From the NCBI RefSeq assembly GCF_000155675.2, contig NC_020911.1, positions 2,284,501 through 2,348,500 on the forward strand: a stretch of DNA of 64,000 bases, in the 5' to 3' direction. Under the pieces are notes generated by a model. It was given only the letters and a program-made list of their open reading frames with translations, searched no databases and was not told the DNA's origin. This stretch comes from Octadecabacter antarcticus 307 (GTDB lineage Bacteria > Pseudomonadota > Alphaproteobacteria > Rhodobacterales > Rhodobacteraceae). The position numbers were made by a program, and so were the translations under genes. Of the stretch, positions 1-64,000 are shown piece after piece. Numbering within the stretch: position 1 is the first letter of the stretch; each line of letters begins with the position of its first letter.

Positions 1-175
1 AGTATCTGGAATTGCATTCCTCTAAATGAGGCTACTGGCGTCAGCCGGTAGTCCTTCACTTAAGTAATTGAAATATATTACTTTAAAATCCTGCGAAGGC
101 CGTCCGGTTTCTGATTTGTGCGACTTCCTATACAATTTTAGAGTAGTCGTTCCGAATGATCTATGGATAATATTT

Positions 176-454
176 AGGAGGTTTACGAAAGCCGGGATAA
201 TGCTTGCTGATCTCATACGCTTTGAGGATCGGCCGAGGACATTGTTTGATTTTGAGAAGCCGAAGTCTGCTGCTCTTATGAGTGCGCTTGATCAAGCCAA
301 CGACAGGTTTGGCAAGAAAACGTTGGTCTTCGCGAGTGAAGGGATGAAGCAACCTTGGCAACTTCGGTCCAATCACCGAAGTTCCAGGTACACGACGCGG
401 CTTGTTGATTTGCCGGTTGTTCGTTGCGGTAATGGTGCGGCGTCCCGTGTTTGA
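176..454 (+). pseudogene. 3' fragment of a UmuC-type DNA polymerase V gene
   Basis: The frame reads KAGIMLADLI, then FDFEKPKSAALMSALDQAN, then RFGKKTLVFASEGMKQPWQL and RSPRYTTR-like residues (here SSRYTTR), ending in LPVVRC. This is the C-terminal little-finger end of UmuC/DinB Y-family polymerases, including its normal terminus. The catalytic palm and fingers are absent, because the open frame upstream of about position 176 has no similarity I recognise and a stop precedes it. I read it as a 5'-truncated remnant left by deletion or transposition, not a working gene. The 290 bases that follow hold nothing I can identify. Confidence 0.7.
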
Positions 455-741
455 GTGAACCACAAAAAGGTTTGGGTCTGGTTCGAAATCGGGAGCCATG
501 AAGTCGACGGCAAAGTCGATGCGAGACGGGCAAGGCTGATTTCGCTGCGCCGTAGTAATCGCGAGTCCTTAGCAAAATCACGGATTGGTGATGTAGTCAA
601 AAATTACTGCAAGAATTCGGTCTAAGAGTGGGTCAACAATGCCCCACTATATGAACGAAGGGCTGCCCGTGTCTCTTCTCAGTTGAAAGGAGACAGATCT
701 GGTCGGCTTTGCGGGCTTAGGTCTTTGGACATTTTTACTCC

Positions 742-1551
742 TCAATCTACGAAGGCGCGTTCGACAACAAATGTGTTGGGCCGGTTGTTTGACCCTTCTG
801 CAAGGCCAAAGCCTTCCAGGGCTACTTTGGCGTCATGCAGCATGGCCATCGAACCACATATCATGCCACGATCAATGTCTGGTGTGATCGGTGGAACGCC
901 AAGATCGCTGAACACTTTGCCCGATGCCATCAGGTCTGTGATACGGCCTTTAAATGGATAGTCCTCACGCGTAGCTGTGCTGTAAAGTCGCAAACTCTGG
1001 GCGAATTCTCCACAAAGTGGGTCATCCTTGACTGCTGCAACCAGCCCTTGGCCATACGTCAGCTCTGCGACGTCGCGGCAAGTGTGGGTCAGGATGACCT
1101 CGTCAAATTTTTCATACGTATCAGGGTCACGGATCAGGCTGGCAAAGGGTGCAATCCCTGTACCGGTTGAGAACATCCAAAGGCGTTTCCCAGGCAGCAA
1201 CGCGTCATTTACAAGCGTGCCCGTTGGCTTTTTACGCATTAAGACTGTGTCGCCTACTTTGATTTTTTGAAGGTGTTCAGTCAGAGGACCTTCTGGAACT
1301 TTAATCGAATAAAATTCAATTTCCTCATCCCAATTGGGGGATGCAATTGAATAGGCGCGAAACACTGGTTTTTCAGTATTTGGAAGGCCAATCATGACAA
1401 ACTCGCCAGAGCGGAACCGAAAACTATCAGGTCTTGAGATGCGAAATTTAAACAGTCGATCAGTATAATGCTCAACAGACGTTACACTTTGCGCAAAAAC
1501 ACCAGCCGGTATCGGAAATTCTAAAGTGGGAGTCGTAAGGTCAACTGTCAT
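742..1551 (-). CDS. fpr: Ferredoxin--NADP(+) reductase
   Basis: FAD-dependent cytosolic reductase moving electrons between NADPH and ferredoxin or flavodoxin; 269 residues, the usual length for bacterial FPR. The FAD-binding motif RAYSIASP lies near residue 65. The NADP-binding STGTGIAPFASLIRD segment follows near 125, with THTCRDVAELTYG further on. The protein ends in VERAFVD, a subclass-I bacterial C-terminus. The start is the ATG preceded by AAGGA eight bases upstream; an earlier in-frame start would add 47 unrelated residues. It is divergent from the enamidase gene. Its upstream region carries a palindrome shared with the hydroxylase and transporter promoters. I infer that it supplies reduced ferredoxin to the 6-hydroxynicotinate reductase encoded nearby, rather than serving only general redox defence. 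Confidence 0.9.
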   Translation of the reverse strand: MTVDLTTPTLEFPIPAGVFAQSVTSVEHYTDRLFKFRISRPDSFRFRSGEFVMIGLPNTEKPVFRAYSIASPNWDEEIEFYSIKVPEGPLTEHLQKIKVGDTVLMRKKPTGTLVNDALLPGKRLWMFSTGTGIAPFASLIRDPDTYEKFDEVILTHTCRDVAELTYGQGLVAAVKDDPLCGEFAQSLRLYSTATREDYPFKGRITDLMASGKVFSDLGVPPITPDIDRGMICGSMAMLHDAKVALEGFGLAEGSNNRPNTFVVERAFVD

Positions 1552-1809
1552 GACTAAATCCTTCTTAGGCGGTTGCCGGGCTTTCTGAATGGCGGGGCAG
1601 CTTGTCTTGCTGTTCCGCCCACTGATCAGCGTCGATAGGAGGCGACCCTTTGTCAGCAATATCTCGGATACTTTTAGTTCAAAGCGACCCACTTTTAAGT
1701 GATAGTTATCTTGTCTGTTTTGATTACATCAACTGGCAAACCTCGATGCAACCTAGGTATTTGAAGTTAATATTCTCATCCGTTACGCAGTATTTCACGT
1801 TGTCACCTT

Positions 1810-1856
1810 TTCATTTGTATACTAATGAATAAGCATCTTCTCGCTATGTGTGTCAA
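1810..1856 (-). promoter_or_regulatory. Putative fpr promoter with MarR-type operator (site 1)
   Basis: Positions 1810-1829 read TTCATTTGTATACTAATGAA, a palindrome with a single mismatched pair, centred on GTATAC. On the minus strand a TTGACA -35 box (1851-1856) sits 18-19 bases from a TATTC-type -10, which runs into the palindrome. The same layout of TTGACA with a palindrome over the -10 occurs at 11295-11338 and 11796-11838. A repressor bound here would block transcription towards fpr, and possibly towards the enamidase gene on the other side. Confidence 0.65.
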
Positions 1857-1894
1857 CTGCAGTTATTCAGAGCCCTTGTCTGCGAGAAAAGCAC

Positions 1895-1931
1895 TTGACG
1901 GGATCATGAAAAAATATTCGTATGCAAATGA
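1895..1931 (+). promoter_or_regulatory. Putative enamidase promoter with operator half-site
   Basis: TTGACG at 1895-1900 is a plausible -35. The block GTATGCAAATGA at 1920-1931 is identical over 12 bases to the right half of the operator at 11295-11312, but the left half (ATATTC) does not match. It lies just ahead of the likely TTG start at 1958. It is best seen as a half-operator over the -10 region; the -10 itself is not clear. Confidence 0.4.
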
Positions 1932-1957
1932 AATTTGGAACGCTTGGGAGACTTAAT

Positions 1958-3121
1958 TTGGCAAAGCTGGTTATAAAAAATATTGGTCAAATTCTCTCGG
2001 GGAAATTAGAACAGCCAATTTTTGATGGGGATTGCCTCATCGCGCTGGATGGAAAAATTGCAGAATGGGGCTACGAAAAGGACCTCGACTGTGAGGGGGC
2101 AACGACGATCGTTGGCGCCCACGGCGTGACTCTTGCGCCAGGTTTGATCGACAGTCATATTCATCCGGTCGTGGGGGATTATACACCGCGCCAACAGCAA
2201 CTTAACTGGATCGACAGCACGCTGCATGGCGGTGTGACGACGTTAATATCGGCGGGCGAAGTGCATATGCCCGGGCGCCCCAAGGACATTGTTGGCCTGA
2301 AGGCGATGGCGATTGCATCCCAACGTTGGTACGAAAATTTCCGTCCCTCTGGGGTCAAGGTTCACGCAGGTGCGCCGGTGATCGAGCATGGAATGGTCGA
2401 AGAAGACTTCAAAGACCTCGCCGATGCGGGTGTGAAGTTATTGGGTGAAGTTGGTCTTGGCACCGTCAAAGACGGTAAAACGGCGCAACAAATGGTGAAT
2501 TGGGCGCGTAAGTATGGCATCCAAAGTACGATCCACACAGGCGGTCCATCTATCCCCGGATCTGGTTTGATTGACGCGGACATGGTGATCGAGACCGGAA
2601 CGGATGTGATTGGTCACATCAATGGTGGGCACTCGGCGCTTCCAGATGACCAGATCATTTGCCTGTGTGAAAGCTGTTCTTCCGCATTTGAGATTGTTCA
2701 TAACGGCAATGAACGCGCGGCGGTTCTGGCGCTGAACACCGCGCGCGAGCTGGGCAAGCTTGATCAGATCATTCTAGGCACTGACGGACCTGCGGGTTCT
2801 GGCGTTCAACCTCTAGGGATTTTACGCATGGTTGCGATGCTGTCTGCCTTTGGCAACGTTCCTGCCGAACAGGCGTTTTGCTTTGCTAACGGCAACACTG
2901 CGCGGCAACGTGAGCTGGACACTGGCTTGGTTGAAGTCGGAAAATGCGCTGACTTTGTATTTTTGGACAAAGCGCAACATGCGCCTGGAAAAACGATGTT
3001 TGAATCTGTCCAACAGGGAAACCTGCCCGGTGTTGGGATGACGATCATCGATGGTAAAGTATGCTCTGAGCGGTCGCGCAACACTCCGCCTGCTGATCGT
3101 CTGCCAGAGCGCATTTTGTGA
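1958..3121 (+). CDS. Enamidase (tetrahydro-6-oxonicotinate hydrolase), amidohydrolase family
   Basis: Zinc-type amidohydrolase predicted to open the ring of 1,4,5,6-tetrahydro-6-oxonicotinate, giving 2-formylglutarate and ammonia. The chain from the TTG start (387 residues) begins AKLVIKNIGQILSG. As I recall it, this matches the Eubacterium barkeri enamidase N-terminus closely, and the C-terminal SRNTPPADR also matches. Metal-site landmarks are DSHIHP, GEVGLGT, IHTGG, GHINGG and GTDGP. I chose TTG 1958 because GGGAG sits seven bases upstream; ATG 1922 and 1928 are in frame but have no ribosome site. Its stop overlaps a GTG that opens a broken CoA-transferase gene, so the two were once translationally coupled. 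A general dihydroorotase- or hydantoinase-like role is the alternative. Confidence 0.85.
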   Translation: MAKLVIKNIGQILSGKLEQPIFDGDCLIALDGKIAEWGYEKDLDCEGATTIVGAHGVTLAPGLIDSHIHPVVGDYTPRQQQLNWIDSTLHGGVTTLISAGEVHMPGRPKDIVGLKAMAIASQRWYENFRPSGVKVHAGAPVIEHGMVEEDFKDLADAGVKLLGEVGLGTVKDGKTAQQMVNWARKYGIQSTIHTGGPSIPGSGLIDADMVIETGTDVIGHINGGHSALPDDQIICLCESCSSAFEIVHNGNERAAVLALNTARELGKLDQIILGTDGPAGSGVQPLGILRMVAMLSAFGNVPAEQAFCFANGNTARQRELDTGLVEVGKCADFVFLDKAQHAPGKTMFESVQQGNLPGVGMTIIDGKVCSERSRNTPPADRLPERIL

Positions 3122-3254
3122 GTTCACCGCTTGCTTGCTTGAAGGTCGTTGAGTTTGCCCCCATTCTTGCAGCGCCTTGGATTGGGCAAACCTGTCAGAT
3201 CTGGGGGCTGAGATTATAGAAATGGAAAGCCCCGAAGGGGATAACACGCGCTAA
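3118..3254 (+). pseudogene. 5' fragment of a family III CoA-transferase (SUGCT-like)
   Basis: From the GTG overlapping the enamidase stop the frame reads LKVVEFAPILAAPWIGQT. After a one-base shift it continues LSDLGAEII then ESPEGDNTR. The intact CoA-transferase at 15113-16267 begins LKVIELARILAGPWIGQT, LADLGAEVI, EAPEGDDTR, so this is clearly the first 45 or so codons of a paralogue. It is frameshifted and lost at about 3254, where unrelated IS-like sequence begins. The overlap with the enamidase stop shows that glutarate activation was once encoded in the same operon as ring opening. Confidence 0.8.
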
Positions 3255-3423
3255 TGAGGGCCGCCCTTTATCGATCATGATGGTGATCGATCTGCCGCCT
3301 ATCGCTGTAAAAAGAGCCGCATTATAGATTCTAACGTAACGGCTCCATTGCCCCCTATGTCAGGGATGTTGTCCGCTGCTCTATTTTTCTTTAATTTTCA
3401 GGTGGGCGGGATAGGACAATGAC

Positions 3424-3669
3424 GTGGGATACTCACCAGAACGAAAATCGGCTGTTCTGAAGCGGATGCTGCCGCCGAATAACTTGGCCATTAGGCAGCT
3501 TTCGCAGGATGAAGGGATTTCCGAGGCGACACTGCACAAGTGGCGGGCTGAGGCGCGCAGCAAGGGGCAACTTCTGCCTGCTGCTGACGCTGGGCCCGAG
3601 GGCTGGTCGTCTCGCGATAAGTTTGCAGCGGTGTTGGAAACTGCGGCGCTGAACGAGGTCGATCTCTCG
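3424..3669 (+). pseudogene. N-terminal fragment of an IS3-type transposase (OrfA-like)
   Basis: The frame opens with GTG and reads YSPERKSAVLKRMLPPNN, SQDEGISEATLHKWRAEARSKG and KFAAVLETAALNEVDL. This is the helix-turn-helix DNA-binding start of an IS3-family OrfA. Similarity stops at about 3669 and the rest of the transposase is missing, so the piece is dead. It lies between the broken CoA-transferase and the MarR gene, and probably marks the event that truncated the former. Confidence 0.65.
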
Positions 3670-3715
3670 ATCACGTTTGGACTTGGGTATGGCGTCACCA
3701 GCGCTGCAGAAGAGG

Positions 3716-4156
3716 CTATGAGATTTTGCGGAGTAGATTGACCAAATTCCGCTGCTCGTTCGCGGTGAGCGGTGAGAGGGTCTCTTGAGTGATGTCTTTG
3801 CCGATGACTTCTAGGTCACGAACCAAGGCCGAACCTTTTTCAGTCAGGGTGATGACCGCGCGTCTTTTATCAATTTGATCAGGGCGGGAATCAACTAAAC
3901 CTTTTGTCTTTAGGCGGTCCACGACACCTTTCACGGTCGCCACGTCCATTGCAGCAATACGACCCAAGTGATTTTGTGAAATTTCACCCATTTCAGAAAG
4001 CCTTATCAGCGTACTGAATTGCGTCGGGGTCAAATTCTCCAGCGCATGCTTTTGAAAAATGGTCGAGTGGCGTTGGCTCGCCAACCGTAGCAAAAAACCG
4101 ACCTGTTGGTCGAGGTCATACTTTTTTTTGCTCGCTTGGTTCACGGCTGCCTCCAT
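3716..4156 (-). CDS. MarR-family transcriptional regulator
   Basis: Winged-helix dimeric regulator of 146 residues. It shows a typical MarR core: the HALENLTPTQFSTLIRLSEMG helix region, then HLGRIAAMDVATVKGVVDRLKTKGLV as recognition helix, and RRAVITLTEKG as the wing. The ATG at 4156 is preferred; a TTG 39 bases earlier is in frame but lacks support. It is the last gene of the hydroxylase-reductase operon, 57 bases after the second AA_synth gene. MarR proteins regulate nicotinate degradation elsewhere (NicR in Pseudomonas, BpsR in Bordetella). I infer that this protein binds the palindromes at 1810, 11295 and 11821, with 6-hydroxynicotinate or a later intermediate as ligand. Confidence 0.85.
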   Translation of the reverse strand: MEAAVNQASKKKYDLDQQVGFLLRLASQRHSTIFQKHALENLTPTQFSTLIRLSEMGEISQNHLGRIAAMDVATVKGVVDRLKTKGLVDSRPDQIDKRRAVITLTEKGSALVRDLEVIGKDITQETLSPLTANEQRNLVNLLRKIS

Positions 4157-4212
4157 GGTTTCTGATACCTTACTTGTTTTCAGGTAATCAACCAATCATT
4201 GGGCGCCCAAAA

Positions 4213-4797
4213 TTAACGCAAGCCGTCTTTGCCTTTTACATCGTTGTGGACCAATCCACCAACGCGTGGAAGCGGTCGGCCACTATCCGTGACGGCAACT
4301 GCCACCATGATTTCATTCCCACGCGGGGCGTCATTCAAGCGGACTTCGATAGCGTCAAAATGGCTCCGCACATATGCGGCGTCTTTGTGACCTAAGGGCA
4401 CATCAAGCACTTGCCCCGGACTGCCCATTTTCTTGGACGAAGCGACAAGGGCCGCACCTTTATCAACCGCGACGCGCAACGGCGCGCCAAGTTTTGGGTG
4501 CAAGATCGCCGCTGCATGTTCAAGTTCACCGTTTTCACCGACCATCGCAGATTTCCCATAGCTTTCTGCTTGATCCGGTGTGATCCCAAGAGCTTGCACG
4601 CATTTTTCGCCCAACAACGCACCCAGCTCTGCGCCTATATCCATCAAAATAGTCAGGTCTTCGTGGTAGGTGCCCGCAAACGGGTTTTCTATGACGGCGA
4701 CAGCAACAGCCTTGCGCGTGGCAGGTGAAATTTCGCGGCCAATTTCACGGTGCGTTTCTTCAATGTTCACGGCAATTTTTCTGATGTTAGCCTTCAT
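4213..4797 (-). CDS. AA_synth family protein (PF06684), copy 2
   Basis: A 194-residue soluble protein of the AA_synth family, annotated elsewhere only as amino acid synthesis protein and without an established reaction. Family landmarks are AVAVIENPFAGTY near residue 35, ESYGKSAMVGENGELEHAAA near 90, KLGAPLR, DVPLGHKDAAYVRSHFD near 140 and a closing KGKDGLR. It overlaps the paralogue upstream by four bases (ATGA), so the two are translationally coupled and may form a heteromer. Placement between the nicotinate hydroxylase/reductase genes and the MarR gene points to a step after ring reduction. No signal peptide or membrane segment is visible. Confidence 0.8.
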   Translation of the reverse strand: MKANIRKIAVNIEETHREIGREISPATRKAVAVAVIENPFAGTYHEDLTILMDIGAELGALLGEKCVQALGITPDQAESYGKSAMVGENGELEHAAAILHPKLGAPLRVAVDKGAALVASSKKMGSPGQVLDVPLGHKDAAYVRSHFDAIEVRLNDAPRGNEIMVAVAVTDSGRPLPRVGGLVHNDVKGKDGLR

Positions 4798-5375
4798 CGT
4801 AAGCCATCCTTTCCGATAATATCTGCGACGGCTAGCCCACCCGCTCTGTCATGGATGCGTGCGCCAGTGCTCATGACCAGAGCCAAAACCATCTCGTTGG
4901 TGCGCGGTGTGTCGTTGCTTCCCACTTCCATAGAATCGAAATGACTGCGGACATAAGATGCGTTTATGTGGGTAATAGGGACGTCCAGACGCCCTCCAAC
5001 ACCTGTAACTTTCTTGCATGATGGCACAATAGCGTTCGAATTCGCCAACACTTGGCGCATCGCATAGCCGCCTGGTGCATGCCACAATGCTCCGTGTTCA
5101 AGCTCGCCACCTTCACCGATCATGGCTCCTTTGCCGTAGCCTTCGATCTGATCTGCACCGCCCAGCATATCAAGCAAGCGTTGCGCCATGCTGAGGCCCA
5201 GCGGCTTTAAGTCTTCCATAAAGCCTTGAATTTCGGACTCGTAGCGTCCGGAAAATGGGTTTTCAATGATGGCCAAAGCAGCGGCACGGCGCAAAGATTT
5301 TTCAGGGCGCGGACCGCCCTCATGAAAAATTTCTTCTACGGAGTAGATCATTTTACGTACAATGACGTCAGGCAT
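4794..5375 (-). CDS. AA_synth family protein (PF06684), copy 1
   Basis: A 193-residue paralogue of the next gene. It shares AAALAIIENPFSGRY, EGYGKGAMIGEGGELEHGA, GYAMRQ, DVPITHINASYVRSHFDSMEV and a terminal GKDGLR. Both copies keep the ENPF and GELEHGA-type motifs, which suggests that both are active. The gene overlaps UPF0280 upstream by eight bases and the second AA_synth gene downstream by four, so all three are probably translated together. The function is unknown. The Azorhizobium pathway needs a decarboxylation and an aldehyde oxidation between the enamidase product and glutarate, and no recognised enzyme for either is in the cluster, so these proteins are candidates by position only. 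Confidence 0.8.
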   Translation of the reverse strand: MPDVIVRKMIYSVEEIFHEGGPRPEKSLRRAAALAIIENPFSGRYESEIQGFMEDLKPLGLSMAQRLLDMLGGADQIEGYGKGAMIGEGGELEHGALWHAPGGYAMRQVLANSNAIVPSCKKVTGVGGRLDVPITHINASYVRSHFDSMEVGSNDTPRTNEMVLALVMSTGARIHDRAGGLAVADIIGKDGLR

Positions 5376-6225
5376 AATTTAGGATCCTTAAAGTAATTGA
5401 AAGCTGTTTGGGGCAGGTAGTCTCGGATTGGCCTTGCAGAAACAAAGCCGCACCCGAGATGAGGTTTTGGTCGATATAAGCGTTTGTGCGTGCTCGCCCT
5501 TTGGATAACGCATCAGCAATTTCGCGTTGGGACAGCGGTCCACAGGCGACCACCACAGGCAGCTCGCCCAGATCACTTGTGTCATCTAGGACATGCGCAG
5601 GCTTTCGTATGATTGCTGCGTGCTGTGGAAGGTCAACAGCATTTGCGATTAGGGTCGCTGCCACGTCTGCTTGTGCCGCGTTTGCAGCCAGCACCGTGAC
5701 GCTATCTGCGATGCCAAGGCTGAAGCTGCGCCCGTGACGGCCACTTGTAGCTATTCCCCGCATTTGGTCGTGATGATGAATTGATACACGGCCCAAGTCA
5801 GCGCCATCATGTCCGGCCATGGCAAGTGTGAATGACTGTCCTTCAGTCAAGTGCAGCGCGATATCACCGCCATTGTTGACGTAGGCCCGTGACAAAGACG
5901 CGGTGCACATTGCCATTAAAACTGCATCTGCAACGCTGCCTGCGACTGCTGCCATGCGTGTAACAAACGCGCCTTCACTGAAGGGTCGCACGGCGTGATC
6001 CATGCGGCAGGCGATATCGCCTGACGGCGCCAGTACATCCTGCGTAAGTGGCAACTGAAGTTCGCTCAGCTCGGGAACAATTTCGCTCAGGACAGTGGCA
6101 AACCTGTTTTTGGCGAGCGTAAAAGCGCTGAGCCGATCACCATCTGCGCCCACAATGAGGTCAATGGGGCCATGCTGCAAATGCAGACGTGTGCCACAAG
6201 GCAGTATGTCAGCGCGCGCTTCCAT
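5368..6225 (-). CDS. UPF0280 family protein (ApbE-like fold)
   Basis: A 285-residue protein of the UPF0280 family, related in fold to ApbE flavin transferases. Visible landmarks are HLQHGPIDLIVGADGD near the N-terminus, AAVAGSVADAV mid-chain, the AYVNNGGDIALHL strand-turn motif, and RGIATSGRHGRSFSLGIADSVTVLA. The last resembles the glycine- and serine-rich nucleotide site of ApbE-type proteins. The start is the ATG in TAATG, overlapping the 6-hydroxynicotinate reductase stop by one base; a TTG 24 bases earlier is possible. UPF0280 genes recur beside 6-hydroxynicotinate reductase genes. I infer a role in maturing or flavinylating the iron-sulfur flavoenzyme, or in a pathway step; neither is shown. 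Confidence 0.75.
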   Translation of the reverse strand: MEARADILPCGTRLHLQHGPIDLIVGADGDRLSAFTLAKNRFATVLSEIVPELSELQLPLTQDVLAPSGDIACRMDHAVRPFSEGAFVTRMAAVAGSVADAVLMAMCTASLSRAYVNNGGDIALHLTEGQSFTLAMAGHDGADLGRVSIHHHDQMRGIATSGRHGRSFSLGIADSVTVLAANAAQADVAATLIANAVDLPQHAAIIRKPAHVLDDTSDLGELPVVVACGPLSQREIADALSKGRARTNAYIDQNLISGAALFLQGQSETTCPKQLSITLRILNYA

Positions 6226-7715
6226 TAATGTTTGTCGCTTTTCGGCCAACGGTAGTTAGCGCGAGACATCGGGTCATGACCCTGACCGTTTTGTTGGACG
6301 CGTCGCAGACTGTCGGTCTCCATGTCCTTAACGGGTCTAATCTCTGACATGTGGCCACCTAGCGCGCTGTAATCGCTGACCCGCAGGGTAAATTCGATCG
6401 GTGCAACGAGGGCAGGAGTGGGAACGTAACCAAATGATCCGGTTGGCATATCTAGGATATCAACCATCACTGTAATACCACCACCGGGCCAGACATAAGC
6501 ATCGGCCCCGCCACAGGAAACGTGCGTCAGTGATTCCTTGACAGACCGCGTCAGGCGAACTGGGTTTTCTGTTACACCCGCGCGCAAGCTGCCACCTGCG
6601 CCGCCCATGAACAAAACAGAACACACTGAAGGTTCACAGTTTTCGGCAATCAGATTGGCGGACACACGCAAAACATCGGGCATCTCAGCGGGTTGAGGCA
6701 CAAGATCAGCATCCAGTTCAAAGTATGCAGATTGTTCGCCCGTGGTGGACACCATCAACAGGCTCATGCCCTCTTTGGCAAATTTTGGGTTGAACGGCCC
6801 GAGGATTTTCAGAGGGTCATCAATGTCCGTTCCACCCCACCCTGTTCCAGGTTTGGCAACTTGAAAATACCGGCCAGGGGTCGAACGACGCCCGATGATT
6901 TTGAGGCCAGTGGCTTGGACATGAAGTTCTTTGCCAGCCTGATGTTCTGACAAAACGCCGGTAATGTGATCGTCGACAACGACGACATCATCAACGTGAC
7001 CTAACCATTGCTTTGCGAACATCCCAATTGTCGCCGATCCACAGCCAACACGCATCAGCTTTTCTTCGCCTCCATTAATAATGGGGGCTTTGCCAGCTTG
7101 AATAATCACGTGTGTGACGTTTTCACCTTCGCCGATGCAGACTTCAACGGCTTCGCGGTTACACAGACGCAGTAGCGCGTCACAGGTCAAGCGGCCTTCT
7201 TTTTTTGTCCCACCAGTCAAGTGTTCCACGCCACCTAAGGAAAGCATTTTTGAACCGTATTCCGATGTCATTACATGACCGATGGCCTCGCCACCCGCAA
7301 AAACAACGTCGCGTTCGTGCCCGATATGGCGATCCGTATCGATTTTAATTTTTACACCACAGTAGGAAAAAATTCCCTCGGTTACGACAGTAACCATATC
7401 CACGCCGTCAACGTCTTGACTGACAATGAAGGGGGCAGGTTTGTAGTCCGGATACGTCGTGCCAGCACCAACCGCAGTTACAAAGGGGCGGTTCCCTTTT
7501 ACGATATCTCCATCCCACTCCTCAGGCGAACCATCCTGCAGAAAAGGCACAAGCTTTTGATCAGTGCTTTCAATAATGGTAAGCGGGTCTATTCGTATCA
7601 GATTGCCATCATGGTTCGCGTACCTGTCGCAGGCCCCGGATTTGCCATCTGCAATGAAGCAATTTACGGGACAGGCGTCGCATCTGATCTTTTCCGGCTT
7701 CACAATGTCGTTCAT
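6225..7715 (-). CDS. 6-Hydroxynicotinate reductase
   Basis: Iron-sulfur protein of 496 residues predicted to reduce 6-hydroxynicotinate to 1,4,5,6-tetrahydro-6-oxonicotinate. In E. barkeri this step is ferredoxin-dependent. The N-terminus carries a cysteine cluster CDACPVNC followed by GACDRY (Cys12, 15, 19, 29), suited to a [4Fe-4S] centre. Later blocks include VGAGTTYPDYKPAPFIV, YGSKMLSLGGVEHLTGG, CIGEGENVTHVIIQ and VLFMGGAGGSLRAGVTENP. Its start overlaps the hydroxylase stop and its own stop overlaps the UPF0280 ATG, so it sits mid-operon. The co-regulated ferredoxin-NADP reductase at 742-1551 is a likely electron source. The family is annotated in many Rhodobacteraceae, and a different hydroxylated N-heterocycle cannot be excluded from sequence alone. 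Confidence 0.85.
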   Translation of the reverse strand: MNDIVKPEKIRCDACPVNCFIADGKSGACDRYANHDGNLIRIDPLTIIESTDQKLVPFLQDGSPEEWDGDIVKGNRPFVTAVGAGTTYPDYKPAPFIVSQDVDGVDMVTVVTEGIFSYCGVKIKIDTDRHIGHERDVVFAGGEAIGHVMTSEYGSKMLSLGGVEHLTGGTKKEGRLTCDALLRLCNREAVEVCIGEGENVTHVIIQAGKAPIINGGEEKLMRVGCGSATIGMFAKQWLGHVDDVVVVDDHITGVLSEHQAGKELHVQATGLKIIGRRSTPGRYFQVAKPGTGWGGTDIDDPLKILGPFNPKFAKEGMSLLMVSTTGEQSAYFELDADLVPQPAEMPDVLRVSANLIAENCEPSVCSVLFMGGAGGSLRAGVTENPVRLTRSVKESLTHVSCGGADAYVWPGGGITVMVDILDMPTGSFGYVPTPALVAPIEFTLRVSDYSALGGHMSEIRPVKDMETDSLRRVQQNGQGHDPMSRANYRWPKSDKH

Positions 7716-10450
7716 TAGGCATTGGCCTTTATCGCGGCTCGGACACGCGCAGGCGTAGCGGGGACTTTTGTGATACGTACACCGACGGCATCATGGATCG
7801 CGTTAAGGATGCAGGGGGCCGTTGGGATCAATACGTGTTCCCCCAGACCTTTTGCCCCATATGGGCCGTGTGCGTCCGGTTCTTCGATGATGATCGTCTC
7901 AATTGGTGGAATGTCCCCGATTGTCGGGATCAGATAGTCGTGCAGGTTTTCGGTGCGGCCCGGAATGTATTCTTCCATCAATGCCATCCCCAAACCCTGC
8001 GCGATCCCACCATGCACTTGACCTTCAACCAGCATCGGATTGATCGCCTTACCAACGTCATGGGCTGCAACAAATTTGATGGGTTTAACCGTTCCAAAGG
8101 CAGTGTCGACCTCAACAACAACCAAATGTGCGGCATATCCGAACTGTGCGTAGGGAATACCTTGGCCGTTTTCATCGAGCGGTTTAGTGGGCGGATCATA
8201 GGTTTCTTCGGCCCTAAAGACAAAGCCTTCAGCGTCTGAATTTAAGCTTGCCAAGTCAAATTCGTATGTGCCAGTTATGTCTGTCGCACGGACCACGCCA
8301 AGATCAAACGTAAGCGTCGCGTCGTTGGCAACGTTCATCTTTTCCAAGATCGATGCTCGCAAAGCTTCGCCAGACAGGCGCGCCGCGTTGCCAGACACAT
8401 AGGTTTGGCGCGATGCGGATGTCTTACCCGCATCAGGCGTCACATCCGTATCAGGACCAACGATCTTCAGGAGTTTGGTGGATATGCCCAAGGCTGTCGC
8501 AAAGATTTGCGAGATGACGGTATTGGCTCCTTGTCCAATATCCATCGCGCCTTGGTGTAGAACGACTGTCCCGTCCGCCCAAATGCCTGACTTTATTGTC
8601 GACGGATTGGGCAGGGACGTATTGCCACAACCGTACCAACCTGCAGCAATGCCGACACCACGTTTAAGGGTTGTATTGGCTACATTAAACGCCGTTGCTG
8701 TTTTGCGTTCGCTATCCCATGCGGGTCGCAAGCTTTCCAGACATTCGCCAATACCGACACCTTGCGAAAACACCTGTCCACACACCGTTGGCACATTGTT
8801 TTTAAGTGCATTCAGAATGCGGAAATCAAGCGGATCCATTTCCAGTTTTGCGGCCAGCTCATCGAACAAACATTCCTGCGCAATCGCAGACTGTGGCACA
8901 CCAAACCCACGGAACGCGCCTGCTGGTGGGTTGTTTGTGTAGATACCTTTTGATTCCGCGCGGTAGTCTGGAATCTGGTAAGGGCCAGATGCGTGGATCG
9001 GCACCCTATTGGCAACCGTTGGCCCCCAGCTTGCATAAGCGCCAGTGTCAAATTCGCCGTAAAAACTGAAGCCGCTGATCTTACCATCTTTGGTAGCGCC
9101 GATTTTAAGGCGAATGTCGGATGGATGCCGCTTGGTTGAACTTTGCATTGACTCAGTGCGCGTGTAGTTCAAACGCACAGGCCTACCCGTTTTTAACGTG
9201 GCGAGTGCCAGAAACGGCTGCACCGAGATATCAAGTTTTGAGCCAAAGCCACCCCCGACAGCAGTGGGGATAATCCGTATCTTTTTGCGATCCATGGCAA
9301 GAATTGCTTCAAGCGCGTCCAAGTCCATAACGGGTGCCTGAGTGCAGGCGTGGATCTCGACCCTGTCGCCATCCATTTGCGCGAACCCCGCTTCCGGTTC
9401 AATATAAGCATGTTCAACAAATCCGCTGTTGTATTGGCCCTCGACGGTCACGTCTGCATTTGCGAACGCCGCATCAGGATCACCACATGCAACGAACCCA
9501 CCGCACATAACATTTCGTGTGCGATCTGCATGCAATTGACCTGCGCCTGCTGCTTGCGCCGATGTTACATCAGTTACTGCGTCCAGCTTTGTCCAAGTGA
9601 CTGGGAAGGTTGCAGGATTAAAGTTGCGGATCGCTTCGGGTGTGCCAATAATTGCCGCGACAGCTTCGCCGCGAAACCGTGCTTCGGCTTCAGCAAAAAC
9701 GGGCTGGTCTACAAACTGCGGGATGACGCCAAAAAGGTTGCGACCCGGTATGTCAATCGCCGATAGCGTGGCTTCGACGCCGTTGGTATTGACAACAAAT
9801 GCATCCACATCGCCCAGCTGAAAAGCTGCACGCGCATGGGGCGAGCGGATCACAAAAATTTCGAGCGTGCCCATCGGTGCGATATCATCACCAAAGGTTT
9901 GCGCCCCTGATACCTTGTTCAAGGCATCTATATGTCGAATAGGATCACCAACAATGCCAGCATCGTCGCGTGCAACGGGTGCTGTGCCAACAACCGCATC
10001 AATGATTTTGCGATAACCCGTGCAACGGCACAGCACACCACCAAGGGCATCTTGTACCTGTCGCACGTTAGGTGTTGGATTTTCACGCAACAGCGCAACC
10101 GCAGATACCATCATGCCCGGCGTGCAAATCCCGCATTGTGCCGCGCCCATATCCTGAAAACGCTCCGCGAGCGCCTGTGTCGTATTGTCCGTTTTATAAA
10201 GGCCTGCTATCGTTTCGACATTGCGGCCTGCCACTTGCTGCGCAGGGGTCAGGCAGGCGCAAATTGGTGCGCCATCGAGCAAAACGGTGCAGGCGCCGCA
10301 ATCGCCGGCATTGCAACCTATCTTGACATCACGTGCGCCTAATTCTTCGCGCAGCACTTGTGACAGGCGGACGCCAGGGGCGGGGAAAACCTCAACCGTC
10401 TTGCCATCAAGACAAAACTGCGTGCCTGTGATATTCGGGTTTTCATTCAT
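7715..10450 (-). CDS. Molybdenum hydroxylase, fused [2Fe-2S] and molybdopterin subunits (nicotinate hydroxylase candidate)
   Basis: A 911-residue protein of the xanthine oxidase family, predicted to hydroxylate nicotinate at C6. Residues 1-85 are a plant-type ferredoxin domain with Cys46, 51, 54 and 66. The helical second [2Fe-2S] domain follows with Cys106, Cys109 and CRC at 141-143. After a linker come the a/b hammerhead (about 190-300) and the Moco domains, with GGGFGSK, AFRGFGVPQ, GAMDIGQGANT and the active-site loop YGAKGLGE. Fusing the small and large subunits differs from the split NdhFSLM enzyme of E. barkeri. The FAD subunit gene overlaps its start by eight bases. No membrane anchor or Tat signal is visible, so the complex should be cytosolic. 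Confidence 0.85.
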   Translation of the reverse strand: MNENPNITGTQFCLDGKTVEVFPAPGVRLSQVLREELGARDVKIGCNAGDCGACTVLLDGAPICACLTPAQQVAGRNVETIAGLYKTDNTTQALAERFQDMGAAQCGICTPGMMVSAVALLRENPTPNVRQVQDALGGVLCRCTGYRKIIDAVVGTAPVARDDAGIVGDPIRHIDALNKVSGAQTFGDDIAPMGTLEIFVIRSPHARAAFQLGDVDAFVVNTNGVEATLSAIDIPGRNLFGVIPQFVDQPVFAEAEARFRGEAVAAIIGTPEAIRNFNPATFPVTWTKLDAVTDVTSAQAAGAGQLHADRTRNVMCGGFVACGDPDAAFANADVTVEGQYNSGFVEHAYIEPEAGFAQMDGDRVEIHACTQAPVMDLDALEAILAMDRKKIRIIPTAVGGGFGSKLDISVQPFLALATLKTGRPVRLNYTRTESMQSSTKRHPSDIRLKIGATKDGKISGFSFYGEFDTGAYASWGPTVANRVPIHASGPYQIPDYRAESKGIYTNNPPAGAFRGFGVPQSAIAQECLFDELAAKLEMDPLDFRILNALKNNVPTVCGQVFSQGVGIGECLESLRPAWDSERKTATAFNVANTTLKRGVGIAAGWYGCGNTSLPNPSTIKSGIWADGTVVLHQGAMDIGQGANTVISQIFATALGISTKLLKIVGPDTDVTPDAGKTSASRQTYVSGNAARLSGEALRASILEKMNVANDATLTFDLGVVRATDITGTYEFDLASLNSDAEGFVFRAEETYDPPTKPLDENGQGIPYAQFGYAAHLVVVEVDTAFGTVKPIKFVAAHDVGKAINPMLVEGQVHGGIAQGLGMALMEEYIPGRTENLHDYLIPTIGDIPPIETIIIEEPDAHGPYGAKGLGEHVLIPTAPCILNAIHDAVGVRITKVPATPARVRAAIKANA

Positions 10451-11276
10451 CTCTCAACGCCCTTTGAATTGCGCGTGTGCATTGTTCTGCTACGACGTCC
10501 AGCCGATAAGATCCGCTGCCACGTATGTCATCAATAGGCGACAGAGCAGCGAGGTGCTGTCGTGCAACAACAACCTGTTCAACCGTTTTGCCAATCATGT
10601 CTTCCTCAAGACCATATAGGCGCTGCGCGACAGGCGAACACGCACCAACGGCCACGCGGGCATAGGTGATTTTTCCATCCGCATTGCAAGCCACAACAGC
10701 GCTACTCATTGTGATTGAGATCACAAGGTACTTGCGACTGCCTAATTTCTCAAAAGCGGAACAGGTATTGTTCGGCGCATCGGGAATGATGATCGCTGTC
10801 AAAAGCTCGTCATTAGCGCGATTCGTTTGCCGTACACCTTGGATGAAGTTTGACAGAGCGATGGTGCGTGTGCCGCGTGCTGCACTACACAATTCGACCT
10901 GTGCCTCTAACGCAAGTAGGGGGGGCACACCGTCAGCAGCCGGAGACGCGTTGCACAAGTTACCTGCAATCGTCCCAGCATTTTGAATTTGGACACTACC
11001 AACTTCGCGCGCGGCCTCTTTCAGGCAATCAAAGGCAGCGGGCAAATCCGCTTGAATTAACTGGCTCCATGTCACGGATGCGCCCAAGCGGGTGCCATCT
11101 GCATCATGTGAAATGTCTGCGAATCCCACTATTGCAGTCACATCAAGATAATAATTGGGCTGTATCCCTTGCTGGGCGGATGGATAAACATCCGTTCCCC
11201 CAGCTACGATTATTCCACCAGCTTCAGCCAATAGTTGCAAAGCAGAAGCTAGCTCAATCGGACGATGATATGACAC
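10443..11276 (-). CDS. Molybdenum hydroxylase FAD-binding subunit (CoxM/XdhB type)
   Basis: A 277-residue FAD subunit that passes electrons from the [2Fe-2S] centres onward. The FAD-binding motif IVAGGTDVYPSAQQG lies near residues 18-34, and the second motif TIAGNLCNASPAADGVPPL near 105-125; both are standard for the CO dehydrogenase FAD family. The CO dehydrogenase flavoprotein C-terminal domain follows, including KLGSRKYLVISITMSSAVVA. The start is GTG with AGGAGG five bases upstream. It is the first gene of a seven-gene operon running to the MarR gene at 3716, with an operator palindrome between 19 and 36 bases before the start codon. Confidence 0.88.
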   Translation of the reverse strand: MSYHRPIELASALQLLAEAGGIIVAGGTDVYPSAQQGIQPNYYLDVTAIVGFADISHDADGTRLGASVTWSQLIQADLPAAFDCLKEAAREVGSVQIQNAGTIAGNLCNASPAADGVPPLLALEAQVELCSAARGTRTIALSNFIQGVRQTNRANDELLTAIIIPDAPNNTCSAFEKLGSRKYLVISITMSSAVVACNADGKITYARVAVGACSPVAQRLYGLEEDMIGKTVEQVVVARQHLAALSPIDDIRGSGSYRLDVVAEQCTRAIQRALRDE

Positions 11277-11294
11277 GACGCCTCCTATTTATTT

Positions 11295-11338
11295 TCGTTA
11301 GTATGCAAATGATATTGACTCCTAGACTGTCTTGTCAA
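11295..11338 (-). promoter_or_regulatory. Hydroxylase operon promoter with operator (site 2)
   Basis: On the minus strand a perfect TTGACA (11333-11338) is followed after 18 bases by TATCAT (11309-11314). The palindrome TCGTTAGTATGCAAATGA occupies 11295-11312, overlapping the -10 and ending 19 bases from the GTG start. This is the clearest promoter in the window, and its geometry suits repression by the MarR protein encoded at the operon's end. Confidence 0.7.
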
Positions 11339-11795
11339 TAAAGTTTGTGCCCGATCGCTATTATTCAGTGCCGATATATTGCTTTGTTAGGTTTCGTTCA
11401 AAGTTTAGGTGCGAGAGCCAAGTGGTTTTATGGTTGTGCGGACTTGCCCAGCACTTGCAGGAGCGCCTTGGAGTGTGGAGTTGCTAAAGGAGCGCTGACA
11501 CTTCAGTTCATCTATAAAGTGATGAAATTTTTGGTGCGCCACCTAGCAAAGTTGTACCGCAGTTTTATTGATGATTATCGGGTCAGGTGGGCCTGTGCCG
11601 CACTTTTGCAAAGAAGGATGTGACGTGTGCAGTTTCATCTTTATTTAGGCACTCTAGCCTTTTGATCTCAGGGACCATACCTGAATGTGCACTCTAAAAT
11701 TCCACAATCTGTGTTTGGTTTCGTGTTTAAATACGGCATATTGCTTAAATAATTTGCTGAAGAACCCTTAAGATTGTGGCCACTAACATTTATTC
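11339..11795. other. Intergenic stretch without a supported gene
   Basis: Between the two divergent operator-promoters I see no gene with recognisable similarity. One 92-codon open frame (11345-11623, plus strand) has no credible ribosome site and no family resemblance. The base composition is more AT-rich than the flanking genes. The region may hold upstream activating sites but shows no clear repeat. Confidence 0.4.
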
Positions 11796-11838
11796 TTGAC
11801 AGTTGGGCCTCCCTTCAACATCGTTACTACACTAACGA
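11796..11838 (+). promoter_or_regulatory. TRAP transporter promoter with operator (site 3)
   Basis: TTGACA at 11796-11801 is followed 17 bases later by CATCGT as a weak -10. The palindrome TCGTTACTACACTAACGA spans 11821-11838, its arms TCGTTA and TAACGA pairing perfectly. It matches sites 1 and 2 in length (18 bases), symmetry and flank bases. The dctP ATG lies 87 bases downstream. Confidence 0.65.
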
Positions 11839-11925
11839 TAATTGGGCCTTTTTTTAGTCAGAACTTAAGCCAGAATGTGCTCGGGAATGTAGTATTAATT
11901 CTGGTTTTCAAATGAAAGAGACGTA

Positions 11926-12906
11926 ATGAAAAAATTTCTTACAGCAGTTGCCATGATGACGGCGACGGTTTTGCCGGGGGGAGTAACGGCACAAGAAACT
12001 AATTTTCGGGTAGGCTTGATTACGCCACCCGTTCACGTCTGGAACAAAGAAGTCGACGCAATGGGCGTGACTTTGGGTGAAATGACAGACGGCCGTATGG
12101 GGGTGACACAATTCCCATCAGGTCAGTTGGGCAACGAAGCGACAATGCTGCAGCAATTGCAGACAGGTGCTTTGGACATGGCATGGCTTACAACGGCGGG
12201 GCTGACTTTGCGTGTACCTGACATGTCTGCGCTGCACGCACCGTTTCTAATAGATAATATTGAAGACGCTGCAAAAATCTTGCGGTCTGACGAAGCGCGT
12301 GAAATCCTTGATGCGCTTCCAGCCGCAACTGGCACCGTCGGTCTATGCTATGCGATGACAGGGATGCGTCAGGTTATGGCGAAGGATCCTATCACATCGA
12401 TTGAGGATCTCGATGGCCTGCGTTTTCGCATTACACCTGCCCCACCCATCCAGACGTTCTTTGAGATGTTTGGTGCGGCTCCAGCACCTATGCCACTAAC
12501 GCAGGTTTACGATTCACTTGCGAACGGTCAGATCGACGCCATCGACATGGACTTCGAATCCATCCTGAACTTTGGGTACCACGACCACGCAAAGCATATG
12601 CTTGAAACAAACCACCAGATGTTCGCTATGGTCGCGCTAATATCTGGCCGTGTTTGGGCTGGACTGTCAGATGAAGACAAAGTGATCATCCAAGAAGCGG
12701 CGCAAAAGCACTGTGACCAAACGATCGATCAGTTCGTGTCTGGCGAAGCCGGTAAGCTTGAGCGCCTTCAGGCAATTGAGGGTCTGACTATTCAAGAGAG
12801 TGTTGGCCCAGAGTTCTTTGGTGACATCGTCGAACGTTGGGATACAGAATGGTCTGAGCAGACCCCATATGTTGAGCGTCTGCGTGCTCTCGCTGCGAAA
12901 TTCTAA
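11926..12906 (+). CDS. dctP: TRAP transporter substrate-binding protein
   Basis: Periplasmic binding protein of 326 residues with a cleavable signal peptide (MKKFLTAVAMMTATVLPGGVTAQE). DctP landmarks include LEQ-type GALDMAWLTTAG near residue 85, LDGLRFRITPAPP near 165 and the ligand-clamp region PLTQVYDSLANGQIDAID near 195, the usual site of DctP ligand contacts. It leads a three-gene P-Q-M unit under an operator shared with the catabolic genes. I infer that the cargo is nicotinate or a related pyridine carboxylate; the sequence alone does not define the ligand. Confidence 0.9.
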   Translation: MKKFLTAVAMMTATVLPGGVTAQETNFRVGLITPPVHVWNKEVDAMGVTLGEMTDGRMGVTQFPSGQLGNEATMLQQLQTGALDMAWLTTAGLTLRVPDMSALHAPFLIDNIEDAAKILRSDEAREILDALPAATGTVGLCYAMTGMRQVMAKDPITSIEDLDGLRFRITPAPPIQTFFEMFGAAPAPMPLTQVYDSLANGQIDAIDMDFESILNFGYHDHAKHMLETNHQMFAMVALISGRVWAGLSDEDKVIIQEAAQKHCDQTIDQFVSGEAGKLERLQAIEGLTIQESVGPEFFGDIVERWDTEWSEQTPYVERLRALAAKF

Positions 12907-12971
12907 CTCTTATACTACTTTCTGGTGGCTCTTTGCAGGGTCGCCAGGATTCCTTTTAAATAGGCGAACAA

Positions 12972-13553
12972 ATGATCCCCTTTCTTTTTAGTAAGCTTTC
13001 CGCAGGTCTTATTGCGATAGAACGACTTTTCCTAAAATTGCTTATCGCGGCGCTGACGCTTACGGTTCTTATGAATGTGCTGTTGCGTATGGTTGGGATC
13101 ACGATTGCTTGGGCAGATGAGGTCGGAATTTATGCGATGATCCTGTCTGGGTTTGTCGGGGCTTCTCTTATGTTACGGGCGCGTATCGACCCCGCTGTTT
13201 TGCTGCTGCACGAATTCGTATCCGAAAAAAGCAGGCGCATTTTGCACGGTCTCGTCTCTCTACTCGCTGCAGTTTTTGGGTTTATGCTTTTATACCTTTG
13301 TATCCGTTGGTTTGATCCAGTTGAAATTGCCAAGGCGGGCTTTGACGTGGGCACGTTTCAGGCAAACACATTCAACTTCATTTATACAGACCAGACATCC
13401 GTTATGGCCGCACCCTCGTTTTTATTTTATTTTATTATCCCGTTCTTTTCGTTTGCAATCACCATCCACGCAATCACCAATATGTTCGAAGACATCGGAT
13501 GGCTGGACCGCCCTGAAGACCCAGCTGGTCTCGCTATGGATGTTGTACAATGA
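12972..13553 (+). CDS. dctQ: TRAP transporter small membrane subunit
   Basis: A 193-residue DctQ protein with four predicted membrane helices, near residues 15-40, 45-70, 88-110 and 135-165. The conserved WADEVGIYAMILSGFVGASLMLRAR segment follows the second helix and LARLV-type charged turns are absent, as is normal for the family. Its stop overlaps the dctM start by four bases. DctQ scaffolds the large DctM channel in the inner membrane. Confidence 0.85.
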   Translation: MIPFLFSKLSAGLIAIERLFLKLLIAALTLTVLMNVLLRMVGITIAWADEVGIYAMILSGFVGASLMLRARIDPAVLLLHEFVSEKSRRILHGLVSLLAAVFGFMLLYLCIRWFDPVEIAKAGFDVGTFQANTFNFIYTDQTSVMAAPSFLFYFIIPFFSFAITIHAITNMFEDIGWLDRPEDPAGLAMDVVQ

Positions 13554-14809
13554 CCGTCGTTGCGTTTCTCCTTCTTGTCGTTATTGGCATGCCGATCGGC
13601 ATCGTTCTTTGCGCTTCGGCACTGGTGTTTATCCAGACCTCCGGCAACACAATTCTGCTGGACAGCTACGGGCTGCAGCTTTTTAGCGCGCTCAATAACT
13701 TTGGCCTGCTGGCGATTCCGCTCTTTATCCTGATTGGTGAATTGATGAACGGGACGGGGATTACCCAACGTCTGATCCGGCTTGCTGGTGTCTGCATCGG
13801 TTCGCTTAAAGGTGGACTGGCCTATATCAACCTGCTCGCGAACATGATGGTGGCGTCTATCCTTGGGTCTGCCACAGCGCAGATTGCGATGATGACGCGG
13901 GTCATGGTGCCCGAAATGGAGAAGGCGGGCTATCGCCGCGACTTTTCAACGGCGGTGACGGCATTTGGCGGGCTGCTTGGCCCAATCATTCCGCCTTCAA
14001 TTGTTTTTGTGGTCTACGCGGTTTTGGCACAATTGGCCGTGCGTGACATGTTGATTGCGGGCCTGCTTCCTGGCCTTATTTTGACCACACTGTTTATGGG
14101 AACGATCGCAATCTTGGGATATTGGCACGATTACCCGCGCGGTCAAAGCGTCAGCTGGAAAACGCGACTGATTGCAGTACGTAGCGCGCTGCCGATGCTG
14201 GTAATTCCTGCGGTCATTATTGGGACTATCATGGGTGGCTTTGGATCCCCGACTGAGGCCGCGGCACTGGGCGCGCTGTGTGCTGCTGTGTTGGGTATTT
14301 TCTTCACAAAGACCCTAAAATTTGCTGACTTTGGCGCGATCCTTTTACGGACCGGCATCAACTCTGCACTGGTATTGTTCCTGGTTGCGGCGGCGGGTGT
14401 GTTTTCCTGGGTGCTGATCTTTGGCGAAGTACCACAGACAGTCGCCGCATGGATTGAAACCGTTGCTAAAACGCCGACAAGTTTCTTGCTGCTGGTCCTT
14501 TTAATTTTGATCCTCGTTGGCACCGTGATCGACGGGATTGCAGGATTAATTATGGTTGTGCCGATCCTTTTGCCGATTGCGACAGATGTGTATGGAATTG
14601 ATCCGATCCATTTCGGGGTCGTTGTATCAATCAATCTTATCTTGGGGCTGTTATCACCGCCTGTTGGTATCGGACTTTATATTGCTGCCAACGTTGCCAA
14701 GGTCAGCCCAATCGCGGTCTTTGTCGTCGCATTACCCTTCTTTTTGGTGACTTTATTTGCATTGGTTTTGTTGGCGTTGGTACCACAGATCAGCTTGTTT
14801 TTGTTGTAG
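13550..14809 (+). CDS. dctM: TRAP transporter large permease subunit
   Basis: A 419-residue DctM protein of about twelve membrane segments; it catalyses sodium-driven uptake. Family blocks are ALNNFGLLAIPLFILIGELM, LANMMVASILGSATAQ, FGGLLGPIIPPSIVFVVYA, GGFGSPTEAAALGA and LLSPPVGIGLYIAANVAK. The length and ends agree with the family. It ends the transporter unit, and the next gene is on the other strand. Confidence 0.9.
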   Translation: MTVVAFLLLVVIGMPIGIVLCASALVFIQTSGNTILLDSYGLQLFSALNNFGLLAIPLFILIGELMNGTGITQRLIRLAGVCIGSLKGGLAYINLLANMMVASILGSATAQIAMMTRVMVPEMEKAGYRRDFSTAVTAFGGLLGPIIPPSIVFVVYAVLAQLAVRDMLIAGLLPGLILTTLFMGTIAILGYWHDYPRGQSVSWKTRLIAVRSALPMLVIPAVIIGTIMGGFGSPTEAAALGALCAAVLGIFFTKTLKFADFGAILLRTGINSALVLFLVAAAGVFSWVLIFGEVPQTVAAWIETVAKTPTSFLLLVLLILILVGTVIDGIAGLIMVVPILLPIATDVYGIDPIHFGVVVSINLILGLLSPPVGIGLYIAANVAKVSPIAVFVVALPFFLVTLFALVLLALVPQISLFLL

Positions 14810-15112
14810 GCACGTCTTGGTGGCGCGTTGAGGGTGATTGTCTTTGGAATGCGGGCATTCGTGATGGGAACATTGTTGCCATATCGTCTCTCACGGTAAC
14901 TTCATTCATGCGCTAACCGGAAACCAACCCAAAAACTGTGAAGTTATAAAATTTGACCCTCTCTAGGCTCATAACGCATTTCGTGTGGTGGTAATTGCTG
15001 AAGAAGCGCGGGTTAGGGTTCTGTGGATCAAGTTTGGTTGAAGATGTATCCAGCTCAATCGTTTGATTTGGCTTTGTGCGTTCTAGGCCATATGAAGATA
15101 AGTCGACAGCGT
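14810..15112. other. Intergenic stretch between convergent units
   Basis: This region of 303 bases lies between the 3' ends of dctM and the CoA-transferase gene. I see no gene, no clear U-tract terminator and no repeat that I can match elsewhere in the window. Confidence 0.4.
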
Positions 15113-16267
15113 CTAGGTACCTGCTTTGAAATGGAACGCTCCTCGTCCAAGGCAAGGTGATCCCGTTTCAAGGCTCAGCTCACTTCGGGAAAAAATAATC
15201 GGTGTGCGAAGACCTTGGATGCCTTCTGGTGCTATTTGCATAGCACGCGCTTGAGTTTGCGGGTCAGAGAGTGCTTCTGCGACGGTGTTTATTGGGCCGA
15301 CTGGAACTCCAGCTTTCTCAAGTAGGGCGATCAGTATTTCTTTGGGGTAGGTTGCGGTGCGATCGGTAATGAGATTGCATAGCGTATCGCGGTTTTCGAC
15401 GCGTGCGGGGTTGGTTGCATATGCCTGATCTTTAGAGAGCTTATCCACACCAAGTGCTGAGCAAAGCGCTGCGAATTGTCGGTCATTGCCGCATGCGATA
15501 ATTAAATGCCCATCGGCGGTGGGAAACACCTGATAGGGGACGATACTGGGGTGAGCGTTGCCCAAGCGCGTGGGCAGCTGGTCACCGAGTAGAAAGCTTG
15601 CGGCTTGGTTGGCCAGAACGCCGACTCCGCAATCGAGTAGGGAGAGGTCAACATGTTGGCCTTTCCCTGAGCGGTCGCGTTCTGCGAGTGCGGCTTGGAC
15701 ACCGATCACCCCATAAAGACCGGCAAAAATATCGATCCAAGCGACGCCTACTTTCTGAGGTTGACCATCAGGTTCGCCTGTTAGGTCCATGATGCCGCAC
15801 ATACCTTGAATGAGGAAGTCATAGCCGGGCTGTGTCGCGCGCGGGCCTGACTGACCAAAGCCAGTGACGGAGGCGTAAACAAGGCGAGGATTCAGGGTAG
15901 ATAGACTGTCGTAATCAAGGCCAAACTTCTGCAAGCCGCCTACTTTAAAATTTTCTACGAGCACATCAGCGTTTGCGATGAGCGCCTTCAACTTGTCGAG
16001 ATCTTCTTTATCTGAAAAGTCACAGGTAACTGACGTCTTGCCCCGATTGGCTGCATGAAAATATGCGGCAACTTTTTCCGTGCCGCCATCGGGCAGCTGG
16101 CGTTGCACAAACGGCGGGCCCCAGCGACGCGTGTCGTCACCTTCGGGGGCTTCGACTTTGATTACCTCGGCACCCAAGTCCGCCAATGTCTGACCGATCC
16201 AAGGACCAGCCAGAATTCGGGCTAATTCGATTACTTTAAGACCCTTGAGGGGCGCGCCGTCGGTCAT
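15113..16267 (-). CDS. Family III CoA-transferase, probable succinyl-CoA:glutarate CoA-transferase
   Basis: A 384-residue CaiB/BaiF protein predicted to move CoA from succinyl-CoA to glutarate. The N-terminal Rossmann-like block LKVIELARILAGPWIGQTLA and AANRGKTSVTCDF are present. The catalytic aspartate sits in VDLSLLDCGVGV near residue 190, and GNDRQFAALC is further on. The C-terminal tail is unusual and may have been altered. The start is the ATG at 16267 with GGGAG eight bases upstream. It lies 12 bases after the acyl-CoA dehydrogenase gene. That pairing matches SUGCT with glutaryl-CoA dehydrogenase, and the last steps of the Azorhizobium nicotinate route require exactly these two activities. 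Confidence 0.8.
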   Translation of the reverse strand: MTDGAPLKGLKVIELARILAGPWIGQTLADLGAEVIKVEAPEGDDTRRWGPPFVQRQLPDGGTEKVAAYFHAANRGKTSVTCDFSDKEDLDKLKALIANADVLVENFKVGGLQKFGLDYDSLSTLNPRLVYASVTGFGQSGPRATQPGYDFLIQGMCGIMDLTGEPDGQPQKVGVAWIDIFAGLYGVIGVQAALAERDRSGKGQHVDLSLLDCGVGVLANQAASFLLGDQLPTRLGNAHPSIVPYQVFPTADGHLIIACGNDRQFAALCSALGVDKLSKDQAYATNPARVENRDTLCNLITDRTATYPKEILIALLEKAGVPVGPINTVAEALSDPQTQARAMQIAPEGIQGLRTPIIFSRSELSLETGSPCLGRGAFHFKAGT

Positions 16268-16279
16268 CAATAAGGCTCC

Positions 16280-17479
16280 CTATGCGAACGCCTGCAGGTC
16301 AGTAATGGCGCGACCAAGGATCAGGGCGTGCACATCATGGGTACCTTCGTATGTATTCACCGTTTCAAGGTTCTGTGCATGACGCATCACATGGTATCCA
16401 ATCTGAATACCGTTGCCGCCGTGCATGTCACGGGCGTGCCGAGCGATGTCCAATGCCTTGCCACAGTTGTTACGCTTGATAAGCGAGACCATTTCTGGCG
16501 CAAAACGCCCTTCGTCAAAAAGGCGACCAACGCGCAAAGCGGCTTGAAGCCCGAGCGCAATTTCGGTTTCCATATCGGCAAGTTTTTTCTGGTAGAGTTG
16601 TGTCGCGGCCAACGGTCGGTCGAACTGTTTGCGATCTAAACCGTATTGGCGGGCGCGATGGAAACAGTCCTCGGCAGCCCCCATTACACCCCAAGAAATA
16701 CCATATCGAGCACGGTTGAGGCACCCGAATGGCCCGCTCATGCCTTCAGTGTTCGGCAAAATCGCTTCTTCGCCAACTTCGACATTGTTCATCACGATTT
16801 CACCGGTGACAGATGCTCGAAGGCTAAGTTTGCCAGCTATCTTCGGCGCTGACAGGCCTTTCATACCTTTTTCCAAGACGAAGCCGCGCACCTTGCCTCC
16901 GTGCACTTCTGATTTGGCCCAAACTACAAATACATCGGCAATTGGACTGTTTGAGATCCACATTTTGGACCCGACCAAGCGATAACCAGAGTCTGTTTTA
17001 ATTGCGCGGGTTTTCATGCCGCCAGGGTCAGAACCAGCATCGGGTTCGGTCAAGCCGAAGCAGCCAATATATTCGCCGCTGGAGAGCTTGGGTAAATACT
17101 TTTGCTTTTGAGCTTCTGAACCGTAGGCGTAAATCGGGAACATCACCAGCGACGACTGCACGGACATCATCGAGCGGTAACCACTGTCGATGCGCTCTAC
17201 TTCGCGTGAAACCAGACCGTAGGACACATAAGATGCACCAGCGCCGCCGTATTCCTCTGGCAAAGTTACACCAAGCAAGCCGCTCTCGCCCATTTCGCGG
17301 AATATTTCTGGATCAGTGTGTTCGTCCAGATAGGCGTCTTCGATACGCGGTAAAAGGCGGTCAGAGGCGAAGGCACGCGCGGCATCACTTATCATGCGCT
17401 CTTCTTCTGTTAACTGATCGCTAAGTAAGAACGGATCAGCCCAGTTGAACGGGATGCCCTTATGCGATGATGTAGACAT
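16280..17479 (-). CDS. gcdH: Glutaryl-CoA dehydrogenase
   Basis: FAD acyl-CoA dehydrogenase of 399 residues that oxidises and decarboxylates glutaryl-CoA to crotonyl-CoA. The N-terminal [21 protein letters not shown] opening is characteristic of [25 protein letters not shown] near residue 130 is the FAD/substrate block. The catalytic glutamate lies in the C-terminal [28 protein letters not shown] region (YEGT). The ATG at 17479 follows GGAG by eight bases; an upstream extension of 75 residues has no family similarity. It is divergent from a LysR gene, the common GcdR arrangement, and co-directional with the CoA-transferase. Confidence 0.9.
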
Positions 17480-17591
17480 GATGCCTGCTCCGATTTGATA
17501 GGTTATATTATGTATTTTGTGTGGGATATCAGCGTGTATCAGTATATTAAAACGACAAAACTGCATATTAACATGTAGAAAAGGAATGATA

Positions 17592-18503
17592 ATGCGGCAA
17601 CGTCGTTTCCTCCCCTCGATCAAGTTGCTGATGGCGCTGGATGCCGTTGTGCGCCACAGGTCTGTGACTGTGGCAGCGGCAGAGCTAAACCTGACGCAGA
17701 GCACGGTAAGCCGTCTTATTCTGTCGTTGGAAGATCAGTTAGGGGTGGAGCTTTTTACGCGGGAGCGGCGTCGGCTTATTCCGAATACGGCAGCCTTGAG
17801 TTACCAGAGAGATATAGCGAGGGCCCTAAATATTGTGCAGCAGGCCAGCATGTCGGTCGTCGCCAATCCGTTGGGTGGAACACTGTCGCTTGCCGTGTTG
17901 CCAACGTTCGCCACGCGCTGGCTGGGACCACGGTTAGGGCAATTCCTGAACGCTCACCCAGGTATAGCCGTAAACGTATCAACACGCATTGGGCACTTAG
18001 ATTTCGCCGGCGAAACGTTTGATGCAGCGATCTACTATGGGCTGGGTGATTGGGATGGGGTGAACCATCTGAGACTGTTCGACGAGACCGTGACCGCATG
18101 TGTCGCACCGGGATTCGCCCAGAAGCACCCGATAAGGCGACTGGAGGATCTGGCTGGCTTGCCAATGCTGCAATTAGAATCGCGACCGAGCGTCTGGTCG
18201 GATTGGTTTGAAGGGCAAGGAGGTGTGCCTTATGCGACAGGGGGCATGCTGATGGATCAGTATTCTATGATGATCCAATCGGCAATATCTGGGTTGGGCA
18301 TTGCCCTTTTGCCAGATTATCTTGCCCAAATAGAGATTTTTGAGGGCAGATTGGTGCCAGTTTTAGAAAGAAATGTACCAGTGCGAGGTGCCTATTGGTT
18401 GGTCTGGCCTAACGACAAGGTTGAACACGCCCCTCTGAAGACGTTTCGAGAATGGCTTGGTGAGCAGACGAATAAAATTTCACATGGAGCGCAGTTAAAG
18501 TGA
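17592..18503 (+). CDS. LysR-family regulator (GcdR-like)
   Basis: A 303-residue LysR protein. The helix-turn-helix is at residues 20-40 ([27 protein letters not shown]), followed by [15 protein letters not shown] and an effector domain of the periplasmic-binding type. The ATG at 17592 follows AAGGA by six bases. It is transcribed away from gcdH across a 112-base AT-rich gap that must hold both promoters. By position it controls gcdH and the CoA-transferase, with glutarate or glutaryl-CoA as probable effector. The MarR palindrome seen at the other promoters is not present here. Confidence 0.85.
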
Positions 18504-18683
18504 TCTGCTCCGAAAGAAAACTTCCTGCGCGCCCAAGTAAGTTCAGGTGGTTTTGTACATTCATTTAGTTTTGATTGGAAGATTAAGGCAAGCTAAAAGC
18601 TTGTTGATTCCATCATGCGACTTACCACGGGCTTTGTTGCACAAATCGCCCTTATGGCGTGCTTCCCCTGACCCCTGACGGAT

Positions 18684-19655
18684 TCAGCCTACAGTAACGG
18701 TGTTTGGGATGCCAAGGGCGGTGAAGCCGTTGAGTATCGCGGCACGGATTTGGACTTCCGCAACTTGCCGGTCAAAGTCTCGTGCGGCCAGGCGCTGCCC
18801 GAGTAGTTTCAAACAATGCATCTTTGTCTCAACACGACTCCTGCGGTGGTATCCGCTCAAGCGACGCCATTGAGCGCGGCCGAGATCCTTTGAGGACTGT
18901 ACCGCTTCGTTTCGGGCTCTGGCCCCCAGCGTATCCGGCTTCCATAGCTTGGCATTCTTGCGTGGCGGGATGACAGCACGGGCATTGCGGGCCGCAATCG
19001 CATCATGGCATTTGCGGGTGTCATATGCCCCATCTGCTGTGACACTGCCAATCTTCTGATCTGGTGTGATCTGACCGAGAAGGTTGGGCAACATGGGTGG
19101 GTCTCCAATGCTGCTACTCGTCACTTCGACCGCGCGTATCTCCAACGTTTCTTCATCAATCCCTATATGTATCTTGCGCCACACCCGACGTTTCGGCCCG
19201 CCATGCTTGCGAGCGTTCCACTCACCTTCGCCCTCAACTTTGATGCCGGTACTGTCGATAAGGAGGTTTAGCGGGCCCTTTGAGCCCTGATACGGGATGG
19301 TAACCGATAGCCTTTTCTGACGCCGACATAACGTGCTGAAGTCTGGGACCTCCCAGTCAAGGTCGATCAATTTCAACAGGCTTTCCACAAAGCCCGTCGC
19401 CTGCCTCAAAGGCATTCCGAACAGCACTTTCAACGTGAGACAGGCTTGGATCGCCGCATCGCTATAGCGTGGCTGGCGGCCCCGTTTGCCCCCCTCTCAT
19501 GGTTTGCAAACAAACCACTGCCGGGCAACGGTAGGCGCAGCTTTCCAAGTGACCTCTGGGTTAAACCAAATGGTCAGTGACCCGCGTCGCTTCAGGGCCT
19601 TGTTATACTCAGGCCAGTTCCTCGTGCGGTAAATCGGGGCGATAGGTTTACTCAT
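18684..19655 (-). pseudogene. IS5 transposase interrupted by a hairpin mini-element
   Basis: Starting at the ATG (19655) the frame reads MSKPIAPIYRTRNWPEYNKALKR, then SLTIWFNPEVTWKAAPT. It then runs through foreign residues VARQWFVCKP and a TGA stop, before resuming GKRGRQPRYSDAAIQACLTLKVLFG. The DDE-type core is otherwise intact, with LLIDSTGIKVEGEGEWNARKHGG, VTADGAYDTRKCHD and HRRSRVETKMHCLKLLG. Removing the 39 bases at 19491-19529 would restore the family reading frame exactly. The element has therefore been silenced by that insertion. Confidence 0.85.
19491..19529 (+). repeat. Double-hairpin mini-element, copy A
   Basis: The insertion opens CCCCTCTC. A stem TGGTTTG, loop CAAA and stem CAAACCA follow, then CTGCCGGGCAA and CG. 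It lies inside the IS5 transposase gene, adds 39 bases and brings in a TGA stop. The flanking codons join cleanly if it is removed. Confidence 0.75.
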
Positions 19656-19741
19656 GACGCCAGCTACCATGCTGGATTTACAACATGAATCCCTGATACG
19701 AGACTATTTGTGCAACAAAGCCCCCTGGAACCGTTTTGGTC

Positions 19742-20050
19742 GTGTCGGTTTTGAAGGAGATCTTCTCAGCAGCGGAAAAGCAGCTGTTGGAGAAGCTTGT
19801 TCGTTGGGGGTGGGTATCGGTCGAAGGGCGCATGAGAGCACCTGTCATTCTGCTGACGGGAGTTGAACTGTTCGCTGACTGGACTGTTGAAGAGTCATGG
19901 CAGAAGAAGGGAGCTCCATACCCGGCAAACGTTCACATGAGCGTATTCTCAGATTTGGAATTGTTTGCGATGGAGACGCAGCGCATTCATTTGGGGATAG
20001 ATTACTATTCTCATCTTGAACAAAAATACAAGGCCGCGAAGCAAACCTAA
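19742..20050 (+). pseudogene. 3' remnant of an unrecognised gene
   Basis: Open frame of about 100 residues with plausible protein character (LLEKLVRWGWVSVEGR, ADWTVEESWQKKGAPYPANVHM, FAMETQRIHLGIDYYSHLEQKYKAAKQT) but no family that I recognise. It begins almost directly at the right end of the IS5 element and lacks a ribosome site, so it is probably the tail of a gene cut by the insertion. It could also be chance coding. Confidence 0.3.
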
Positions 20051-20100
20051 GTTCGATTTAAGGTCTGCTTTAAAGCTTGCATCGGACTATTTTGGCGAGC

Positions 20101-20230
20101 AACGCGAACGGCAGGTTTAGGCCGTGAGTGCCCGTGATGAGCGAGGGAAGCACTCCCGAATGGCTGCACCATACACATGTCGACGTGAAGGGCGGAAAGC
20201 GGCCCTTCGCTGCATTTGCGAAAAATCCCT
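20101..20230 (+). repeat. Degenerate Rhodobacterales-type intergenic repeat, copy 1
   Basis: The left part reads AACGGCAGGTTTAGGCCGTGAGTGCC. About 65 bases later comes GAAGGGCGGAAAGCGGCC, then TTCGCTGCATTTGCGAA. The same two-part layout recurs at 22970 and 23745. It lies in the 344-base gap before the MscS gene, which otherwise shows nothing. Confidence 0.5.
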
Positions 20231-20394
20231 ACCGTGGCCTGATTTGTGCATTCCAATGTCTTTGAGTTGGGTGCAACACTGGCGCATGACCTAAGAAGCG
20301 CCATGGGAGGCATCCGCAGCAAATTTGAGTGGATTGGTTCGAGTGTTGCTAGAATGAATGACCAGTGCGACTAATCACGCGATCACTGCAGCAC

Positions 20395-21846
20395 TTATGG
20401 GGTCGGGTCTTGCCTTATGAAAGTAACGGCCAACACTTCTGATACAGCCTGCAGTTCGGGCGACGGGCAAACCCGTCCTGCGGCGTCCAGTGCCAAGGAT
20501 ACGACTTGTCTTTTATCTTGCACTGTTTGTGCGGTGATCCACGATTGTGTTGTCGCCAGAAATGCCTTTCGACGGGCCGCATCAGGGATATTTTCCGCCA
20601 AAATGGTCAAGGTTGCGTCAAGATCAACAAATGATTTCATGGCGTCACGCACGAGTTTCTCTGCAATGGGGCCGGTATCGATGGCGAGCCGATCCGCGAC
20701 CTTTCGCACGATCGCCGCCTTCGACATTTTCTGAACATGCATGGTAGGCAGATGAGGCCGCGCACTTCGGCCATGTTCAATCGGATTGAAATAGGGGGTG
20801 GCACCTTCTGTCACCTGCCCACTCACAACGATCATGTTCCGACCGCGCTGCGAAAGTGGGAAGTGAAGGACTTCGCCCGGTGCAAACCGGTATTGCTTGA
20901 TGTTATTTTTGGCCTGACCTTTGCGTTCAAGGATGCCAACGTCGCGCATGTATTTTTCAAGCGCCGCATCACTTACTCCAATCCATGTCAATGTGTCGTA
21001 AAGATTATGGCGTGGCTGACGAATGCCCGCGCGATCAAGAACATACCACGCACGCCGCAGGGTTTCTCCTTCAAGGATAGTGACCTGCGAATAGATCCGT
21101 GCCCACAGCCGGATACGGTAGCGGATGCTATCAAGCTCGGGTTGTGTTTCGATGGGCGTGACCATGACCGCGCGTGTAGCGTCAAGGTGCTCCATGTCAG
21201 TGAATGCCTCTGATAACAGATCGGTAACGCGCTGGGGGGGGACATCGGGCGGCAGATGAACAAAGACATCAAAGCGTGTAGGACCATCTTCTGGTAAAAC
21301 CAAAATCGGCATATTCGCTAGCATTGAATTTGGAATAATGACACGGATATTGTCCAACCGACGACCAACCACATGCCGCCATGTCTTTTGCTCGATTGTG
21401 ATTGTCCGGTTTTCAAAACGAATAGCAGATCCAATTCTCAGCAAAGGTTCGGCGGACATTGACATGCCTGCAATAATACTGCCAAGCGTTGACTGCATCG
21501 ACAGCCCGACCACAGCACCAACAATCGCAGAGGTGGTCAGTATGGCCGCCACATCAACGCCAAAACGGTTCAGCAAGGTAACCGATGTGACGACGGTTAA
21601 AACACTGTAGACGATTGCCGTAACCAAGCCGCTTGGTACGACTTGAAATGCGTCGGTCAAAATCGTTTTCAAGAAGAAATTGGACAAAAACACGACAAGC
21701 GCAATGGCCGTGATCGTCAGGCAAACCCCATACAAAAGCTGTTGAATTTCCGGAAACTTGACGAACAAGTCAAACGTGCCAACAAGCCCCAACGCCCCCC
21801 ATCCCAACAAAGAAAGAATGACGAGCGATATGCTGAGCCGTCTCAC
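20395..21846 (-). CDS. MscS-family mechanosensitive channel with C-terminal regulatory domain
   Basis: Inner-membrane channel of 483 residues. Four N-terminal helices lie at about residues 5-25, 38-60, 72-92 and 100-130. The pore-lining helix carries TTSAIVGAVVGLSMQSTLGSIIAGM, and the beta domain reads RIGSAIRFENRTITIEQKTWRHVVGRRLDNIRVIIPNS. After the MscS C-terminal domain (to about 310), YRFAPGEVLHFPLSQRGRNMIVVSGQV resembles a cyclic-nucleotide-binding fold in reduced form. A helical tail follows. The gene starts within the stop of the haem-sensor gene (four-base overlap), so channel and sensor are co-translated. Confidence 0.8.
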   Translation of the reverse strand: MRRLSISLVILSLLGWGALGLVGTFDLFVKFPEIQQLLYGVCLTITAIALVVFLSNFFLKTILTDAFQVVPSGLVTAIVYSVLTVVTSVTLLNRFGVDVAAILTTSAIVGAVVGLSMQSTLGSIIAGMSMSAEPLLRIGSAIRFENRTITIEQKTWRHVVGRRLDNIRVIIPNSMLANMPILVLPEDGPTRFDVFVHLPPDVPPQRVTDLLSEAFTDMEHLDATRAVMVTPIETQPELDSIRYRIRLWARIYSQVTILEGETLRRAWYVLDRAGIRQPRHNLYDTLTWIGVSDAALEKYMRDVGILERKGQAKNNIKQYRFAPGEVLHFPLSQRGRNMIVVSGQVTEGATPYFNPIEHGRSARPHLPTMHVQKMSKAAIVRKVADRLAIDTGPIAEKLVRDAMKSFVDLDATLTILAENIPDAARRKAFLATTQSWITAQTVQDKRQVVSLALDAAGRVCPSPELQAVSEVLAVTFIRQDPTP

Positions 21847-22751
21847 TGCGACCCGTCCTGATCGGTGGGCTCGTTCGATTTATCCATCGACACCTTGAGG
21901 CTTGATCGCAGCCGCGAGATCGCAGCCGAAAGTTGCTGAATTTCTCCTGCGCCATGCTTTGGTAACGGGGTATCGTCGCCCCGAAGGCTTGAGCGATCTG
22001 CAATATCGGCCAGCTTGCGAAGCGGTTGGATGACATTGCGCTGCAACGGCAACGTGACCATCAAAGACACAACAACAAAGAGCGCAGTGAGCATAACAAA
22101 AAAGATCGCGACCAGTTCGTAAATTGATTGAAATTCGTCTTCAACCGGGACGGTCAAAATTTGAACGCCAATCGTTTCACCCAATTGCCACCCAAAGCCA
22201 TTCACGATGCCATACTGCGCAACCATGGCTGCGGGGGCCTTATCTGCGGTTGAATGACATGCCAGACACGCTGGATTGGTGATCGTGATCGGGCGGGCAA
22301 TATAGAATGTGTCCGTGCCTTCGACCCGCTTTATCCCCTGCATTTCAGAGACATCGTCATTGCGCCGGAAATCCGCAATCAGGTCTGCTTCGAATGAATC
22401 CGCCAAATCCGCTGGGTTTGTTGGATTGAGCGCGGCCTCTCGGTAGGTGTAGTTGCTTCCGTCCGAAATCAGCTTGCGAAAAAGCGTTTGCGCAGCAAAT
22501 GACGGAACCTGCTCAGGGTTGAAGTTGGTATCGGGCAATTGACCAAGAAGAGGCGTGATGTTGTCAATTGTATAGTTGCGGGCAGCCACGGCGAGACTAA
22601 GAAGCGTGCGCGCTTCGTCTTCGACATGTTTCATGGTCGCGGCATTAAAGAACAAGTAGAATGTCGCTGACCCCGCAATGATTGCGACGGCAAACACGAG
22701 AACAGTCGCCCTGCGGACAAGCCCCGAAATACTGTTCATTGTGGTTTTCAT
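21843..22751 (-). CDS. Tll0287-like haem-c periplasmic sensor with HAMP domain
   Basis: A 302-residue protein with an N-terminal membrane helix (residues 13-35) and a periplasmic domain of the Tll0287/DUF3365 type, including SFAAQTLFRKL and TNPADLADSFEADLIADFR. A single haem-c motif CLACH follows the RPITITNPA stretch near residue 168. A second helix (about 215-240) leads to a HAMP-like linker ending in AAISRLRSSL. There is no kinase, cyclase or MCP output domain, so the signal probably passes to its co-translated partner, the MscS channel. Redox or gas sensing through the haem is an inference from the family. Confidence 0.75.
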   Translation of the reverse strand: MKTTMNSISGLVRRATVLVFAVAIIAGSATFYLFFNAATMKHVEDEARTLLSLAVAARNYTIDNITPLLGQLPDTNFNPEQVPSFAAQTLFRKLISDGSNYTYREAALNPTNPADLADSFEADLIADFRRNDDVSEMQGIKRVEGTDTFYIARPITITNPACLACHSTADKAPAAMVAQYGIVNGFGWQLGETIGVQILTVPVEDEFQSIYELVAIFFVMLTALFVVVSLMVTLPLQRNVIQPLRKLADIADRSSLRGDDTPLPKHGAGEIQQLSAAISRLRSSLKVSMDKSNEPTDQDGSQ

Positions 22752-22969
22752 AACTATTCCTGCATTCGTTTCTACGCTGCTAACCCCATAAAGTGGCAGA
22801 AATTGGGTGAATACATGGATGACATGACGATGAATCGAAAGTAAACAAACAACTGCCTAATTGTGGTTGCTGAGCCGGTGCTTTCACGGCTGATCGATGA
22901 TAAGTCGTAAAAAATGCTGCAAACTACACGACTGCCCGCTTTCGCTGGTTTCGCTGCCGCGGCGTGATC
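22752..22969. other. Leader region of the sensor-channel operon
   Basis: This AT-rich stretch precedes the repeat at 22970; the whole gap to the VOC gene is 461 bases. It must hold the promoter for the sensor-channel pair, but I see no clear -35/-10 pair and no gene. Confidence 0.3.
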
Positions 22970-23095
22970 CATGGTAAACGGCCGCTTTGGGCCGTTCACG
23001 ACAATGATGAAATAGAGAAGCGGTCAGATTGCTGAGCCATGCAGATTTCGACACGAAGGGCGGAAGCCGGACTTTCGCTGCAAGTGCGAGCCAAG
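22970..23095 (+). repeat. Degenerate intergenic repeat, copy 2
   Basis: It reads AACGGCCGCTTTGGGCCGTTCACGAC-like sequence and then, about 65 bases on, GAAGGGCGGAAGCCGGACTT, TTCGCTGCAAGTGCGA. It is the same two-part arrangement as copies 1 and 3. Confidence 0.55.
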
Positions 23096-23212
23096 AATGC
23101 TTCATCGGTCAGAGCCGACATTCAAACTGGCGCTGATCCGGGTTTGTCTCTGCAGCGTGGAAGGCAGCACCGAGCCCAAACCTACTGATATATTTACCTG
23201 CAATTACCTGTT

Positions 23213-23602
23213 CTATGAACGATGTGTGGCGATCCACCAGATGTTGCCACAAGGGTCTTTTATGCCAGCCATCCGGTCGCCGTGTGGTCGATCATTTGGC
23301 TCCATCTTAGACACAGCAGCCAGCTTCAGGGCGCGTTCATACGCTACATCTGTATCGTTTACGAAAAGGTGCATCTGAGACGTATTGGCGGGGTAGTCGT
23401 TCGAGCTTTCATTAAGCATGATGATAGAGTTGCCTATTCGCAGGCGCGCATGCTGGATGCGGTTGTCTTCGTATCTGCTTTCCCTGATTACGCATGCACC
23501 GAATGCGGCTGTCAGAAATAAGATCAGCCGGTCTGCGTCGACAACGGAAAAATATGGTGTAATCGAATTATAGCCTTCCGGCGTGCTATCCGCGTTTTCC
23601 AC
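23213..23602 (-). CDS. VOC-family (glyoxalase/bleomycin-resistance-like) protein
   Basis: Single-domain VOC protein of 129 residues, probably a homodimer. It reads NSITPYFSVVDADRLILFLTAAFGA at the first beta-alpha unit, then RLRIGNSIIMLNES, and closes with DPCGNIWWIATHR, close to the PhnB-like subgroup (DPFGHRW/ W-A-TH type). The start is GTG with GGGAG eight bases before. The substrate cannot be read from sequence. It stands alone between two repeat copies. Confidence 0.85.
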   Translation of the reverse strand: MENADSTPEGYNSITPYFSVVDADRLILFLTAAFGACVIRESRYEDNRIQHARLRIGNSIIMLNESSNDYPANTSQMHLFVNDTDVAYERALKLAAVSKMEPNDRPHGDRMAGIKDPCGNIWWIATHRS

Positions 23603-23744
23603 TTAAAGCTCCCTCGTAAGTTTTTCAGATGGTGTTAGAGGCGTTCGAAGTCCGCAATGTCCGCAGACCTACGTTCCAGCCGACATAATGCTGCAAGATG
23701 CACGAATGTCAGCACTGACGGGCCGCACCGTAGCATTCAAGACT

Positions 23745-23880
23745 ACCGTTGGACGGCGGCTCTGGGCCGGAAACGACGTCGAACAGTTTAGGCCATTTGT
23801 GACAAATGCTGCGTTGCGCACATTCCAACACCAAGGGCGGATTGCGGTCATTCGCTGCAGGTGCAAAATCAATCGGAAGC
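23745..23880 (+). repeat. Degenerate intergenic repeat, copy 3
   Basis: GGCGGCTCTGGGCCGGAAAC is followed about 65 bases later by CAAGGGCGGATTGCGGTCAT, TTCGCTGCAGGTGCAAA. It fills most of the 419-base gap between the VOC gene and the integrative element's cargo gene; nothing else is apparent there. Confidence 0.55.
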
Positions 23881-24021
23881 CGCAAAGAAAGGTAAGCAGT
23901 GCTTAGGTATGTTGCGAAATGTTCTTTGCTTTAGTAGGTTTATCTATACAATCTGCAGCTTGGTTAGGTTGTGTAATTTTGTGCACGTTGAAAATCTCAC
24001 TTCGGGTTAAGGAGAAGGCGC

Positions 24022-25599
24022 GTGTCAAGACAAGGTCGCCACGGGGAGTCTCTGTTCTCAACTCTATGCCAAGATCCTGATGCAACAACTGAAGCGGTTG
24101 TAAACAAGGCTGGAGATGATGAGCATGGTTGGGATCATGTTGTTGACATAACACCTCAAACAGATCCGTCTCTGCCCGCAGATTTACAAGATCATCTTAT
24201 ACAGTCGTTTGCTCAGATTAAGACAACTAAAAGCCTGCGTCCTACGACACGAGTTAAGTTAAGTAACGCACTCAAATCTGCCAAATCGCCCAATCCAAGT
24301 TTTGTCTTCCTCTTTCATCACGATAGCGGAAATGCAGCGCCTACGTTATATGGCAAACACATTTGGCGTAATGAAATTGAAAAATTTCTGATGCGTGGGC
24401 GCAAAGCTTCGGTCGAAAGCCCGACGAAGGCCCTCTACGATGTCACTCTCACAATATCCTTCAGCGCAGAAGACCAAATTAAAGGTCACCCAAGTGACTG
24501 GATGTTGGAGAGGATCAAGGAACAAGGGGGCGGAAACTATGCGGCTAACAAGCTGAATTTGGTACGTTCAGTAGGCTATGGGGAATTTGCACACGATGCG
24601 AAATTCTCAATCCCAACGAGTGCTTCCGTTAAAGACATCGTGCTTCATGAGCTTGGCTTGATCAAAGATCTACCGGTCACAGACTTTACAATGCTTGATA
24701 AACGCTTTGGAATTAAAACGACGGTATCGAAACCGCAGGTTGGAGAAGGACGATTGGAGGTTTCTTCAGAAGGCAGGCCCGTCCTTCTCAAGTTAATTTC
24801 AAACGATCTGTCAGAACTCGATATCTCTGCTGAACTCAAGATGCCAAAAATGGTTCCTTTTGATCATGAGGAGTATCGCTTTAGAATAGACGCTGGCTGC
24901 TTTGACATCATCGCGCATCCCAAAGGCGAAGCTCAGACAATAAATTTCTCAATGGATCTTGAATCAAAAGGAAAGCTTGATCAAAAAATTGGTCTATTAA
25001 CATATCTGTCGTGGTCGAGTTCCGAGCAAACCACCTTTGAGCTGCACAGTGAAGAAGGAAAACTGTTTACTGGCTTATCTGACGGGTCGACGAACGCAGC
25101 ACCATGGATGGACGAATTTTCAGTTGTGGGATGTCATATTATCGATCTACTTGGACCTGAAAAGTCGAAAGCGATTGAGGTCAGTTTCTGTGATTTTGAG
25201 CGGAGTGCAAAAGATATGTACCTTGCATCCGTCATTTCAAAAGCAGGTTCTTTGCGATTGCAGGCCGATTTTTCGAATGATTTAGAGGAGTTCAGTCACT
25301 TGCTTGGCTTCGCCTTCACTCAGGTCGACAACTGGTGTGTGGGTGCCCTATATCAAATTGAGCATAAAGCCAGAGGTCATGATGACGATATAACCAACTT
25401 CTACTTTAGTTATCCGCGCATTGTAAAAAGCTTTGCGTTCAAAAGATCTAAGGGTGATTTTGCCAATTTCATTAAATCAGAGCTTAACGAGTTTCGTCGA
25501 CGTTTTAATACTCCAACTGCTGTGGTGATGGATGGTGATCTGACAGAGTGGTCAAAAGATATGAACGAAAATACAGCCATAACAATTGATATTTCTTAA
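24022..25599 (+). CDS. Unrecognised 525-residue protein with PD-(D/E)XK-like nuclease N-terminus
   Basis: The N-terminal 120 residues show GRHGESLFSTLC (Glu9), NKAGDDEHGWDHVVDI (Asp38) and SFAQIKTTKS (Gln65-Ile-Lys67), followed by RVKLSNALKSAKSPNPSFVFLF. That order of E, D and QxK is the signature of restriction-endonuclease-like folds. The remaining 400 residues look beta-rich and soluble, without membrane segments, and match no family I know. The start is GTG with AAGGAG eight bases upstream. It is the only cargo of a tRNA-Gly element, and its base composition is more AT-rich than the core genes, which supports transfer. I infer a defence or interference nuclease, but the catalytic role is unproven. 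Confidence 0.7.
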   Translation: MSRQGRHGESLFSTLCQDPDATTEAVVNKAGDDEHGWDHVVDITPQTDPSLPADLQDHLIQSFAQIKTTKSLRPTTRVKLSNALKSAKSPNPSFVFLFHHDSGNAAPTLYGKHIWRNEIEKFLMRGRKASVESPTKALYDVTLTISFSAEDQIKGHPSDWMLERIKEQGGGNYAANKLNLVRSVGYGEFAHDAKFSIPTSASVKDIVLHELGLIKDLPVTDFTMLDKRFGIKTTVSKPQVGEGRLEVSSEGRPVLLKLISNDLSELDISAELKMPKMVPFDHEEYRFRIDAGCFDIIAHPKGEAQTINFSMDLESKGKLDQKIGLLTYLSWSSSEQTTFELHSEEGKLFTGLSDGSTNAAPWMDEFSVVGCHIIDLLGPEKSKAIEVSFCDFERSAKDMYLASVISKAGSLRLQADFSNDLEEFSHLLGFAFTQVDNWCVGALYQIEHKARGHDDDITNFYFSYPRIVKSFAFKRSKGDFANFIKSELNEFRRRFNTPTAVVMDGDLTEWSKDMNENTAITIDIS

Positions 25600-25874
25600 T
25601 CCTTTGGTCTTGTTTGGGCGTGCCTTTCGAAGCCACCAGTAAGCTGAAGGCAGCGGTTTCGACGCACTGATTTTTTTCAAAGAACTGTCGGCTTGAGTTT
25701 ATCTTGATCGCACTTTCCCAGAACGGCCTATTTGGAAAAGCTGCGCTGCAGCGCCCGATGGTGTGACCAAGATCCGCTTGGGGCCGATGTTGTTGAAAAA
25801 CACCGTGTTGCTGGCGCAGAAAGTCTGGCCATGGACGGCACTTTAGGGTCGTTACCGGCCATGTGTAAGGGCAG
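25600..25874. other. Non-coding stretch inside the island
   Basis: This lies between the cargo gene and the paired palindromes. The minus-strand open frame crossing it runs back into the cargo gene antisense and shows no family. I see no promoter or terminator. Confidence 0.3.
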
Positions 25875-25926
25875 AGATGGCCAAGTTGTGCACACCTGGC
25901 CATCTCCATACTCCCAAGTGGGAGTA
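25875..25926. repeat. Two adjacent palindromes downstream of alpA
   Basis: Positions 25875-25905 form an imperfect 31-base palindrome with arms AGATGGCCA and TGGCCATCT. Positions 25909-25926 form TACTCCC, loop AAGT, GGGAGTA. Neither is followed by a T-run on either strand, so they look more like protein-binding or recombination sites than terminators. They lie between the convergent cargo and alpA genes. Confidence 0.5.
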
Positions 25927-25936
25927 CCGTAAGAGG

Positions 25937-26113
25937 CTATCTGTGTTCTAGCCGGGGCTGAAGCCAGTTCAGCACTTCATCTTCCGCCCATCCCACTAGG
26001 TTTGGGCCAAGTTGTATCCGCTTTGGGAACTTCCCGGCCTTCTCCATACGTGCGATGTGTTGAGGTGAGTACAAGACCAACTCCTTCAACTGCTTTTTTG
26101 ATAGTATCCGCAT
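25937..26113 (-). CDS. AlpA-family regulator
   Basis: A 58-residue AlpA-type winged-helix protein. RILSKKQLKELVLYSPQHIARMEKAGKFPKRIQLG reads as a helix-turn-helix, and VGWAEDEVLNWL is the diagnostic close. The start is the ATG at 26113, with GGAG eight bases before; a longer frame adds nine unlikely residues. AlpA proteins activate integrase or excision functions in P4-like elements, so this gene should control mobility. Confidence 0.85.
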   Translation of the reverse strand: MRILSKKQLKELVLYSPQHIARMEKAGKFPKRIQLGPNLVGWAEDEVLNWLQPRLEHR

Positions 26114-26348
26114 CACGAGTTCTCCAAGATTGAAGAGCATCGCGACGCCCCAGGGTTACGAAAACCTAGGCCGTAATAGGATAGCCAACAGCAAGCGCTG
26201 TGCCTAGGCTGAACATAGCAACGCACTGTTTCTCATAAGATTGGGTGGTCTAAAAGGTGGGCCAATTTTGGCCAATCCACATTAGTATATTATAATCATG
26301 TACTTAAAATATTAAGTGGTGCCCAGGGGCGTCACTGTATTTCAAGAC

Positions 26349-27575
26349 TTAGCATGAAATATCTACGTGATCTGCGGTGGCAATCTGCCTGCGGGCGTCC
26401 AGCCAATCCGCATAAGCCCGCATCATCTCGGTTCGGCCATCTAAATATTGGGCCTTGTTATAACTTGAACGTACCTTGTTGGCTGGCACGTGTGCGAGCT
26501 GGCGTTCGATCCAATCGTAGTTCCATCCCATCTCATTGAGGTTGGTGCTGGCTGTCGTACGAAAGCCGTGATGCACGTGACGGTCAGACTTGAAACCCAT
26601 GCGACGCAGCGCGGCGTTGAACGTCATATCCGATACCATCCGTTTTGGATCGCGTGGTGACGGTAACACCAGTTCCGAGCCAAAATCATACTTTTGAAGA
26701 AAGCGGAGCAGATCAATCGCTTGTGATGGCAGGGGCACGATATGGTCACGATTCATTTTCATGCGCTGACCTGGCACTTCCCATCGTAACGAATCCCAAT
26801 CGATTTCATCCCACCGCATGCCACGTAGTTCTGTGTTCCGAGGAAACAGATAAGCAGAAAGCATCAAAGCCGCGCCAACGATGGGATTGGCCTCTCGGTA
26901 ACTCTCAATTGCATGCAGTAACTTCCCCACTGCTGCAGGATCAGTGATGCCTGCAAACTCACCGCGCCGTCGCTTTATCATCGCATCAATCGTGAAGGCC
27001 GCAGGATCATGCGTCACCAATCCGCGTGCTCCTGCGTAGCGAAAAATCTGCGAGAACCGAGCTCTAATTTCGTGCGCAGTCTCAACGCGACCAGACGACG
27101 CGATAGGATTTACGACATCCAAGATGTCTTGTGCTGTGATCTCATCGACGCGGGGATTGCCCAAAGCATCGACAGTCACGCCAATCTGGTAATTGAGTTT
27201 ACGGAGAGTTTTTGGCGCAGGATTGCTTTGTTGGCGCATCATCAGATAGCCGTCAGCAACTTCCTTCCACGTCGTCGTTTGCCGCTTTTTCGTCGTAACG
27301 GTTTGCCGTGGTCGCGTTGCAACTTCCACGATCTCCGGATCACTGCTATTCAAATCCAGTCTGAACGCTGATGCTTTCAGACGAGCATCCGCGAGTGACG
27401 TGGCGGGATAGTCACCGATCAATTTTGTCCGTTGATTTCCCGCCAAGCGGTAAGCCAAGCGGAACACTTTTCTTCCAGACGGCAGCACCTCAAGAAACAA
27501 TCCGCCGCCGTCAGATATGCGACCCCGTTTCTCAGTGGGGCGAATTGCTCTAATCTGTGTATCTGTGAGCGGCAT
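26349..27575 (-). CDS. P4-type tyrosine recombinase (integrase)
   Basis: Site-specific recombinase of 408 residues. The N-terminal DUF4102 arm-binding region reads TDTQIRAIRPTEKRGRISDGGGLFLEVLPSG. The catalytic domain has Arg in RNTELRGMRWDEID, HHGFRTTAST (His-x-x-Arg), His in ERQLAHV and the nucleophile in YNKAQYLDG. All expected active-site residues are present, so it should be functional. It points away from the tRNA-Gly gene 200 bases upstream, which is its probable target. Confidence 0.92.
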   Translation of the reverse strand: MPLTDTQIRAIRPTEKRGRISDGGGLFLEVLPSGRKVFRLAYRLAGNQRTKLIGDYPATSLADARLKASAFRLDLNSSDPEIVEVATRPRQTVTTKKRQTTTWKEVADGYLMMRQQSNPAPKTLRKLNYQIGVTVDALGNPRVDEITAQDILDVVNPIASSGRVETAHEIRARFSQIFRYAGARGLVTHDPAAFTIDAMIKRRRGEFAGITDPAAVGKLLHAIESYREANPIVGAALMLSAYLFPRNTELRGMRWDEIDWDSLRWEVPGQRMKMNRDHIVPLPSQAIDLLRFLQKYDFGSELVLPSPRDPKRMVSDMTFNAALRRMGFKSDRHVHHGFRTTASTNLNEMGWNYDWIERQLAHVPANKVRSSYNKAQYLDGRTEMMRAYADWLDARRQIATADHVDISC

Positions 27576-27774
27576 TTTAGGTTCCCATCTGCTAGATGAA
27601 TTCGAAGCGGATTAGGGGAACCATACGCTAAAAACCATCGATCTGTACACCATAGGTACAACAAATCGATGTTGTACGAAGGTCTACCATGTTCATGTAT
27701 GAGAAGTGCCTGAATTTTTTATTATTTTAAAACAACAGTTTAGTTCATAAAAGAGAAGTTATGTGTGACTGTCT

Positions 27775-27848
27775 TGGAGCGGGTAACGAGAATCGAACTC
27801 GTAACTGAAGCTTGGGAAGCTTTCGTGATACCTTTTCACCATACCCGC
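27775..27848 (-). tRNA. tRNA-Gly (anticodon CCC)
   Basis: On the minus strand the 74 bases begin GCGGGTA and end TACCCGC, T, CCA, giving a full seven-base acceptor stem and encoded CCA. The T arm contains GTTCGATTC. The anticodon loop is TTCCCAA between AAGC and GCTT, so the anticodon is CCC; the outermost pair of that stem is a mismatch. It serves as the attachment site of the neighbouring integrative element. Confidence 0.92.
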
Positions 27849-27941
27849 TACACATATTTGGATATGCAAACTGCGGTCATTTCACAAGTAGAAATCATCG
27901 TGCCGCGGCTGAGCTACGCCTGACATGGCGGGCTGCGCACC

Positions 27942-28606
27942 TTAGGCTGTCGTGTTCGCGATGTCCGTAGCTTTGCGCACATGCGGAAAATCACCTGTGG
28001 CGATGTAGGTGTCCTCAGCGGGCGTGGACAGGCGACCGAGAACCGCGTTGCGGTGGGGGGTGACGAGTGACCATCGCAATGATCCCCATTACCCGTTCAT
28101 GTTGTCCCCAAAGCGCGCCACCCATACCAGCCAAGGCGTCGGGCATAGCGGCTTCTATCGTTGCGACCGCGTCCCATTGCGCGTTGAGCCTGTCCCAGTG
28201 ATCTGGCCCTTCGCAGTGTGTGATCGCGATGATGAAAAACGTTTGTTCCCATGGCATTAATTCCGCAAAATGGCCGTTCGAGATCCCTTCTTACGCAAGG
28301 CGCGTCGCCTTGATGTCTTGCGCAAATGCACTCGGCGTGTCGCGCCAAAGCGAGCGCGGAAATTGATCCAGCGCGATCAAAAGCGCCAATCGTTCGCGCT
28401 GCGTCTGCGCCCAGTGATCCAATTCGCCGCGCGCAGCAGCAGTGGTCAGGGGGCCGAACTTTTCGATGATTGTGGCGTCCATGCCCCTTGCATCCGTTCG
28501 TCCCAGAATGCGCCGTGGGTTTCTATCGGGGTCTCGTGGCCGGTTTGCGGCAGCCAGAAGTCAGGCACCGCTTGCGGTTTAAATGTGTGCTCCATCATAA
28601 TAAATC
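27942..28606 (-). pseudogene. DUF924 family gene, frameshifted and nonsense-mutated
   Basis: Reading in pieces gives AVPDFWLPQTGHETP, then (after a shift at a G run near 28483) EKFGPLTTAAARGELDHWAQTQRERLALLIALDQFPRSLWRDTPSAFAQDIKATRLA. An in-frame TAA comes next, then EGISNGHFAELMPWEQTFFIIAITHCEGPDHW. After a second shift at a C run near 28068, the end reads AVLGRLSTPAED-type sequence to VRKATDIANT. This covers the whole DUF924 domain. Two indels and one stop make it recent but dead. Confidence 0.8.
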
Positions 28607-28745
28607 CGGACCCGAGCAATGTTAACGGTCCAAAAATACGAACTATTCCATCAGGCAAGACTAGGGCGATGCCGGATTTTGGGCGAGCGGCAAGGGTAGC
28701 ACGGTCAGAAAGCGCTCAAAGATCGAACCAATTGGCTTGCGCGCC

Positions 28746-30800
28746 TTAACTTGCGCGACGTCGTCTGCGGCCACCACCATCGCCGCTGCCTTGGGTGTTG
28801 AACAAGGCATCCGGAAGCGGTGCGATGGAGCGTAGGATCGTGAACGGGTCCGTCGCATGTGGAATGGCATTGGCGTTGACAAAATGTTCTTGGAACTTCG
28901 GCTCAATCGCGGTTTCAACCTTGATGATCTTGCGCACAGTCACTTCGATTGCAGCACGCGCGGTCACAGAACAGAGCGCTATGCGTGCGCCGGTACCTGC
29001 GGCGTTGCCCGCTGACGTCACTTTATCGAGCGGGACATCAGGGATCATACCCAGCACCATCGCGTGTTTGGGTGAGATATGCGCGCCAAATGCGCCTGCC
29101 AGCACCACCCGTTCCACGGTGTCGGTACCCATTTCGTCCATTAACAGACGTGCGCCCGCATAAAGTGCGGACTTCGCCAGTTGGATCGCACGGATATCGG
29201 TTTGGGTGACGGTGATCATTGGCCCGCCGTCCGCCGTGCCGTCATGGATGACGTAGGAATGTGTGCGCCCTTCGAGGATGCAGCGCGCGGTCCCAGTTTG
29301 CACAGGCGATCCGATCAGACCTTTGGAATCCAGCAATCCCGCCATACGCATTTCGGCCACGGCTTCGATGATACCCGAGCCACAGATGCCGGTAACGCCT
29401 GTGGTGGCGATCGCTGCATCAAAGGCTGCCTCATCCGACCAGAAGCCACAGCCAATGACCTGAAAACGCGGCTCTTTGGTGGTGGTGTTGATTTCGATCC
29501 GTTCAATTGCGCCAGGGGCTGCGCGTTGGCCACTGCTGATCTGCGCGCCTTCAAACGCGGGACCTGTGGGGGACGAACAGGCGAGGACTTTGGTTTTGTT
29601 GCCGAGCAGAAGTTCGGCGTTGGTGCCAACGTCCACAATTAGGGTAAGTTCATCTTGTTGATCAGGCGCTTCTGATAGGGCGACTGCGGCGGCATCAGCC
29701 CCAACATGGCCCGCGATGCACGGTAGAATAAAAATCCGCGCGGCGGGGTTCATGCAAGACAGCTCCAAATCGCCCGCATGCAAGGATAGGGATTTCGATG
29801 TCGCCAGCGCAAAGGGCGCTTGGCCCAGTTCGACCGGATCAATGCCCAGCAACAGGTGGTGCATCACCGGATTACATACGAACACAGCTTCCATAATTTG
29901 TGCGGGTTGAATTTCAGCCTCGGCCGAAAGGGTATCGGTCAACGCGTTCAGGGCCATGCGCACCGACGTGGTCATCTCAACATCACCGCCGGGGTTCATC
30001 ATCGAATAGCTAACGCGGCTCATCAGGTCTTCGCCAAACCGGATTTGAGGGTTCATGATGCCAGACGACGCCGCAACTTCTCCAGTGCGCAGATCAGTCA
30101 GGTGGGCCGCAATGGTGGTGGACCCGAGGTCAATCGCCAGCCCGTAAAGCCGCATTTCATTAAAGCCGGGCGCAATGTCGAGGATACGGTGCACGCTGTC
30201 TTGGTGGCCTTTGTGCAGCGTGACGGTGCAGGTCCATTTGCCTTTGCGCAACACGGGCTGAAGTTTGCGCAGCACAGACATCCCAGCGGTGATGCCGTTA
30301 ATATCCCACTGTTCCTTCAGGGCGGTGCCCAGACGTTCCAGGTCACCCGTCGGCGTGTGCATGTCCGGTTCCGCAACTTCGACATAATAAGTCCGTACGG
30401 CTGGATCCATGACCATGGCGCGGGCTGACGCCGCCTTGCGTACAACTTGGCGGTGGACTTGGGAGTCTGGCGGCACGTCGATCACGATGTCACCCTGAAC
30501 AGTTGCCTGACAGCCAAGGCGACGGCCATCCAGCAGCCCACGTTTATCTTTGTAGCGTTGTTCGACTGAATTCCAGTCTGACAGGGCGGTTTCGTTGGAT
30601 GTGAGCCCGTGTTTTGAAAATTCACCAAAACCCGGTTGGATCTGGCATTTGCTGCAAATTCCGCGCCCGCCGCAAACGGAATCCAGATCGACCCCCAATT
30701 TGCGGGCAGCGGTCAGGATCGGCGTTCCTGTGGCGAAATGGCCGCGTTTTCCGGATGGGGTAAAAACGACCATATGATCTTTTGCGTGATCGGTGCTCAT
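28746..30800 (-). CDS. Ferredoxin/ASKHA-domain protein (RACo/RamA-like corrinoid reductive activator)
   Basis: A 684-residue protein. Residues 1-100 form a [2Fe-2S] ferredoxin domain with CGGRGICSKCQ and a distal cysteine in RRLGCQATV. A middle domain leads to the C-terminal ASKHA ATPase (DUF4445) with YGLAIDLGSTTIAAHLTDL, LTLIVDVGTNAELLLG, TGICGSGIIEAVAEM and VVLAGAFGAHISP. Such proteins reduce inactive Co(II) corrinoid methyltransferases at the cost of ATP. The ATG at 30800 has GAGG ten bases upstream; 43 earlier residues are unsupported. No corrinoid methyltransferase gene is in view, so its partner lies elsewhere. The tail GSGDGGGRRRRRAS is unusual. Confidence 0.85.
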   Translation of the reverse strand: MSTDHAKDHMVVFTPSGKRGHFATGTPILTAARKLGVDLDSVCGGRGICSKCQIQPGFGEFSKHGLTSNETALSDWNSVEQRYKDKRGLLDGRRLGCQATVQGDIVIDVPPDSQVHRQVVRKAASARAMVMDPAVRTYYVEVAEPDMHTPTGDLERLGTALKEQWDINGITAGMSVLRKLQPVLRKGKWTCTVTLHKGHQDSVHRILDIAPGFNEMRLYGLAIDLGSTTIAAHLTDLRTGEVAASSGIMNPQIRFGEDLMSRVSYSMMNPGGDVEMTTSVRMALNALTDTLSAEAEIQPAQIMEAVFVCNPVMHHLLLGIDPVELGQAPFALATSKSLSLHAGDLELSCMNPAARIFILPCIAGHVGADAAAVALSEAPDQQDELTLIVDVGTNAELLLGNKTKVLACSSPTGPAFEGAQISSGQRAAPGAIERIEINTTTKEPRFQVIGCGFWSDEAAFDAAIATTGVTGICGSGIIEAVAEMRMAGLLDSKGLIGSPVQTGTARCILEGRTHSYVIHDGTADGGPMITVTQTDIRAIQLAKSALYAGARLLMDEMGTDTVERVVLAGAFGAHISPKHAMVLGMIPDVPLDKVTSAGNAAGTGARIALCSVTARAAIEVTVRKIIKVETAIEPKFQEHFVNANAIPHATDPFTILRSIAPLPDALFNTQGSGDGGGRRRRRAS

Positions 30801-30974
30801 GTACTGGGACCTCTTGATTTTCGTCGATAATAGCGGGGTCCAATCTGCAATGCAGCCGCTATTCGTCGTCTTATTGTTCAGGAACGTCATGAGGTTGATT
30901 TGTAGAGCGCGGCTGGGCAGGCAAATCACCCTTTCCCTGCACGTCTATCCATGCGAGAGGACCATGCCTAATGA

Positions 30975-32446
<1,472 letters not shown>

Positions 32447-32447
<1 letters not shown>

Positions 32448-33610
32448 TGACGCCTGCTGCGCGGGTTGCCGCTGCCATTGAAATACTCGAAATGATCTTT
32501 GATGGGGCGACGCCTGAAAAATCGCTTACGGGTTGGGGGCGGCGACATCGCTTTGCAGGGTCCAAGGACCGTGCGGCCATTCGCGATCATGTGTTTCAGG
32601 CACTGCGGTGCCGCGCGTCTTACGGCTGGCTTGGGAGTGCGGAAACTGGACGCGGTGTCATGCTCGGCGCGATGCGCGCCGCAGGGCAGGTGGATGAGAT
32701 GTTTAGTGGCATCGCCCATGCCCCGCGGGTGGTCGAAGAGGGTGAAGATGCGCGCGCCCTTGAAGACGCAGATCGTGCGACGAAAAACGACATGCCCGCA
32801 TGGTTGTTGCCGTATTTCGATAGTGCCTTGGGCGATGATTCTGACGGTGTCATGGAGATCCTCAAAACCCGCGCTGGGGTGTTTTTACGGGTGAATGCTG
32901 CACGTACAGATACGATGGAAATGATTGATGTCTTGGCACAGGATGGTGTGACAGCAGTGCCTGTGGCTGACATTAAGAATGCGCTGCAAGTCACTGAAAA
33001 CGAAAGACGTGTGGCGCAGTCAGATGCTTATTTAGCAGGCTTGATTGAACTTCAGGATGCGTCGTCACAACATGCTATGATCGGCCTTGGTCTGACCGCT
33101 GGACAACGCGTGCTGGATTTGTGTGCGGGTGGTGGTGGCAAGGCGCTTGCGATGGCAGCACTTGGCGCAGACGTGACGGCCCATGACATTGATCCGCGCC
33201 GCATGGTGGATCTTGCACCGCGCGCTGAACGCGCCGGCGTAGTGATTGAAACCGTTTCGACGGACCAACTGTCAACGCTCGTACCGTTTGACGTAGTTCT
33301 GGTGGATGCGCCGTGTTCGGGCAGCGGCACGTGGCGCAGAACCCCTGCGGCGAAGTGGGACCTGACACCGGAACGACTGCTGGAATTGACGCAAATTCAG
33401 GACGACGTTTTGGCGCAAGCCGCGACGTTGGTTGGGTCCGACGGGACACTGGCCTACGCGACATGCTCCGTCTTTGATGTCGAAAATATCGATAGAATTC
33501 AGGATTTTATTAAGACGCAAGGCGATTTTAAAATGGTTTCGAAGACCCTGCGTCGTCCTTGCGCTGGCGGCGATGGATTTTTCATTGCGCAGCTTTGCCG
33601 GACTGCCTGA
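32447..33610 (+). CDS. rsmB: 16S rRNA m5C methyltransferase, RsmB family
   Basis: SAM-dependent RNA cytosine-5 methyltransferase of 387 residues. The N-terminal NusB-like helical domain runs to about 150. The SAM motif VLDLCAGGGGKALAMAA lies near 220. The two catalytic cysteines are in DAPCSGSGTWRR and YATCSVF. It ends GGDGFFIAQLCR, typical of the family. The start ATG overlaps the guaB stop. It is somewhat shorter than E. coli RsmB, in line with the alphaproteobacterial branch. Confidence 0.9.
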
Positions 33611-33661
33611 CAACCCTTGGTTGCATTTCACATTCATGTGTTTACGCTAATGTGATCTATT

Positions 33662-33693
33662 GGTGCCGCAATTTAAGGGTGCCGCAATTTAAG
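33662..33693 (+). repeat. Tandem 16-base direct repeat upstream of cckA
   Basis: GGTGCCGCAATTTAAG occurs twice, end to end, 62 bases before the cckA start. The TTAAG cores resemble half of a CtrA box (TTAA-N7-TTAA), but the spacing here is wrong. It could be a regulator site or simple slippage. Confidence 0.6.
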
Positions 33694-33754
33694 CCGTGGT
33701 TAAGTTTTTGATGATTGAGTGTCGTGAACGAATCGAACTTGAAAAGAGACGGGC

Positions 33755-36088
33755 GTGAGGGATCATATCAGCGAGAAACATTTTGGAACTGACCCGCAGC
33801 CACACCTGTCAGGATCGCAATTAGAAAAACGAATTCCCGTTTTTCTAATTGCGATCCCGGGTGTCGTAGCGATTGTTGCTGCCTTTTTTGTACCTCAGCC
33901 GTCTGCACGGTTGGGCCTGTTGGCCTTCGGATCTGCGGTGGTTTTGTTTGCGATGTTGGTTGTAGCTCATAAATCGATTCAATTTCGCAAGACGTCCTAC
34001 GCGACGCAAGTTCTTATTTCATTGTTGGATAATGATGCGTCGCCCTGCTTTCTGGCAGATTTGGAAGGTCGGGTTGCGTTTCGCAATGAAGCGGCAACCG
34101 ATCGGTTTCGCGACCGTGCGGTGGAAACGCTCAGCAGCGCATTTTCGGAACTTTTCGCCAACCCGGGGGCGGTGCTTTTCCGGCTGCAAAGCAAAGCGCA
34201 GGCATTGGGCAGTGCGCGCGAAGATATTGTGACGCGTAAAGGCCACGTTCGCCTTTCGGTGAATGCCATCGATGGCGCCATGTTTTTGTGGCGCCTTGAG
34301 GACCTGACCGACCGCGGTGGCGGCGTGCGGGCCGCAGATGCGCTTAGCTTGCCGATGTTGACGGCAGGGCCTACTGGCACAGTCCTTTATATGAATGAGG
34401 CGTTTCGCCGGTTGCTTGGTGGGCGTGCGAAAAACCTTGGTGGGGTGTTTTCTGATCTACCTATCGTATCGGGCCAAATCCACAAAGTGCTCTGCGAGGC
34501 AGGTGAGATAGACAGTCTGGTTGCCGAAGTGCCGAGCCATGGTGGTCGACGCGAGATTTATCTTTTGCCGGGCGACAGTCTGTCGGATGAGGCGATGAGT
34601 GGTGCGGATTGGGACGCTATTGAAGAGTTGCCCGTCCCACTTTTGAAAGTTTCTATCTCGGGCGAGATCATGTCGGCAAATCATGAGGCTCGGGTTCTGC
34701 TGGATAATCGCATTCCGGCGGGCAGCCGTATGAGTGATGTGATCAAGGGGTTGGGTCGCCCGTTGGTCGATTGGGTGGCCGAAACAATCGAAGGCAAAGG
34801 CACCTCGACACCACAATTCCTTGAGGTTATTCATGACAGTAAGGAAATATATCTCCAGGTCTCGCTGAACCCAGCCGGTGATGCGGAAACGCCGCATGTG
34901 ATTGCAGTTCTTAACGACGTCACGGAATTCAAGAATCTTGAAATGCAGTTCGTCCAAAGTCAAAAAATGCAGGCTATCGGACAGCTTGCGGGTGGCGTCG
35001 CCCATGATTTTAACAACTTATTGACTGCGATTTCAGGGCATTGCGACTTGCTTTTGTTGCGCCACGATCAAGGAGATGGTGACTACGCGGATTTGGTGCA
35101 AATTCGCCAAAACTCCAATCGTGCGGCCGCGCTGGTCGGGCAATTGTTGGCCTATTCCCGCAAACAAAACCTGCAACCGGAGGTACTTGATCTGCGCAAC
35201 ACGTTGTCTGACAGCACGCATTTGTTGAATAGGTTGGTTGGGGAACGGGTCACGTTGACGTTGGATCACAATCCGAGGTTGAGTCAGATCAGGGCGGATA
35301 AGAGACAGCTGGAACAAGTCTTGATGAATCTTGTCGTAAATGCGCGCGACGCGATGACAGATGGTGGCAACATCCGGATTGAAACTGAAAATACGGTTCT
35401 TGGCGAAGGATTGAGCCGCGATCGCGTTACGGTTCCACCTGGTCGTTATGTAGAGCTACGCGTGCATGACACCGGCACAGGCATTCCCGAAGACAAGAGG
35501 GAAAAAATATTTGAACCGTTTTGGACCACCAAGAAGACTGGAGAGGGCACTGGTTTGGGACTGTCGACAGCATACGGCATCATCAAGCAGACCGGTGGCT
35601 ATATATTTGTTGACTCGACAATTGGCGTTGGAACCACCTTCAGTATCTTGATCCCAAGCCACGATGCTCCGGTCGAATTTGTCCCCACGCCGGCCGTGTT
35701 TGAACAGCCTGTCCCGACGTCGGGCGTCGGCGTTGTGCTTCTGGTGGAAGACGAAGCACCGGTTCGTGCCTTTGCGTCCCGCGCCTTGCGATTACGCGGG
35801 TTCACGGTCCTAGAGGCCGATTGCGCCGAGGCGGCACTTACAATGCTGGCCGACCCCGATCTTGTGGTGGACCTGTTTTTGACCGACGTCATCATGCCCG
35901 GCAAAGACGGCCCCACATGGGTCCGCGAAGCGCTTGCAGTGCGGCCCGACACTAAGGTGGTTTTCGTGTCGGGCTACGCCGAGGAAGCCTTTGGGGAAGC
36001 GCAAAAGAGCATCCCGAATTCCGTCTTCCTGCCCAAACCGTTTTCGCTAAACGAGCTGACAAAAACAGTGCACAACCAGCTCCACTAA
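33755..36088 (+). CDS. cckA: Hybrid sensor histidine kinase CckA
   Basis: Inner-membrane hybrid kinase of 777 residues that feeds the ChpT-CtrA phosphorelay. Two helices lie at about residues 28-47 and 52-70. Two PAS-like regions follow (about 85-190 and 275-390). The HisKA block QAIGQLAGGVAHDFNNLLTA has His417 as phospho-acceptor. The HATPase has NLVVNARDAM, DTGTGIPEDKREKIFEPFWTTK and GTGLGLSTAYGIIKQTGG. The receiver domain (about 655-775) has its acceptor Asp711 in LTDVIMPGKDG and Lys in FLPKPF. The stop codon overlaps the convergent glk stop. A perfect 20-base inverted repeat lies in the first exposed codons. Confidence 0.92.
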   Translation: MRDHISEKHFGTDPQPHLSGSQLEKRIPVFLIAIPGVVAIVAAFFVPQPSARLGLLAFGSAVVLFAMLVVAHKSIQFRKTSYATQVLISLLDNDASPCFLADLEGRVAFRNEAATDRFRDRAVETLSSAFSELFANPGAVLFRLQSKAQALGSAREDIVTRKGHVRLSVNAIDGAMFLWRLEDLTDRGGGVRAADALSLPMLTAGPTGTVLYMNEAFRRLLGGRAKNLGGVFSDLPIVSGQIHKVLCEAGEIDSLVAEVPSHGGRREIYLLPGDSLSDEAMSGADWDAIEELPVPLLKVSISGEIMSANHEARVLLDNRIPAGSRMSDVIKGLGRPLVDWVAETIEGKGTSTPQFLEVIHDSKEIYLQVSLNPAGDAETPHVIAVLNDVTEFKNLEMQFVQSQKMQAIGQLAGGVAHDFNNLLTAISGHCDLLLLRHDQGDGDYADLVQIRQNSNRAAALVGQLLAYSRKQNLQPEVLDLRNTLSDSTHLLNRLVGERVTLTLDHNPRLSQIRADKRQLEQVLMNLVVNARDAMTDGGNIRIETENTVLGEGLSRDRVTVPPGRYVELRVHDTGTGIPEDKREKIFEPFWTTKKTGEGTGLGLSTAYGIIKQTGGYIFVDSTIGVGTTFSILIPSHDAPVEFVPTPAVFEQPVPTSGVGVVLLVEDEAPVRAFASRALRLRGFTVLEADCAEAALTMLADPDLVVDLFLTDVIMPGKDGPTWVREALAVRPDTKVVFVSGYAEEAFGEAQKSIPNSVFLPKPFSLNELTKTVHNQLH
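33812..33857 (+). repeat. Perfect 20-base inverted repeat inside the cckA start
   Basis: The left arm GGATCGCAATTAGAAAAACG (33812-33831) and its exact reverse complement (33838-33857) are separated by AATTCC. The structure spans codons 20-35 and partly encodes the first membrane helix. A hairpin of this strength in the early mRNA could restrain translation. Confidence 0.85.
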
Positions 36089-37065
36089 GCCGACCTTAAG
36101 CTTTCAATGTGAGAGGCAGACCCAAGCAAGGCCGCGTAATCGTCCTCGACCACCGACACGGCAAAATTGGACATGAAACCTGCAAAGCGGCCCTTGTCGC
36201 GAAAGGCGTCGACGAACCCAAATTGCGTCAAGTAGGGCGCAAACGCCCGCGCCACGCCGCCAACAAGATAAATGCCACCAAATGGCAATTGGATCAACGA
36301 CAAGTTGCCGCAAACCGTGCCAAGAATGCCCGCGAACATTGTGGCGGCATTTGTTGCCTGTACGTCATCGCCGAGCGCACAAGCGGCCATAATATCTTGT
36401 GCCGATGCTGCGCGCATCGTTCCATCTTCTTGCCCGAGAAAAGAATAAACACGTTCTAGACCGCGTCCCGAAAGAACGTCTTCGACGGCTGGGAAGCCAT
36501 GTGTTGTTGACACAAATTGACACAATCGCAGTTCTTGTTCGGTTCGGATTGGCAGGTTGGCATGGCCGGACTCTGACGGCGGCACAAAGCGGCCCAAGGC
36601 AGTTTCAAACACAGGGGCGGCATTAAAGCCGGTTCCGACACCCACCACCAAGCGCACGGCATTTGATCCCTGTGCGCCGTCGGGCCCTTTGATAATTGGG
36701 CGCAAAGAGGCCGCGTCCAGATCGGCTATCGCGTGACCTTGCGCTTGCAGATCGTTCAGGATCGCGACGGTTTCAGTCTGTGTTGCACGCATCAACGTCT
36801 CGCGGTCAATCGTCCAGTCCAGATTTGTCATCGTCGCCTTGCCATCGCGCACGGGGCCCGCCACAGCAACGCAGGCAGCGGCGAGATTAACGTCGCCCTC
36901 ATCTTGCAAATATGTCCTAAGGACCGCTTCCAAGCCGGAGTATTTTGCGTTGGAATATCGCCGGATCGTATCGGGAAGCACGTCTTGGCCATTGGCCAAA
37001 GCGCAGCGCGTATTGGTGCCACCGATATCGGCCACAAGCGACAAGGTGTTAGCGGGATGGGTCAT
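36085..37065 (-). CDS. glk: Glucokinase
   Basis: ATP-dependent glucose kinase of 326 residues, Glk group of the hexokinase fold. It has LVADIGGTNTRCALANG at the start, AVAGPVRDGKATMTNLDWTID with the catalytic aspartate region, LVVGVGTGFNAAPVF, SESGHANLP and GGIYLVGGVARAF. Its first codon lies two bases from the glucosidase stop, so the two share an mRNA. Glucose released by the alpha- and beta-glucosidases of this locus would enter metabolism through it. Confidence 0.93.
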   Translation of the reverse strand: MTHPANTLSLVADIGGTNTRCALANGQDVLPDTIRRYSNAKYSGLEAVLRTYLQDEGDVNLAAACVAVAGPVRDGKATMTNLDWTIDRETLMRATQTETVAILNDLQAQGHAIADLDAASLRPIIKGPDGAQGSNAVRLVVGVGTGFNAAPVFETALGRFVPPSESGHANLPIRTEQELRLCQFVSTTHGFPAVEDVLSGRGLERVYSFLGQEDGTMRAASAQDIMAACALGDDVQATNAATMFAGILGTVCGNLSLIQLPFGGIYLVGGVARAFAPYLTQFGFVDAFRDKGRFAGFMSNFAVSVVEDDYAALLGSASHIESLRSA

Positions 37066-37067
37066 GA

Positions 37068-38387
37068 TCAGCGCTCCAAAGCGGATTTAAGTGCGTGATA
37101 GGAGGCTTTTGGGGTGCGTTTCAAGGTGTCAAAGTCGATATGTATAAGCCCGAAGCGCTTTCCGTACCCCAAAGCCCATTCATAATTGTCCAAAAGGGAC
37201 CATAAGAAAAAACCATGAACGGGGGCTCCATCGTCAATTGCGCGCAAAACGGCGGCGATGTGGACGTTCACATATGCGATGCGTTCGGGGTCATTGACGA
37301 TGCCATTTTTAATTACATCGGCGTTTGACATGCCGTTTTCAGTGACGAACAGCGGAAGGTTGCCAGTGTATTCGCGCGCGGTCCTGATGAGAAAGTTGTA
37401 CAGCCCCTCAGGGTAGATTTCCCAACCCATTTGCGTCTTTGGCAGGGGCCCTTCGACAGTTTTGTGGGACGGCCAAGGTCCATCGGTGGGCGCGATGTTT
37501 GATCGGGTGTAATAATTTAAACCGACCCAATCCAAGGGCGCTTGGATCGTAGTAAAATCGTCTTGCCAGCGGTCCGGCATGTGGGGGCCGAGGCCCTCCA
37601 TCACGTTTGTGGGGTAGGTTCCCTTGAACACGCCATCCATAAAGAAGCGGTTGTAATATCCATCATATAGGTCAGCGGCGGTGCGCGATTGCGCGCTTTC
37701 GTCCGCAGGATTGGCCCATTCAAAATTGAAAACGCCACCCAAGTTGGACATGCCAAGTTCGCGCATCGTGTTGATTGCGGTCCCGTGTGCCACAAGAATG
37801 TGGTGCATGGCGCGGGCCGTAGCGCGGATATCGCGCAGGCCCGGTGCGTGGGCGCCAACAGAATGTGACAACCAACCGACGCACCACGGTTCATTGATCG
37901 GGGCGACGGCGGTCATGCGATCGCCGATGCGCCCCATAATGCAGGCGGTGTAATCACCGAACCATTTTGGCATATCCGCGCTGCGCCAACCGCCTTTGTC
38001 GGCCAATTCTGATGGCAATTCCCAATGATACAGCGTCGCGTAGGGTGCCAACCCGCGTTCCAACATGACGTCGGTCAGGCGGTCGTAGAAATCCAGACCT
38101 TTGACATTCGGGGTTACACCGTCAGGCATGACCCGTGCCCATAACGTTGAAAAGCGGTAGGCGTCAAACCCTGCTGCTGCCATAAGATCGAGGTCTTCTT
38201 CGTACCGATTGTAGTGATCACAGGCCAACTGGCCGTGTTCGCTGCGCACAACATTTCCAGGGGTGGTAGCAAAAGTGTCCCAATGGGTTGATCCTGCGCC
38301 ACCCACGGCGTGGCCTTCGATTTGGTAGGCGGACGTGGCGGCCCCAAAGACAAAATCTTCTGGAAAATCTGAGCGTTTGAAATTCAT
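37068..38387 (-). CDS. Family GH1 beta-glucosidase
   Basis: Retaining glycosidase of 439 residues. FPEDFVFGAATSAYQIEG is the classic GH1 N-terminal signature. The acid/base glutamate is in VAPINEPWCVGWL and the nucleophile in PLFVTENGMSNADV; GFFLWSLLDNYEWALGYGKRFGLIHID closes the barrel. The ATG at 38387 has AAAGG five bases before it; a longer frame overlapping aglR is unsupported. With no signal peptide it acts on imported disaccharides. It sits between aglR and glk on one transcript. Confidence 0.93.
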   Translation of the reverse strand: MNFKRSDFPEDFVFGAATSAYQIEGHAVGGAGSTHWDTFATTPGNVVRSEHGQLACDHYNRYEEDLDLMAAAGFDAYRFSTLWARVMPDGVTPNVKGLDFYDRLTDVMLERGLAPYATLYHWELPSELADKGGWRSADMPKWFGDYTACIMGRIGDRMTAVAPINEPWCVGWLSHSVGAHAPGLRDIRATARAMHHILVAHGTAINTMRELGMSNLGGVFNFEWANPADESAQSRTAADLYDGYYNRFFMDGVFKGTYPTNVMEGLGPHMPDRWQDDFTTIQAPLDWVGLNYYTRSNIAPTDGPWPSHKTVEGPLPKTQMGWEIYPEGLYNFLIRTAREYTGNLPLFVTENGMSNADVIKNGIVNDPERIAYVNVHIAAVLRAIDDGAPVHGFFLWSLLDNYEWALGYGKRFGLIHIDFDTLKRTPKASYHALKSALER

Positions 38388-38401
38388 GTTGGCCTTTCTG
38401 G

Positions 38402-39442
38402 TCAGGCGGGGTCGGACGTGGCGGGGGCAGGGCCCGTGGAACAACCGACGGTCAATTCAACCTCAAGCAATCGATGTTGAGGCGGGGCGTCGGGGTTGTT
38501 GATTTGTGCGAGAAGCATTTCTGACAGCGCGCGTCCGGCGTCGCGTACAGAAGATCGTGTCGCAGTGAAAATTGGCACGTCAGCACCGTTCGCCAGATAC
38601 GAAAGCCCGTCATCATAAGTAATGATCGAAATATCGCGGCCCATCTGTAGTCCGCGTTCATCAAGGGCGCGGCGCACGCCCAAGGCGGAGATGATTGACG
38701 AGACAAGGAGCGCTGTTGGCGGTCGCGATTGCCCCAGCAGTTCCACCGCTGAGGCATAGCCAAACGCTTCGGTCATTTCATTGCTGCGCAACAAGGTGGG
38801 ATCAGGTGCGACATCGCGCGCGCTCAGTGCGTCTTCATATCCGCTGCGACGACGGTGCGCGAAATCCATCGTTTCCAGCCCGTTGATGAGCGCAATACGC
38901 TTATGGCCCAGATCAAGCAGAAATTCAGTGGCGCGCCGAAATGCGCTGCGGTTGTTCACATCCAGCCAACTGTAGTCTGTGTCGATACCAGATGCGCGGC
39001 CATGGACGACAAACGGTAGGCCAATTTCATCCAATAGGGCGATGCGGGTGTCGTTCATCTTTGGTCCATGCAGAATAACGCCATCTACGGTGCCGCGGGT
39101 TTTAAAGGCGCGGTAGACTTTTTCTTCGTTGGCATCGTCGATGATCGACAGCACCATTTCATAATTGTTACGCGCGTAAACTTCGCCTGCTCCGGCAATG
39201 AAATCGCCAAAGATTGGATTGACCATTTCATGTTGATTGGCGATTGGAATCACATGGCCAATCGCATTGGCGCGCCCCGTCGCGAGGCCTTTGGCACGGG
39301 CGTTCGGAGTATAATTATATTTTGCAGCAACGTCGAGGATCTTTTTACGGGTGGCCTCATTAACCTCGGGGTAGCCGTTCAACGCGCGGCTGACGGTCGT
39401 CTGGGATAGTCCCAGAATTTCTGAAAGGCCCTTAAGGTTCAT
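38402..39442 (-). CDS. aglR: LacI-family regulator of alpha-glucoside use
   Basis: A 346-residue LacI repressor. The N-terminal helix-turn-helix reads LKGLSEILGLSQTTVSRALNGYPEVNEATRKKI, followed by ARGLATGRANAIG and a periplasmic-binding-type sugar domain. It is divergent from aglE, the standard agl layout in Rhodobacteraceae. Palindromes of the AAAGCGCTTT type lie before both its own start and aglE, so autoregulation and repression of the transport operon are expected. Confidence 0.9.
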   Translation of the reverse strand: MNLKGLSEILGLSQTTVSRALNGYPEVNEATRKKILDVAAKYNYTPNARAKGLATGRANAIGHVIPIANQHEMVNPIFGDFIAGAGEVYARNNYEMVLSIIDDANEEKVYRAFKTRGTVDGVILHGPKMNDTRIALLDEIGLPFVVHGRASGIDTDYSWLDVNNRSAFRRATEFLLDLGHKRIALINGLETMDFAHRRRSGYEDALSARDVAPDPTLLRSNEMTEAFGYASAVELLGQSRPPTALLVSSIISALGVRRALDERGLQMGRDISIITYDDGLSYLANGADVPIFTATRSSVRDAGRALSEMLLAQINNPDAPPQHRLLEVELTVGCSTGPAPATSDPA

Positions 39443-39451
39443 ACGTTTTTT

Positions 39452-39465
39452 CCAAACCGCTTTGA
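39452..39465 (-). promoter_or_regulatory. AglR operator near its own gene
   Basis: CCAAACCGCTTTGA lies just ahead of the aglR start codon. It matches the perfect operator at 39606 except for the two central and one outer positions. Its place over the 5' leader suits autorepression. Confidence 0.6.
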
Positions 39466-39605
39466 ATGATCACTGCGCGGTGATTTTGACCCTTAGGGTC
39501 GCTGAAAGCAACTGTCTTATCGTAGTTTTAATATTAAACGCAGCATTTTGACACCTGCGCTAGAATGGTTGACTCTACAGGGGAAATCTAGCAAGTTCAG
39601 ATTAT

Positions 39606-39619
39606 CCAAAGCGCTTTGG
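39606..39619 (+). promoter_or_regulatory. AglR operator ahead of aglE
   Basis: CCAAAGCGCTTTGG is a perfect 14-base palindrome with the CG centre typical of LacI-family sites. It lies 67 bases before the aglE ATG and downstream of a TTGACT -35 candidate at 39569-39574. Confidence 0.8.
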
Positions 39620-39685
39620 TTATTTTTCGCGTGGAAAGTTTCAGAATAAGGCAGCGCGCAAAATGCGCTGTCAGGGAGGACTACC

Positions 39686-41044
39686 ATGAGAAACTCTTTG
39701 TATTTATGCGCCGCTGCTGTCGCGTTGAGCACTGGATTGGCACATGCCGACGGGCATCAGCCATTCGCAGTTGGCGAGGGCGATTTTAGCTGGGATTCAT
39801 ACGGGACCTATGTGGCAGGCGCGCCTGATCTAAGCGGTCAGACTGTGACGATCTTTGGCCCGTGGCTTAGTCCGGAGGCTGAAGTTTTTACGAGCATGCT
39901 GACATATTTCGAAGACGCGACTGGTGCGGATGCGACTTATACCGGATCTGACAGTTTTGAGCAGCAGATCGTCATTGACGCCGAAGCAGGCTCTCCACCA
40001 AATATTGCTGTGTTCCCACAACCCGGTCTGGCTGCAAGCCTTGCAGCGCAGGGTCTTTTAGAACCACTTGGCGCAGAGTCTGCGGGATGGGTTGACGACA
40101 ACTACGCGGCTGGATCGTCTTGGGTTGATCTGGGCACATACGCCGACGCGTCTGGTGATGACCAGTTCTACGGTTTCTTCTTCAACGTAAACGTCAAATC
40201 GCTGGTTTGGTATGTGCCTGAAAAATTCGAAGACGCGGGCTATGACGTGCCTGAGACCATGGAAGAACTGATCGCATTGTCCGAGCAGATCATCGCAGAC
40301 GGTGAAACACCGTGGTGTATCGGTCTGGGTTCTGGTGCGGCAACGGGCTGGGTCGCGACAGACTGGGTCGAAGACATCATGCTTCGCACGCAGACCCCTG
40401 AAACATACGACATGTGGGTGTCCAACGAGATTCCGTTCAACGACCCGAAAGTTGTTGAAGCCATCGAAACGTTCGGCATGTTTGCCAAGAACGATGATAT
40501 GGTTTCCGGCGGGTCCGGTGCTGTTGGAACGACAGATTTTCGTGACAGCCCTGCAGGTATGTTCAGCTCTCCAGCGCAGTGTTACATGCACCGTCAGGCG
40601 TCTTTCGCACCGGCGTTCTTCCCAGAAGGCACCGAGCTTGGCACTGATGCCGACTTCTTCTACTTCCCATCCTTTGTGGGCAAAGACCTCGGTAATCCTG
40701 TCTTGGGTGGTGGTACGTTGCTGGCTGTGACGGATGCCAATGACGCGACAATGGCGTTAATGGATTTCCTGAAAACGCCGATCGCACATGAGATCATGAT
40801 GGCGCAAACTGGCTTTTTGACACCACACACCGGCGTCAATTTGGCGACGTACATGGACGACACTCTGCGCGGTCAGGGCGAAATTCTGCAAAACGCAACG
40901 ACGTTCCGCTTCGATGCCTCCGACTTGATGCCTGGCGCGATTGGGGCCGGCACGTTTTGGACCGGCATGGTTGACTACGTCGGTGGAGCATCCGCGCAAG
41001 ACGTGGCCGATGCGATCCAGTCAAGCTGGGACGCGATCAAGTAA
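39686..41044 (+). CDS. aglE: Alpha-glucoside ABC transporter substrate-binding protein
   Basis: Periplasmic binding protein of 452 residues with signal peptide MRNSLYLCAAAVALSTGLAHA. Family 1 solute-binding blocks include GQTVTIFGPWLSPEAEVF, YTGSDSFEQQIVIDAEAGSPPNIAVFPQPG, YYGFFFNV-like FYGFFFNVNVKSLVWYVP and TPWCIGLGSGAATGW. AglE binds maltose, trehalose or sucrose types of sugar. GGGAGGA lies ahead of the ATG. It heads aglEFGAK, and a stable hairpin after it should raise its level over the permeases. Confidence 0.93.
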   Translation: MRNSLYLCAAAVALSTGLAHADGHQPFAVGEGDFSWDSYGTYVAGAPDLSGQTVTIFGPWLSPEAEVFTSMLTYFEDATGADATYTGSDSFEQQIVIDAEAGSPPNIAVFPQPGLAASLAAQGLLEPLGAESAGWVDDNYAAGSSWVDLGTYADASGDDQFYGFFFNVNVKSLVWYVPEKFEDAGYDVPETMEELIALSEQIIADGETPWCIGLGSGAATGWVATDWVEDIMLRTQTPETYDMWVSNEIPFNDPKVVEAIETFGMFAKNDDMVSGGSGAVGTTDFRDSPAGMFSSPAQCYMHRQASFAPAFFPEGTELGTDADFFYFPSFVGKDLGNPVLGGGTLLAVTDANDATMALMDFLKTPIAHEIMMAQTGFLTPHTGVNLATYMDDTLRGQGEILQNATTFRFDASDLMPGAIGAGTFWTGMVDYVGGASAQDVADAIQSSWDAIK

Positions 41045-41060
41045 GTGATCTGACACCAAT

Positions 41061-41088
41061 GGCGGCCCTTCGAGGAAGAGGGGCCGCC
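41061..41088 (+). terminator. Attenuating hairpin between aglE and aglF
   Basis: GGCGGCCC pairs perfectly with GGGCCGCC over a 12-base loop, followed by GTATTCGACTTTT. A stem of this kind after the binding-protein gene usually protects its mRNA end or stops part of the transcription. Confidence 0.7.
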
Positions 41089-41137
41089 GTATTCGACTTT
41101 TAGTCAGATTTAGTTAACTTCTAGGGGGAGCAGGTCC

Positions 41138-42145
41138 ATGCATCCAGCAGTGCTCGGATTGATCACAATCGTTTTCGGCGTGGGCGGCTGTGTCGGTTAT
41201 TTCTACGGCGCAAACCTGTTCCTTGATAAAGTTCTGTACCCGGCCAGCGGTCCGAAAGCAGGGCGCAACATCAACCGCGCCAACCGAATCCGCCCGTGGG
41301 TTTTTTTTGGGCCTGCGATTTTGGCGCTGGGGCTGTATCTCGCTTATCCTGTGGTGGCGACGTTCATTTTGAGCTTTCAAGAAAGACTCCCTGGCGATGC
41401 GCACGTTTTCGTCGGTTTTGAGAATTACACCAAGATGTTTGCTGAACCGAAATTTGCAGAAGCCGTGTTCAACAATGTGTTGTGGCTGACTGTGGTCCCT
41501 GCGGCGGCGACGGGTTTTGGCCTTTTGGCAGCGCAGCTGACCGACCGTCTCAGCTGGGGCAACATATCAAAATCCATCATTTTTATGCCCATGGCGATTT
41601 CATTCGTTGGTGCGGCGGTGATTTTCAAACTGGTCTATGAGGCCCGCCCAGAAGACGTAGCGCAGATCGGTATTCTCAATCATCTTTACTTGTTATCTGG
41701 CGGCGCTGAACCGCAGCAATGGCTGACGATCCCGTTCTGGAATTCGTTTTTCCTGATGGCGGTGCTGATCTGGATTCAGACCGGTTTTGCCATGGTGATC
41801 CTGTCGGCGGCGCTGCGCGGTATTCCGGAAGAAACTGTCGAAGCGGCAATTGTGGACGGTGCAAACCCGTTCCAGATTTTCTTTAAGATCAAAGTGCCGC
41901 AGATCATGGGCACGATTGTGGTGGTCTGGACGACCATTACAATTGCGACGCTCAAGGTCTTTGACATCGTGTTCGCGATGACGAACGGCCAGTGGGAAAC
42001 GCAAGTTTTGGCCAACTACATGTATGACAAATTGTTCGTGGCGCAGGATTGGGGCATGGGGTCGGCGGCTGCGATGATTATCATGCTGCTGGTCACACCG
42101 ATCCTTGTGTGGAACGTCTACAATGCCCGTAAGGAGATGCGCTGA
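41138..42145 (+). CDS. aglF: Alpha-glucoside ABC transporter permease
   Basis: Inner-membrane permease of 335 residues of the MalF type. It has a first helix at residues 5-25 and further helices from 50. The EAA loop is EETVEAAIVDGANPFQIFFKIKVPQI, near residue 230. VYNARKEMR ends the chain. It forms the channel with AglG and is powered by AglK. The next gene starts 28 bases on. Confidence 0.92.
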   Translation: MHPAVLGLITIVFGVGGCVGYFYGANLFLDKVLYPASGPKAGRNINRANRIRPWVFFGPAILALGLYLAYPVVATFILSFQERLPGDAHVFVGFENYTKMFAEPKFAEAVFNNVLWLTVVPAAATGFGLLAAQLTDRLSWGNISKSIIFMPMAISFVGAAVIFKLVYEARPEDVAQIGILNHLYLLSGGAEPQQWLTIPFWNSFFLMAVLIWIQTGFAMVILSAALRGIPEETVEAAIVDGANPFQIFFKIKVPQIMGTIVVVWTTITIATLKVFDIVFAMTNGQWETQVLANYMYDKLFVAQDWGMGSAAAMIIMLLVTPILVWNVYNARKEMR

Positions 42146-42172
42146 TGGCCCTCTGCCGGACAGGAGAAAATC

Positions 42173-43432
42173 ATGGATAGCATGGCAGGAAGAAAGCCCG
42201 CAGTCGTTTGGGCCCTAAATATCTCAGTCGTGTTGCTGACGTTGTTGTGGCTGTTCCCGACGATGGGTCTGTTCGTCAGCTCGTTCCGCACGAGCGAACA
42301 AATCACGGCATCGGGCTGGTGGTCATCCATGTTCCCCGCAGAACAAACCCTGCAACTTCGCGCACTTGATCCTGAAGATAACCGGATCGAAACATCCGCA
42401 GGGGTTTTCGTGGTCGAAGGGTCGGCGTTTGACGAAGGGATGGACGCAGTCGAGATTGACAGTTGGGGCACATCATCGCGTGCATTATATGCTTATTCAG
42501 CGGGCGACGTGGCTGATTTGGGTGATGGCGAAACATTTACGCTGAAGGCTGATGGCACGTATGTCTGGCAGGGTGATGGCGATCAAATCAGTGGACGCGC
42601 CCAGCGGTTTTTCTTCACAGCGACAATCCCACCTGATTTCACGCTCTCGAATTACGACCAAGTGTTGTTGGACGAACAGAACTCAGAAGGTATGGCAAAG
42701 GCGTTCTTTAACACGCTGACGGTTGTGATCCCTGCGACGATCATCCCAATCTTGATTGCGGCATTTGCCGCCTACGCTTTGGCATGGATGGAATTCCCTG
42801 GACGCGCGTTGTTGGTTGCGACGGTCGTCGGCCTGTTGGTCGTGCCGCTGCAGCTTGCGCTTATCCCGTTGCTGACATTCCACGTCGGCGCGATGGAGCT
42901 TTTGACATCTGTGATGGGGCCGGTTGATGAAGACAGTAAACTGACCGGTGTTAACTGGTTCGGCAATTGATTTGGCATGTCGGAGGGTGAAAAAATCGCT
43001 GGCAAAGGCTACTTCGGCGTATGGTTGGCGCACACGGGATTTGGCCTGCCACTGGCGATTTATCTGCTACGCAATTACATGGTCGGCCTGCCGCGTGATA
43101 TCATCGAAAATGCCCGCGTCGATGGCGCGACTGAGTTCCAGATTTTCACCAAGATTATTCTGCCGCTCAGCTTTCCCGCACTCGCATCGTTTGCGATTTT
43201 CCAGTTCCTGTGGACCTGGAATGACCTGTTGGTGGCCTTGGTGTTCTTGATCGACAGTTCCGGCAACACGACCGTCATGACCAAGCAGATTGTTGAATTG
43301 CTCGGCACGCGGGGCGGCGATTGGGAAATCCTTGCGACATCTGCGTTCGTGTCGATTGCGGTGCCTTTGTTGGTGTTCTTCATGATGCAAAAATATCTGG
43401 TGCGCGGTCTGTTGGCCGGCTCCGTCAAGTAA
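42173..43432 (+). pseudogene. aglG: Alpha-glucoside ABC transporter permease interrupted by in-frame TGA
   Basis: MalG-type permease of 419 codons broken at codon 266 by TGA (42968-42970). The frame is unchanged on both sides: before it KLTGVNWFGN, after it FGMSEGEKIAGKGYFGVWLAHTGFGLPLAIYLLRNYMVG. The EAA loop NARVDGATEFQIFTKIILPLSFPALASFAIF lies in the second part, so the upstream product alone cannot couple to AglK. A large periplasmic insertion between helices 1 and 2 is normal for AglG. All neighbours are intact, so the change is very recent, a sequencing error, or read through; TGG to TGA is the simplest origin. Confidence 0.85.
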
Positions 43433-43453
43433 CCCCAAGGGAGAGCCCTGAAT

Positions 43454-45115
43454 ATGAGCAAGATGGACCTAATCATGAGCGATGCACGCTTGGAAAAAGA
43501 CAAAGACTGGTGGCGTGGTGCGGTAATCTATCAGATCTATCCGCGCAGCTATCAAGACAGCGATGGCGACGGCATTGGCGATCTTGCGGGCATTGTGCAG
43601 CGCATTCCGTATATCGCGTCGCTGGGCGTCGATGCAATCTGGATTTCACCATTCTTCACCTCGCCGATGAAGGACTTTGGCTACGACGTCAGCAATTATT
43701 GTGATGTAGATCCGATGTTCGGTTCGATGGGTGATTTCAACGCTGTTGTGTTGGCGGCGCACCAACATGGGCTAAAGATCATGATTGATCTGGTGCTGTC
43801 ACATACGTCCGATCAACATCCGTGGTTCCAGCAAAGCCGTGTGAGCCGCGACAACGATAAATCCGACTGGTATGTCTGGGCTGACCCCAAAGAAGACGGC
43901 ACGCCGCCCAACAATTGGTTGTCGATTTTTGGTGGGTCTGGTTGGCAATGGAGCGGTGAGCGTGAGCAGTATTTCTTGCACAACTTCCTATCATCGCAAC
44001 CGGACCTGAATTTTCACGAACCTGTCGTGCAGACTGCGTTGCTTGATGTGGCTGGGTTCTGGCTGGATCGAGGGGTGGACGGGTTCCGCCTTGATACGAT
44101 CAATTTCTATGTGCACGACAAGCAGTTGCGGTCTAACCCGCCGCTGCCGCGCGAACAGCGCAATTCGACCATCGCGCCGTCCGTGAACCCATACAATCAC
44201 CAACTGCATCTCTATTCCAAGAACCAGCCCGAAAACCTGGACTTTCTGCGTAAACTGCGCGGCGTTATGGAACCTTATAACGCCGCCGCCGTCGGCGAGG
44301 TCGGGGACGCACAGCGTGGCATCGAGATTATGGGCGAGTACACGGCCGGTGATGACCTGATGCAGATGTGCTATGCGTTCGAATTCCTTGCCAACGTCCG
44401 CCCGACGGCTGCTGACATTGAAACGGTCATGGCGCGCGTGGACAAACATGCCTCTGACGGTTGGGCCTGCTGGGCGTTTTCCAACCACGACGTTAAGCGC
44501 CATGCGACCCGTTGGGACGTGCCTGATGCGGGTCTGCGCCTGATGACGACGCTGATGATGTGTCTGCGCGGGTCAGCCTGTATTTATCAGGGCGAAGAGC
44601 TTGGTCTTCAAGAAGCTGATGTCGCTTTTCGTGATCTGCAGGACCCCTACGGGATTGAGTTCTGGCCAGAGTTCAAGGGCCGCGATGGGTGCCGCACGCC
44701 AATGGTGTGGGAGGCGTCCAACGCCAATGGCGGGTTCAGCACCGCTGAAAAGCCGTGGTTGCCTTTCAGCCACGAGCACGCCCAGATGTGCGTCGCGGTT
44801 CAGGAAGAAAACCCTGATGCGCTGATCCACCATTACCGACGCGCCATTGCGCTACGCCGCGCCCACCCGGGTTTGGCCAAGGGTGATCACGATGGCGTCA
44901 AAGCAAGCGGCAACGTGGTTCATTTCACCCGTACACATGACGGTGTTGACATCTTTTGTGCATTTAATTTGGGTGACAAACCGGCGGTTCTGGCAATGCC
45001 GGATGGTATATTCACCGCGATTGCGCTCAATTTGGGCGGAGTGGACACACCGCGCGGAGACACGCTCATACTTGGTCCATGGCAGGCTTATATTGCAACT
45101 GCGGCGCGCACTTAA
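43454..45115 (+). CDS. aglA: Family GH13 alpha-glucosidase
   Basis: Cytosolic alpha-glucosidase of 553 residues. It reads WWRGAVIYQIYPRSYQDSDGDGIGDLAGI, DLVLSHTSDQHPWF, GVDGFRLDTINFYVHD (nucleophile aspartate), AAVGEVGDA (acid/base glutamate) and WAFSNHDVKRHATRW (transition-state aspartate). It hydrolyses imported alpha-glucosides; glucose then passes to Glk. There is no signal peptide. It follows aglG by 21 bases and precedes aglK by 18. Confidence 0.94.
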   Translation: MSKMDLIMSDARLEKDKDWWRGAVIYQIYPRSYQDSDGDGIGDLAGIVQRIPYIASLGVDAIWISPFFTSPMKDFGYDVSNYCDVDPMFGSMGDFNAVVLAAHQHGLKIMIDLVLSHTSDQHPWFQQSRVSRDNDKSDWYVWADPKEDGTPPNNWLSIFGGSGWQWSGEREQYFLHNFLSSQPDLNFHEPVVQTALLDVAGFWLDRGVDGFRLDTINFYVHDKQLRSNPPLPREQRNSTIAPSVNPYNHQLHLYSKNQPENLDFLRKLRGVMEPYNAAAVGEVGDAQRGIEIMGEYTAGDDLMQMCYAFEFLANVRPTAADIETVMARVDKHASDGWACWAFSNHDVKRHATRWDVPDAGLRLMTTLMMCLRGSACIYQGEELGLQEADVAFRDLQDPYGIEFWPEFKGRDGCRTPMVWEASNANGGFSTAEKPWLPFSHEHAQMCVAVQEENPDALIHHYRRAIALRRAHPGLAKGDHDGVKASGNVVHFTRTHDGVDIFCAFNLGDKPAVLAMPDGIFTAIALNLGGVDTPRGDTLILGPWQAYIATAART

Positions 45116-45133
45116 TCAATAGAAGGGACACAG

Positions 45134-46246
45134 ATGGCTGATCTCAAACTGACGAATGTTGCCAAAACATATGGTGGCGCGATTGATGTTCTGAAGAACA
45201 TTAACCTCGACATCAAAACTGGTGAATTGATCGTGTTTGTGGGGCCGTCAGGCTGCGGCAAATCTACCTTGCTGCGGATGATTGCGGGCTTGGAAAAGAT
45301 CACCAGTGGTGAGTTGCAGATCGATGGACAGATCGTCAACGATGTGCCGCCCGCACAGCGCGGCATCGCAATGGTATTCCAATCCTACGCGCTTTATCCG
45401 CACATGACGGTGCGCGACAACATGAGCTTTGCGATGAAACTGGCCAAAAAGCCAAAGCATGAAATCGAAGCATCAATTGCGAATGTCGCGAAGATTTTGC
45501 AACTTGAAGATTATCTTGATCGCCTGCCCAAAGCGTTGTCCGGCGGGCAACGCCAGCGTGTGGCGATTGGCCGGTCTATTGTGCGCGACCCAAAGGTGTA
45601 TTTGTTCGATGAACCGCTGTCGAACTTGGACGCGGCGTTGCGCGTTGCGACACGGATCGAAATTGCACAACTAAAAGAATCCATGCCGGAGTCCACGATG
45701 ATCTACGTCACCCACGATCAGGTCGAAGCGATGACTTTGGCGACGCGCATTGTGGTTTTGGCAAACAAAGGCATCGCGCAGGTTGGAACGCCACTGGATT
45801 TATACGAACGCCCCGAGAACGAATTCGTGGCGCAATTCATTGGGTCCCCTGCGATGAACCTGCTGTCCGGTGAAATTGTGAAAACTGGCCCACAGACCAA
45901 GGTGAAATTGCACGGTGGCGGTGTCGTTGTCTCAGCCGTGCCGACGCAGACCGCCGATAAGGGGCTGAAAGTTAACATCGGCATCCGCCCCGAAGACATG
46001 ATTTCTACTACAGGTGATGAATATGCGTTTGAGGGTAAGGTTAACATCACCGAAGCCTTGGGCGAGGTCACGTTGTTGTATTTCGACAAGGTTGGCGACA
46101 ATGACGCGGTGATTGGCAAACTGCCGGGCATTCATGCGGATTTGCGCGCAACATCGGTTCGCATGGTGGCCGCCCCTGAAAAGGTTCAGATATTCCACAA
46201 AGGGCAGTCACTTCTTTATCGATCATGCGATGGGGCGGAATCGTGA
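45134..46246 (+). CDS. aglK: Alpha-glucoside ABC transporter ATPase
   Basis: A 370-residue MalK-type ATPase. It has Walker A GPSGCGKST, the Q-loop in MVFQSYALYPHMTV, signature LSGGQRQRVAIGRSIV, Walker B VYLFDEPLSNLD, the switch histidine in YVTHDQVEAM, and a C-terminal OB-type regulatory region from about 240 (IGIRPEDM). It energises AglFG, and may serve other sugar importers in the cell. Confidence 0.93.
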   Translation: MADLKLTNVAKTYGGAIDVLKNINLDIKTGELIVFVGPSGCGKSTLLRMIAGLEKITSGELQIDGQIVNDVPPAQRGIAMVFQSYALYPHMTVRDNMSFAMKLAKKPKHEIEASIANVAKILQLEDYLDRLPKALSGGQRQRVAIGRSIVRDPKVYLFDEPLSNLDAALRVATRIEIAQLKESMPESTMIYVTHDQVEAMTLATRIVVLANKGIAQVGTPLDLYERPENEFVAQFIGSPAMNLLSGEIVKTGPQTKVKLHGGGVVVSAVPTQTADKGLKVNIGIRPEDMISTTGDEYAFEGKVNITEALGEVTLLYFDKVGDNDAVIGKLPGIHADLRATSVRMVAAPEKVQIFHKGQSLLYRSCDGAES

Positions 46247-46314
46247 ACGGGGTGGCGTGTTAGCGTGATTGCGGTGGGCCTTTACGTGCGTTCGACAGAC
46301 AGGTAGTCGGGTGC

Positions 46315-47049
46315 ATGGCAAACAAACCAACATCACGGATCGGTAAGAACAGCAGCGGGCGTGGTCAACGCGATCTCACTGTTAAGGTGAAATCGGCGCG
46401 TGGGCGCAAGATGTCGTCGACGTTGTGGTTACAGCGTCAGTTGAATGACCCCTATGTGGTGCGCGCCAAGGCCGATGGATATCGCGGGCGTGCAGCCTAT
46501 AAGATACTAGAGTTAAACGATAAGTTCGACTTCTTTACGCCAGGTAAACGTGTTGTTGACTTAGGCGCGGCCCCGGGTGGCTGGATTCAGATCGCTGTGC
46601 CCAAGGTCAATGCCTTGGGTGAGCGTAAAGGCAAACCTATCGGCACGATCCTTGGTATTGATCTGCAAGAGATGGAGCCGATCGCAGGATCTGAGCTTCA
46701 TGTCCTCGATTTCATGGAAGATGACGCTGATCAAAAGGTCAAAGACTGGCTGGGCGGTAAGGCGGATATTGTGTTGTCAGACATGGCGGCGTCTGCGTCG
46801 GGCCACAAACAAACCGACCACAACCGCATTATGGCGCTGTGCGAAGCGGCGGCGTATTTTGCGTTTGACGTGCTTGAAGAGGGCGGCGTGTTTGTCGCCA
46901 AGGTTTTGGCAGGGGGTGCTGAAGCAGATTTGCAGCGCTTGTTGAAGATCAACTTCAAGAAAGTTCAATACGTCAAACCGCCGGCATCACGGTCCGACAG
47001 TTCTGAAAAGTTTGTGGTTGCCACCGGCTTTCGCGGCGGATCTGCTTGA
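46315..47049 (+). CDS. rlmE: 23S rRNA 2'-O-ribose methyltransferase RlmE (FtsJ)
   Basis: Enzyme of 244 residues that methylates U2552 of 23S rRNA. It shows [14 protein letters not shown] [14 protein letters not shown], the SAM motif [37 protein letters not shown] and [12 protein letters not shown], giving the K-D-K-E catalytic set, and ends [18 protein letters not shown]. The basic N-terminus ([18 protein letters not shown]) is typical of alphaproteobacterial forms. Confidence 0.94.
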
Positions 47050-47115
47050 CGTTATGAACAGGCGGCCTAGTCTTGGCGCTCAATTCATGACGCAACGAAC
47101 CACTACGGGGAATAG

Positions 47116-47709
47116 ATGTCGGTAGCACTTTGGTATTATGTTGAAAACGGTGCCAGCATTGGACCCGTTCAAGCCATAGACATTGACCGTTTGATCGGCC
47201 TTGCAACCATCACGCGCGACACGCTTGTATGGCAGGAGGGGATGCAGGATTGGATGGCAGCGGAGCAACATTTCTCATTTGCAAGTGCGCCACCAACGCC
47301 AGTTAATCAACGGGGCGTTGTGCAAGGCGCGCCGTCAGGGGGGACGCGCCGTCCGCCCGGACTGAATGCAGCCGCACCTCAGTGCAGCTTTGGCGAGGCC
47401 ATTCGCGTTTGCTTTTTGAAATATGTCGGTTTTTCGGGCTGGGCAAGCAGATCAGAATTCTGGTATTTTGTTCTGTTTACGTTTATCGGTTCGTCTGTGG
47501 CGGGGGGCATTGATGGGGCTTTATTTCCGTATAATGAACTGACGCCGATCAGTTCTCTTTTCTCATTGACGGTTTTACTGCCGTTGATTGCCGTCAGCAT
47601 CCGCCGCATGCACGATATCAATCGCGTCGGGTGGTGGATATTGTTGCCGTTGGTAAACGTCGCGTTTTATTGCCTAAAAGGCCAATCAGAACCTAATAGA
47701 TATGGATGA
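47116..47709 (+). CDS. GYF_2 and DUF805 domain membrane protein
   Basis: A 197-residue protein. Residues 1-55 form a GYF_2 domain (WYYVENGASIGPVQAIDI, TLVWQEGMQDWMAAEQH). A proline-rich linker follows, then DUF805 from about 95: CFLKYVGFSGWASRSEFWYFVLFTFIG, with helices near 115-135, 145-165 and 175-190 and the motif VSIRRMHDINRVGWW. The function of such proteins is not known. The GYF part may bind proline-rich peptides at the membrane's inner face. Confidence 0.85.
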   Translation: MSVALWYYVENGASIGPVQAIDIDRLIGLATITRDTLVWQEGMQDWMAAEQHFSFASAPPTPVNQRGVVQGAPSGGTRRPPGLNAAAPQCSFGEAIRVCFLKYVGFSGWASRSEFWYFVLFTFIGSSVAGGIDGALFPYNELTPISSLFSLTVLLPLIAVSIRRMHDINRVGWWILLPLVNVAFYCLKGQSEPNRYG

Positions 47710-47712
47710 ATC

Positions 47713-49188
47713 ATGACCCACATTCTTGCCATTGACCAAGGCACGACGTCCACCCGCGCCATATTGTTTGATGATGAAATGGCGGTGGCGCATGTTGCCC
47801 AACAGGAATTTCGCCAGATTTACCCACAGTCGGGTTGGGTCGAACATGATGTCGAAGATATTTGGGATAGTGTTGTGGCCGTCTGTCGCGATGTTGTGGC
47901 CAAATCCAGCGACATCGCGGCCATCGGCATCACCAACCAACGCGAAACAACGATTGTTTGGGACCGTGAGACCTGCAAGCCGATCCACAACGCGATTGTC
48001 TGGCAGGATCGCCGCACATCTGACTTTTGTGAGGAACTGAAAGCTGAGGGGTTTGAGGTCGAGATCACCCATCGTACTGGTCTTTTGGCGGACCCGTATT
48101 TTTCTGGCACCAAGGTGCGGTATATCTTGCAAACTGTTGAGGGTGCACAGGACTTGGCGGATGCGGGTAAGCTGGTTTTTGGCACCGTCGACAGTTTTTT
48201 GATCTGGCGGCTGACGGGTGGTAAGCGCCATGTGACCGACGCCACAAATGCAGCGCGCACCATGCTTTATAACATCCGCGAAGGCTGTTGGGACGCGACG
48301 ATTTGCAAACGCCTGGGCATCCCGATGTCGATGCTGCCCGAGGTTCTGGACTGTGCTGCTGATTTTGGCAGCACGGATATGTTTGGGCTGACTTTGCCGA
48401 TTTTGGGTGTCGCGGGTGACCAACAGGCAGCGACCATTGGTCAGGCGTGTTTCGAACCCGGCATGTTGAAGTCGACCTATGGCACGGGGTGTTTTGCCTT
48501 GTTGAACACGGGCGGCGATCTGGTGGAAAGCCAGAACCGTTTGCTTGGCACGATTGCCTATCAGTTGGACGGTAAAACGACCTATGCGCTTGAGGGATCG
48601 ATCTTTATCGCGGGCGCAGTGGTGCAATGGTTGCGCGACGGGCTGGGGATTATCGCCAAGGCACAGGACACACATCCGCTGGCAGAAAAGGCTGATCCGT
48701 CGGTTGAGTTGTATTTGGTGCCAGCCTTCACCGGGCTTGGAGCACCGTATTGGGACGCCGAGGCGCGTGGCGCAATTTACGGTCTGACGCGTAATGCGGG
48801 ACCCGCGGAATTTGCCCGCGCAGCGCTAGAAAGCGTCGGATTTCAGACCCGCGATTTGCTTGAGGCCATGCACGCTGATTGGCCCGCATCAAACGATGGC
48901 GGTGCTGAAGGGATATTGCGGGTGGACGGTGGCATGTCCGCGTCCGACTGGGCGATGCAGTTCCTCGCGGACATCATCGGCGCACCTGTGGACAGACCAA
49001 AGGTGCTGGAGACCACGGCGCTTGGGGCGGCGTGGTTGGCTGGCATGCGGGCGGGGATATACCCTGCTCAGGACGAATTTGCGGCGACTTGGGCGCTTGA
49101 ACGTCAGTTCACGCCCGCAATGTCAGAGGTAGACAAAGACCGCCGTTATGCAGGCTGGAAAGACGCCATTCGTAGAACAAAATCCTAA
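47713..49188 (+). CDS. glpK: Glycerol kinase
   Basis: ATP:glycerol 3-phosphotransferase of 491 residues, FGGY family. It reads [72 protein letters not shown] and [18 protein letters not shown]. No glp regulon partners are adjacent. It begins four bases after the DUF805 gene and lacks a strong ribosome site of its own, so translation may be coupled. Confidence 0.95.
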
Positions 49189-49191
49189 GAT

Positions 49192-49401
49192 TTACGCGTC
49201 CAATGTGCAGATTTCGACGCCTTGGGGCAGGGTGGTCAATACGTTGCCGCGTTCGGTTTGGCGCAAATCGTAGCCGTACCCTTTGAGACGAAATTTCCAT
49301 TCGCGATCCGAGATGCAGTTTTTGCGTTCGTCCATAACAAATGTGCGGACTTGTGACACGATCGTTGCTGTTGAGGCCGTGGTGTTGCCTGTGAAGTGCA
49401 T
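49192..49401 (-). CDS. Small conserved hypothetical protein
   Basis: A 69-residue soluble protein reading TASTATIVSQVRTFVMDERKNC, DREWKFRLKGYGYDLRQTERG and TLPQGVEICTLDA. GGAGAG lies six bases before the ATG and the codon use matches its neighbours. Similar small proteins occur in related Rhodobacteraceae as I recall, but I know no function. It is convergent with glpK, with three bases between the stops. Confidence 0.65.
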   Translation of the reverse strand: MHFTGNTTASTATIVSQVRTFVMDERKNCISDREWKFRLKGYGYDLRQTERGNVLTTLPQGVEICTLDA

Positions 49402-49560
49402 TGTTCTCTCTCCGTTATCAATACGTCTTTCTGAGGATGATTGTGCACAGGATTAATGGCCGGAAATCAGCAGCAATGCGGCGAAAAAAGGGTCATTTTG
49501 GACGAGAATGTGGCCTATCGGGGTCGGTCGTTCGGTTTAATCGCACCGACCCTCGTGCTA

Positions 49561-51078
49561 CTATGGCGCGCCCATTTCGCCGCTGAGGAACGCTTCGGGG
49601 TTTTCCACCTCTTTCAGCTTTTTGCCGTCAATCCACCAGAACCGATTGCCGACGTTGCGCAAAAAGCTGCGATCGTGGCTGACCAGCAAACAGGATGCAT
49701 CATGGGCGATCAGTTCCCGCTCAAGCGCTTCTTGTCCTTCGATATCAAGATGGTTTGTCGGTTCATCCAGCAGGTAGAAATTCGGATTTTTCAGCCGCAG
49801 GACCAACATCGCAAGACGCGCCTTTTGGCCACCAGATAATGCGGCGATTTTTGTGTCCTGCATCTGTATCGACACGCCCGCACCAGCCAAAACACCGCGC
49901 GCGCGTTGATCGCCAATATTAAATTGCCCCGCGATGGCCGTCATCGGGGTGTCACTGTCAGACAGCTGGCTCAGGTGCTGGTCGGAATAGGCGGGAACGA
50001 CTGACGGTGCACATTTTAGCGTAGGACTGGCCCCTGACAGGGCTTGCTGGATCATCTTGATCAGTTGCGTTTTCCCGGTGCCATTGGCACCCAGCAACAC
50101 AATGCGATCCCCCTGAGACACCCATTTCTGTCCGGTCTTGTACAGCAGCCGTCCGTCAGGCGTTTGGACAGGGACGTCATCCAATGTGATCAATGCTTTG
50201 GCGTGGGTACCGCTGTTCCCCAATTTGATATCGCCCGCACTGCGGTCTTGATGGGCAGGCTTGGCTGCAGCCTCCATTTGTGCGGCGCGTTCATTAAGTT
50301 GCTTGGTCTTGGTGATCAACAGATCAGACCCGGAATTGATGCCGATATTTTTTAGCTTTGCAGCTTGCTTGCGCAACTGCTGCGCCTTGTTGAGATCATT
50401 TGCAAAGCGCCGCTCGTCCGCACCGTCGGCCTCGTCCAGTGCGTTTCTGGCTGCGGTGAAGGGGCGTTGAAACACCCGCGATCGTTCAACGCGCAAGAAC
50501 AGGGTGCGATTGGTTGTTGCGTCCAGAAATGCGCGGTCATGGGATGTGATGACAACTGGCACATCGCGCGGCAAAGCAGCCAGCCAGTCTTGCAGCAATC
50601 CGATGCGATACAAGTCCAGATGGTTGGTCGGTTCATCCAGCAGCAAGATGTCCGGTTCCGTAACCCAAGCCGTCGCAAGCATCGCGGTGCGTTGCCAGCC
50701 ACCGCTGAGTTCGCGCAGTGGTTTATGGTGCACGTCATATGGCACGCTGAGGCCGTCAAGCACCACATCCACACGCCAGCTTTCATATTCAGCCTGTTCC
50801 GCGGGGAGGGCTGCCAGCACCCAGTCATAGAGTGTTTGGCCCTGTGCGACGTCGGGCACGTTCTGCGCCACATGGCCCACACGCAATCCGCGCGCGCGGG
50901 TTATCTCACCGGTGGTGGGGTCAAATTGACCTGCCAGACAGTCCAGCAGGGTGGTTTTGCCACGCCCGTTCGCAGCGACCAGCCCGATGCGGTCGCCTTT
51001 TGAAATTGTCAGGGTCAGATCGCTAAAAAGAGGATCGCCAAGGGTCACACCCAAAGCGTTGATATTGATAATTGTCAT
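49561..51078 (-). CDS. ABC-F family ATPase
   Basis: A 505-residue twin-cassette ATPase without membrane segments. The first cassette has NGRGKTTLLDCLAG, LSGGWQRTAMLA and ILLLDEPTNHLDL. The second has NGTGKTQLIKMIQ, LSGGQKARLAMLVLR and FYLLDEPTNHLDI. The linker between them (about 210-290) is rich in Lys, Ala and Gln, as in ribosome-binding ABC-F factors. It is shorter than Uup and lacks its C-terminal coiled coil. A translation factor or ribosome-protection role is likely. The leader upstream has several strong hairpins, so attenuation is possible. Confidence 0.88.
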   Translation of the reverse strand: MTIININALGVTLGDPLFSDLTLTISKGDRIGLVAANGRGKTTLLDCLAGQFDPTTGEITRARGLRVGHVAQNVPDVAQGQTLYDWVLAALPAEQAEYESWRVDVVLDGLSVPYDVHHKPLRELSGGWQRTAMLATAWVTEPDILLLDEPTNHLDLYRIGLLQDWLAALPRDVPVVITSHDRAFLDATTNRTLFLRVERSRVFQRPFTAARNALDEADGADERRFANDLNKAQQLRKQAAKLKNIGINSGSDLLITKTKQLNERAAQMEAAAKPAHQDRSAGDIKLGNSGTHAKALITLDDVPVQTPDGRLLYKTGQKWVSQGDRIVLLGANGTGKTQLIKMIQQALSGASPTLKCAPSVVPAYSDQHLSQLSDSDTPMTAIAGQFNIGDQRARGVLAGAGVSIQMQDTKIAALSGGQKARLAMLVLRLKNPNFYLLDEPTNHLDIEGQEALERELIAHDASCLLVSHDRSFLRNVGNRFWWIDGKKLKEVENPEAFLSGEMGAP

Positions 51079-51104
51079 TGGAATTCCGGATCAAATAGAA
51101 GGAG

Positions 51105-51178
51105 GCCGCGACGCGGCTTCGGGCAGACCGATTGAGATGTTATGTCTCGGGTCAGCCCTGCAAACGAATTTACAGGGC
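51105..51178 (-). promoter_or_regulatory. Hairpin-rich leader of the ABC-F gene
   Basis: On the minus strand, GCCCTGTAAA pairs with TTTGCAGGGC across TTCG (51155-51178). GAGACAT/ATCTC is a weaker stem. GCCGCGTCGCGGC (51105-51117) is then followed by CTCCTTCTATTT and the start codon 27 bases later. The last stem with a pyrimidine tract could act as an attenuator. The remaining 380 bases to the next gene hold nothing I recognise. Confidence 0.45.
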
Positions 51179-51557
51179 GAAACGGGGACCATGCTGAAGT
51201 CGGCGGATGATACGCATGTTCAGCTTGTGCCCTCCCGTTGTGGATTGTGTCCGGTTTGAGTGATGTTAGAAAACAAAACCGATCTGCACAAGTGACTTGC
51301 GTGGTCGAAGGATCGCATGTGTCCGATGCACGGTGACGCTGGCCTGAAGAGGCCAAACTCCAATCCAAAATACAGACTTGAGCGTTTGGCGTCCATTTTG
51401 TAAGCTCTAGGCCCAATGGCGGCCTTTTAAACTTGTCCGCTTGATAATCGGGCTATGTCCCAAGCTACGAATAAAGATCGCGATGTACGCGGTCAAAGTG
51501 ACCGAACCCAATTGTGCTGGTCGCTTTTGATAATGCACATGACCCTATGAGGTTTTC

Positions 51558-53198
51558 ATGATTTCCCCCAAAACCATTCATCTTGCTGCGAAAAGTTATG
51601 CTGTGGAGGTTGCGGCTGGCACATTGTCGCGGCGTGAGTTTCTGACCCGAGCGACATCGCTTGGCGTGACCACCGCAGGCGCATACGGGCTTCTTGGTTT
51701 GACACAACCGGCCAATGCCGCAGGCCACGCGCAATCTGGCGGTACTTTGCGCATCGAATCTTCAGTCAAAGGCCTGAAAGATCCGCGCACCTATGATTGG
51801 CCGCAAATGTCCAATTTTACCCGTGGATATCTCGAATATCTGGTCGAATATCAAATTGATGGCAGTTTCTCACCGATGTTGCTGGACAGCTGGGAGGTCA
51901 ATGAAGACGCCACTGAATACACACTTTCTGTGCGCCAAGGCGTAACATGGAACAACGGTGATGCGTTCACGGCGGACGACGTTGCGTTCAACATTACCCG
52001 TTGGTGCGATACCTCGGTCGAAGGTAATTCGATGGCGTCACGTATGGCGTCTTTGGTGGACGGCGATACCGGTATCGCGCGGATCGGTGCGATCACGGCG
52101 GTGGATGCGACAACCGTGCGTCTGACGTTGGGTCAACCCGATATCACCTTGATCGCAGGGTTTTCCGACTATCCTGCCGCGATTGTGCATCAAAGCTTTA
52201 ATGGTGATCCTTTGAACAACCCGATCGGTACTGGGCCGTATCTTCCGGCTGAATTTGAAGTTGGTATCAGGGCCGCCCTTGTGAAGAACGAAAACCACCA
52301 ATGGTGGGGCGAGGGAGCCTTTCTGGACCGGATCGAATACTTGGATTTCGGCACCGAACAGGGCAGTATTGTTGCCGCTGTGCTGTCGGACGAAGTTGAT
52401 ATGGTCTATCAATCCATTGGTGAATTCATCGAAATTATGGACGGCGTAGGTTGGTCTAAATCCGAAGCCATCACAGCCAACACGGTTGTGATCCGCGCGA
52501 ACCAAACCGCTGAAATAGACGGTGTCATGCCCTACGCAGATGTGCGCGTGCGCCGTGCGTTGGCGATGGCTGTCGATAACAACGTGTTGCTGGAATTGGG
52601 TTTTTCGGGCAACGGTACTGTGGCCGAGAACCATCAGGTCGCCCCGATCCATCCCGAATACGCAGAACTTCCCGCCCCCGTCTTTGATCCCGCTGGTGCA
52701 GCTGCACTGATGGAAGATGCAGGCATGGCATCGTTTGAACATGACCTGATATCAATCGATGACACATGGCGTCGCAATACCAGTGATGCGGCGGCCGCAA
52801 TGTGGCGTGATGCGGGTCTCAACGTAAAACGGACTGTGATCCCCGGTGCAACATTCTGGAACGACTGGACGAAATACCCCTTGTCGACAACGGACTGGGC
52901 ACAGCGGCCTTTGGGCGTGCAGGTGCTTGCCTTGGCGTTTCGTTCGGGTGAGCCTTGGAATGAAACGGGCTTTGCCAACGCCGAATTCGATGGCCTGCTG
53001 GCGGACGCACTTGCGATTGCAGACGCCGATCAGCGACGTGAGGTCATGGCGAAGCTGCAAACGATCATGCAGGATGAAGGCGTTATCATTCAACCTTACT
53101 GGCGCTCAATCTACAGGCACCACAAAGACACGGTGGTCGGCGCAGACATGCACCCGACGTTTGAGATTAACGTGACCAAGTTGGGATACGCCGCCTGA
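51558..53198 (+). CDS. Family 5 ABC transporter substrate-binding protein, Tat-exported
   Basis: Periplasmic oligopeptide/nickel-type binding protein of 546 residues. The N-terminus [25 protein letters not shown] is a twin-arginine signal. SBP_bac_5 landmarks include YEYLVEY-like [66 protein letters not shown], and [23 protein letters not shown]. The permease and ATPase genes that should follow are absent, and IS debris begins within 200 bases. The operon was therefore probably cut, leaving the binding protein orphaned. Confidence 0.9.
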
Positions 53199-53254
53199 TT
53201 AACGGTTGGACGATCGTTTCATCTGGACGTCCATGTGAAATCCAAACGAAAAAC

Positions 53255-53280
53255 TGCCCGACCATCCATATGGTCGGGCA
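53255..53280 (-). terminator. Strong hairpin after the binding-protein gene
   Basis: TGCCCGACCAT pairs with ATGGTCGGGCA over a short loop. A T-run (GTTTTTCG) follows only on the minus strand. It can still protect or end the plus-strand message 57 bases past the stop codon. Confidence 0.6.
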
Positions 53281-53373
53281 ATTCAAGTTCGTCGAAAGTC
53301 TTGTGTTGATGGCTCCTGCATAGCAAGACATTTTTGATCAGATTTGTGCATTTGTCAGAAGCAGTCATGTGTT

Positions 53374-53416
53374 CCCGCTGCCCGGCAGTTGGTTGCAAGG
53401 CAATCAATGAGAGGGG
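53374..53416 (-). repeat. Double-hairpin mini-element, copy D
   Basis: Read on the minus strand: CCCCTCTCA, stem TTGATTGC, loop CTT, stem GCAACCAA, then CTGCCGGGCAG and CGGG. One wobble-type mismatch occurs in the eight-pair stem. It faces copy B, 25 bases away, with a small GCGGTTTTGACCGC hairpin between them. Confidence 0.75.
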
Positions 53417-53441
53417 CCTGTTTGCGCGGTTTTGACCGCTG

Positions 53442-53486
53442 CCCCCCTCTCGGCAGATTGCTACGCAATCGCCTGCTGGGCAACGG
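53442..53486 (+). repeat. Double-hairpin mini-element, copy B
   Basis: CCCCCCTCTC, then GGCAGATTGC, loop TAC, GCAATCGCC, followed by TGCTGGGCA and ACGG. It lies 38 bases beyond the stop of the IS110 transposase gene. Confidence 0.75.
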
Positions 53487-53693
53487 ATGGGTTCCGCAGA
53501 CCAAGTCCCTTACAGCTTAGCGGGCTATATCGCCCGGGACTTTCGACGGGGTGTCCTGGTTTTGGCGGCAGACTTATGCACCATCATCTCGTGGGTCTTG
53601 CTAACTCTTTGTTCTTCCTCTCTTAAGTAATGTGCGTTGTATAAGGTTCGTTGCGCGTTAAAACGGCCCAGACGATCCTTGCCGTTTTATTGG

Positions 53694-53707
53694 CCCCTCT
53701 CGGGCAG
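53694..53707 (+). repeat. Minimal 14-base mini-element relic, copy G
   Basis: CCCCTCTCGGGCAG sits in the IS110 transposase frame between codons of VATVAIA and the expected NKTARI. Only the two conserved flanks of the mini-element are left, joined without the variable stem. It shifts the reading frame. It may be a deletion or excision product. Confidence 0.55.
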
Positions 53708-53858
53708 CGATAGCGACGGTTGCGACGCGCGCGGGTTTTCGTTCCAGCAGTGATGTCAGCCACTTGCTTGCTCGCTCCGGGTGCGACTTGGTCTGTCGGA
53801 CGAGTGATGTCATGCTAACGACCAGCAATGATCGTAAGTATTGATCACCCATTCACTG

Positions 53859-53959
53859 CCCCCTCTCACACATGCTGTGCATGTGTTGCCCGGCAACGGG
53901 ACAGGGTATTGCGTCACGCCATGGGCGTGCTTGCAGCACGACGCAATGTCCCGAGAGGG
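53859..53959. repeat. Composite mini-element, copy C (101 bases)
   Basis: The plus strand reads CCCCCTCTCA, stem CACATGC, loop TGT, GCATGTG, then the palindrome TTGCCCGGCAA. A branched structure follows: GGGACA and ATTGCGT close on ACGCAAT and TGTCCC, enclosing CACGCC-ATG-GGCGTG and GTGC-TTGCA-GCAC. It ends GAGAGGG. The whole has mirrored CTCTC ends and reads as two elements sharing one central palindrome. It interrupts the IS110 gene between RIT and MGDQYL. Confidence 0.75.
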
Positions 53960-54106
53960 TTGTAATGCGCCCGAGTTTCTCTTTACCGCCGCTGGATTTG
54001 TTCGCGGGCGTCAACCCCAACCATGCTGCAAACTCGCGGCCATTGCTGAATTGATGGCCATCACCAATGCTGGCGATGATCGCCGAGGCTGTCACAACAC
54101 CAACGT

Positions 54107-54147
54107 CCCACTGCCCAGCAGGGCATGTTTACATGCCCGAGAGCGGG
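54107..54147 (-). repeat. Double-hairpin mini-element, copy F
   Basis: Minus strand: CCCGCTCTC, stem GGGCATGT, loop AA, ACATGCCC, then TGCTGGGCAG and TGGG. It interrupts the IS110 gene between IPALGHV and TASAII. Confidence 0.75.
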
Positions 54148-54480
54148 AATAGTGCGCAACAAACGGACCCGCACATCTTCCTTGGCGACCAGCTTGAGCC
54201 GATCTTCATACCACCGAATCCGTACATGCAATGCCATGAGATGTTCGCATAGATTATGGATCACTTCCTTGGCAATTTCGGGCAAGTCTAGCACTTCGCC
54301 TACTAAAACATCCTCTGCAAATCCGATGATCCTCGCGAGGCCCCTCGCGATGTAAACGCCGAACTCAGCGACCAGGCCACGCAAGCTATTGATCAGCTGC
54401 GTGCGTTGGCGGACAAGCAGAGCCCGTGTGCGATGGAGTGACAGCAGATCTTGTTGCTAAACGGTTTTTGCAACAAACCG

Positions 54481-54502
54481 CCCTCTCGGTGAATGCAAGC
54501 TT
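54481..54502 (+). repeat. Mini-element copy H, left half
   Basis: CCCTCTC, GGTGAA and loop TGCAAGC, ending CTT at the IS3 boundary. The right half is at 56997-57012. Joined through one CTT they give the stem GGTGAA/TTCACC and the palindrome TGCCGGCA. Confidence 0.75.
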
Positions 54503-54565
54503 TGGTCTTGTCACGGTTTAGTTCCGGTCTCTTTCGAACAATGTTTGCTATGAAGGAGATAGAAA

Positions 54566-54841
54566 ATGGCAAAGAGATACACAGATGAGTTTCGGCGTGA
54601 TGCGGTGCGGATGGCGACGACCAGTGGTTTAACGCGGCCGCAACTTTCATCTGACTTAGGGGTTGGCGTTTCGACGCTGAACAAATGGGTTCAACAGCAC
54701 CAAAATGATGATCTGATGTCAGGGCCGCATGAGGATGTCGAGAAAGAGAACACGCGGCTTCGCAAGGAAGTACGGCTGCTTCGCGAGGAGAGGGAGATAT
54801 TAAAAAAGGCCACCATCTTCTTTGCAGGCCAAAATCGATGA
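54566..54841 (+). CDS. IS3 transposase OrfA
   Basis: A 91-residue helix-turn-helix protein: RYTDEFRRDAVRMATTSG, LGVGVSTLNKWVQQHQ, then a leucine-zipper-like ENTRLRKEVRLLREEREILKKATIFFAGQ. It overlaps OrfB by four bases (ATGA). It appears intact, and could bind the element's ends although OrfB is broken. Confidence 0.9.
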   Translation: MAKRYTDEFRRDAVRMATTSGLTRPQLSSDLGVGVSTLNKWVQQHQNDDLMSGPHEDVEKENTRLRKEVRLLREEREILKKATIFFAGQNR

Positions 54842-55510
54842 GATTTGCTTTCATCGACGCTTGGAAGGAAGAATGGCCAGTTGAGCTTCTGTGCAAAGTT
54901 ATGCAGGTCACATCGCGTGGTTTCCGCGCATGGCGGGTTCGCCCGATGAGCCAACGCCAACGAGACGATATGGTGATCTTGGCACATATCCGTGAGCAGC
55001 ACCGTTTGAGCCTAGAGAGTTACGGGCGGCCACGCATGACTGAAGAGTTGCAGGAAGAGGGCCTGAACGTCGGGCACCGCCGCGTGGGGCGTTTGATGCG
55101 TGAGAATGACATCAAGGTTATGAGAACCCAGAAATACAAGGCGACGACGGACAGCAACCACACGTTCAACATCGCACCCAATCTGTTGGATCAGGATTTT
55201 TCTACCACTGGCCCCAATCAAAAATGGGCAGGTGACATCAGCTCCATATGGACCAGTGAAGGCTGGTTGTATCTGGCCGTCATCCTTGATCTGTACTCCC
55301 GCCGCGTCATCGGTTGGGCGGTCAGCAATCGCATGAAACGGGACTTGGCGATCCGGGCCTTGGACATGGCAGTAGCCTTGCGACAACCGCCGAAAGACTG
55401 CATTCATCATACGGATCGTGGGTCGCAATATTGTTCAAACGAGTACCAAAAGCGCCTGAAACAACACAGCTTTAAGGTGTCGATGAGCGGCAAGGGCAAT
55501 TGTTATGATT
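54838..55510 (+). pseudogene. IS3 transposase OrfB, first part
   Basis: Catalytic rve-fold subunit, reading RAWRVRPMSQRQRDD, YGRPRMTEELQEEG, KWAGDISSIWTSEGWLYLAVILDLYSRRVIGWAVS (first two catalytic acidic positions) and HHTDRGSQYCSNEYQKRL. It breaks at GKGNCYD where IS110-B enters. The last catalytic glutamate lies in the second part at 56774. Confidence 0.88.
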
Positions 55511-56773
55511 GTGAGTATGGTATTGCGGCTTGATGGCCTGACCCATGTTACGATTGACTGCGTGTCATTGTATTGACGTGTCGACCGTCAAGTCGCCCCG
55601 GCGACGGGTGAGATGTGACCTCATAGGAGCATGACGGGGACGCCCCATCACAGTCCTGTCCTCTCAGAATGTTGCCTGGGCATTCTCAACCTAAGGGGAC
55701 AACATGAAGATCAGACATCCAATTATCATCGGCATCGATACGCATAAGGCAACACATGTTGCTGTCGCGATTGATACGCAAGGCACCCGCCTAGCAGCAC
55801 TTTCCATCCCTGCGAACTCAAAGGGATATCTGGAACTGGAACGCTGGTCTTGTGGCCTGGGTCATGTCCAAGCTTTTGGAATCGAAGGGACGGGCTCTTA
55901 CGGTGCCGGTCTATCGCGCTGCTTGCTTGCACAAGGGCACCATGTTGTTGAGGTTACGAGACCCAATCGCCAGCTGCGCTATACTCAAGGCAAGACCGAC
56001 AGCCTCGACGCAGAAGGTGCCGCTCGGTCAGTTTTATCTGGACAGGCAAATTCCCGCCCTAAAACCCAAACGGGATCGTCGGAGATGATCAGGCATCTGA
56101 AGATAGCCCGTGACACGGCTGTTAAGTCACGTTCACAGGCGATGGTGACCCTGAAAACACTGATCATCAATGCACCAGCTGATCTGCGTGAAGTACTGGA
56201 TCAGATCAAAGGTAAGATCGGATTGATCCGGCATATCGCGGCCTTCAGACCCGGTGATATACTTAATACATTAGCTTCTGCCAAAGCAGCCATGCGAGCT
56301 TTGGCACGACGGTGGCTATTGCTACATGAAGAGATTCTGGGTCACGATAAAGAACTGGAGCGACTTGTCATCAAACGCGCTCCGGACCTGATGCAATCCC
56401 ACGGAATTGCGACAATGACAGTCGCAGAGATGCTAATCCTCGTTGGCGATGATCCCACGCGCATCCGATCTGAGGCTGCATTTGCCAAACTCTGTGGCGT
56501 TTGTCCCATCCCTGCATCAAGTGGGAAAACGCACCGTTTCCGTCTCAACAGAGGAGGAAACAGACAAGCCAACGCTGCGCTCTACCGTGTCGCCATCGTC
56601 AGGATGCGCAGCCACGAACCGACGCTTGCTTATGTCAAAAAACGTACGAAAGATGGCAAAAGCAAAAGCGAAATCATTCGATGCCTGAAGCGTTACATCG
56701 TCCGGGAGATTTACAGCCAACTCTGCGTGCCACAAACCATCAAAATTGCTGCTTGACGAATATAGGAGCTTCA
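55511..56773 (+). mobile_element. IS110-family element B, inside IS3 OrfB
   Basis: The OrfB reading resumes after this 1.26-kb segment, so its approximate limits come from rejoining GNCYD with NSMVETFF. It has one intact transposase gene and no visible inverted ends, as expected for IS110. No mini-element is present in it, in contrast to IS110-A. Confidence 0.8.
55704..56756 (+). CDS. IS110 transposase B
   Basis: An intact 350-residue DEDD-type transposase. The N-terminal domain has IIIGIDTHKATHVAVAIDTQG and GTGSYGAGLSRCL, with VTRPNRQLRYTQGKTDSLDAEGAARSVL (DEDD acidic residues). The C-terminal domain has MTVAEMLILVGDDPTRIRSEAAFAKLCGVCPIPASSGKTHRFRLNRGGNRQANAAL with its conserved serine. The ATG follows AGGGGAC. 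It is the only complete transposase in the nest and the youngest arrival. Confidence 0.93.
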   Translation: MKIRHPIIIGIDTHKATHVAVAIDTQGTRLAALSIPANSKGYLELERWSCGLGHVQAFGIEGTGSYGAGLSRCLLAQGHHVVEVTRPNRQLRYTQGKTDSLDAEGAARSVLSGQANSRPKTQTGSSEMIRHLKIARDTAVKSRSQAMVTLKTLIINAPADLREVLDQIKGKIGLIRHIAAFRPGDILNTLASAKAAMRALARRWLLLHEEILGHDKELERLVIKRAPDLMQSHGIATMTVAEMLILVGDDPTRIRSEAAFAKLCGVCPIPASSGKTHRFRLNRGGNRQANAALYRVAIVRMRSHEPTLAYVKKRTKDGKSKSEIIRCLKRYIVREIYSQLCVPQTIKIAA

Positions 56774-56958
56774 ACTCCATGGTTGAGACATTCTTCAAAT
56801 CCATCAAGGCTGAGCTGATCTGGCGTAACCGATGGGACACACGTCGTCAGGCAGAAGGCGCGATATTCCAATATATCAACGGGTTCTATAACCCAAGGCG
56901 GCGGCATTCGTCGCTGGGCGGCAAAAGCCCCTTGGCATTCGAACGAAAGGCCGCATAA
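56774..56958 (+). pseudogene. IS3 transposase OrfB, second part
   Basis: It reads NSMVETFFKSIKAELIWRNRWDTRRQAEGAIFQYINGFYNPRRRHSSLGGKSPLAFE, the end of the IS3 integrase core with its last catalytic glutamate. It joins the first part without loss once IS110-B is removed. Confidence 0.9.
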
Positions 56959-56996
56959 ATAAGTTCAGAGACCGGAACGCAAGCGGGACAAGACCA

Positions 56997-57012
56997 CTTC
57001 ACCTGCCGGCAA
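56997..57012 (+). repeat. Mini-element copy H, right half
   Basis: CTTCACCTGCCGGCAA completes the stem and second palindrome of the element begun at 54481. The repeated CTT is the IS3 target duplication. Confidence 0.7.
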
Positions 57013-57368
57013 TGATCGTCGGACGGGTCACCGCTTCACAAATCGCCTCTGCATCGATCGCATCAGACTTGCCGCGCTTAACGTATGGCTTGACATATAT
57101 CGGCGGGATCAGCCGAACATCATGGCCCAACGCCGTGAGTTCCCGGGCCCAATGATGCGCGCTGCTACAGGCCTCCATGCCAATCAGGCAGGGATCAATC
57201 TTGGAGAAGAACGGCAATAGCTGTGCGCGTCTCAAAGGCCGGTTGAAGGCGACCTCTTCGTCTTCAGTGATCCCATGAACTTGAAAAATGTTCTTGGCCA
57301 ACCTCTCAGCGATTGCTGCGCATTCGCCTGCTGGTCGATGGATCAACGCCGATTGTGGTAACTTGCAT
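56999..57368 (-). pseudogene. IS110 transposase A, N-terminal part
   Basis: From ATG 57368 the frame gives MQVTTIGVD. Forty foreign bases follow, then LAKNIFQVHGITEDEEVAFNRPLRRAQLLPFF, DPCLIGMEACSSAHHWARELTALGHDVRLIPP and KPYVKRGKSDAIDAEAICEAVTRPT. This is the DEDD domain of the same family as the part at 53525-54502. It continues there after mini-element H and the IS3 insertion. Confidence 0.85.
57302..57341 (+). repeat. Double-hairpin mini-element, copy I
   Basis: CCTCTCA, stem GCGATTGC, loop TGC, GCATTCGC with one mismatch, then CTGCTGGTCGATGG. It interrupts codons 9-10 of IS110 transposase A, between GVD and LAKN. Confidence 0.65.
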
Positions 57369-57473
57369 GGGGTTGGCTCCTTTTATAAGTAGGTTTCGAC
57401 ACCTGCAGTATAGCGCATTGCGACGCTGGTTGGAGCAGGAGCCATCAACCCCATCAGGTTTAGCCAAGCCCGA

Positions 57474-57883
57474 TTAAAACGGGCTGTCTGCAAAGTAAAG
57501 ATCAGCTGCGTTGTCCGCTGTCATCAGAACAGACCCGATTGTGAACGTGCCCGAAGCGGCCGCATTCGACGTCATGCCAACGGCCGTCATTTAAATCGCT
57601 GTTGCGATCATGGACGGGGGATAGGTGACGTTCGCAGGGATCATCGGATCGCCGTCCCGGGTGCGTGCAATCATTTATTTCATGCCGGCACCGCCCAGAC
57701 GAACTGGATATCATTACGGCCCGCGGCCTCAATCGTGCCAAGGACACCGATGGCCATGTCGTCGTTAGATGCCCAAACTGCGTCGATCTTAGGATACTTC
57801 GACAAAAAGCCCTGCATCACGGTAAAGCTGTCGTCGCGCATGTTATCACCAGTGACATTGAGATCAATGATGGCGACCACGGC
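57474..57883 (-). pseudogene. Sugar ABC transporter binding protein, decayed
   Basis: The frame reads [57 protein letters not shown], then after a shift and stops DGDPMIPANVTYPPSMIATAI and MTSNAAASGTFTIGSVLMTADNAADLYFADSPF. This is the second half of a RbsB/XylF-type protein. The N-terminal half, with signal peptide, is missing, and permease remnant abuts it directly. Confidence 0.75.
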
Positions 57884-58130
57884 GAAGACGATGATCGGTC
57901 ACGCGATCCCACGGATACCGTTGTAATAAACCCGCCGATAAAGTGTGCGCAGGCTAAAACCTAGCGACTGCGTGCCACCGTCAGCCAGCCACGTCACGAG
58001 GCTGCGATAGATGCCTATGGAGCCCAGCGTGACGATGAACGCCTCAATCCCCAGTTTGGTGATGAGGATACCGTCGATTGCCCCGCAGCGACCCCCGTTA
58101 TGAGTGCGGTTAACATGCCCGCGACGCGAC
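57884..58130 (-). pseudogene. Sugar ABC transporter permease fragment
   Basis: Reading gives IGIYRSLVTWLADGGTQSLGFSLRTLYRRVYYNGIRGIA, a stop, then [14 protein letters not shown], where it passes into the binding-protein remnant. An earlier piece reads SFVVTLGS-type sequence in another frame. Deletions have removed most of the permease and fused what is left to the next gene. Confidence 0.6.
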
Positions 58131-58169
58131 CGGACCGCATGACGATGACCCGATCGGCGAGGCCGATGA

Positions 58170-59270
58170 TTTATTGCATTTCGGACGAGATAACGATGAC
58201 GGACTTGCCGCGGTTCGCGAGGTCCCGAATGAATTCATAGATTTGTTGTTTGGTGCCGATGTCGATGCCGCGTGTGGGTTCATCGATGATCACGATTTGC
58301 GGCGCTGAGAGCATTGTCTTGGCAATCAGCAGTTTTTGCTGATTGCCACTGGAAAAATTGCCGACCTTGACGTCTTTGCCACTGGACAGGATATCGAAAT
58401 CCTTGGTTGCGTTGGCCCGCGCGGCTGATAAAGATTGATCCAAGGGCGTCCAGCGCCTGCATTGTAGGGTTTTCCCGCATGGATTTATTCAACAGCGATC
58501 CGCGCCCTTTGCGGTCGCAAAGCCCGGGTGCAGGGGCTTGTTTGGGTGCGCTGATCCGCACAAGTCTTCCATCGTCTCGGTGCGCCGAGATCCGATCATG
58601 CCGGATACGCCAAGAATCCCGCCTGCCCGCAGATCAAACTGATGTCGGCGGCATAGTCCGGGACGGACAGGTTTTTGACGTTTAGCACCACGTTGGCATC
58701 CTGCGGCACGGATTCCTTCGGGGGGTAAAGCTGCAAAACATCAGGGCCCCCTCAGCGCGCAAGGCTTGGACCTGTTCAAACCGCACGGCGGTTTCCGTTT
58801 TCGTCCGCACCGCAGTCGGTTCATCTAAAACCAGTGCTTTGGCATGGCGTGACAGTGCTTTGGTGATTTCGACCATTTTTTTTGTAGGAATTTAACAGCG
58901 TGTCGATCCGCGCCGTCGCAGGGGCAGAACAATTGAGTTGTTCCAGCAGCACGCGGGTCTTGGCCTGCATCGCTTTTTTGTCCAACAGGATGCCGCGCCG
59001 CACTTCGCGACCCATAAAAGTGTTCTCTTTGACGCTGAGCATATCCGCGAAGTTAATTCTTGATGGATCATCACGACGCTTTTTGCTTCGGCATCGTTGG
59101 CGTCCTTGAACGGGTGCGCCTGATCTTTGAATGTTACTGCACCGCTGGTCGCAGACAGGTAGCCGCGCAGGATTTTCATCGCCGTCCATTTGGCTGCGGC
59201 GCACATCGTTGAAGGAGAGGATTGGGTCGTTCACAATTTGGCCCACGCGGCGTTGTTTGCCGATGACGTC
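58170..59270 (-). pseudogene. Sugar ABC transporter ATPase (XylG/RbsA type), decayed
   Basis: The pieces in several frames cover both cassettes: SATSGAVTFKDQAHPFKDANDAEAKSVVMIHQEL, VEITKALSRHAKALVLDEPTA, and in the second cassette VGNFSSGNQQKLLIAKTMLSAPQIVIIDEPTRGIDIGTKQQIYEFIRDLANRGKSVIVISSEM. At least four frameshifts lie between them. Confidence 0.75.
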
Positions 59271-59289
59271 ATGCAGGAATTCCCGTTTA

Positions 59290-59548
59290 GGACGGCTTGA
59301 ATTTTGGGCAGAGGGGGGGGGTGGGGGGCAGTGGATTGCCTGCGCGCCCAGCCTCAATCGCGTCTGTGATACTGTTGTAGATGTTGGCAAGTCCTTCAAG
59401 GCACCTCTCAGGATGACCGGGCGATATGCGCGAAACGGCGGCGGCCTGTGGGCCTGATCCAGCGCCACCACGGGTGATAACGCTTGGGTTCGGGGTAACG
59501 ATCGACACGAAATCGATCCCGTCGGGGCGCGCGACCTCGGCTATTTTC
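59290..59548 (-). pseudogene. Gfo/Idh/MocA oxidoreductase remnant with internal deletion
   Basis: One stretch reads FVSIVTPNPSV, part of the N-terminal Rossmann domain. It passes straight into ISPGHPERCLEGLANIYNSITDAIEAGRAG, which is the C-terminal end of such enzymes. About two thirds of the gene is missing between them. Confidence 0.6.
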
Positions 59549-60342
59549 CCGCGTTATCCTTAACAAATTGCGCCCCTTCACGGGCACCGTCTATGGGATG
59601 TTTGATCGCGCATTCCCATTCAATTACGGCCCAGCCGTTAAAATCAATCGCTGCCATTTTGAGAACGCCGCGCCAAAATAGACCTGCCCATCGCCGAGTG
59701 AACGGAACCGCACCGCGCGGTTGACCCAAGGCTGATAGCCACCGTAGACGCCTTGATGACCTGTTGGATTGAATTCTGCATCTTTGACTTGGAGCATCTT
59801 GTTGTGGTCTTTGTAGATGTCGGTGTTATCAACATAATCAAGGCATTGCAGAACATAGTGCGACAGATTGTACAGCATATTGCAGCGCGTGTGGTTGTCG
59901 TCACGTTACAAAAACATTTCAAACGTGACGCCTTCATGCAGGTCTTCGCCCGGGTGGGTTTCGTGGCAACGACGCGGTCAGCGCCAGCTTGACCTGTTCA
60001 ACAGCCCACGCCATCCGCGCTTTCGGACTGCCCTGCACGTGGGGCACCGCAAAGCCGTCAAAACCTACGTCATGGGTGGGATGCACGGCGACCAGTTGCC
60101 CATGAAGGTGGGTCGAAGGTTAGGTGATTTCCACGCCGTTTTCGCGACCCTTACCTGCGATTTTGTCATATTAATCGCGGCGTTCTGCAGCCTATTTCAA
60201 ATCGAACAGACGGACGTCCCAACTGAGGATTTACACGCCTTTGTAGCCGCAATCGGCGGCCCATTTGGTAATGCTGTCCCAGCTGTTGAACGGGGGCGGC
60301 GTCGCCCGCGAGTTGTACTAGAAACAGGGCCGCTCATTAGAT
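59543..60342 (-). pseudogene. TIM-barrel sugar phosphate isomerase/epimerase, decayed
   Basis: It starts MKPSNERPCF, then FNSWDSITKWAADCGYKGV, a stop, and AVHPTHDVGFDGFAVPHVQGSPKARMAWAVEQVKLALTAS. Sequence from about 90 residues later follows: EGVTFEMFL-like, NMLYNLSHYVLQCLDYVDNTDIYKDHNKMLQVKDAEFNPTGHQGVYGGY, and GWAVIEWECAIKHPIDGAREGAQFVKDN. Stops, shifts and an internal deletion show that it is dead. It is the gene directly after xylA. Confidence 0.75.
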
Positions 60343-60368
60343 GGTTTCATGCTGATTATTCCATTTAT

Positions 60369-61676
60369 TTAGACGTAGCGGTTTACGATGTTTTCCAGAA
60401 TTTCCTGACGGCCCGATGTGGGCTGTGGGTCAAGATTGTGTTTTTCTGCGAAGGCAGCGACGTCTTCCAACGTTTTGCCCGTCGTCAGATGATCGGCGCT
60501 GTTCCAACTTGCGTAGCGTGCATCGCGTGGGCCCTCTAACGCGCCGTCGGCTAGCATTGCGTGGGCGGCTTTGAACCCGCGCGCGCAGACATCCATTCCA
60601 CCGACGTGTGATGCGATCAGATCGATAGGATCAAGCGATTGACGACGCAATTTGGCATCAAAATTCGTGCCACCTTTGGTAAAACCACCAGCCTTCAACA
60701 CCTCGTAATAGGCCAGTGCGGCCTCGGGTGCATTGTTGGGAAACTGGTCAGTGTCCCAACCTGATTGATAATCATTGCGGTTCATATCGATGCTGCCAAA
60801 TAGCCCCAGCGTGCGCGCCATAGCCAGTTCATGTTCGAAACTATGACCCGCAAGGATGGCGTGACCTTGTTCGACGTTCACCTGGACCTCATCTTCAAGC
60901 CCGAAGCGTTTGAGAAAACCATAGACCGTCGCCACATCGTAATCATATTGATGCTTCATCGGTTCCTGCGGCTTGGGCTCGATCAGGATCGCGCCTTTGA
61001 AACCAATCTTGTGTTTGTAGTCGACGACCATCTGCAAAAACCGTCCAGCCTGCTGCTGTTCGCGGTTCAGATCGGTGTTCAAAAGTGTCTCATACCCCTC
61101 GCGGCCACCCCACAAAACGTAGTTTTCCCCGCCCAATCGGTGGGTCACGTCCATGCAGGATTTCACAGTACTGGCGCAGTAGGCAAAGACGTCAGGATTG
61201 GGGTTGGTGGCGGCACCTGACATATAGCGGGGATTGGAAAACATATTCGCCGTACCCCAAAGCAGTTTTGGTCCACCGTTTTCCATTTTTTCGCCAACGT
61301 AGTCGGCCATTTCGTTAAGGCGGTCATGGCTTTCGCGCAGGCTTGCACCTTCGGGGCGAATGTCGTGGTCATGAAAACACCAGAATGGCACGCCAAGGAT
61401 GCGAAACATCTCGAATGCGTCATCGGCTTTGCGTTTGGCCAGATCCATTGTGTCAGCGGGGAACCATGGGCGGTCAAAGGTTTGCCCGCCAAAGGGATCG
61501 CTACCGTCACCGACAAAATTGTGCCAGTAACAGACGGCGAACCGCAGATGGTCTTGCATAGATTTGCCGCCCACGACCTCGCTCGGGTCATAGTGACGAA
61601 ACGATAACCCGTCCGCGTCTGGAGCATCGGTCGGTGCATAGCTCACTGGGGAAATGTCGGCGAAATAACTGGTCAT
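60369..61676 (-). CDS. xylA: Xylose isomerase
   Basis: A 435-residue enzyme converting xylose to xylulose. It has [54 protein letters not shown] with the catalytic histidine, [35 protein letters not shown] with metal-binding glutamate, [18 protein letters not shown] and WDTDQFP. All metal ligands are present. The start ATG overlaps the regulator's TGA (ATGA). Despite the ruined genes downstream it looks intact. Confidence 0.94.
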
Positions 61677-62761
61677 TGGGATAGTATCCGATTTGAAAGG
61701 GTGTGGGGATTTGCGGGAACATTTGTAAATATTGGGGGTAGGTTTTCGCAAAGATAAATAGCGGGCGTAATCAAAGTGGCGTCTTGCGTAACCGATTTGG
61801 CGTCAACAAGTTGGCGCATGATCCGCAAGGCTTCGCCAATTGCCTCATAGGGTTTTTGGTCAATCACGGCGTCGATCAATCCGACCTCAAGTGCTGCGCG
61901 GGATTTGGGCAGCAGTTCATGTATCACCATAACAGGGCGGGTCATGGGGGCGATGCCGCTGACCCAATCGATCAGACCGTCATTGCCCGCGCCTACATTG
62001 TAGACGCCCGTTAGATCGGGATGTGCAGCCCACGCATCGCCTAGAACGCGATGGATCGTCAGGGCCTCGTCATGGCTTTTGACGGGGTCAAGCAGGTGGA
62101 CGGACGGAAAGTGGGTTTGTAAAAGCTCGCGAAATCCGCGCAGGCGTTGTGTGTGGTCATAGGCGCGGTTTGCGCCGATGATCGGCAGGACACGGCCCGC
62201 ACGCGACGTATGTGCCAATCCCATCATTCGTCCAGCGGTTTTGCCGGCAACAAGGTTGTCAATGCCGACATAATGATTGCGTTCAATCGCAGCGATATCG
62301 GACACCAATGTAACGATTTTCAACCCACGCATCTTTGCGCGCCGGACTGCCGCAGTCACGGTGGGTGTGTCGAATGCCACAAGGCAAACGCAATCAGTTA
62401 TCGCAGGATCAATGCTATCCAGCGCGTCAACGATCGCAGCTTCGCTAAAAGCGGGGACGCGCGTCGCATGAAAACGGGTGCGCAAAAGATTGGATTGGTT
62501 CTGGTGGGATCGAAGGGCTGCGTTGAGGGCGGCAAAGAAGTCGTTGCTATCGTCGGGCAGCAGAAAATGGAATCGGTAGACGCGTTTGCGTGCAAGGTTC
62601 GCCGCCATTTCATCGCGTTCATACCCGAGCTTTTCAATAGCATCCTGAACCCGCACAACAGATTTTTGTGCCACGCCGCCGCGCTTGTTCACGACCCGGT
62701 CCGCCGTCGCATAGCTGACACCAGCTGACTGCGCTACATCAAGTAATGTTGCAAACTTCAC
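61673..62761 (-). CDS. LacI-family regulator of the xylose locus
   Basis: A 362-residue repressor. The start is GTG with GGAGA seven bases before. The helix-turn-helix reads [45 protein letters not shown], followed by a periplasmic-binding sugar domain ([37 protein letters not shown]). It lies directly upstream of xylA and overlaps its start codon, an unusual case of regulator and enzyme in one operon. Xylose is the probable ligand. Confidence 0.88.
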
Positions 62762-63212
62762 GATTACTCTCCCATATTTTGTGAGCATCTGTTCAATTTT
62801 GATTGGCGTCAATCATTTTCTGATAGAGGTAGTTCATTTCGTCGTCCAATGCGGATATGTAAAGGGGCGTGGCGTGAGTATGTTGAGTCTGAACGCGCAA
62901 ACATGACCCTTTTGAATCCTGCAATCTCTGGATTGGGTCCTTTTATTGTACGGAATGTTTAGCGGTATGTTGCGCGGCACATGGCAGATAGACATTGAAG
63001 CAACAGTGTTCAATCCACGAAAGTTTCCCACCATCGATCACGGTTTTTGCTGTCAACATCCACCGCTCGCAAGACTGCACGGGAGACAATAGTTTCTTTC
63101 TGTCCAGCCAAATGATGGATGAAAACCTGATTTATGCGGCGCTGATACGCCAGAGGCAGAACGCAACGCTTTACATCGCGCCTGAGATCGGGCCGTAAAG
63201 GTTGAAGGTTAG
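62762..63212. other. Intergenic region upstream of the xylose regulator
   Basis: This stretch of about 450 bases should hold the promoter of the regulator-xylA operon. I find no gene with family resemblance in it and no clear LacI palindrome. Confidence 0.35.
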
Positions 63213-63310
63213 ACAGCAACCCCAGATATTAATGAAACCAAGATCGTGCCCGCCAACAAGATCACGGTAAACTGCAGTGAGATGGGTTCTTCCAAAATCA
63301 ATGCAGACGC
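63213..63310 (-). pseudogene. C-terminal fragment of a DMT (EamA-like) transporter
   Basis: The minus-strand frame reads ALILEEPISLQFTVILLAGTILVSLISGVAV and stops. The EEPISLQ turn followed by a last helix is typical of EamA transporters. Only about 30 codons remain. The short length limits confidence. Confidence 0.35.
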
Positions 63311-63512
63311 TAGTCTCAGGACCCATTAAACCACTTGATGCTACTATGGCTGCGTGATTGAAAGTCCCAAAGTTTGGGGGTTAGAATAAGCAATCTTTAT
63401 TGGCTGAGTGAAGCGCAGATGGAACGGCTTCGGCCTTACTTTCCGAAGAGCCGAGGCCGTGCACGCGTAGATGATCGCCGCGTCCTGAGTGCCATTATTT
63501 TCACTAACCGCA

Positions 63513-63593
63513 ACGGGGCGAATGACGGTTCGGGCCGCGGGCCCGATGAAACGTCCAGTGGACGTTTCAAGGCATGAACGGGCGGAGCCCCGT
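63513..63593 (+). repeat. GC-rich palindromic element, second family
   Basis: Eighty-one bases bounded by ACGGGGC and GCCCCGT. Inside are CGGGCCGCGGGCCCG and GAAACGTCC-AGT-GGACGTTTC, both near-perfect palindromes. It interrupts the transposase between RNG and LRWCD. It shares neither end motif with the CTCTC family. Confidence 0.7.
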
Positions 63594-63737
63594 CTGCGGT
63601 GGTGTGATGCGCCTGCCGAATATGGGCGGCCAAAGACTTTGTATGATCGTTGGAAGCGCTGGAGTGACATGGGTGTGTTCGCCCGGATCATGATGGGACT
63701 GGCCGAGCAGGCCCCAGACAATAAGACAATTTCGATC

Positions 63738-63775
63738 CGCTCTCATCGAAACTGTGTTTCGACTGCCGGGCAGCG
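63738..63775 (+). repeat. Double-hairpin mini-element, copy E
   Basis: CGCTCTCA, stem TCGAAAC, loop TGT, GTTTCGA, then the palindrome CTGCCGGGCAG and CG. The preceding C gives CCG to pair with the final CGG. Thirty-eight bases, inserted between ATTTCGATC and GACGCTAC of the transposase gene. Confidence 0.8.
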
Positions 63776-63831
63776 GACGCTACTTACCTCAAGGCACACC
63801 GCACGGCTTCCAGCCTGGGGCTAAAAAAAGG

Positions 63832-64000
63832 GGGTGTGGGCGCAAGGGTGGTTTTCGCTGTGCGCAGCATGACCTGCGCCTTTGCCCGATCGTTTTTCAC
63901 GCCGGGTTTGGGTTGACGTGGCGCAACTGACAGAGGCGGCGCATGTTTTAAGCAAGGTTTTCATCCCGATATTGGCCTCGGCTCGAACAAGGCCGACGGT
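63832..64000. other. Unassigned end of window, possibly IS debris
   Basis: The transposase similarity is lost here. On the minus strand a frame reads VGLVRAEANIGMKTLLKTCAASVSCA, which has the look of a transposase N- or C-terminal piece, but I cannot assign it. Confidence 0.25.

Follow-up and report, generated by a model that had tools for sequence, protein, structure and literature searches.

Hairpin-Bearing Mini-Elements of About 40 bp, Mostly Within Insertion Sequence Genes, in Octadecabacter antarcticus 307 and Other Rhodobacteraceae

Introduction

Fungal mitochondrial double-hairpin and bypass elements are tiny double hairpins located in genes. MITEs have terminal inverted repeats and are usually flanked by a target duplication, and group II introns found in transposase genes are cleanly inserted and use the insertion sequence (IS) as a haven. 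Rickettsia palindromic elements (RPEs), as far as the excerpted text describes them, are about 150 bp long and lie in frame in metabolic genes (PMC10969869). REPs are extragenic and carry GTAG or CGTC tags (PMC3733652); a search of that paper’s text by term returned no Rhodobacteraceae genera. A literature search of open-licence papers found, among those listed, no description of elements like those reported here in Rhodobacteraceae, and the terms “repeat,” “palindrom,” and “hairpin” were absent from the main text of a further paper, searched by term (PMC3646047).

Here we describe a mini-element family in a 64,000-nucleotide stretch of the Octadecabacter antarcticus 307 genome (the window), for which a first-pass annotation, made from the sequence alone, had proposed at least nine copies, seven interrupting transposase reading frames and two just past an IS110 gene. 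The family is real and extends far beyond the copies in the window; the proposed interpretation is supported, with amendments on intergenic copies and on the parallel to RPEs.

The Element Family and Its Copies in the Window

The elements are about 34–45 bp long, with many lengths not divisible by 3, and consist, in order, of CCCTCTC, a variable-sequence hairpin, CTGCCGGGCA, and RYG. Pattern searches of the window’s genome (G000) returned 292 matches, compared with none for a reversed control. In the window, CCCCTCTC alone was seen five times where 1.15 occurrences were expected, a count reached by none of 100 shuffles. Abundance depends on the strain: G000 has 292 matches, a second large genome from its genus has 44, and the remaining 17 have 0–6. 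At least one match was present in 101 of 295 genomes of the family, some single matches being due to chance, and plasmids of Dinoroseobacter shibae and Ruegeria pomeroyi carry the element; copies beyond those first noticed number in the hundreds. A search of 4227 Rfam families gave no element match at or above the gathering score. An isrB match below the threshold, at E 0.41, overlaps an element copy in locus L223.

A covariance model was built from 30 copies, none of them in the window (loci L003 and L009 represent further copies of ISs found in the window), and detected six window copies at E<1e-5 (Table 1). Six of the nine places originally proposed are thus firm, while the remaining three (53694, 54481/57012, and 57302) are degenerate or split.

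Table 1. Mini-elements and the interrupted IS5-type insertion sequence in the window.
Feature	Position	Strand	Remarks
IS5-type insertion sequence, 1093 bp	18630..19722	.	16-bp ends GGCTTTGTTGCACAAA; one of 22 near-identical genome copies
Mini-element, hairpin ATGGTTTGCAAACAAACCA	19491..19530	+	Covariance model E 3.1e-10
Mini-element, hairpin ATTGATTGCCTTGCAACCAA	53376..53416	-	Covariance model E 1.8e-10; repeated IS-like DNA adjoining IS110-like gene
Mini-element, bulged-A hairpin (GGC-A-GATTGC..GCAATCGCC)	53444..53485	+	E 4e-9; same repeated DNA as 53376..53416
Degenerate or minimal copy, uncertain	53694..53720	+	Weak, covariance model E 0.68
Mini-element, composite	53860..53898	+	Covariance model E 9e-6; minus-strand frame is an IS110 transposase part
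Mini-element in broken IS110-like gene region	54109..54146	-	E 9.2e-7; element-free homologues of copy L009
Left part of split mini-element	54481..54498	+	By eye; right part near 57000-57014; no covariance model hit at E<=1
Degenerate mini-element at IS110 transposase part	57302..57340	+	By eye; no covariance model hit at E<=1
Mini-element, hairpin ATCGAAACTGTGTTTCGA, in IS5-type transposase	63737..63775	+	E 2.3e-7; DUF4096

The element at 19491 interrupts the minus-strand transposase gene of its IS5-type IS. The pair at 53374 and 53442 is found, equally spaced, at six further genomic locations, and both elements have element-free homologues, through copy L009; the pair is therefore assigned to repeated IS-like DNA. 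Fragments homologous to this region gave no Pfam domain. After the composite copy comes another element-like stretch, in inverted orientation and recognized by eye, that ends in CGAGAGGG near 53959. The copy beginning at 54481 was divided by the later insertion of an IS3-family element, whose transposase was identified by Pfam at 54838-55530, and a site in L021 like that of the element at 63737..63775 has an element-free homologue in L061. Pfam identified IS110 transposase parts on the minus strand at 53856-54095 and 57002-57346 and an IS5-type part at 63489-63821, the latter two below Pfam’s own cut-off, but no domain in the frame 54064-54384.

The hairpins vary widely in sequence, and their pairing is kept through paired changes. 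In the 21-nt class, represented by 44 sequences, seven of the nine stem pairs showed pairing at a higher rate than when partners were shuffled and the remaining two were near invariant; 39 sequences have a bulged A. Changes on both sides of the stem affected 53 cells, against 21.1 and with none of 500 shuffles reaching this number. Stem mismatches among 1292 cells comprised 38 A-C and 18 G-T, which means that G-T wobble is commoner on the bottom strand, a lean based on 56 mismatches in related sequences. A guide sequence within the element, covarying with the target, was considered and rejected, as there was no clear signal (best element-target z of 6.2, compared with 11.2 for target-target, among related sites).

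Insertion Sites and Host Sequences

The elements insert cleanly and without target duplication. Element-free homologues were found for 138 of 231 sites and for none of the other 93. When the comparison with the fewest gaps was kept for each of the 138, there was no gap at the junctions of 98 sites, one at 34, and more at 6, and target duplication was not seen. These homologues bear out the proposal that the transposase frame resumes directly outside the element, and homologous ISs elsewhere lack the element at the same place. The insertion target is near C^GAYGR, and the base immediately to the left of the insertion often becomes C. Insertions can be dense: one IS3 transposase gene has seven elements relative to an intact plasmid homologue, and about 2.2 kb of locus L345 contains 10 element-like copies. 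In one IS3, comparison of copies A/B with copies C/D revealed two elements at a single nucleotide, reflecting either independent insertions or replacement.

Most elements are in IS genes, in both orientations. A transposase library was matched at 121 of 149 sites, and Pfam assigns the genes hit to at least nine unrelated families of IS. Among 114 spanning sites, the two orientations were represented by 67 and 47 and the three phases by 51, 23, and 40. The first-pass annotation had noticed elements in transposase genes and none in host genes; the IS-gene location holds across genomes, but some copies elsewhere are intergenic, namely in G108, Leisingera ANG1, G075, and a Paracoccaceae MAG. A pattern search for the longer intergenic form in 100 genomes, excluding G108, returned no match, the pattern probably being too strict. 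Loose searches for an intergenic host motif yielded a few loci.

Interrupted ISs have kept multiplying. The interrupted IS5-type IS is present in 22 near-identical copies, each match running through the element with one variable site, and the 15 copies inspected have 15 different flanks. Four relatives of this IS have identical 16-bp ends, with a 310-aa frame in the two that were read. Multiplication of an interrupted IS with the same ends as its intact relatives suggests mobilization in trans. Similarly, the IS3 with seven interruptions is present in four copies, in which a target duplication was not recognizable.

Origin and Spread of the Elements

On balance, the elements are best explained as non-autonomous mobile elements on whose folded strand a recombinase acts in trans, with ISs as both landing ground and vehicle. 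The recombinase would recognize the folded strand, possibly by the bulged base that the longer hairpins have 3 bp above their foot, the lean towards the bottom strand pointing to the latter as the folded one, and would join the folded element into single-stranded or nicked DNA. ISs may be favored as landing ground as well as vehicle; the transposase of intact relatives with the same ends would then move interrupted ISs, so that the element would multiply and cross between genomes without coding for anything. Searches for a responsible enzyme or an autonomous form found none; Y1 transposases do not explain the distribution, nor do reverse transcriptases. The C^GAYGR target is short and leaves the preference for ISs unexplained, which counts against this explanation. 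Also weighing against it are the failure to find an enzyme, the intergenic copies, the 93 sites for which no element-free homologue was found, the dependence of the bottom-strand lean on 56 mismatches, and the lack of a recognizable target duplication around the interrupted IS3 copies.

More tentatively, these could be a new kind of element of about 40 bp, for which a putative structure-reading recombinase seeks IS DNA of any family, and which would constitute either the smallest known mobile DNA or the trace of a bacterial system for tagging and disabling transposons. The mini-elements may rank with the smallest mobile DNA observed, and illustrate how short such DNA can be. If the elements target ISs irrespective of family, some process tells IS from host DNA, and such a choice, if true, would represent a new selfish-DNA route or a new anti-transposon defence. 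The family may also explain many transposase pseudogenes that annotation leaves unaccounted for.

The preference for ISs could instead be passive, although we consider this doubtful: elements would insert at random at C^GAYGR and be purged elsewhere, while copies in ISs survive as the latter multiply and spread. Interrupted ISs do multiply, and group II introns live in ISs. However, seven insertions in one IS3 of about 1.2 kb and the 10 copies in L345 argue against a passive haven, as do the unique sites in G000, where among the matches listed of the 292, 51 of 58 match the transposase library and none is shown intergenic. Neutral intergenic DNA would be expected to catch a good share of insertions, in a tally that counts element sites and not intergenic DNA.

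It is unlikely that the elements are non-autonomous IS200/IS605-type (Y1) derivatives, mobilized in single-stranded form beside a short target. The absence of target duplication, the one-sided short target, and the bulged-base hairpin are consistent with such an origin, and Y1 matches are most numerous in G000 (24); pattern matches were present in 8 of 13 genomes with Y1 and 32 of 87 without, as counted by eye with chance singles included. However, genomes with 24, 11, 9, and 9 element matches have no Y1_Tnp match, and seven IS200-like copies in G000 have different-looking ends. IS200 was therefore rejected as a parent by its ends, a comparison of these seven copies that took in only IS200-like ends.

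Retro-insertion, in which a reverse transcriptase would copy element RNA into a nicked target, is also unlikely. RVT_1 matches were present in seven of seven genomes with at least nine element matches and in 28 of 93 others (100 searched), in groups chosen after seeing the data and compared by no statistic, the match in G064 being barely above the cut-off; mobile-element load may explain this count. The enzymes share at most 38% identity between loci (11 compared), apart from two G000 copies at 92%, and the wobble lean indicates the strand opposite to the proposed RNA. Reverse transcriptases were rejected as the partner, as they have no close common relative.

Silencing of ISs by a host system, through insertion of elements into their genes, would fit the range of at least nine unrelated families affected and the strain-specific abundance, but is very unlikely given that interrupted ISs kept multiplying and that no candidate gene was identified. 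Finally, an intron-like or bypass element, excised from the transcript or passed over during translation and so tolerated, is highly improbable: interrupted transposase genes have multiplied, some otherwise intact, and silent changes are in slight excess, but the finding that elements at the 114 spanning sites lie either way round (67 and 47) and in every phase (51, 23, and 40), together with near-neutral change after insertion (13 replacement changes, 1 stop, and 10 silent, plus small indels, in IS481; 5 replacement and 4 silent in IS3), disfavors it. Low dN/dS among IS1182 copies was rejected as a sign of introns, because it results from mosaic exchange, the copies being mosaics with the elements in recently shared tracts. 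A plain open-frame test over the junction was uninformative in GC-rich DNA.

Comparison With Known Systems

Like RPEs, the mini-elements are palindromic and lie within protein genes. The parallel drawn in the first-pass annotation is nevertheless a poor one, RPEs being described in the excerpted text as about 150 bp long and in frame in host genes (PMC10969869), whereas the mini-elements measure 34–45 bp, often have frame-breaking lengths, and are mostly in IS genes. They resemble REPs and their associated Y1 transposases (RAYTs) in being many-copy short hairpins, possibly moved as folded single strands. In contrast to REPs, an alignment of 30 copies has no GTAG or CGTC tag and 121 of 149 sites match the transposase library, though an intergenic subgroup exists; in contrast to RAYT systems, several genomes rich in mini-elements have no Y1 match. 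With bacterial MITEs they would have in common a non-autonomous nature and multiplication by enzymes supplied in trans, but in the 30-copy alignment their ends, CCCCTCTC and RYG, are not inverted repeats, and there is no target duplication.

Fungal mitochondrial double-hairpin and bypass elements are similar as tiny double hairpins within genes, but the mini-elements occur in both orientations and give no sign of bypass. Group II introns have clean insertion and the IS haven in common with the mini-elements, which differ in their size of about 40 bp, lack of an Rfam match, and lack of any sign of splicing. Integron attC sites are characterized by a folded strand with extrahelical bases; in the mini-elements, a bulged A is present in 39 of 44 sequences of one length class, and the wobble leans towards the bottom strand.

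Copy Number and Distribution

The element family extends well beyond the window (bases 2284501-2348500); the contig that contains the window measures 4,812,600 bases, and the genome, in two contigs, 4.88 Mb. Where the first-pass annotation had listed at least nine window copies, a search of the whole genome (G000) for CCCTCTC, 8-38 bases and CTGCYGGGCA returned 292 matches (154 forward, 138 reverse), versus none for the same pattern read backwards. A covariance model built on 30 of 34 diverse script-picked copies recovered six of the listed window copies at E <1e-5; it gave 53694 only E 0.68 and did not reach the split copy 54481/57012 or the copy at 57302, both recognised by eye only. Genome-wide, all of the best 150 of 3743 candidates passed E 0.01, and because only these were scored, the exact-pattern count is preferred. 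For Octadecabacter antarcticus 307, 626 transposable-element genes are reported, 265 of them pseudogenes, with the same account giving one gene and 14 pseudogenes for IS1182, one and 16 for IS481, and 14 genes and no pseudogenes for IS200/IS605 (PMC3646047, including its Table 3).

At least one match was found in 101 of 295 genomes sampled from Rhodobacteraceae, the highest counts below that of G000 being 30, 24, 17, 13, 12, and 11. The reversed control gave one match each in seven of these genomes (our own count), and some single matches are chance occurrences without a stem (e.g., loci L033, L034, L036, L043, and L056). At the genus level, 10 of 19 genomes had matches (292 in G000, 44 in a second large genome, 0-6 in the remaining 17). 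A single element type matched 101 public plasmid records, and the 60 listed belong to the Roseobacter group judging by name; phages gave no match beyond one partial one. Many among the matches listed from a bacterial-genome scan lacked a stem, and convincing copies outside Rhodobacteraceae (by name) were few among them. Those at L084, L069, and L160 lie in transposase-type genes, which suggests spread with insertion sequences (ISs) between bacterial families.

Location of features in the window and in fetched loci (L numbers)
Feature	Location	Strand	Remarks
Interrupted IS5-type copy	window 18630-19722		longest frame cut to 249 aa
Ruegeria Trans44 sRNA family match	window 25883-26147	minus	161 bits
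Ten element-like copies in ~2.2 kb of IS-rich DNA	L345, about 150-2320		one mismatch per end allowed
Two adjacent reverse-transcriptase frames	L428 (G000:C2:1870308-1872222)		FADD and YVDD motifs
Element copy, Cohaesibacter	L069		outside family by name; end AGG instead of RYG
Element copy, Vreelandella	L084		outside family by name; convincing copy
Element copy, Labrenzia	L160		outside family by name; convincing copy

Structure of the Element

The consensus consists of C-CCCTCTC, hairpin 1, CTGCCGGGCA, and RYG, with a size of 34-45 bp measured from CCCTCTC through RYG. Hairpin 1 occurs as 176 different sequences across the loci fetched; 172 have a length of 17-23 bases. In the 21-base class (n = 44), seven of the nine stem pairs pair above the shuffled-partner level and the remaining two are near invariant; 39 of these sequences carry a bulged A at position 4. 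An alignment of 30 copies held 53 cells with two-sided stem changes, compared with 21.1 when partners were shuffled (0 of 500 as high), whereas counting the stem pairs in which two-sided change occurs gave no excess over the shuffles (6 versus 5.7). Non-pairing cells made up 18.5% of this alignment, mainly because the bulged class sits out of register in it. Across the 17-25-base hairpin classes, stem cells comprised 1191 Watson-Crick, 38 A-C, 18 G-T, and 45 other combinations. Since an A-C mismatch in the written strand corresponds to G-T in its complement, pairing is seemingly better kept on the bottom strand, towards which these counts, taken from related sequences, lean.

Insertion Sites

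The claim that the sequence of an interrupted gene resumes directly outside the element was borne out by element-free homologues, which were sought in all fetched loci for 231 unique sites with a stem and an RYG end and found for 138. With the least-gapped comparison kept for each site and gaps counted up to 12 columns from the junction, 98 comparisons had no gap, 34 had one, and 6 had more; no target duplication was seen. At the 98 gap-free sites, the empty target reads C (60%) to the left of the insertion point, followed by G (72%), A (63%), Y (84%), G (56%), and R (74%). Where the left base differed between empty and filled sites, 25 of 26 differences were changes to C, and the first C of the element therefore seems often to replace that base.

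The clearest case is the transposase gene of an IS3 interrupted by seven elements, one of them reversed relative to the other six, for which an intact homologue from a Falsihalocynthiibacter plasmid served as reference; for the second element and for the reversed one, the junction match is ragged by 1-2 bases. In two pairs of copies of this interrupted IS, different elements sit at the identical nucleotide, so that either the site was hit independently or one element replaced another. Insertion phases were uneven over 114 spanning sites (51, 23, and 40); the target may frequently coincide with transposase Asp codons.

Sequence Context of Insertions

In a first context test, which compared joined six-frame translations with loci of other genomes and still included some false elements, homology spanned the junction at 52 of 65 G000 sites (drawn from the listed part of the pattern matches) and 79 of 112 others, was confined to the flanks at 8 and 11, and was absent at 5 and 22. 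Among 40 representative homologous fragments, Pfam identified clear transposase or IS-gene domains in 19, only sub-cut-off helix-turn-helix matches in 2, other domains in 3, and none in 16; the three other-domain cases trace to chance elements (L056, L136, L151) or flank-only sites (L087, L128). The families represented at element sites were IS3 (rve), IS4/IS5 types (DDE_Tnp_1, DUF4096), IS1182 (DUF772), IS110, IS91, IS256, IS6, IS630, and IS21 (IstB, flank), to which we would add IS481 on our own reading.

Removal of 28 sites lacking the RYG end (177 to 149) left 121 of 149 matching a library of transposase-labelled clusters and six extra frames, 95 across the junction and 26 in the flanks, in agreement with the transposase location first proposed from the window. 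Two window frames in this library were confirmed afterwards as IS110 and IS3. Within G000, 51 of 58 sites matched, compared with 70 of 91 in the other genomes, and we read the 7 unmatched G000 sites as IS110-, IS481-, and IS21-like DNA. Five additional genomes gave library matches at 49 of 64 sites; 13 matched other loci only, several of which look like transposases, and 2 matched nothing. A domain scan of 20 fragments at unmatched sites found transposase domains at L027, L070, L185, and L187, a receptor-type domain at L060, HTH_3 at L121, and none in 14.

Genuine exceptions to the IS location are intergenic copies in genome G108 (L221-L226), at L128 and L093, and in genome G075 (L360). These follow gene ends in the arrangement GGGAGCCTC - element - GGnCGGGAGTTTATTTnGCAAGATGA or similar; the longer common sequence is possibly a host intergenic motif hit by insertion, or an ancestral form.

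Fate of Interrupted Insertion Sequences

An IS5-type element with one insert is present in 22 G000 copies differing at a single site, and the flanks differ in all 15 copies located with the anchor used. Four relatives have 79% identity and identical 16-base ends, and both relatives that were read have a 310-aa frame, which in the one given to a domain scan carries DDE transposase domains; given these ends and frames, the relatives could move the broken copies. The seven-insert IS3 is found in four copies with sharp ends and no recognisable target duplication. Over 11 copies compared, an IS481-like element with two inserts shows small indels together with 13 replacement changes, one stop, and 10 silent changes (neutral expectation 0.69, 0.03, and 0.27), and IS3 shows 5 replacement and 4 silent changes. 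These substitutions are near neutral, with silent changes slightly in excess.

Among IS1182 copies, dN/dS was 0.06-0.16 in 19 of 21 pairs and 0.25 and 0.44 in the other two. The low values were rejected as a sign of function, as they arise from mosaic exchange with diverged copies. The G000 IS1182 copies at L304-L310 combine identical tracts with strongly divergent ones (up to ~7-9 differences per 25 columns), a mosaic structure indicating that IS copies often exchange sequence.

Movement and Relation to Known Systems

The element has a defined structure and target, inserts cleanly in two orientations, is located mostly in ISs, and was multiplied later. Its movement would depend on an enzyme supplied in trans and acting on the folded strand, with ISs as probable targets and vehicles. 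A reverse transcriptase occurs in every one of the 7 genomes with nine or more element matches, versus 28 of the 93 others among 100 searched; however, the enzymes of the 7 element-rich genomes are not close relatives, and we therefore tentatively read the association as mobile-DNA load. A Y1 transposase had a match in 13 of the 100 genomes but in none of those with 24, 11, 9, and 9 element matches, which argues against it as the mover.

Searches against Rfam produced no element match reaching the gathering score, and among the matches listed from the open-licence literature there is nothing on this element. By kind, it groups with the short palindromic non-autonomous elements. However, it departs from MITEs, REPs, and Rickettsia palindromic elements in defining features that were tested, and there is a fair chance that the principle by which it moves is new.
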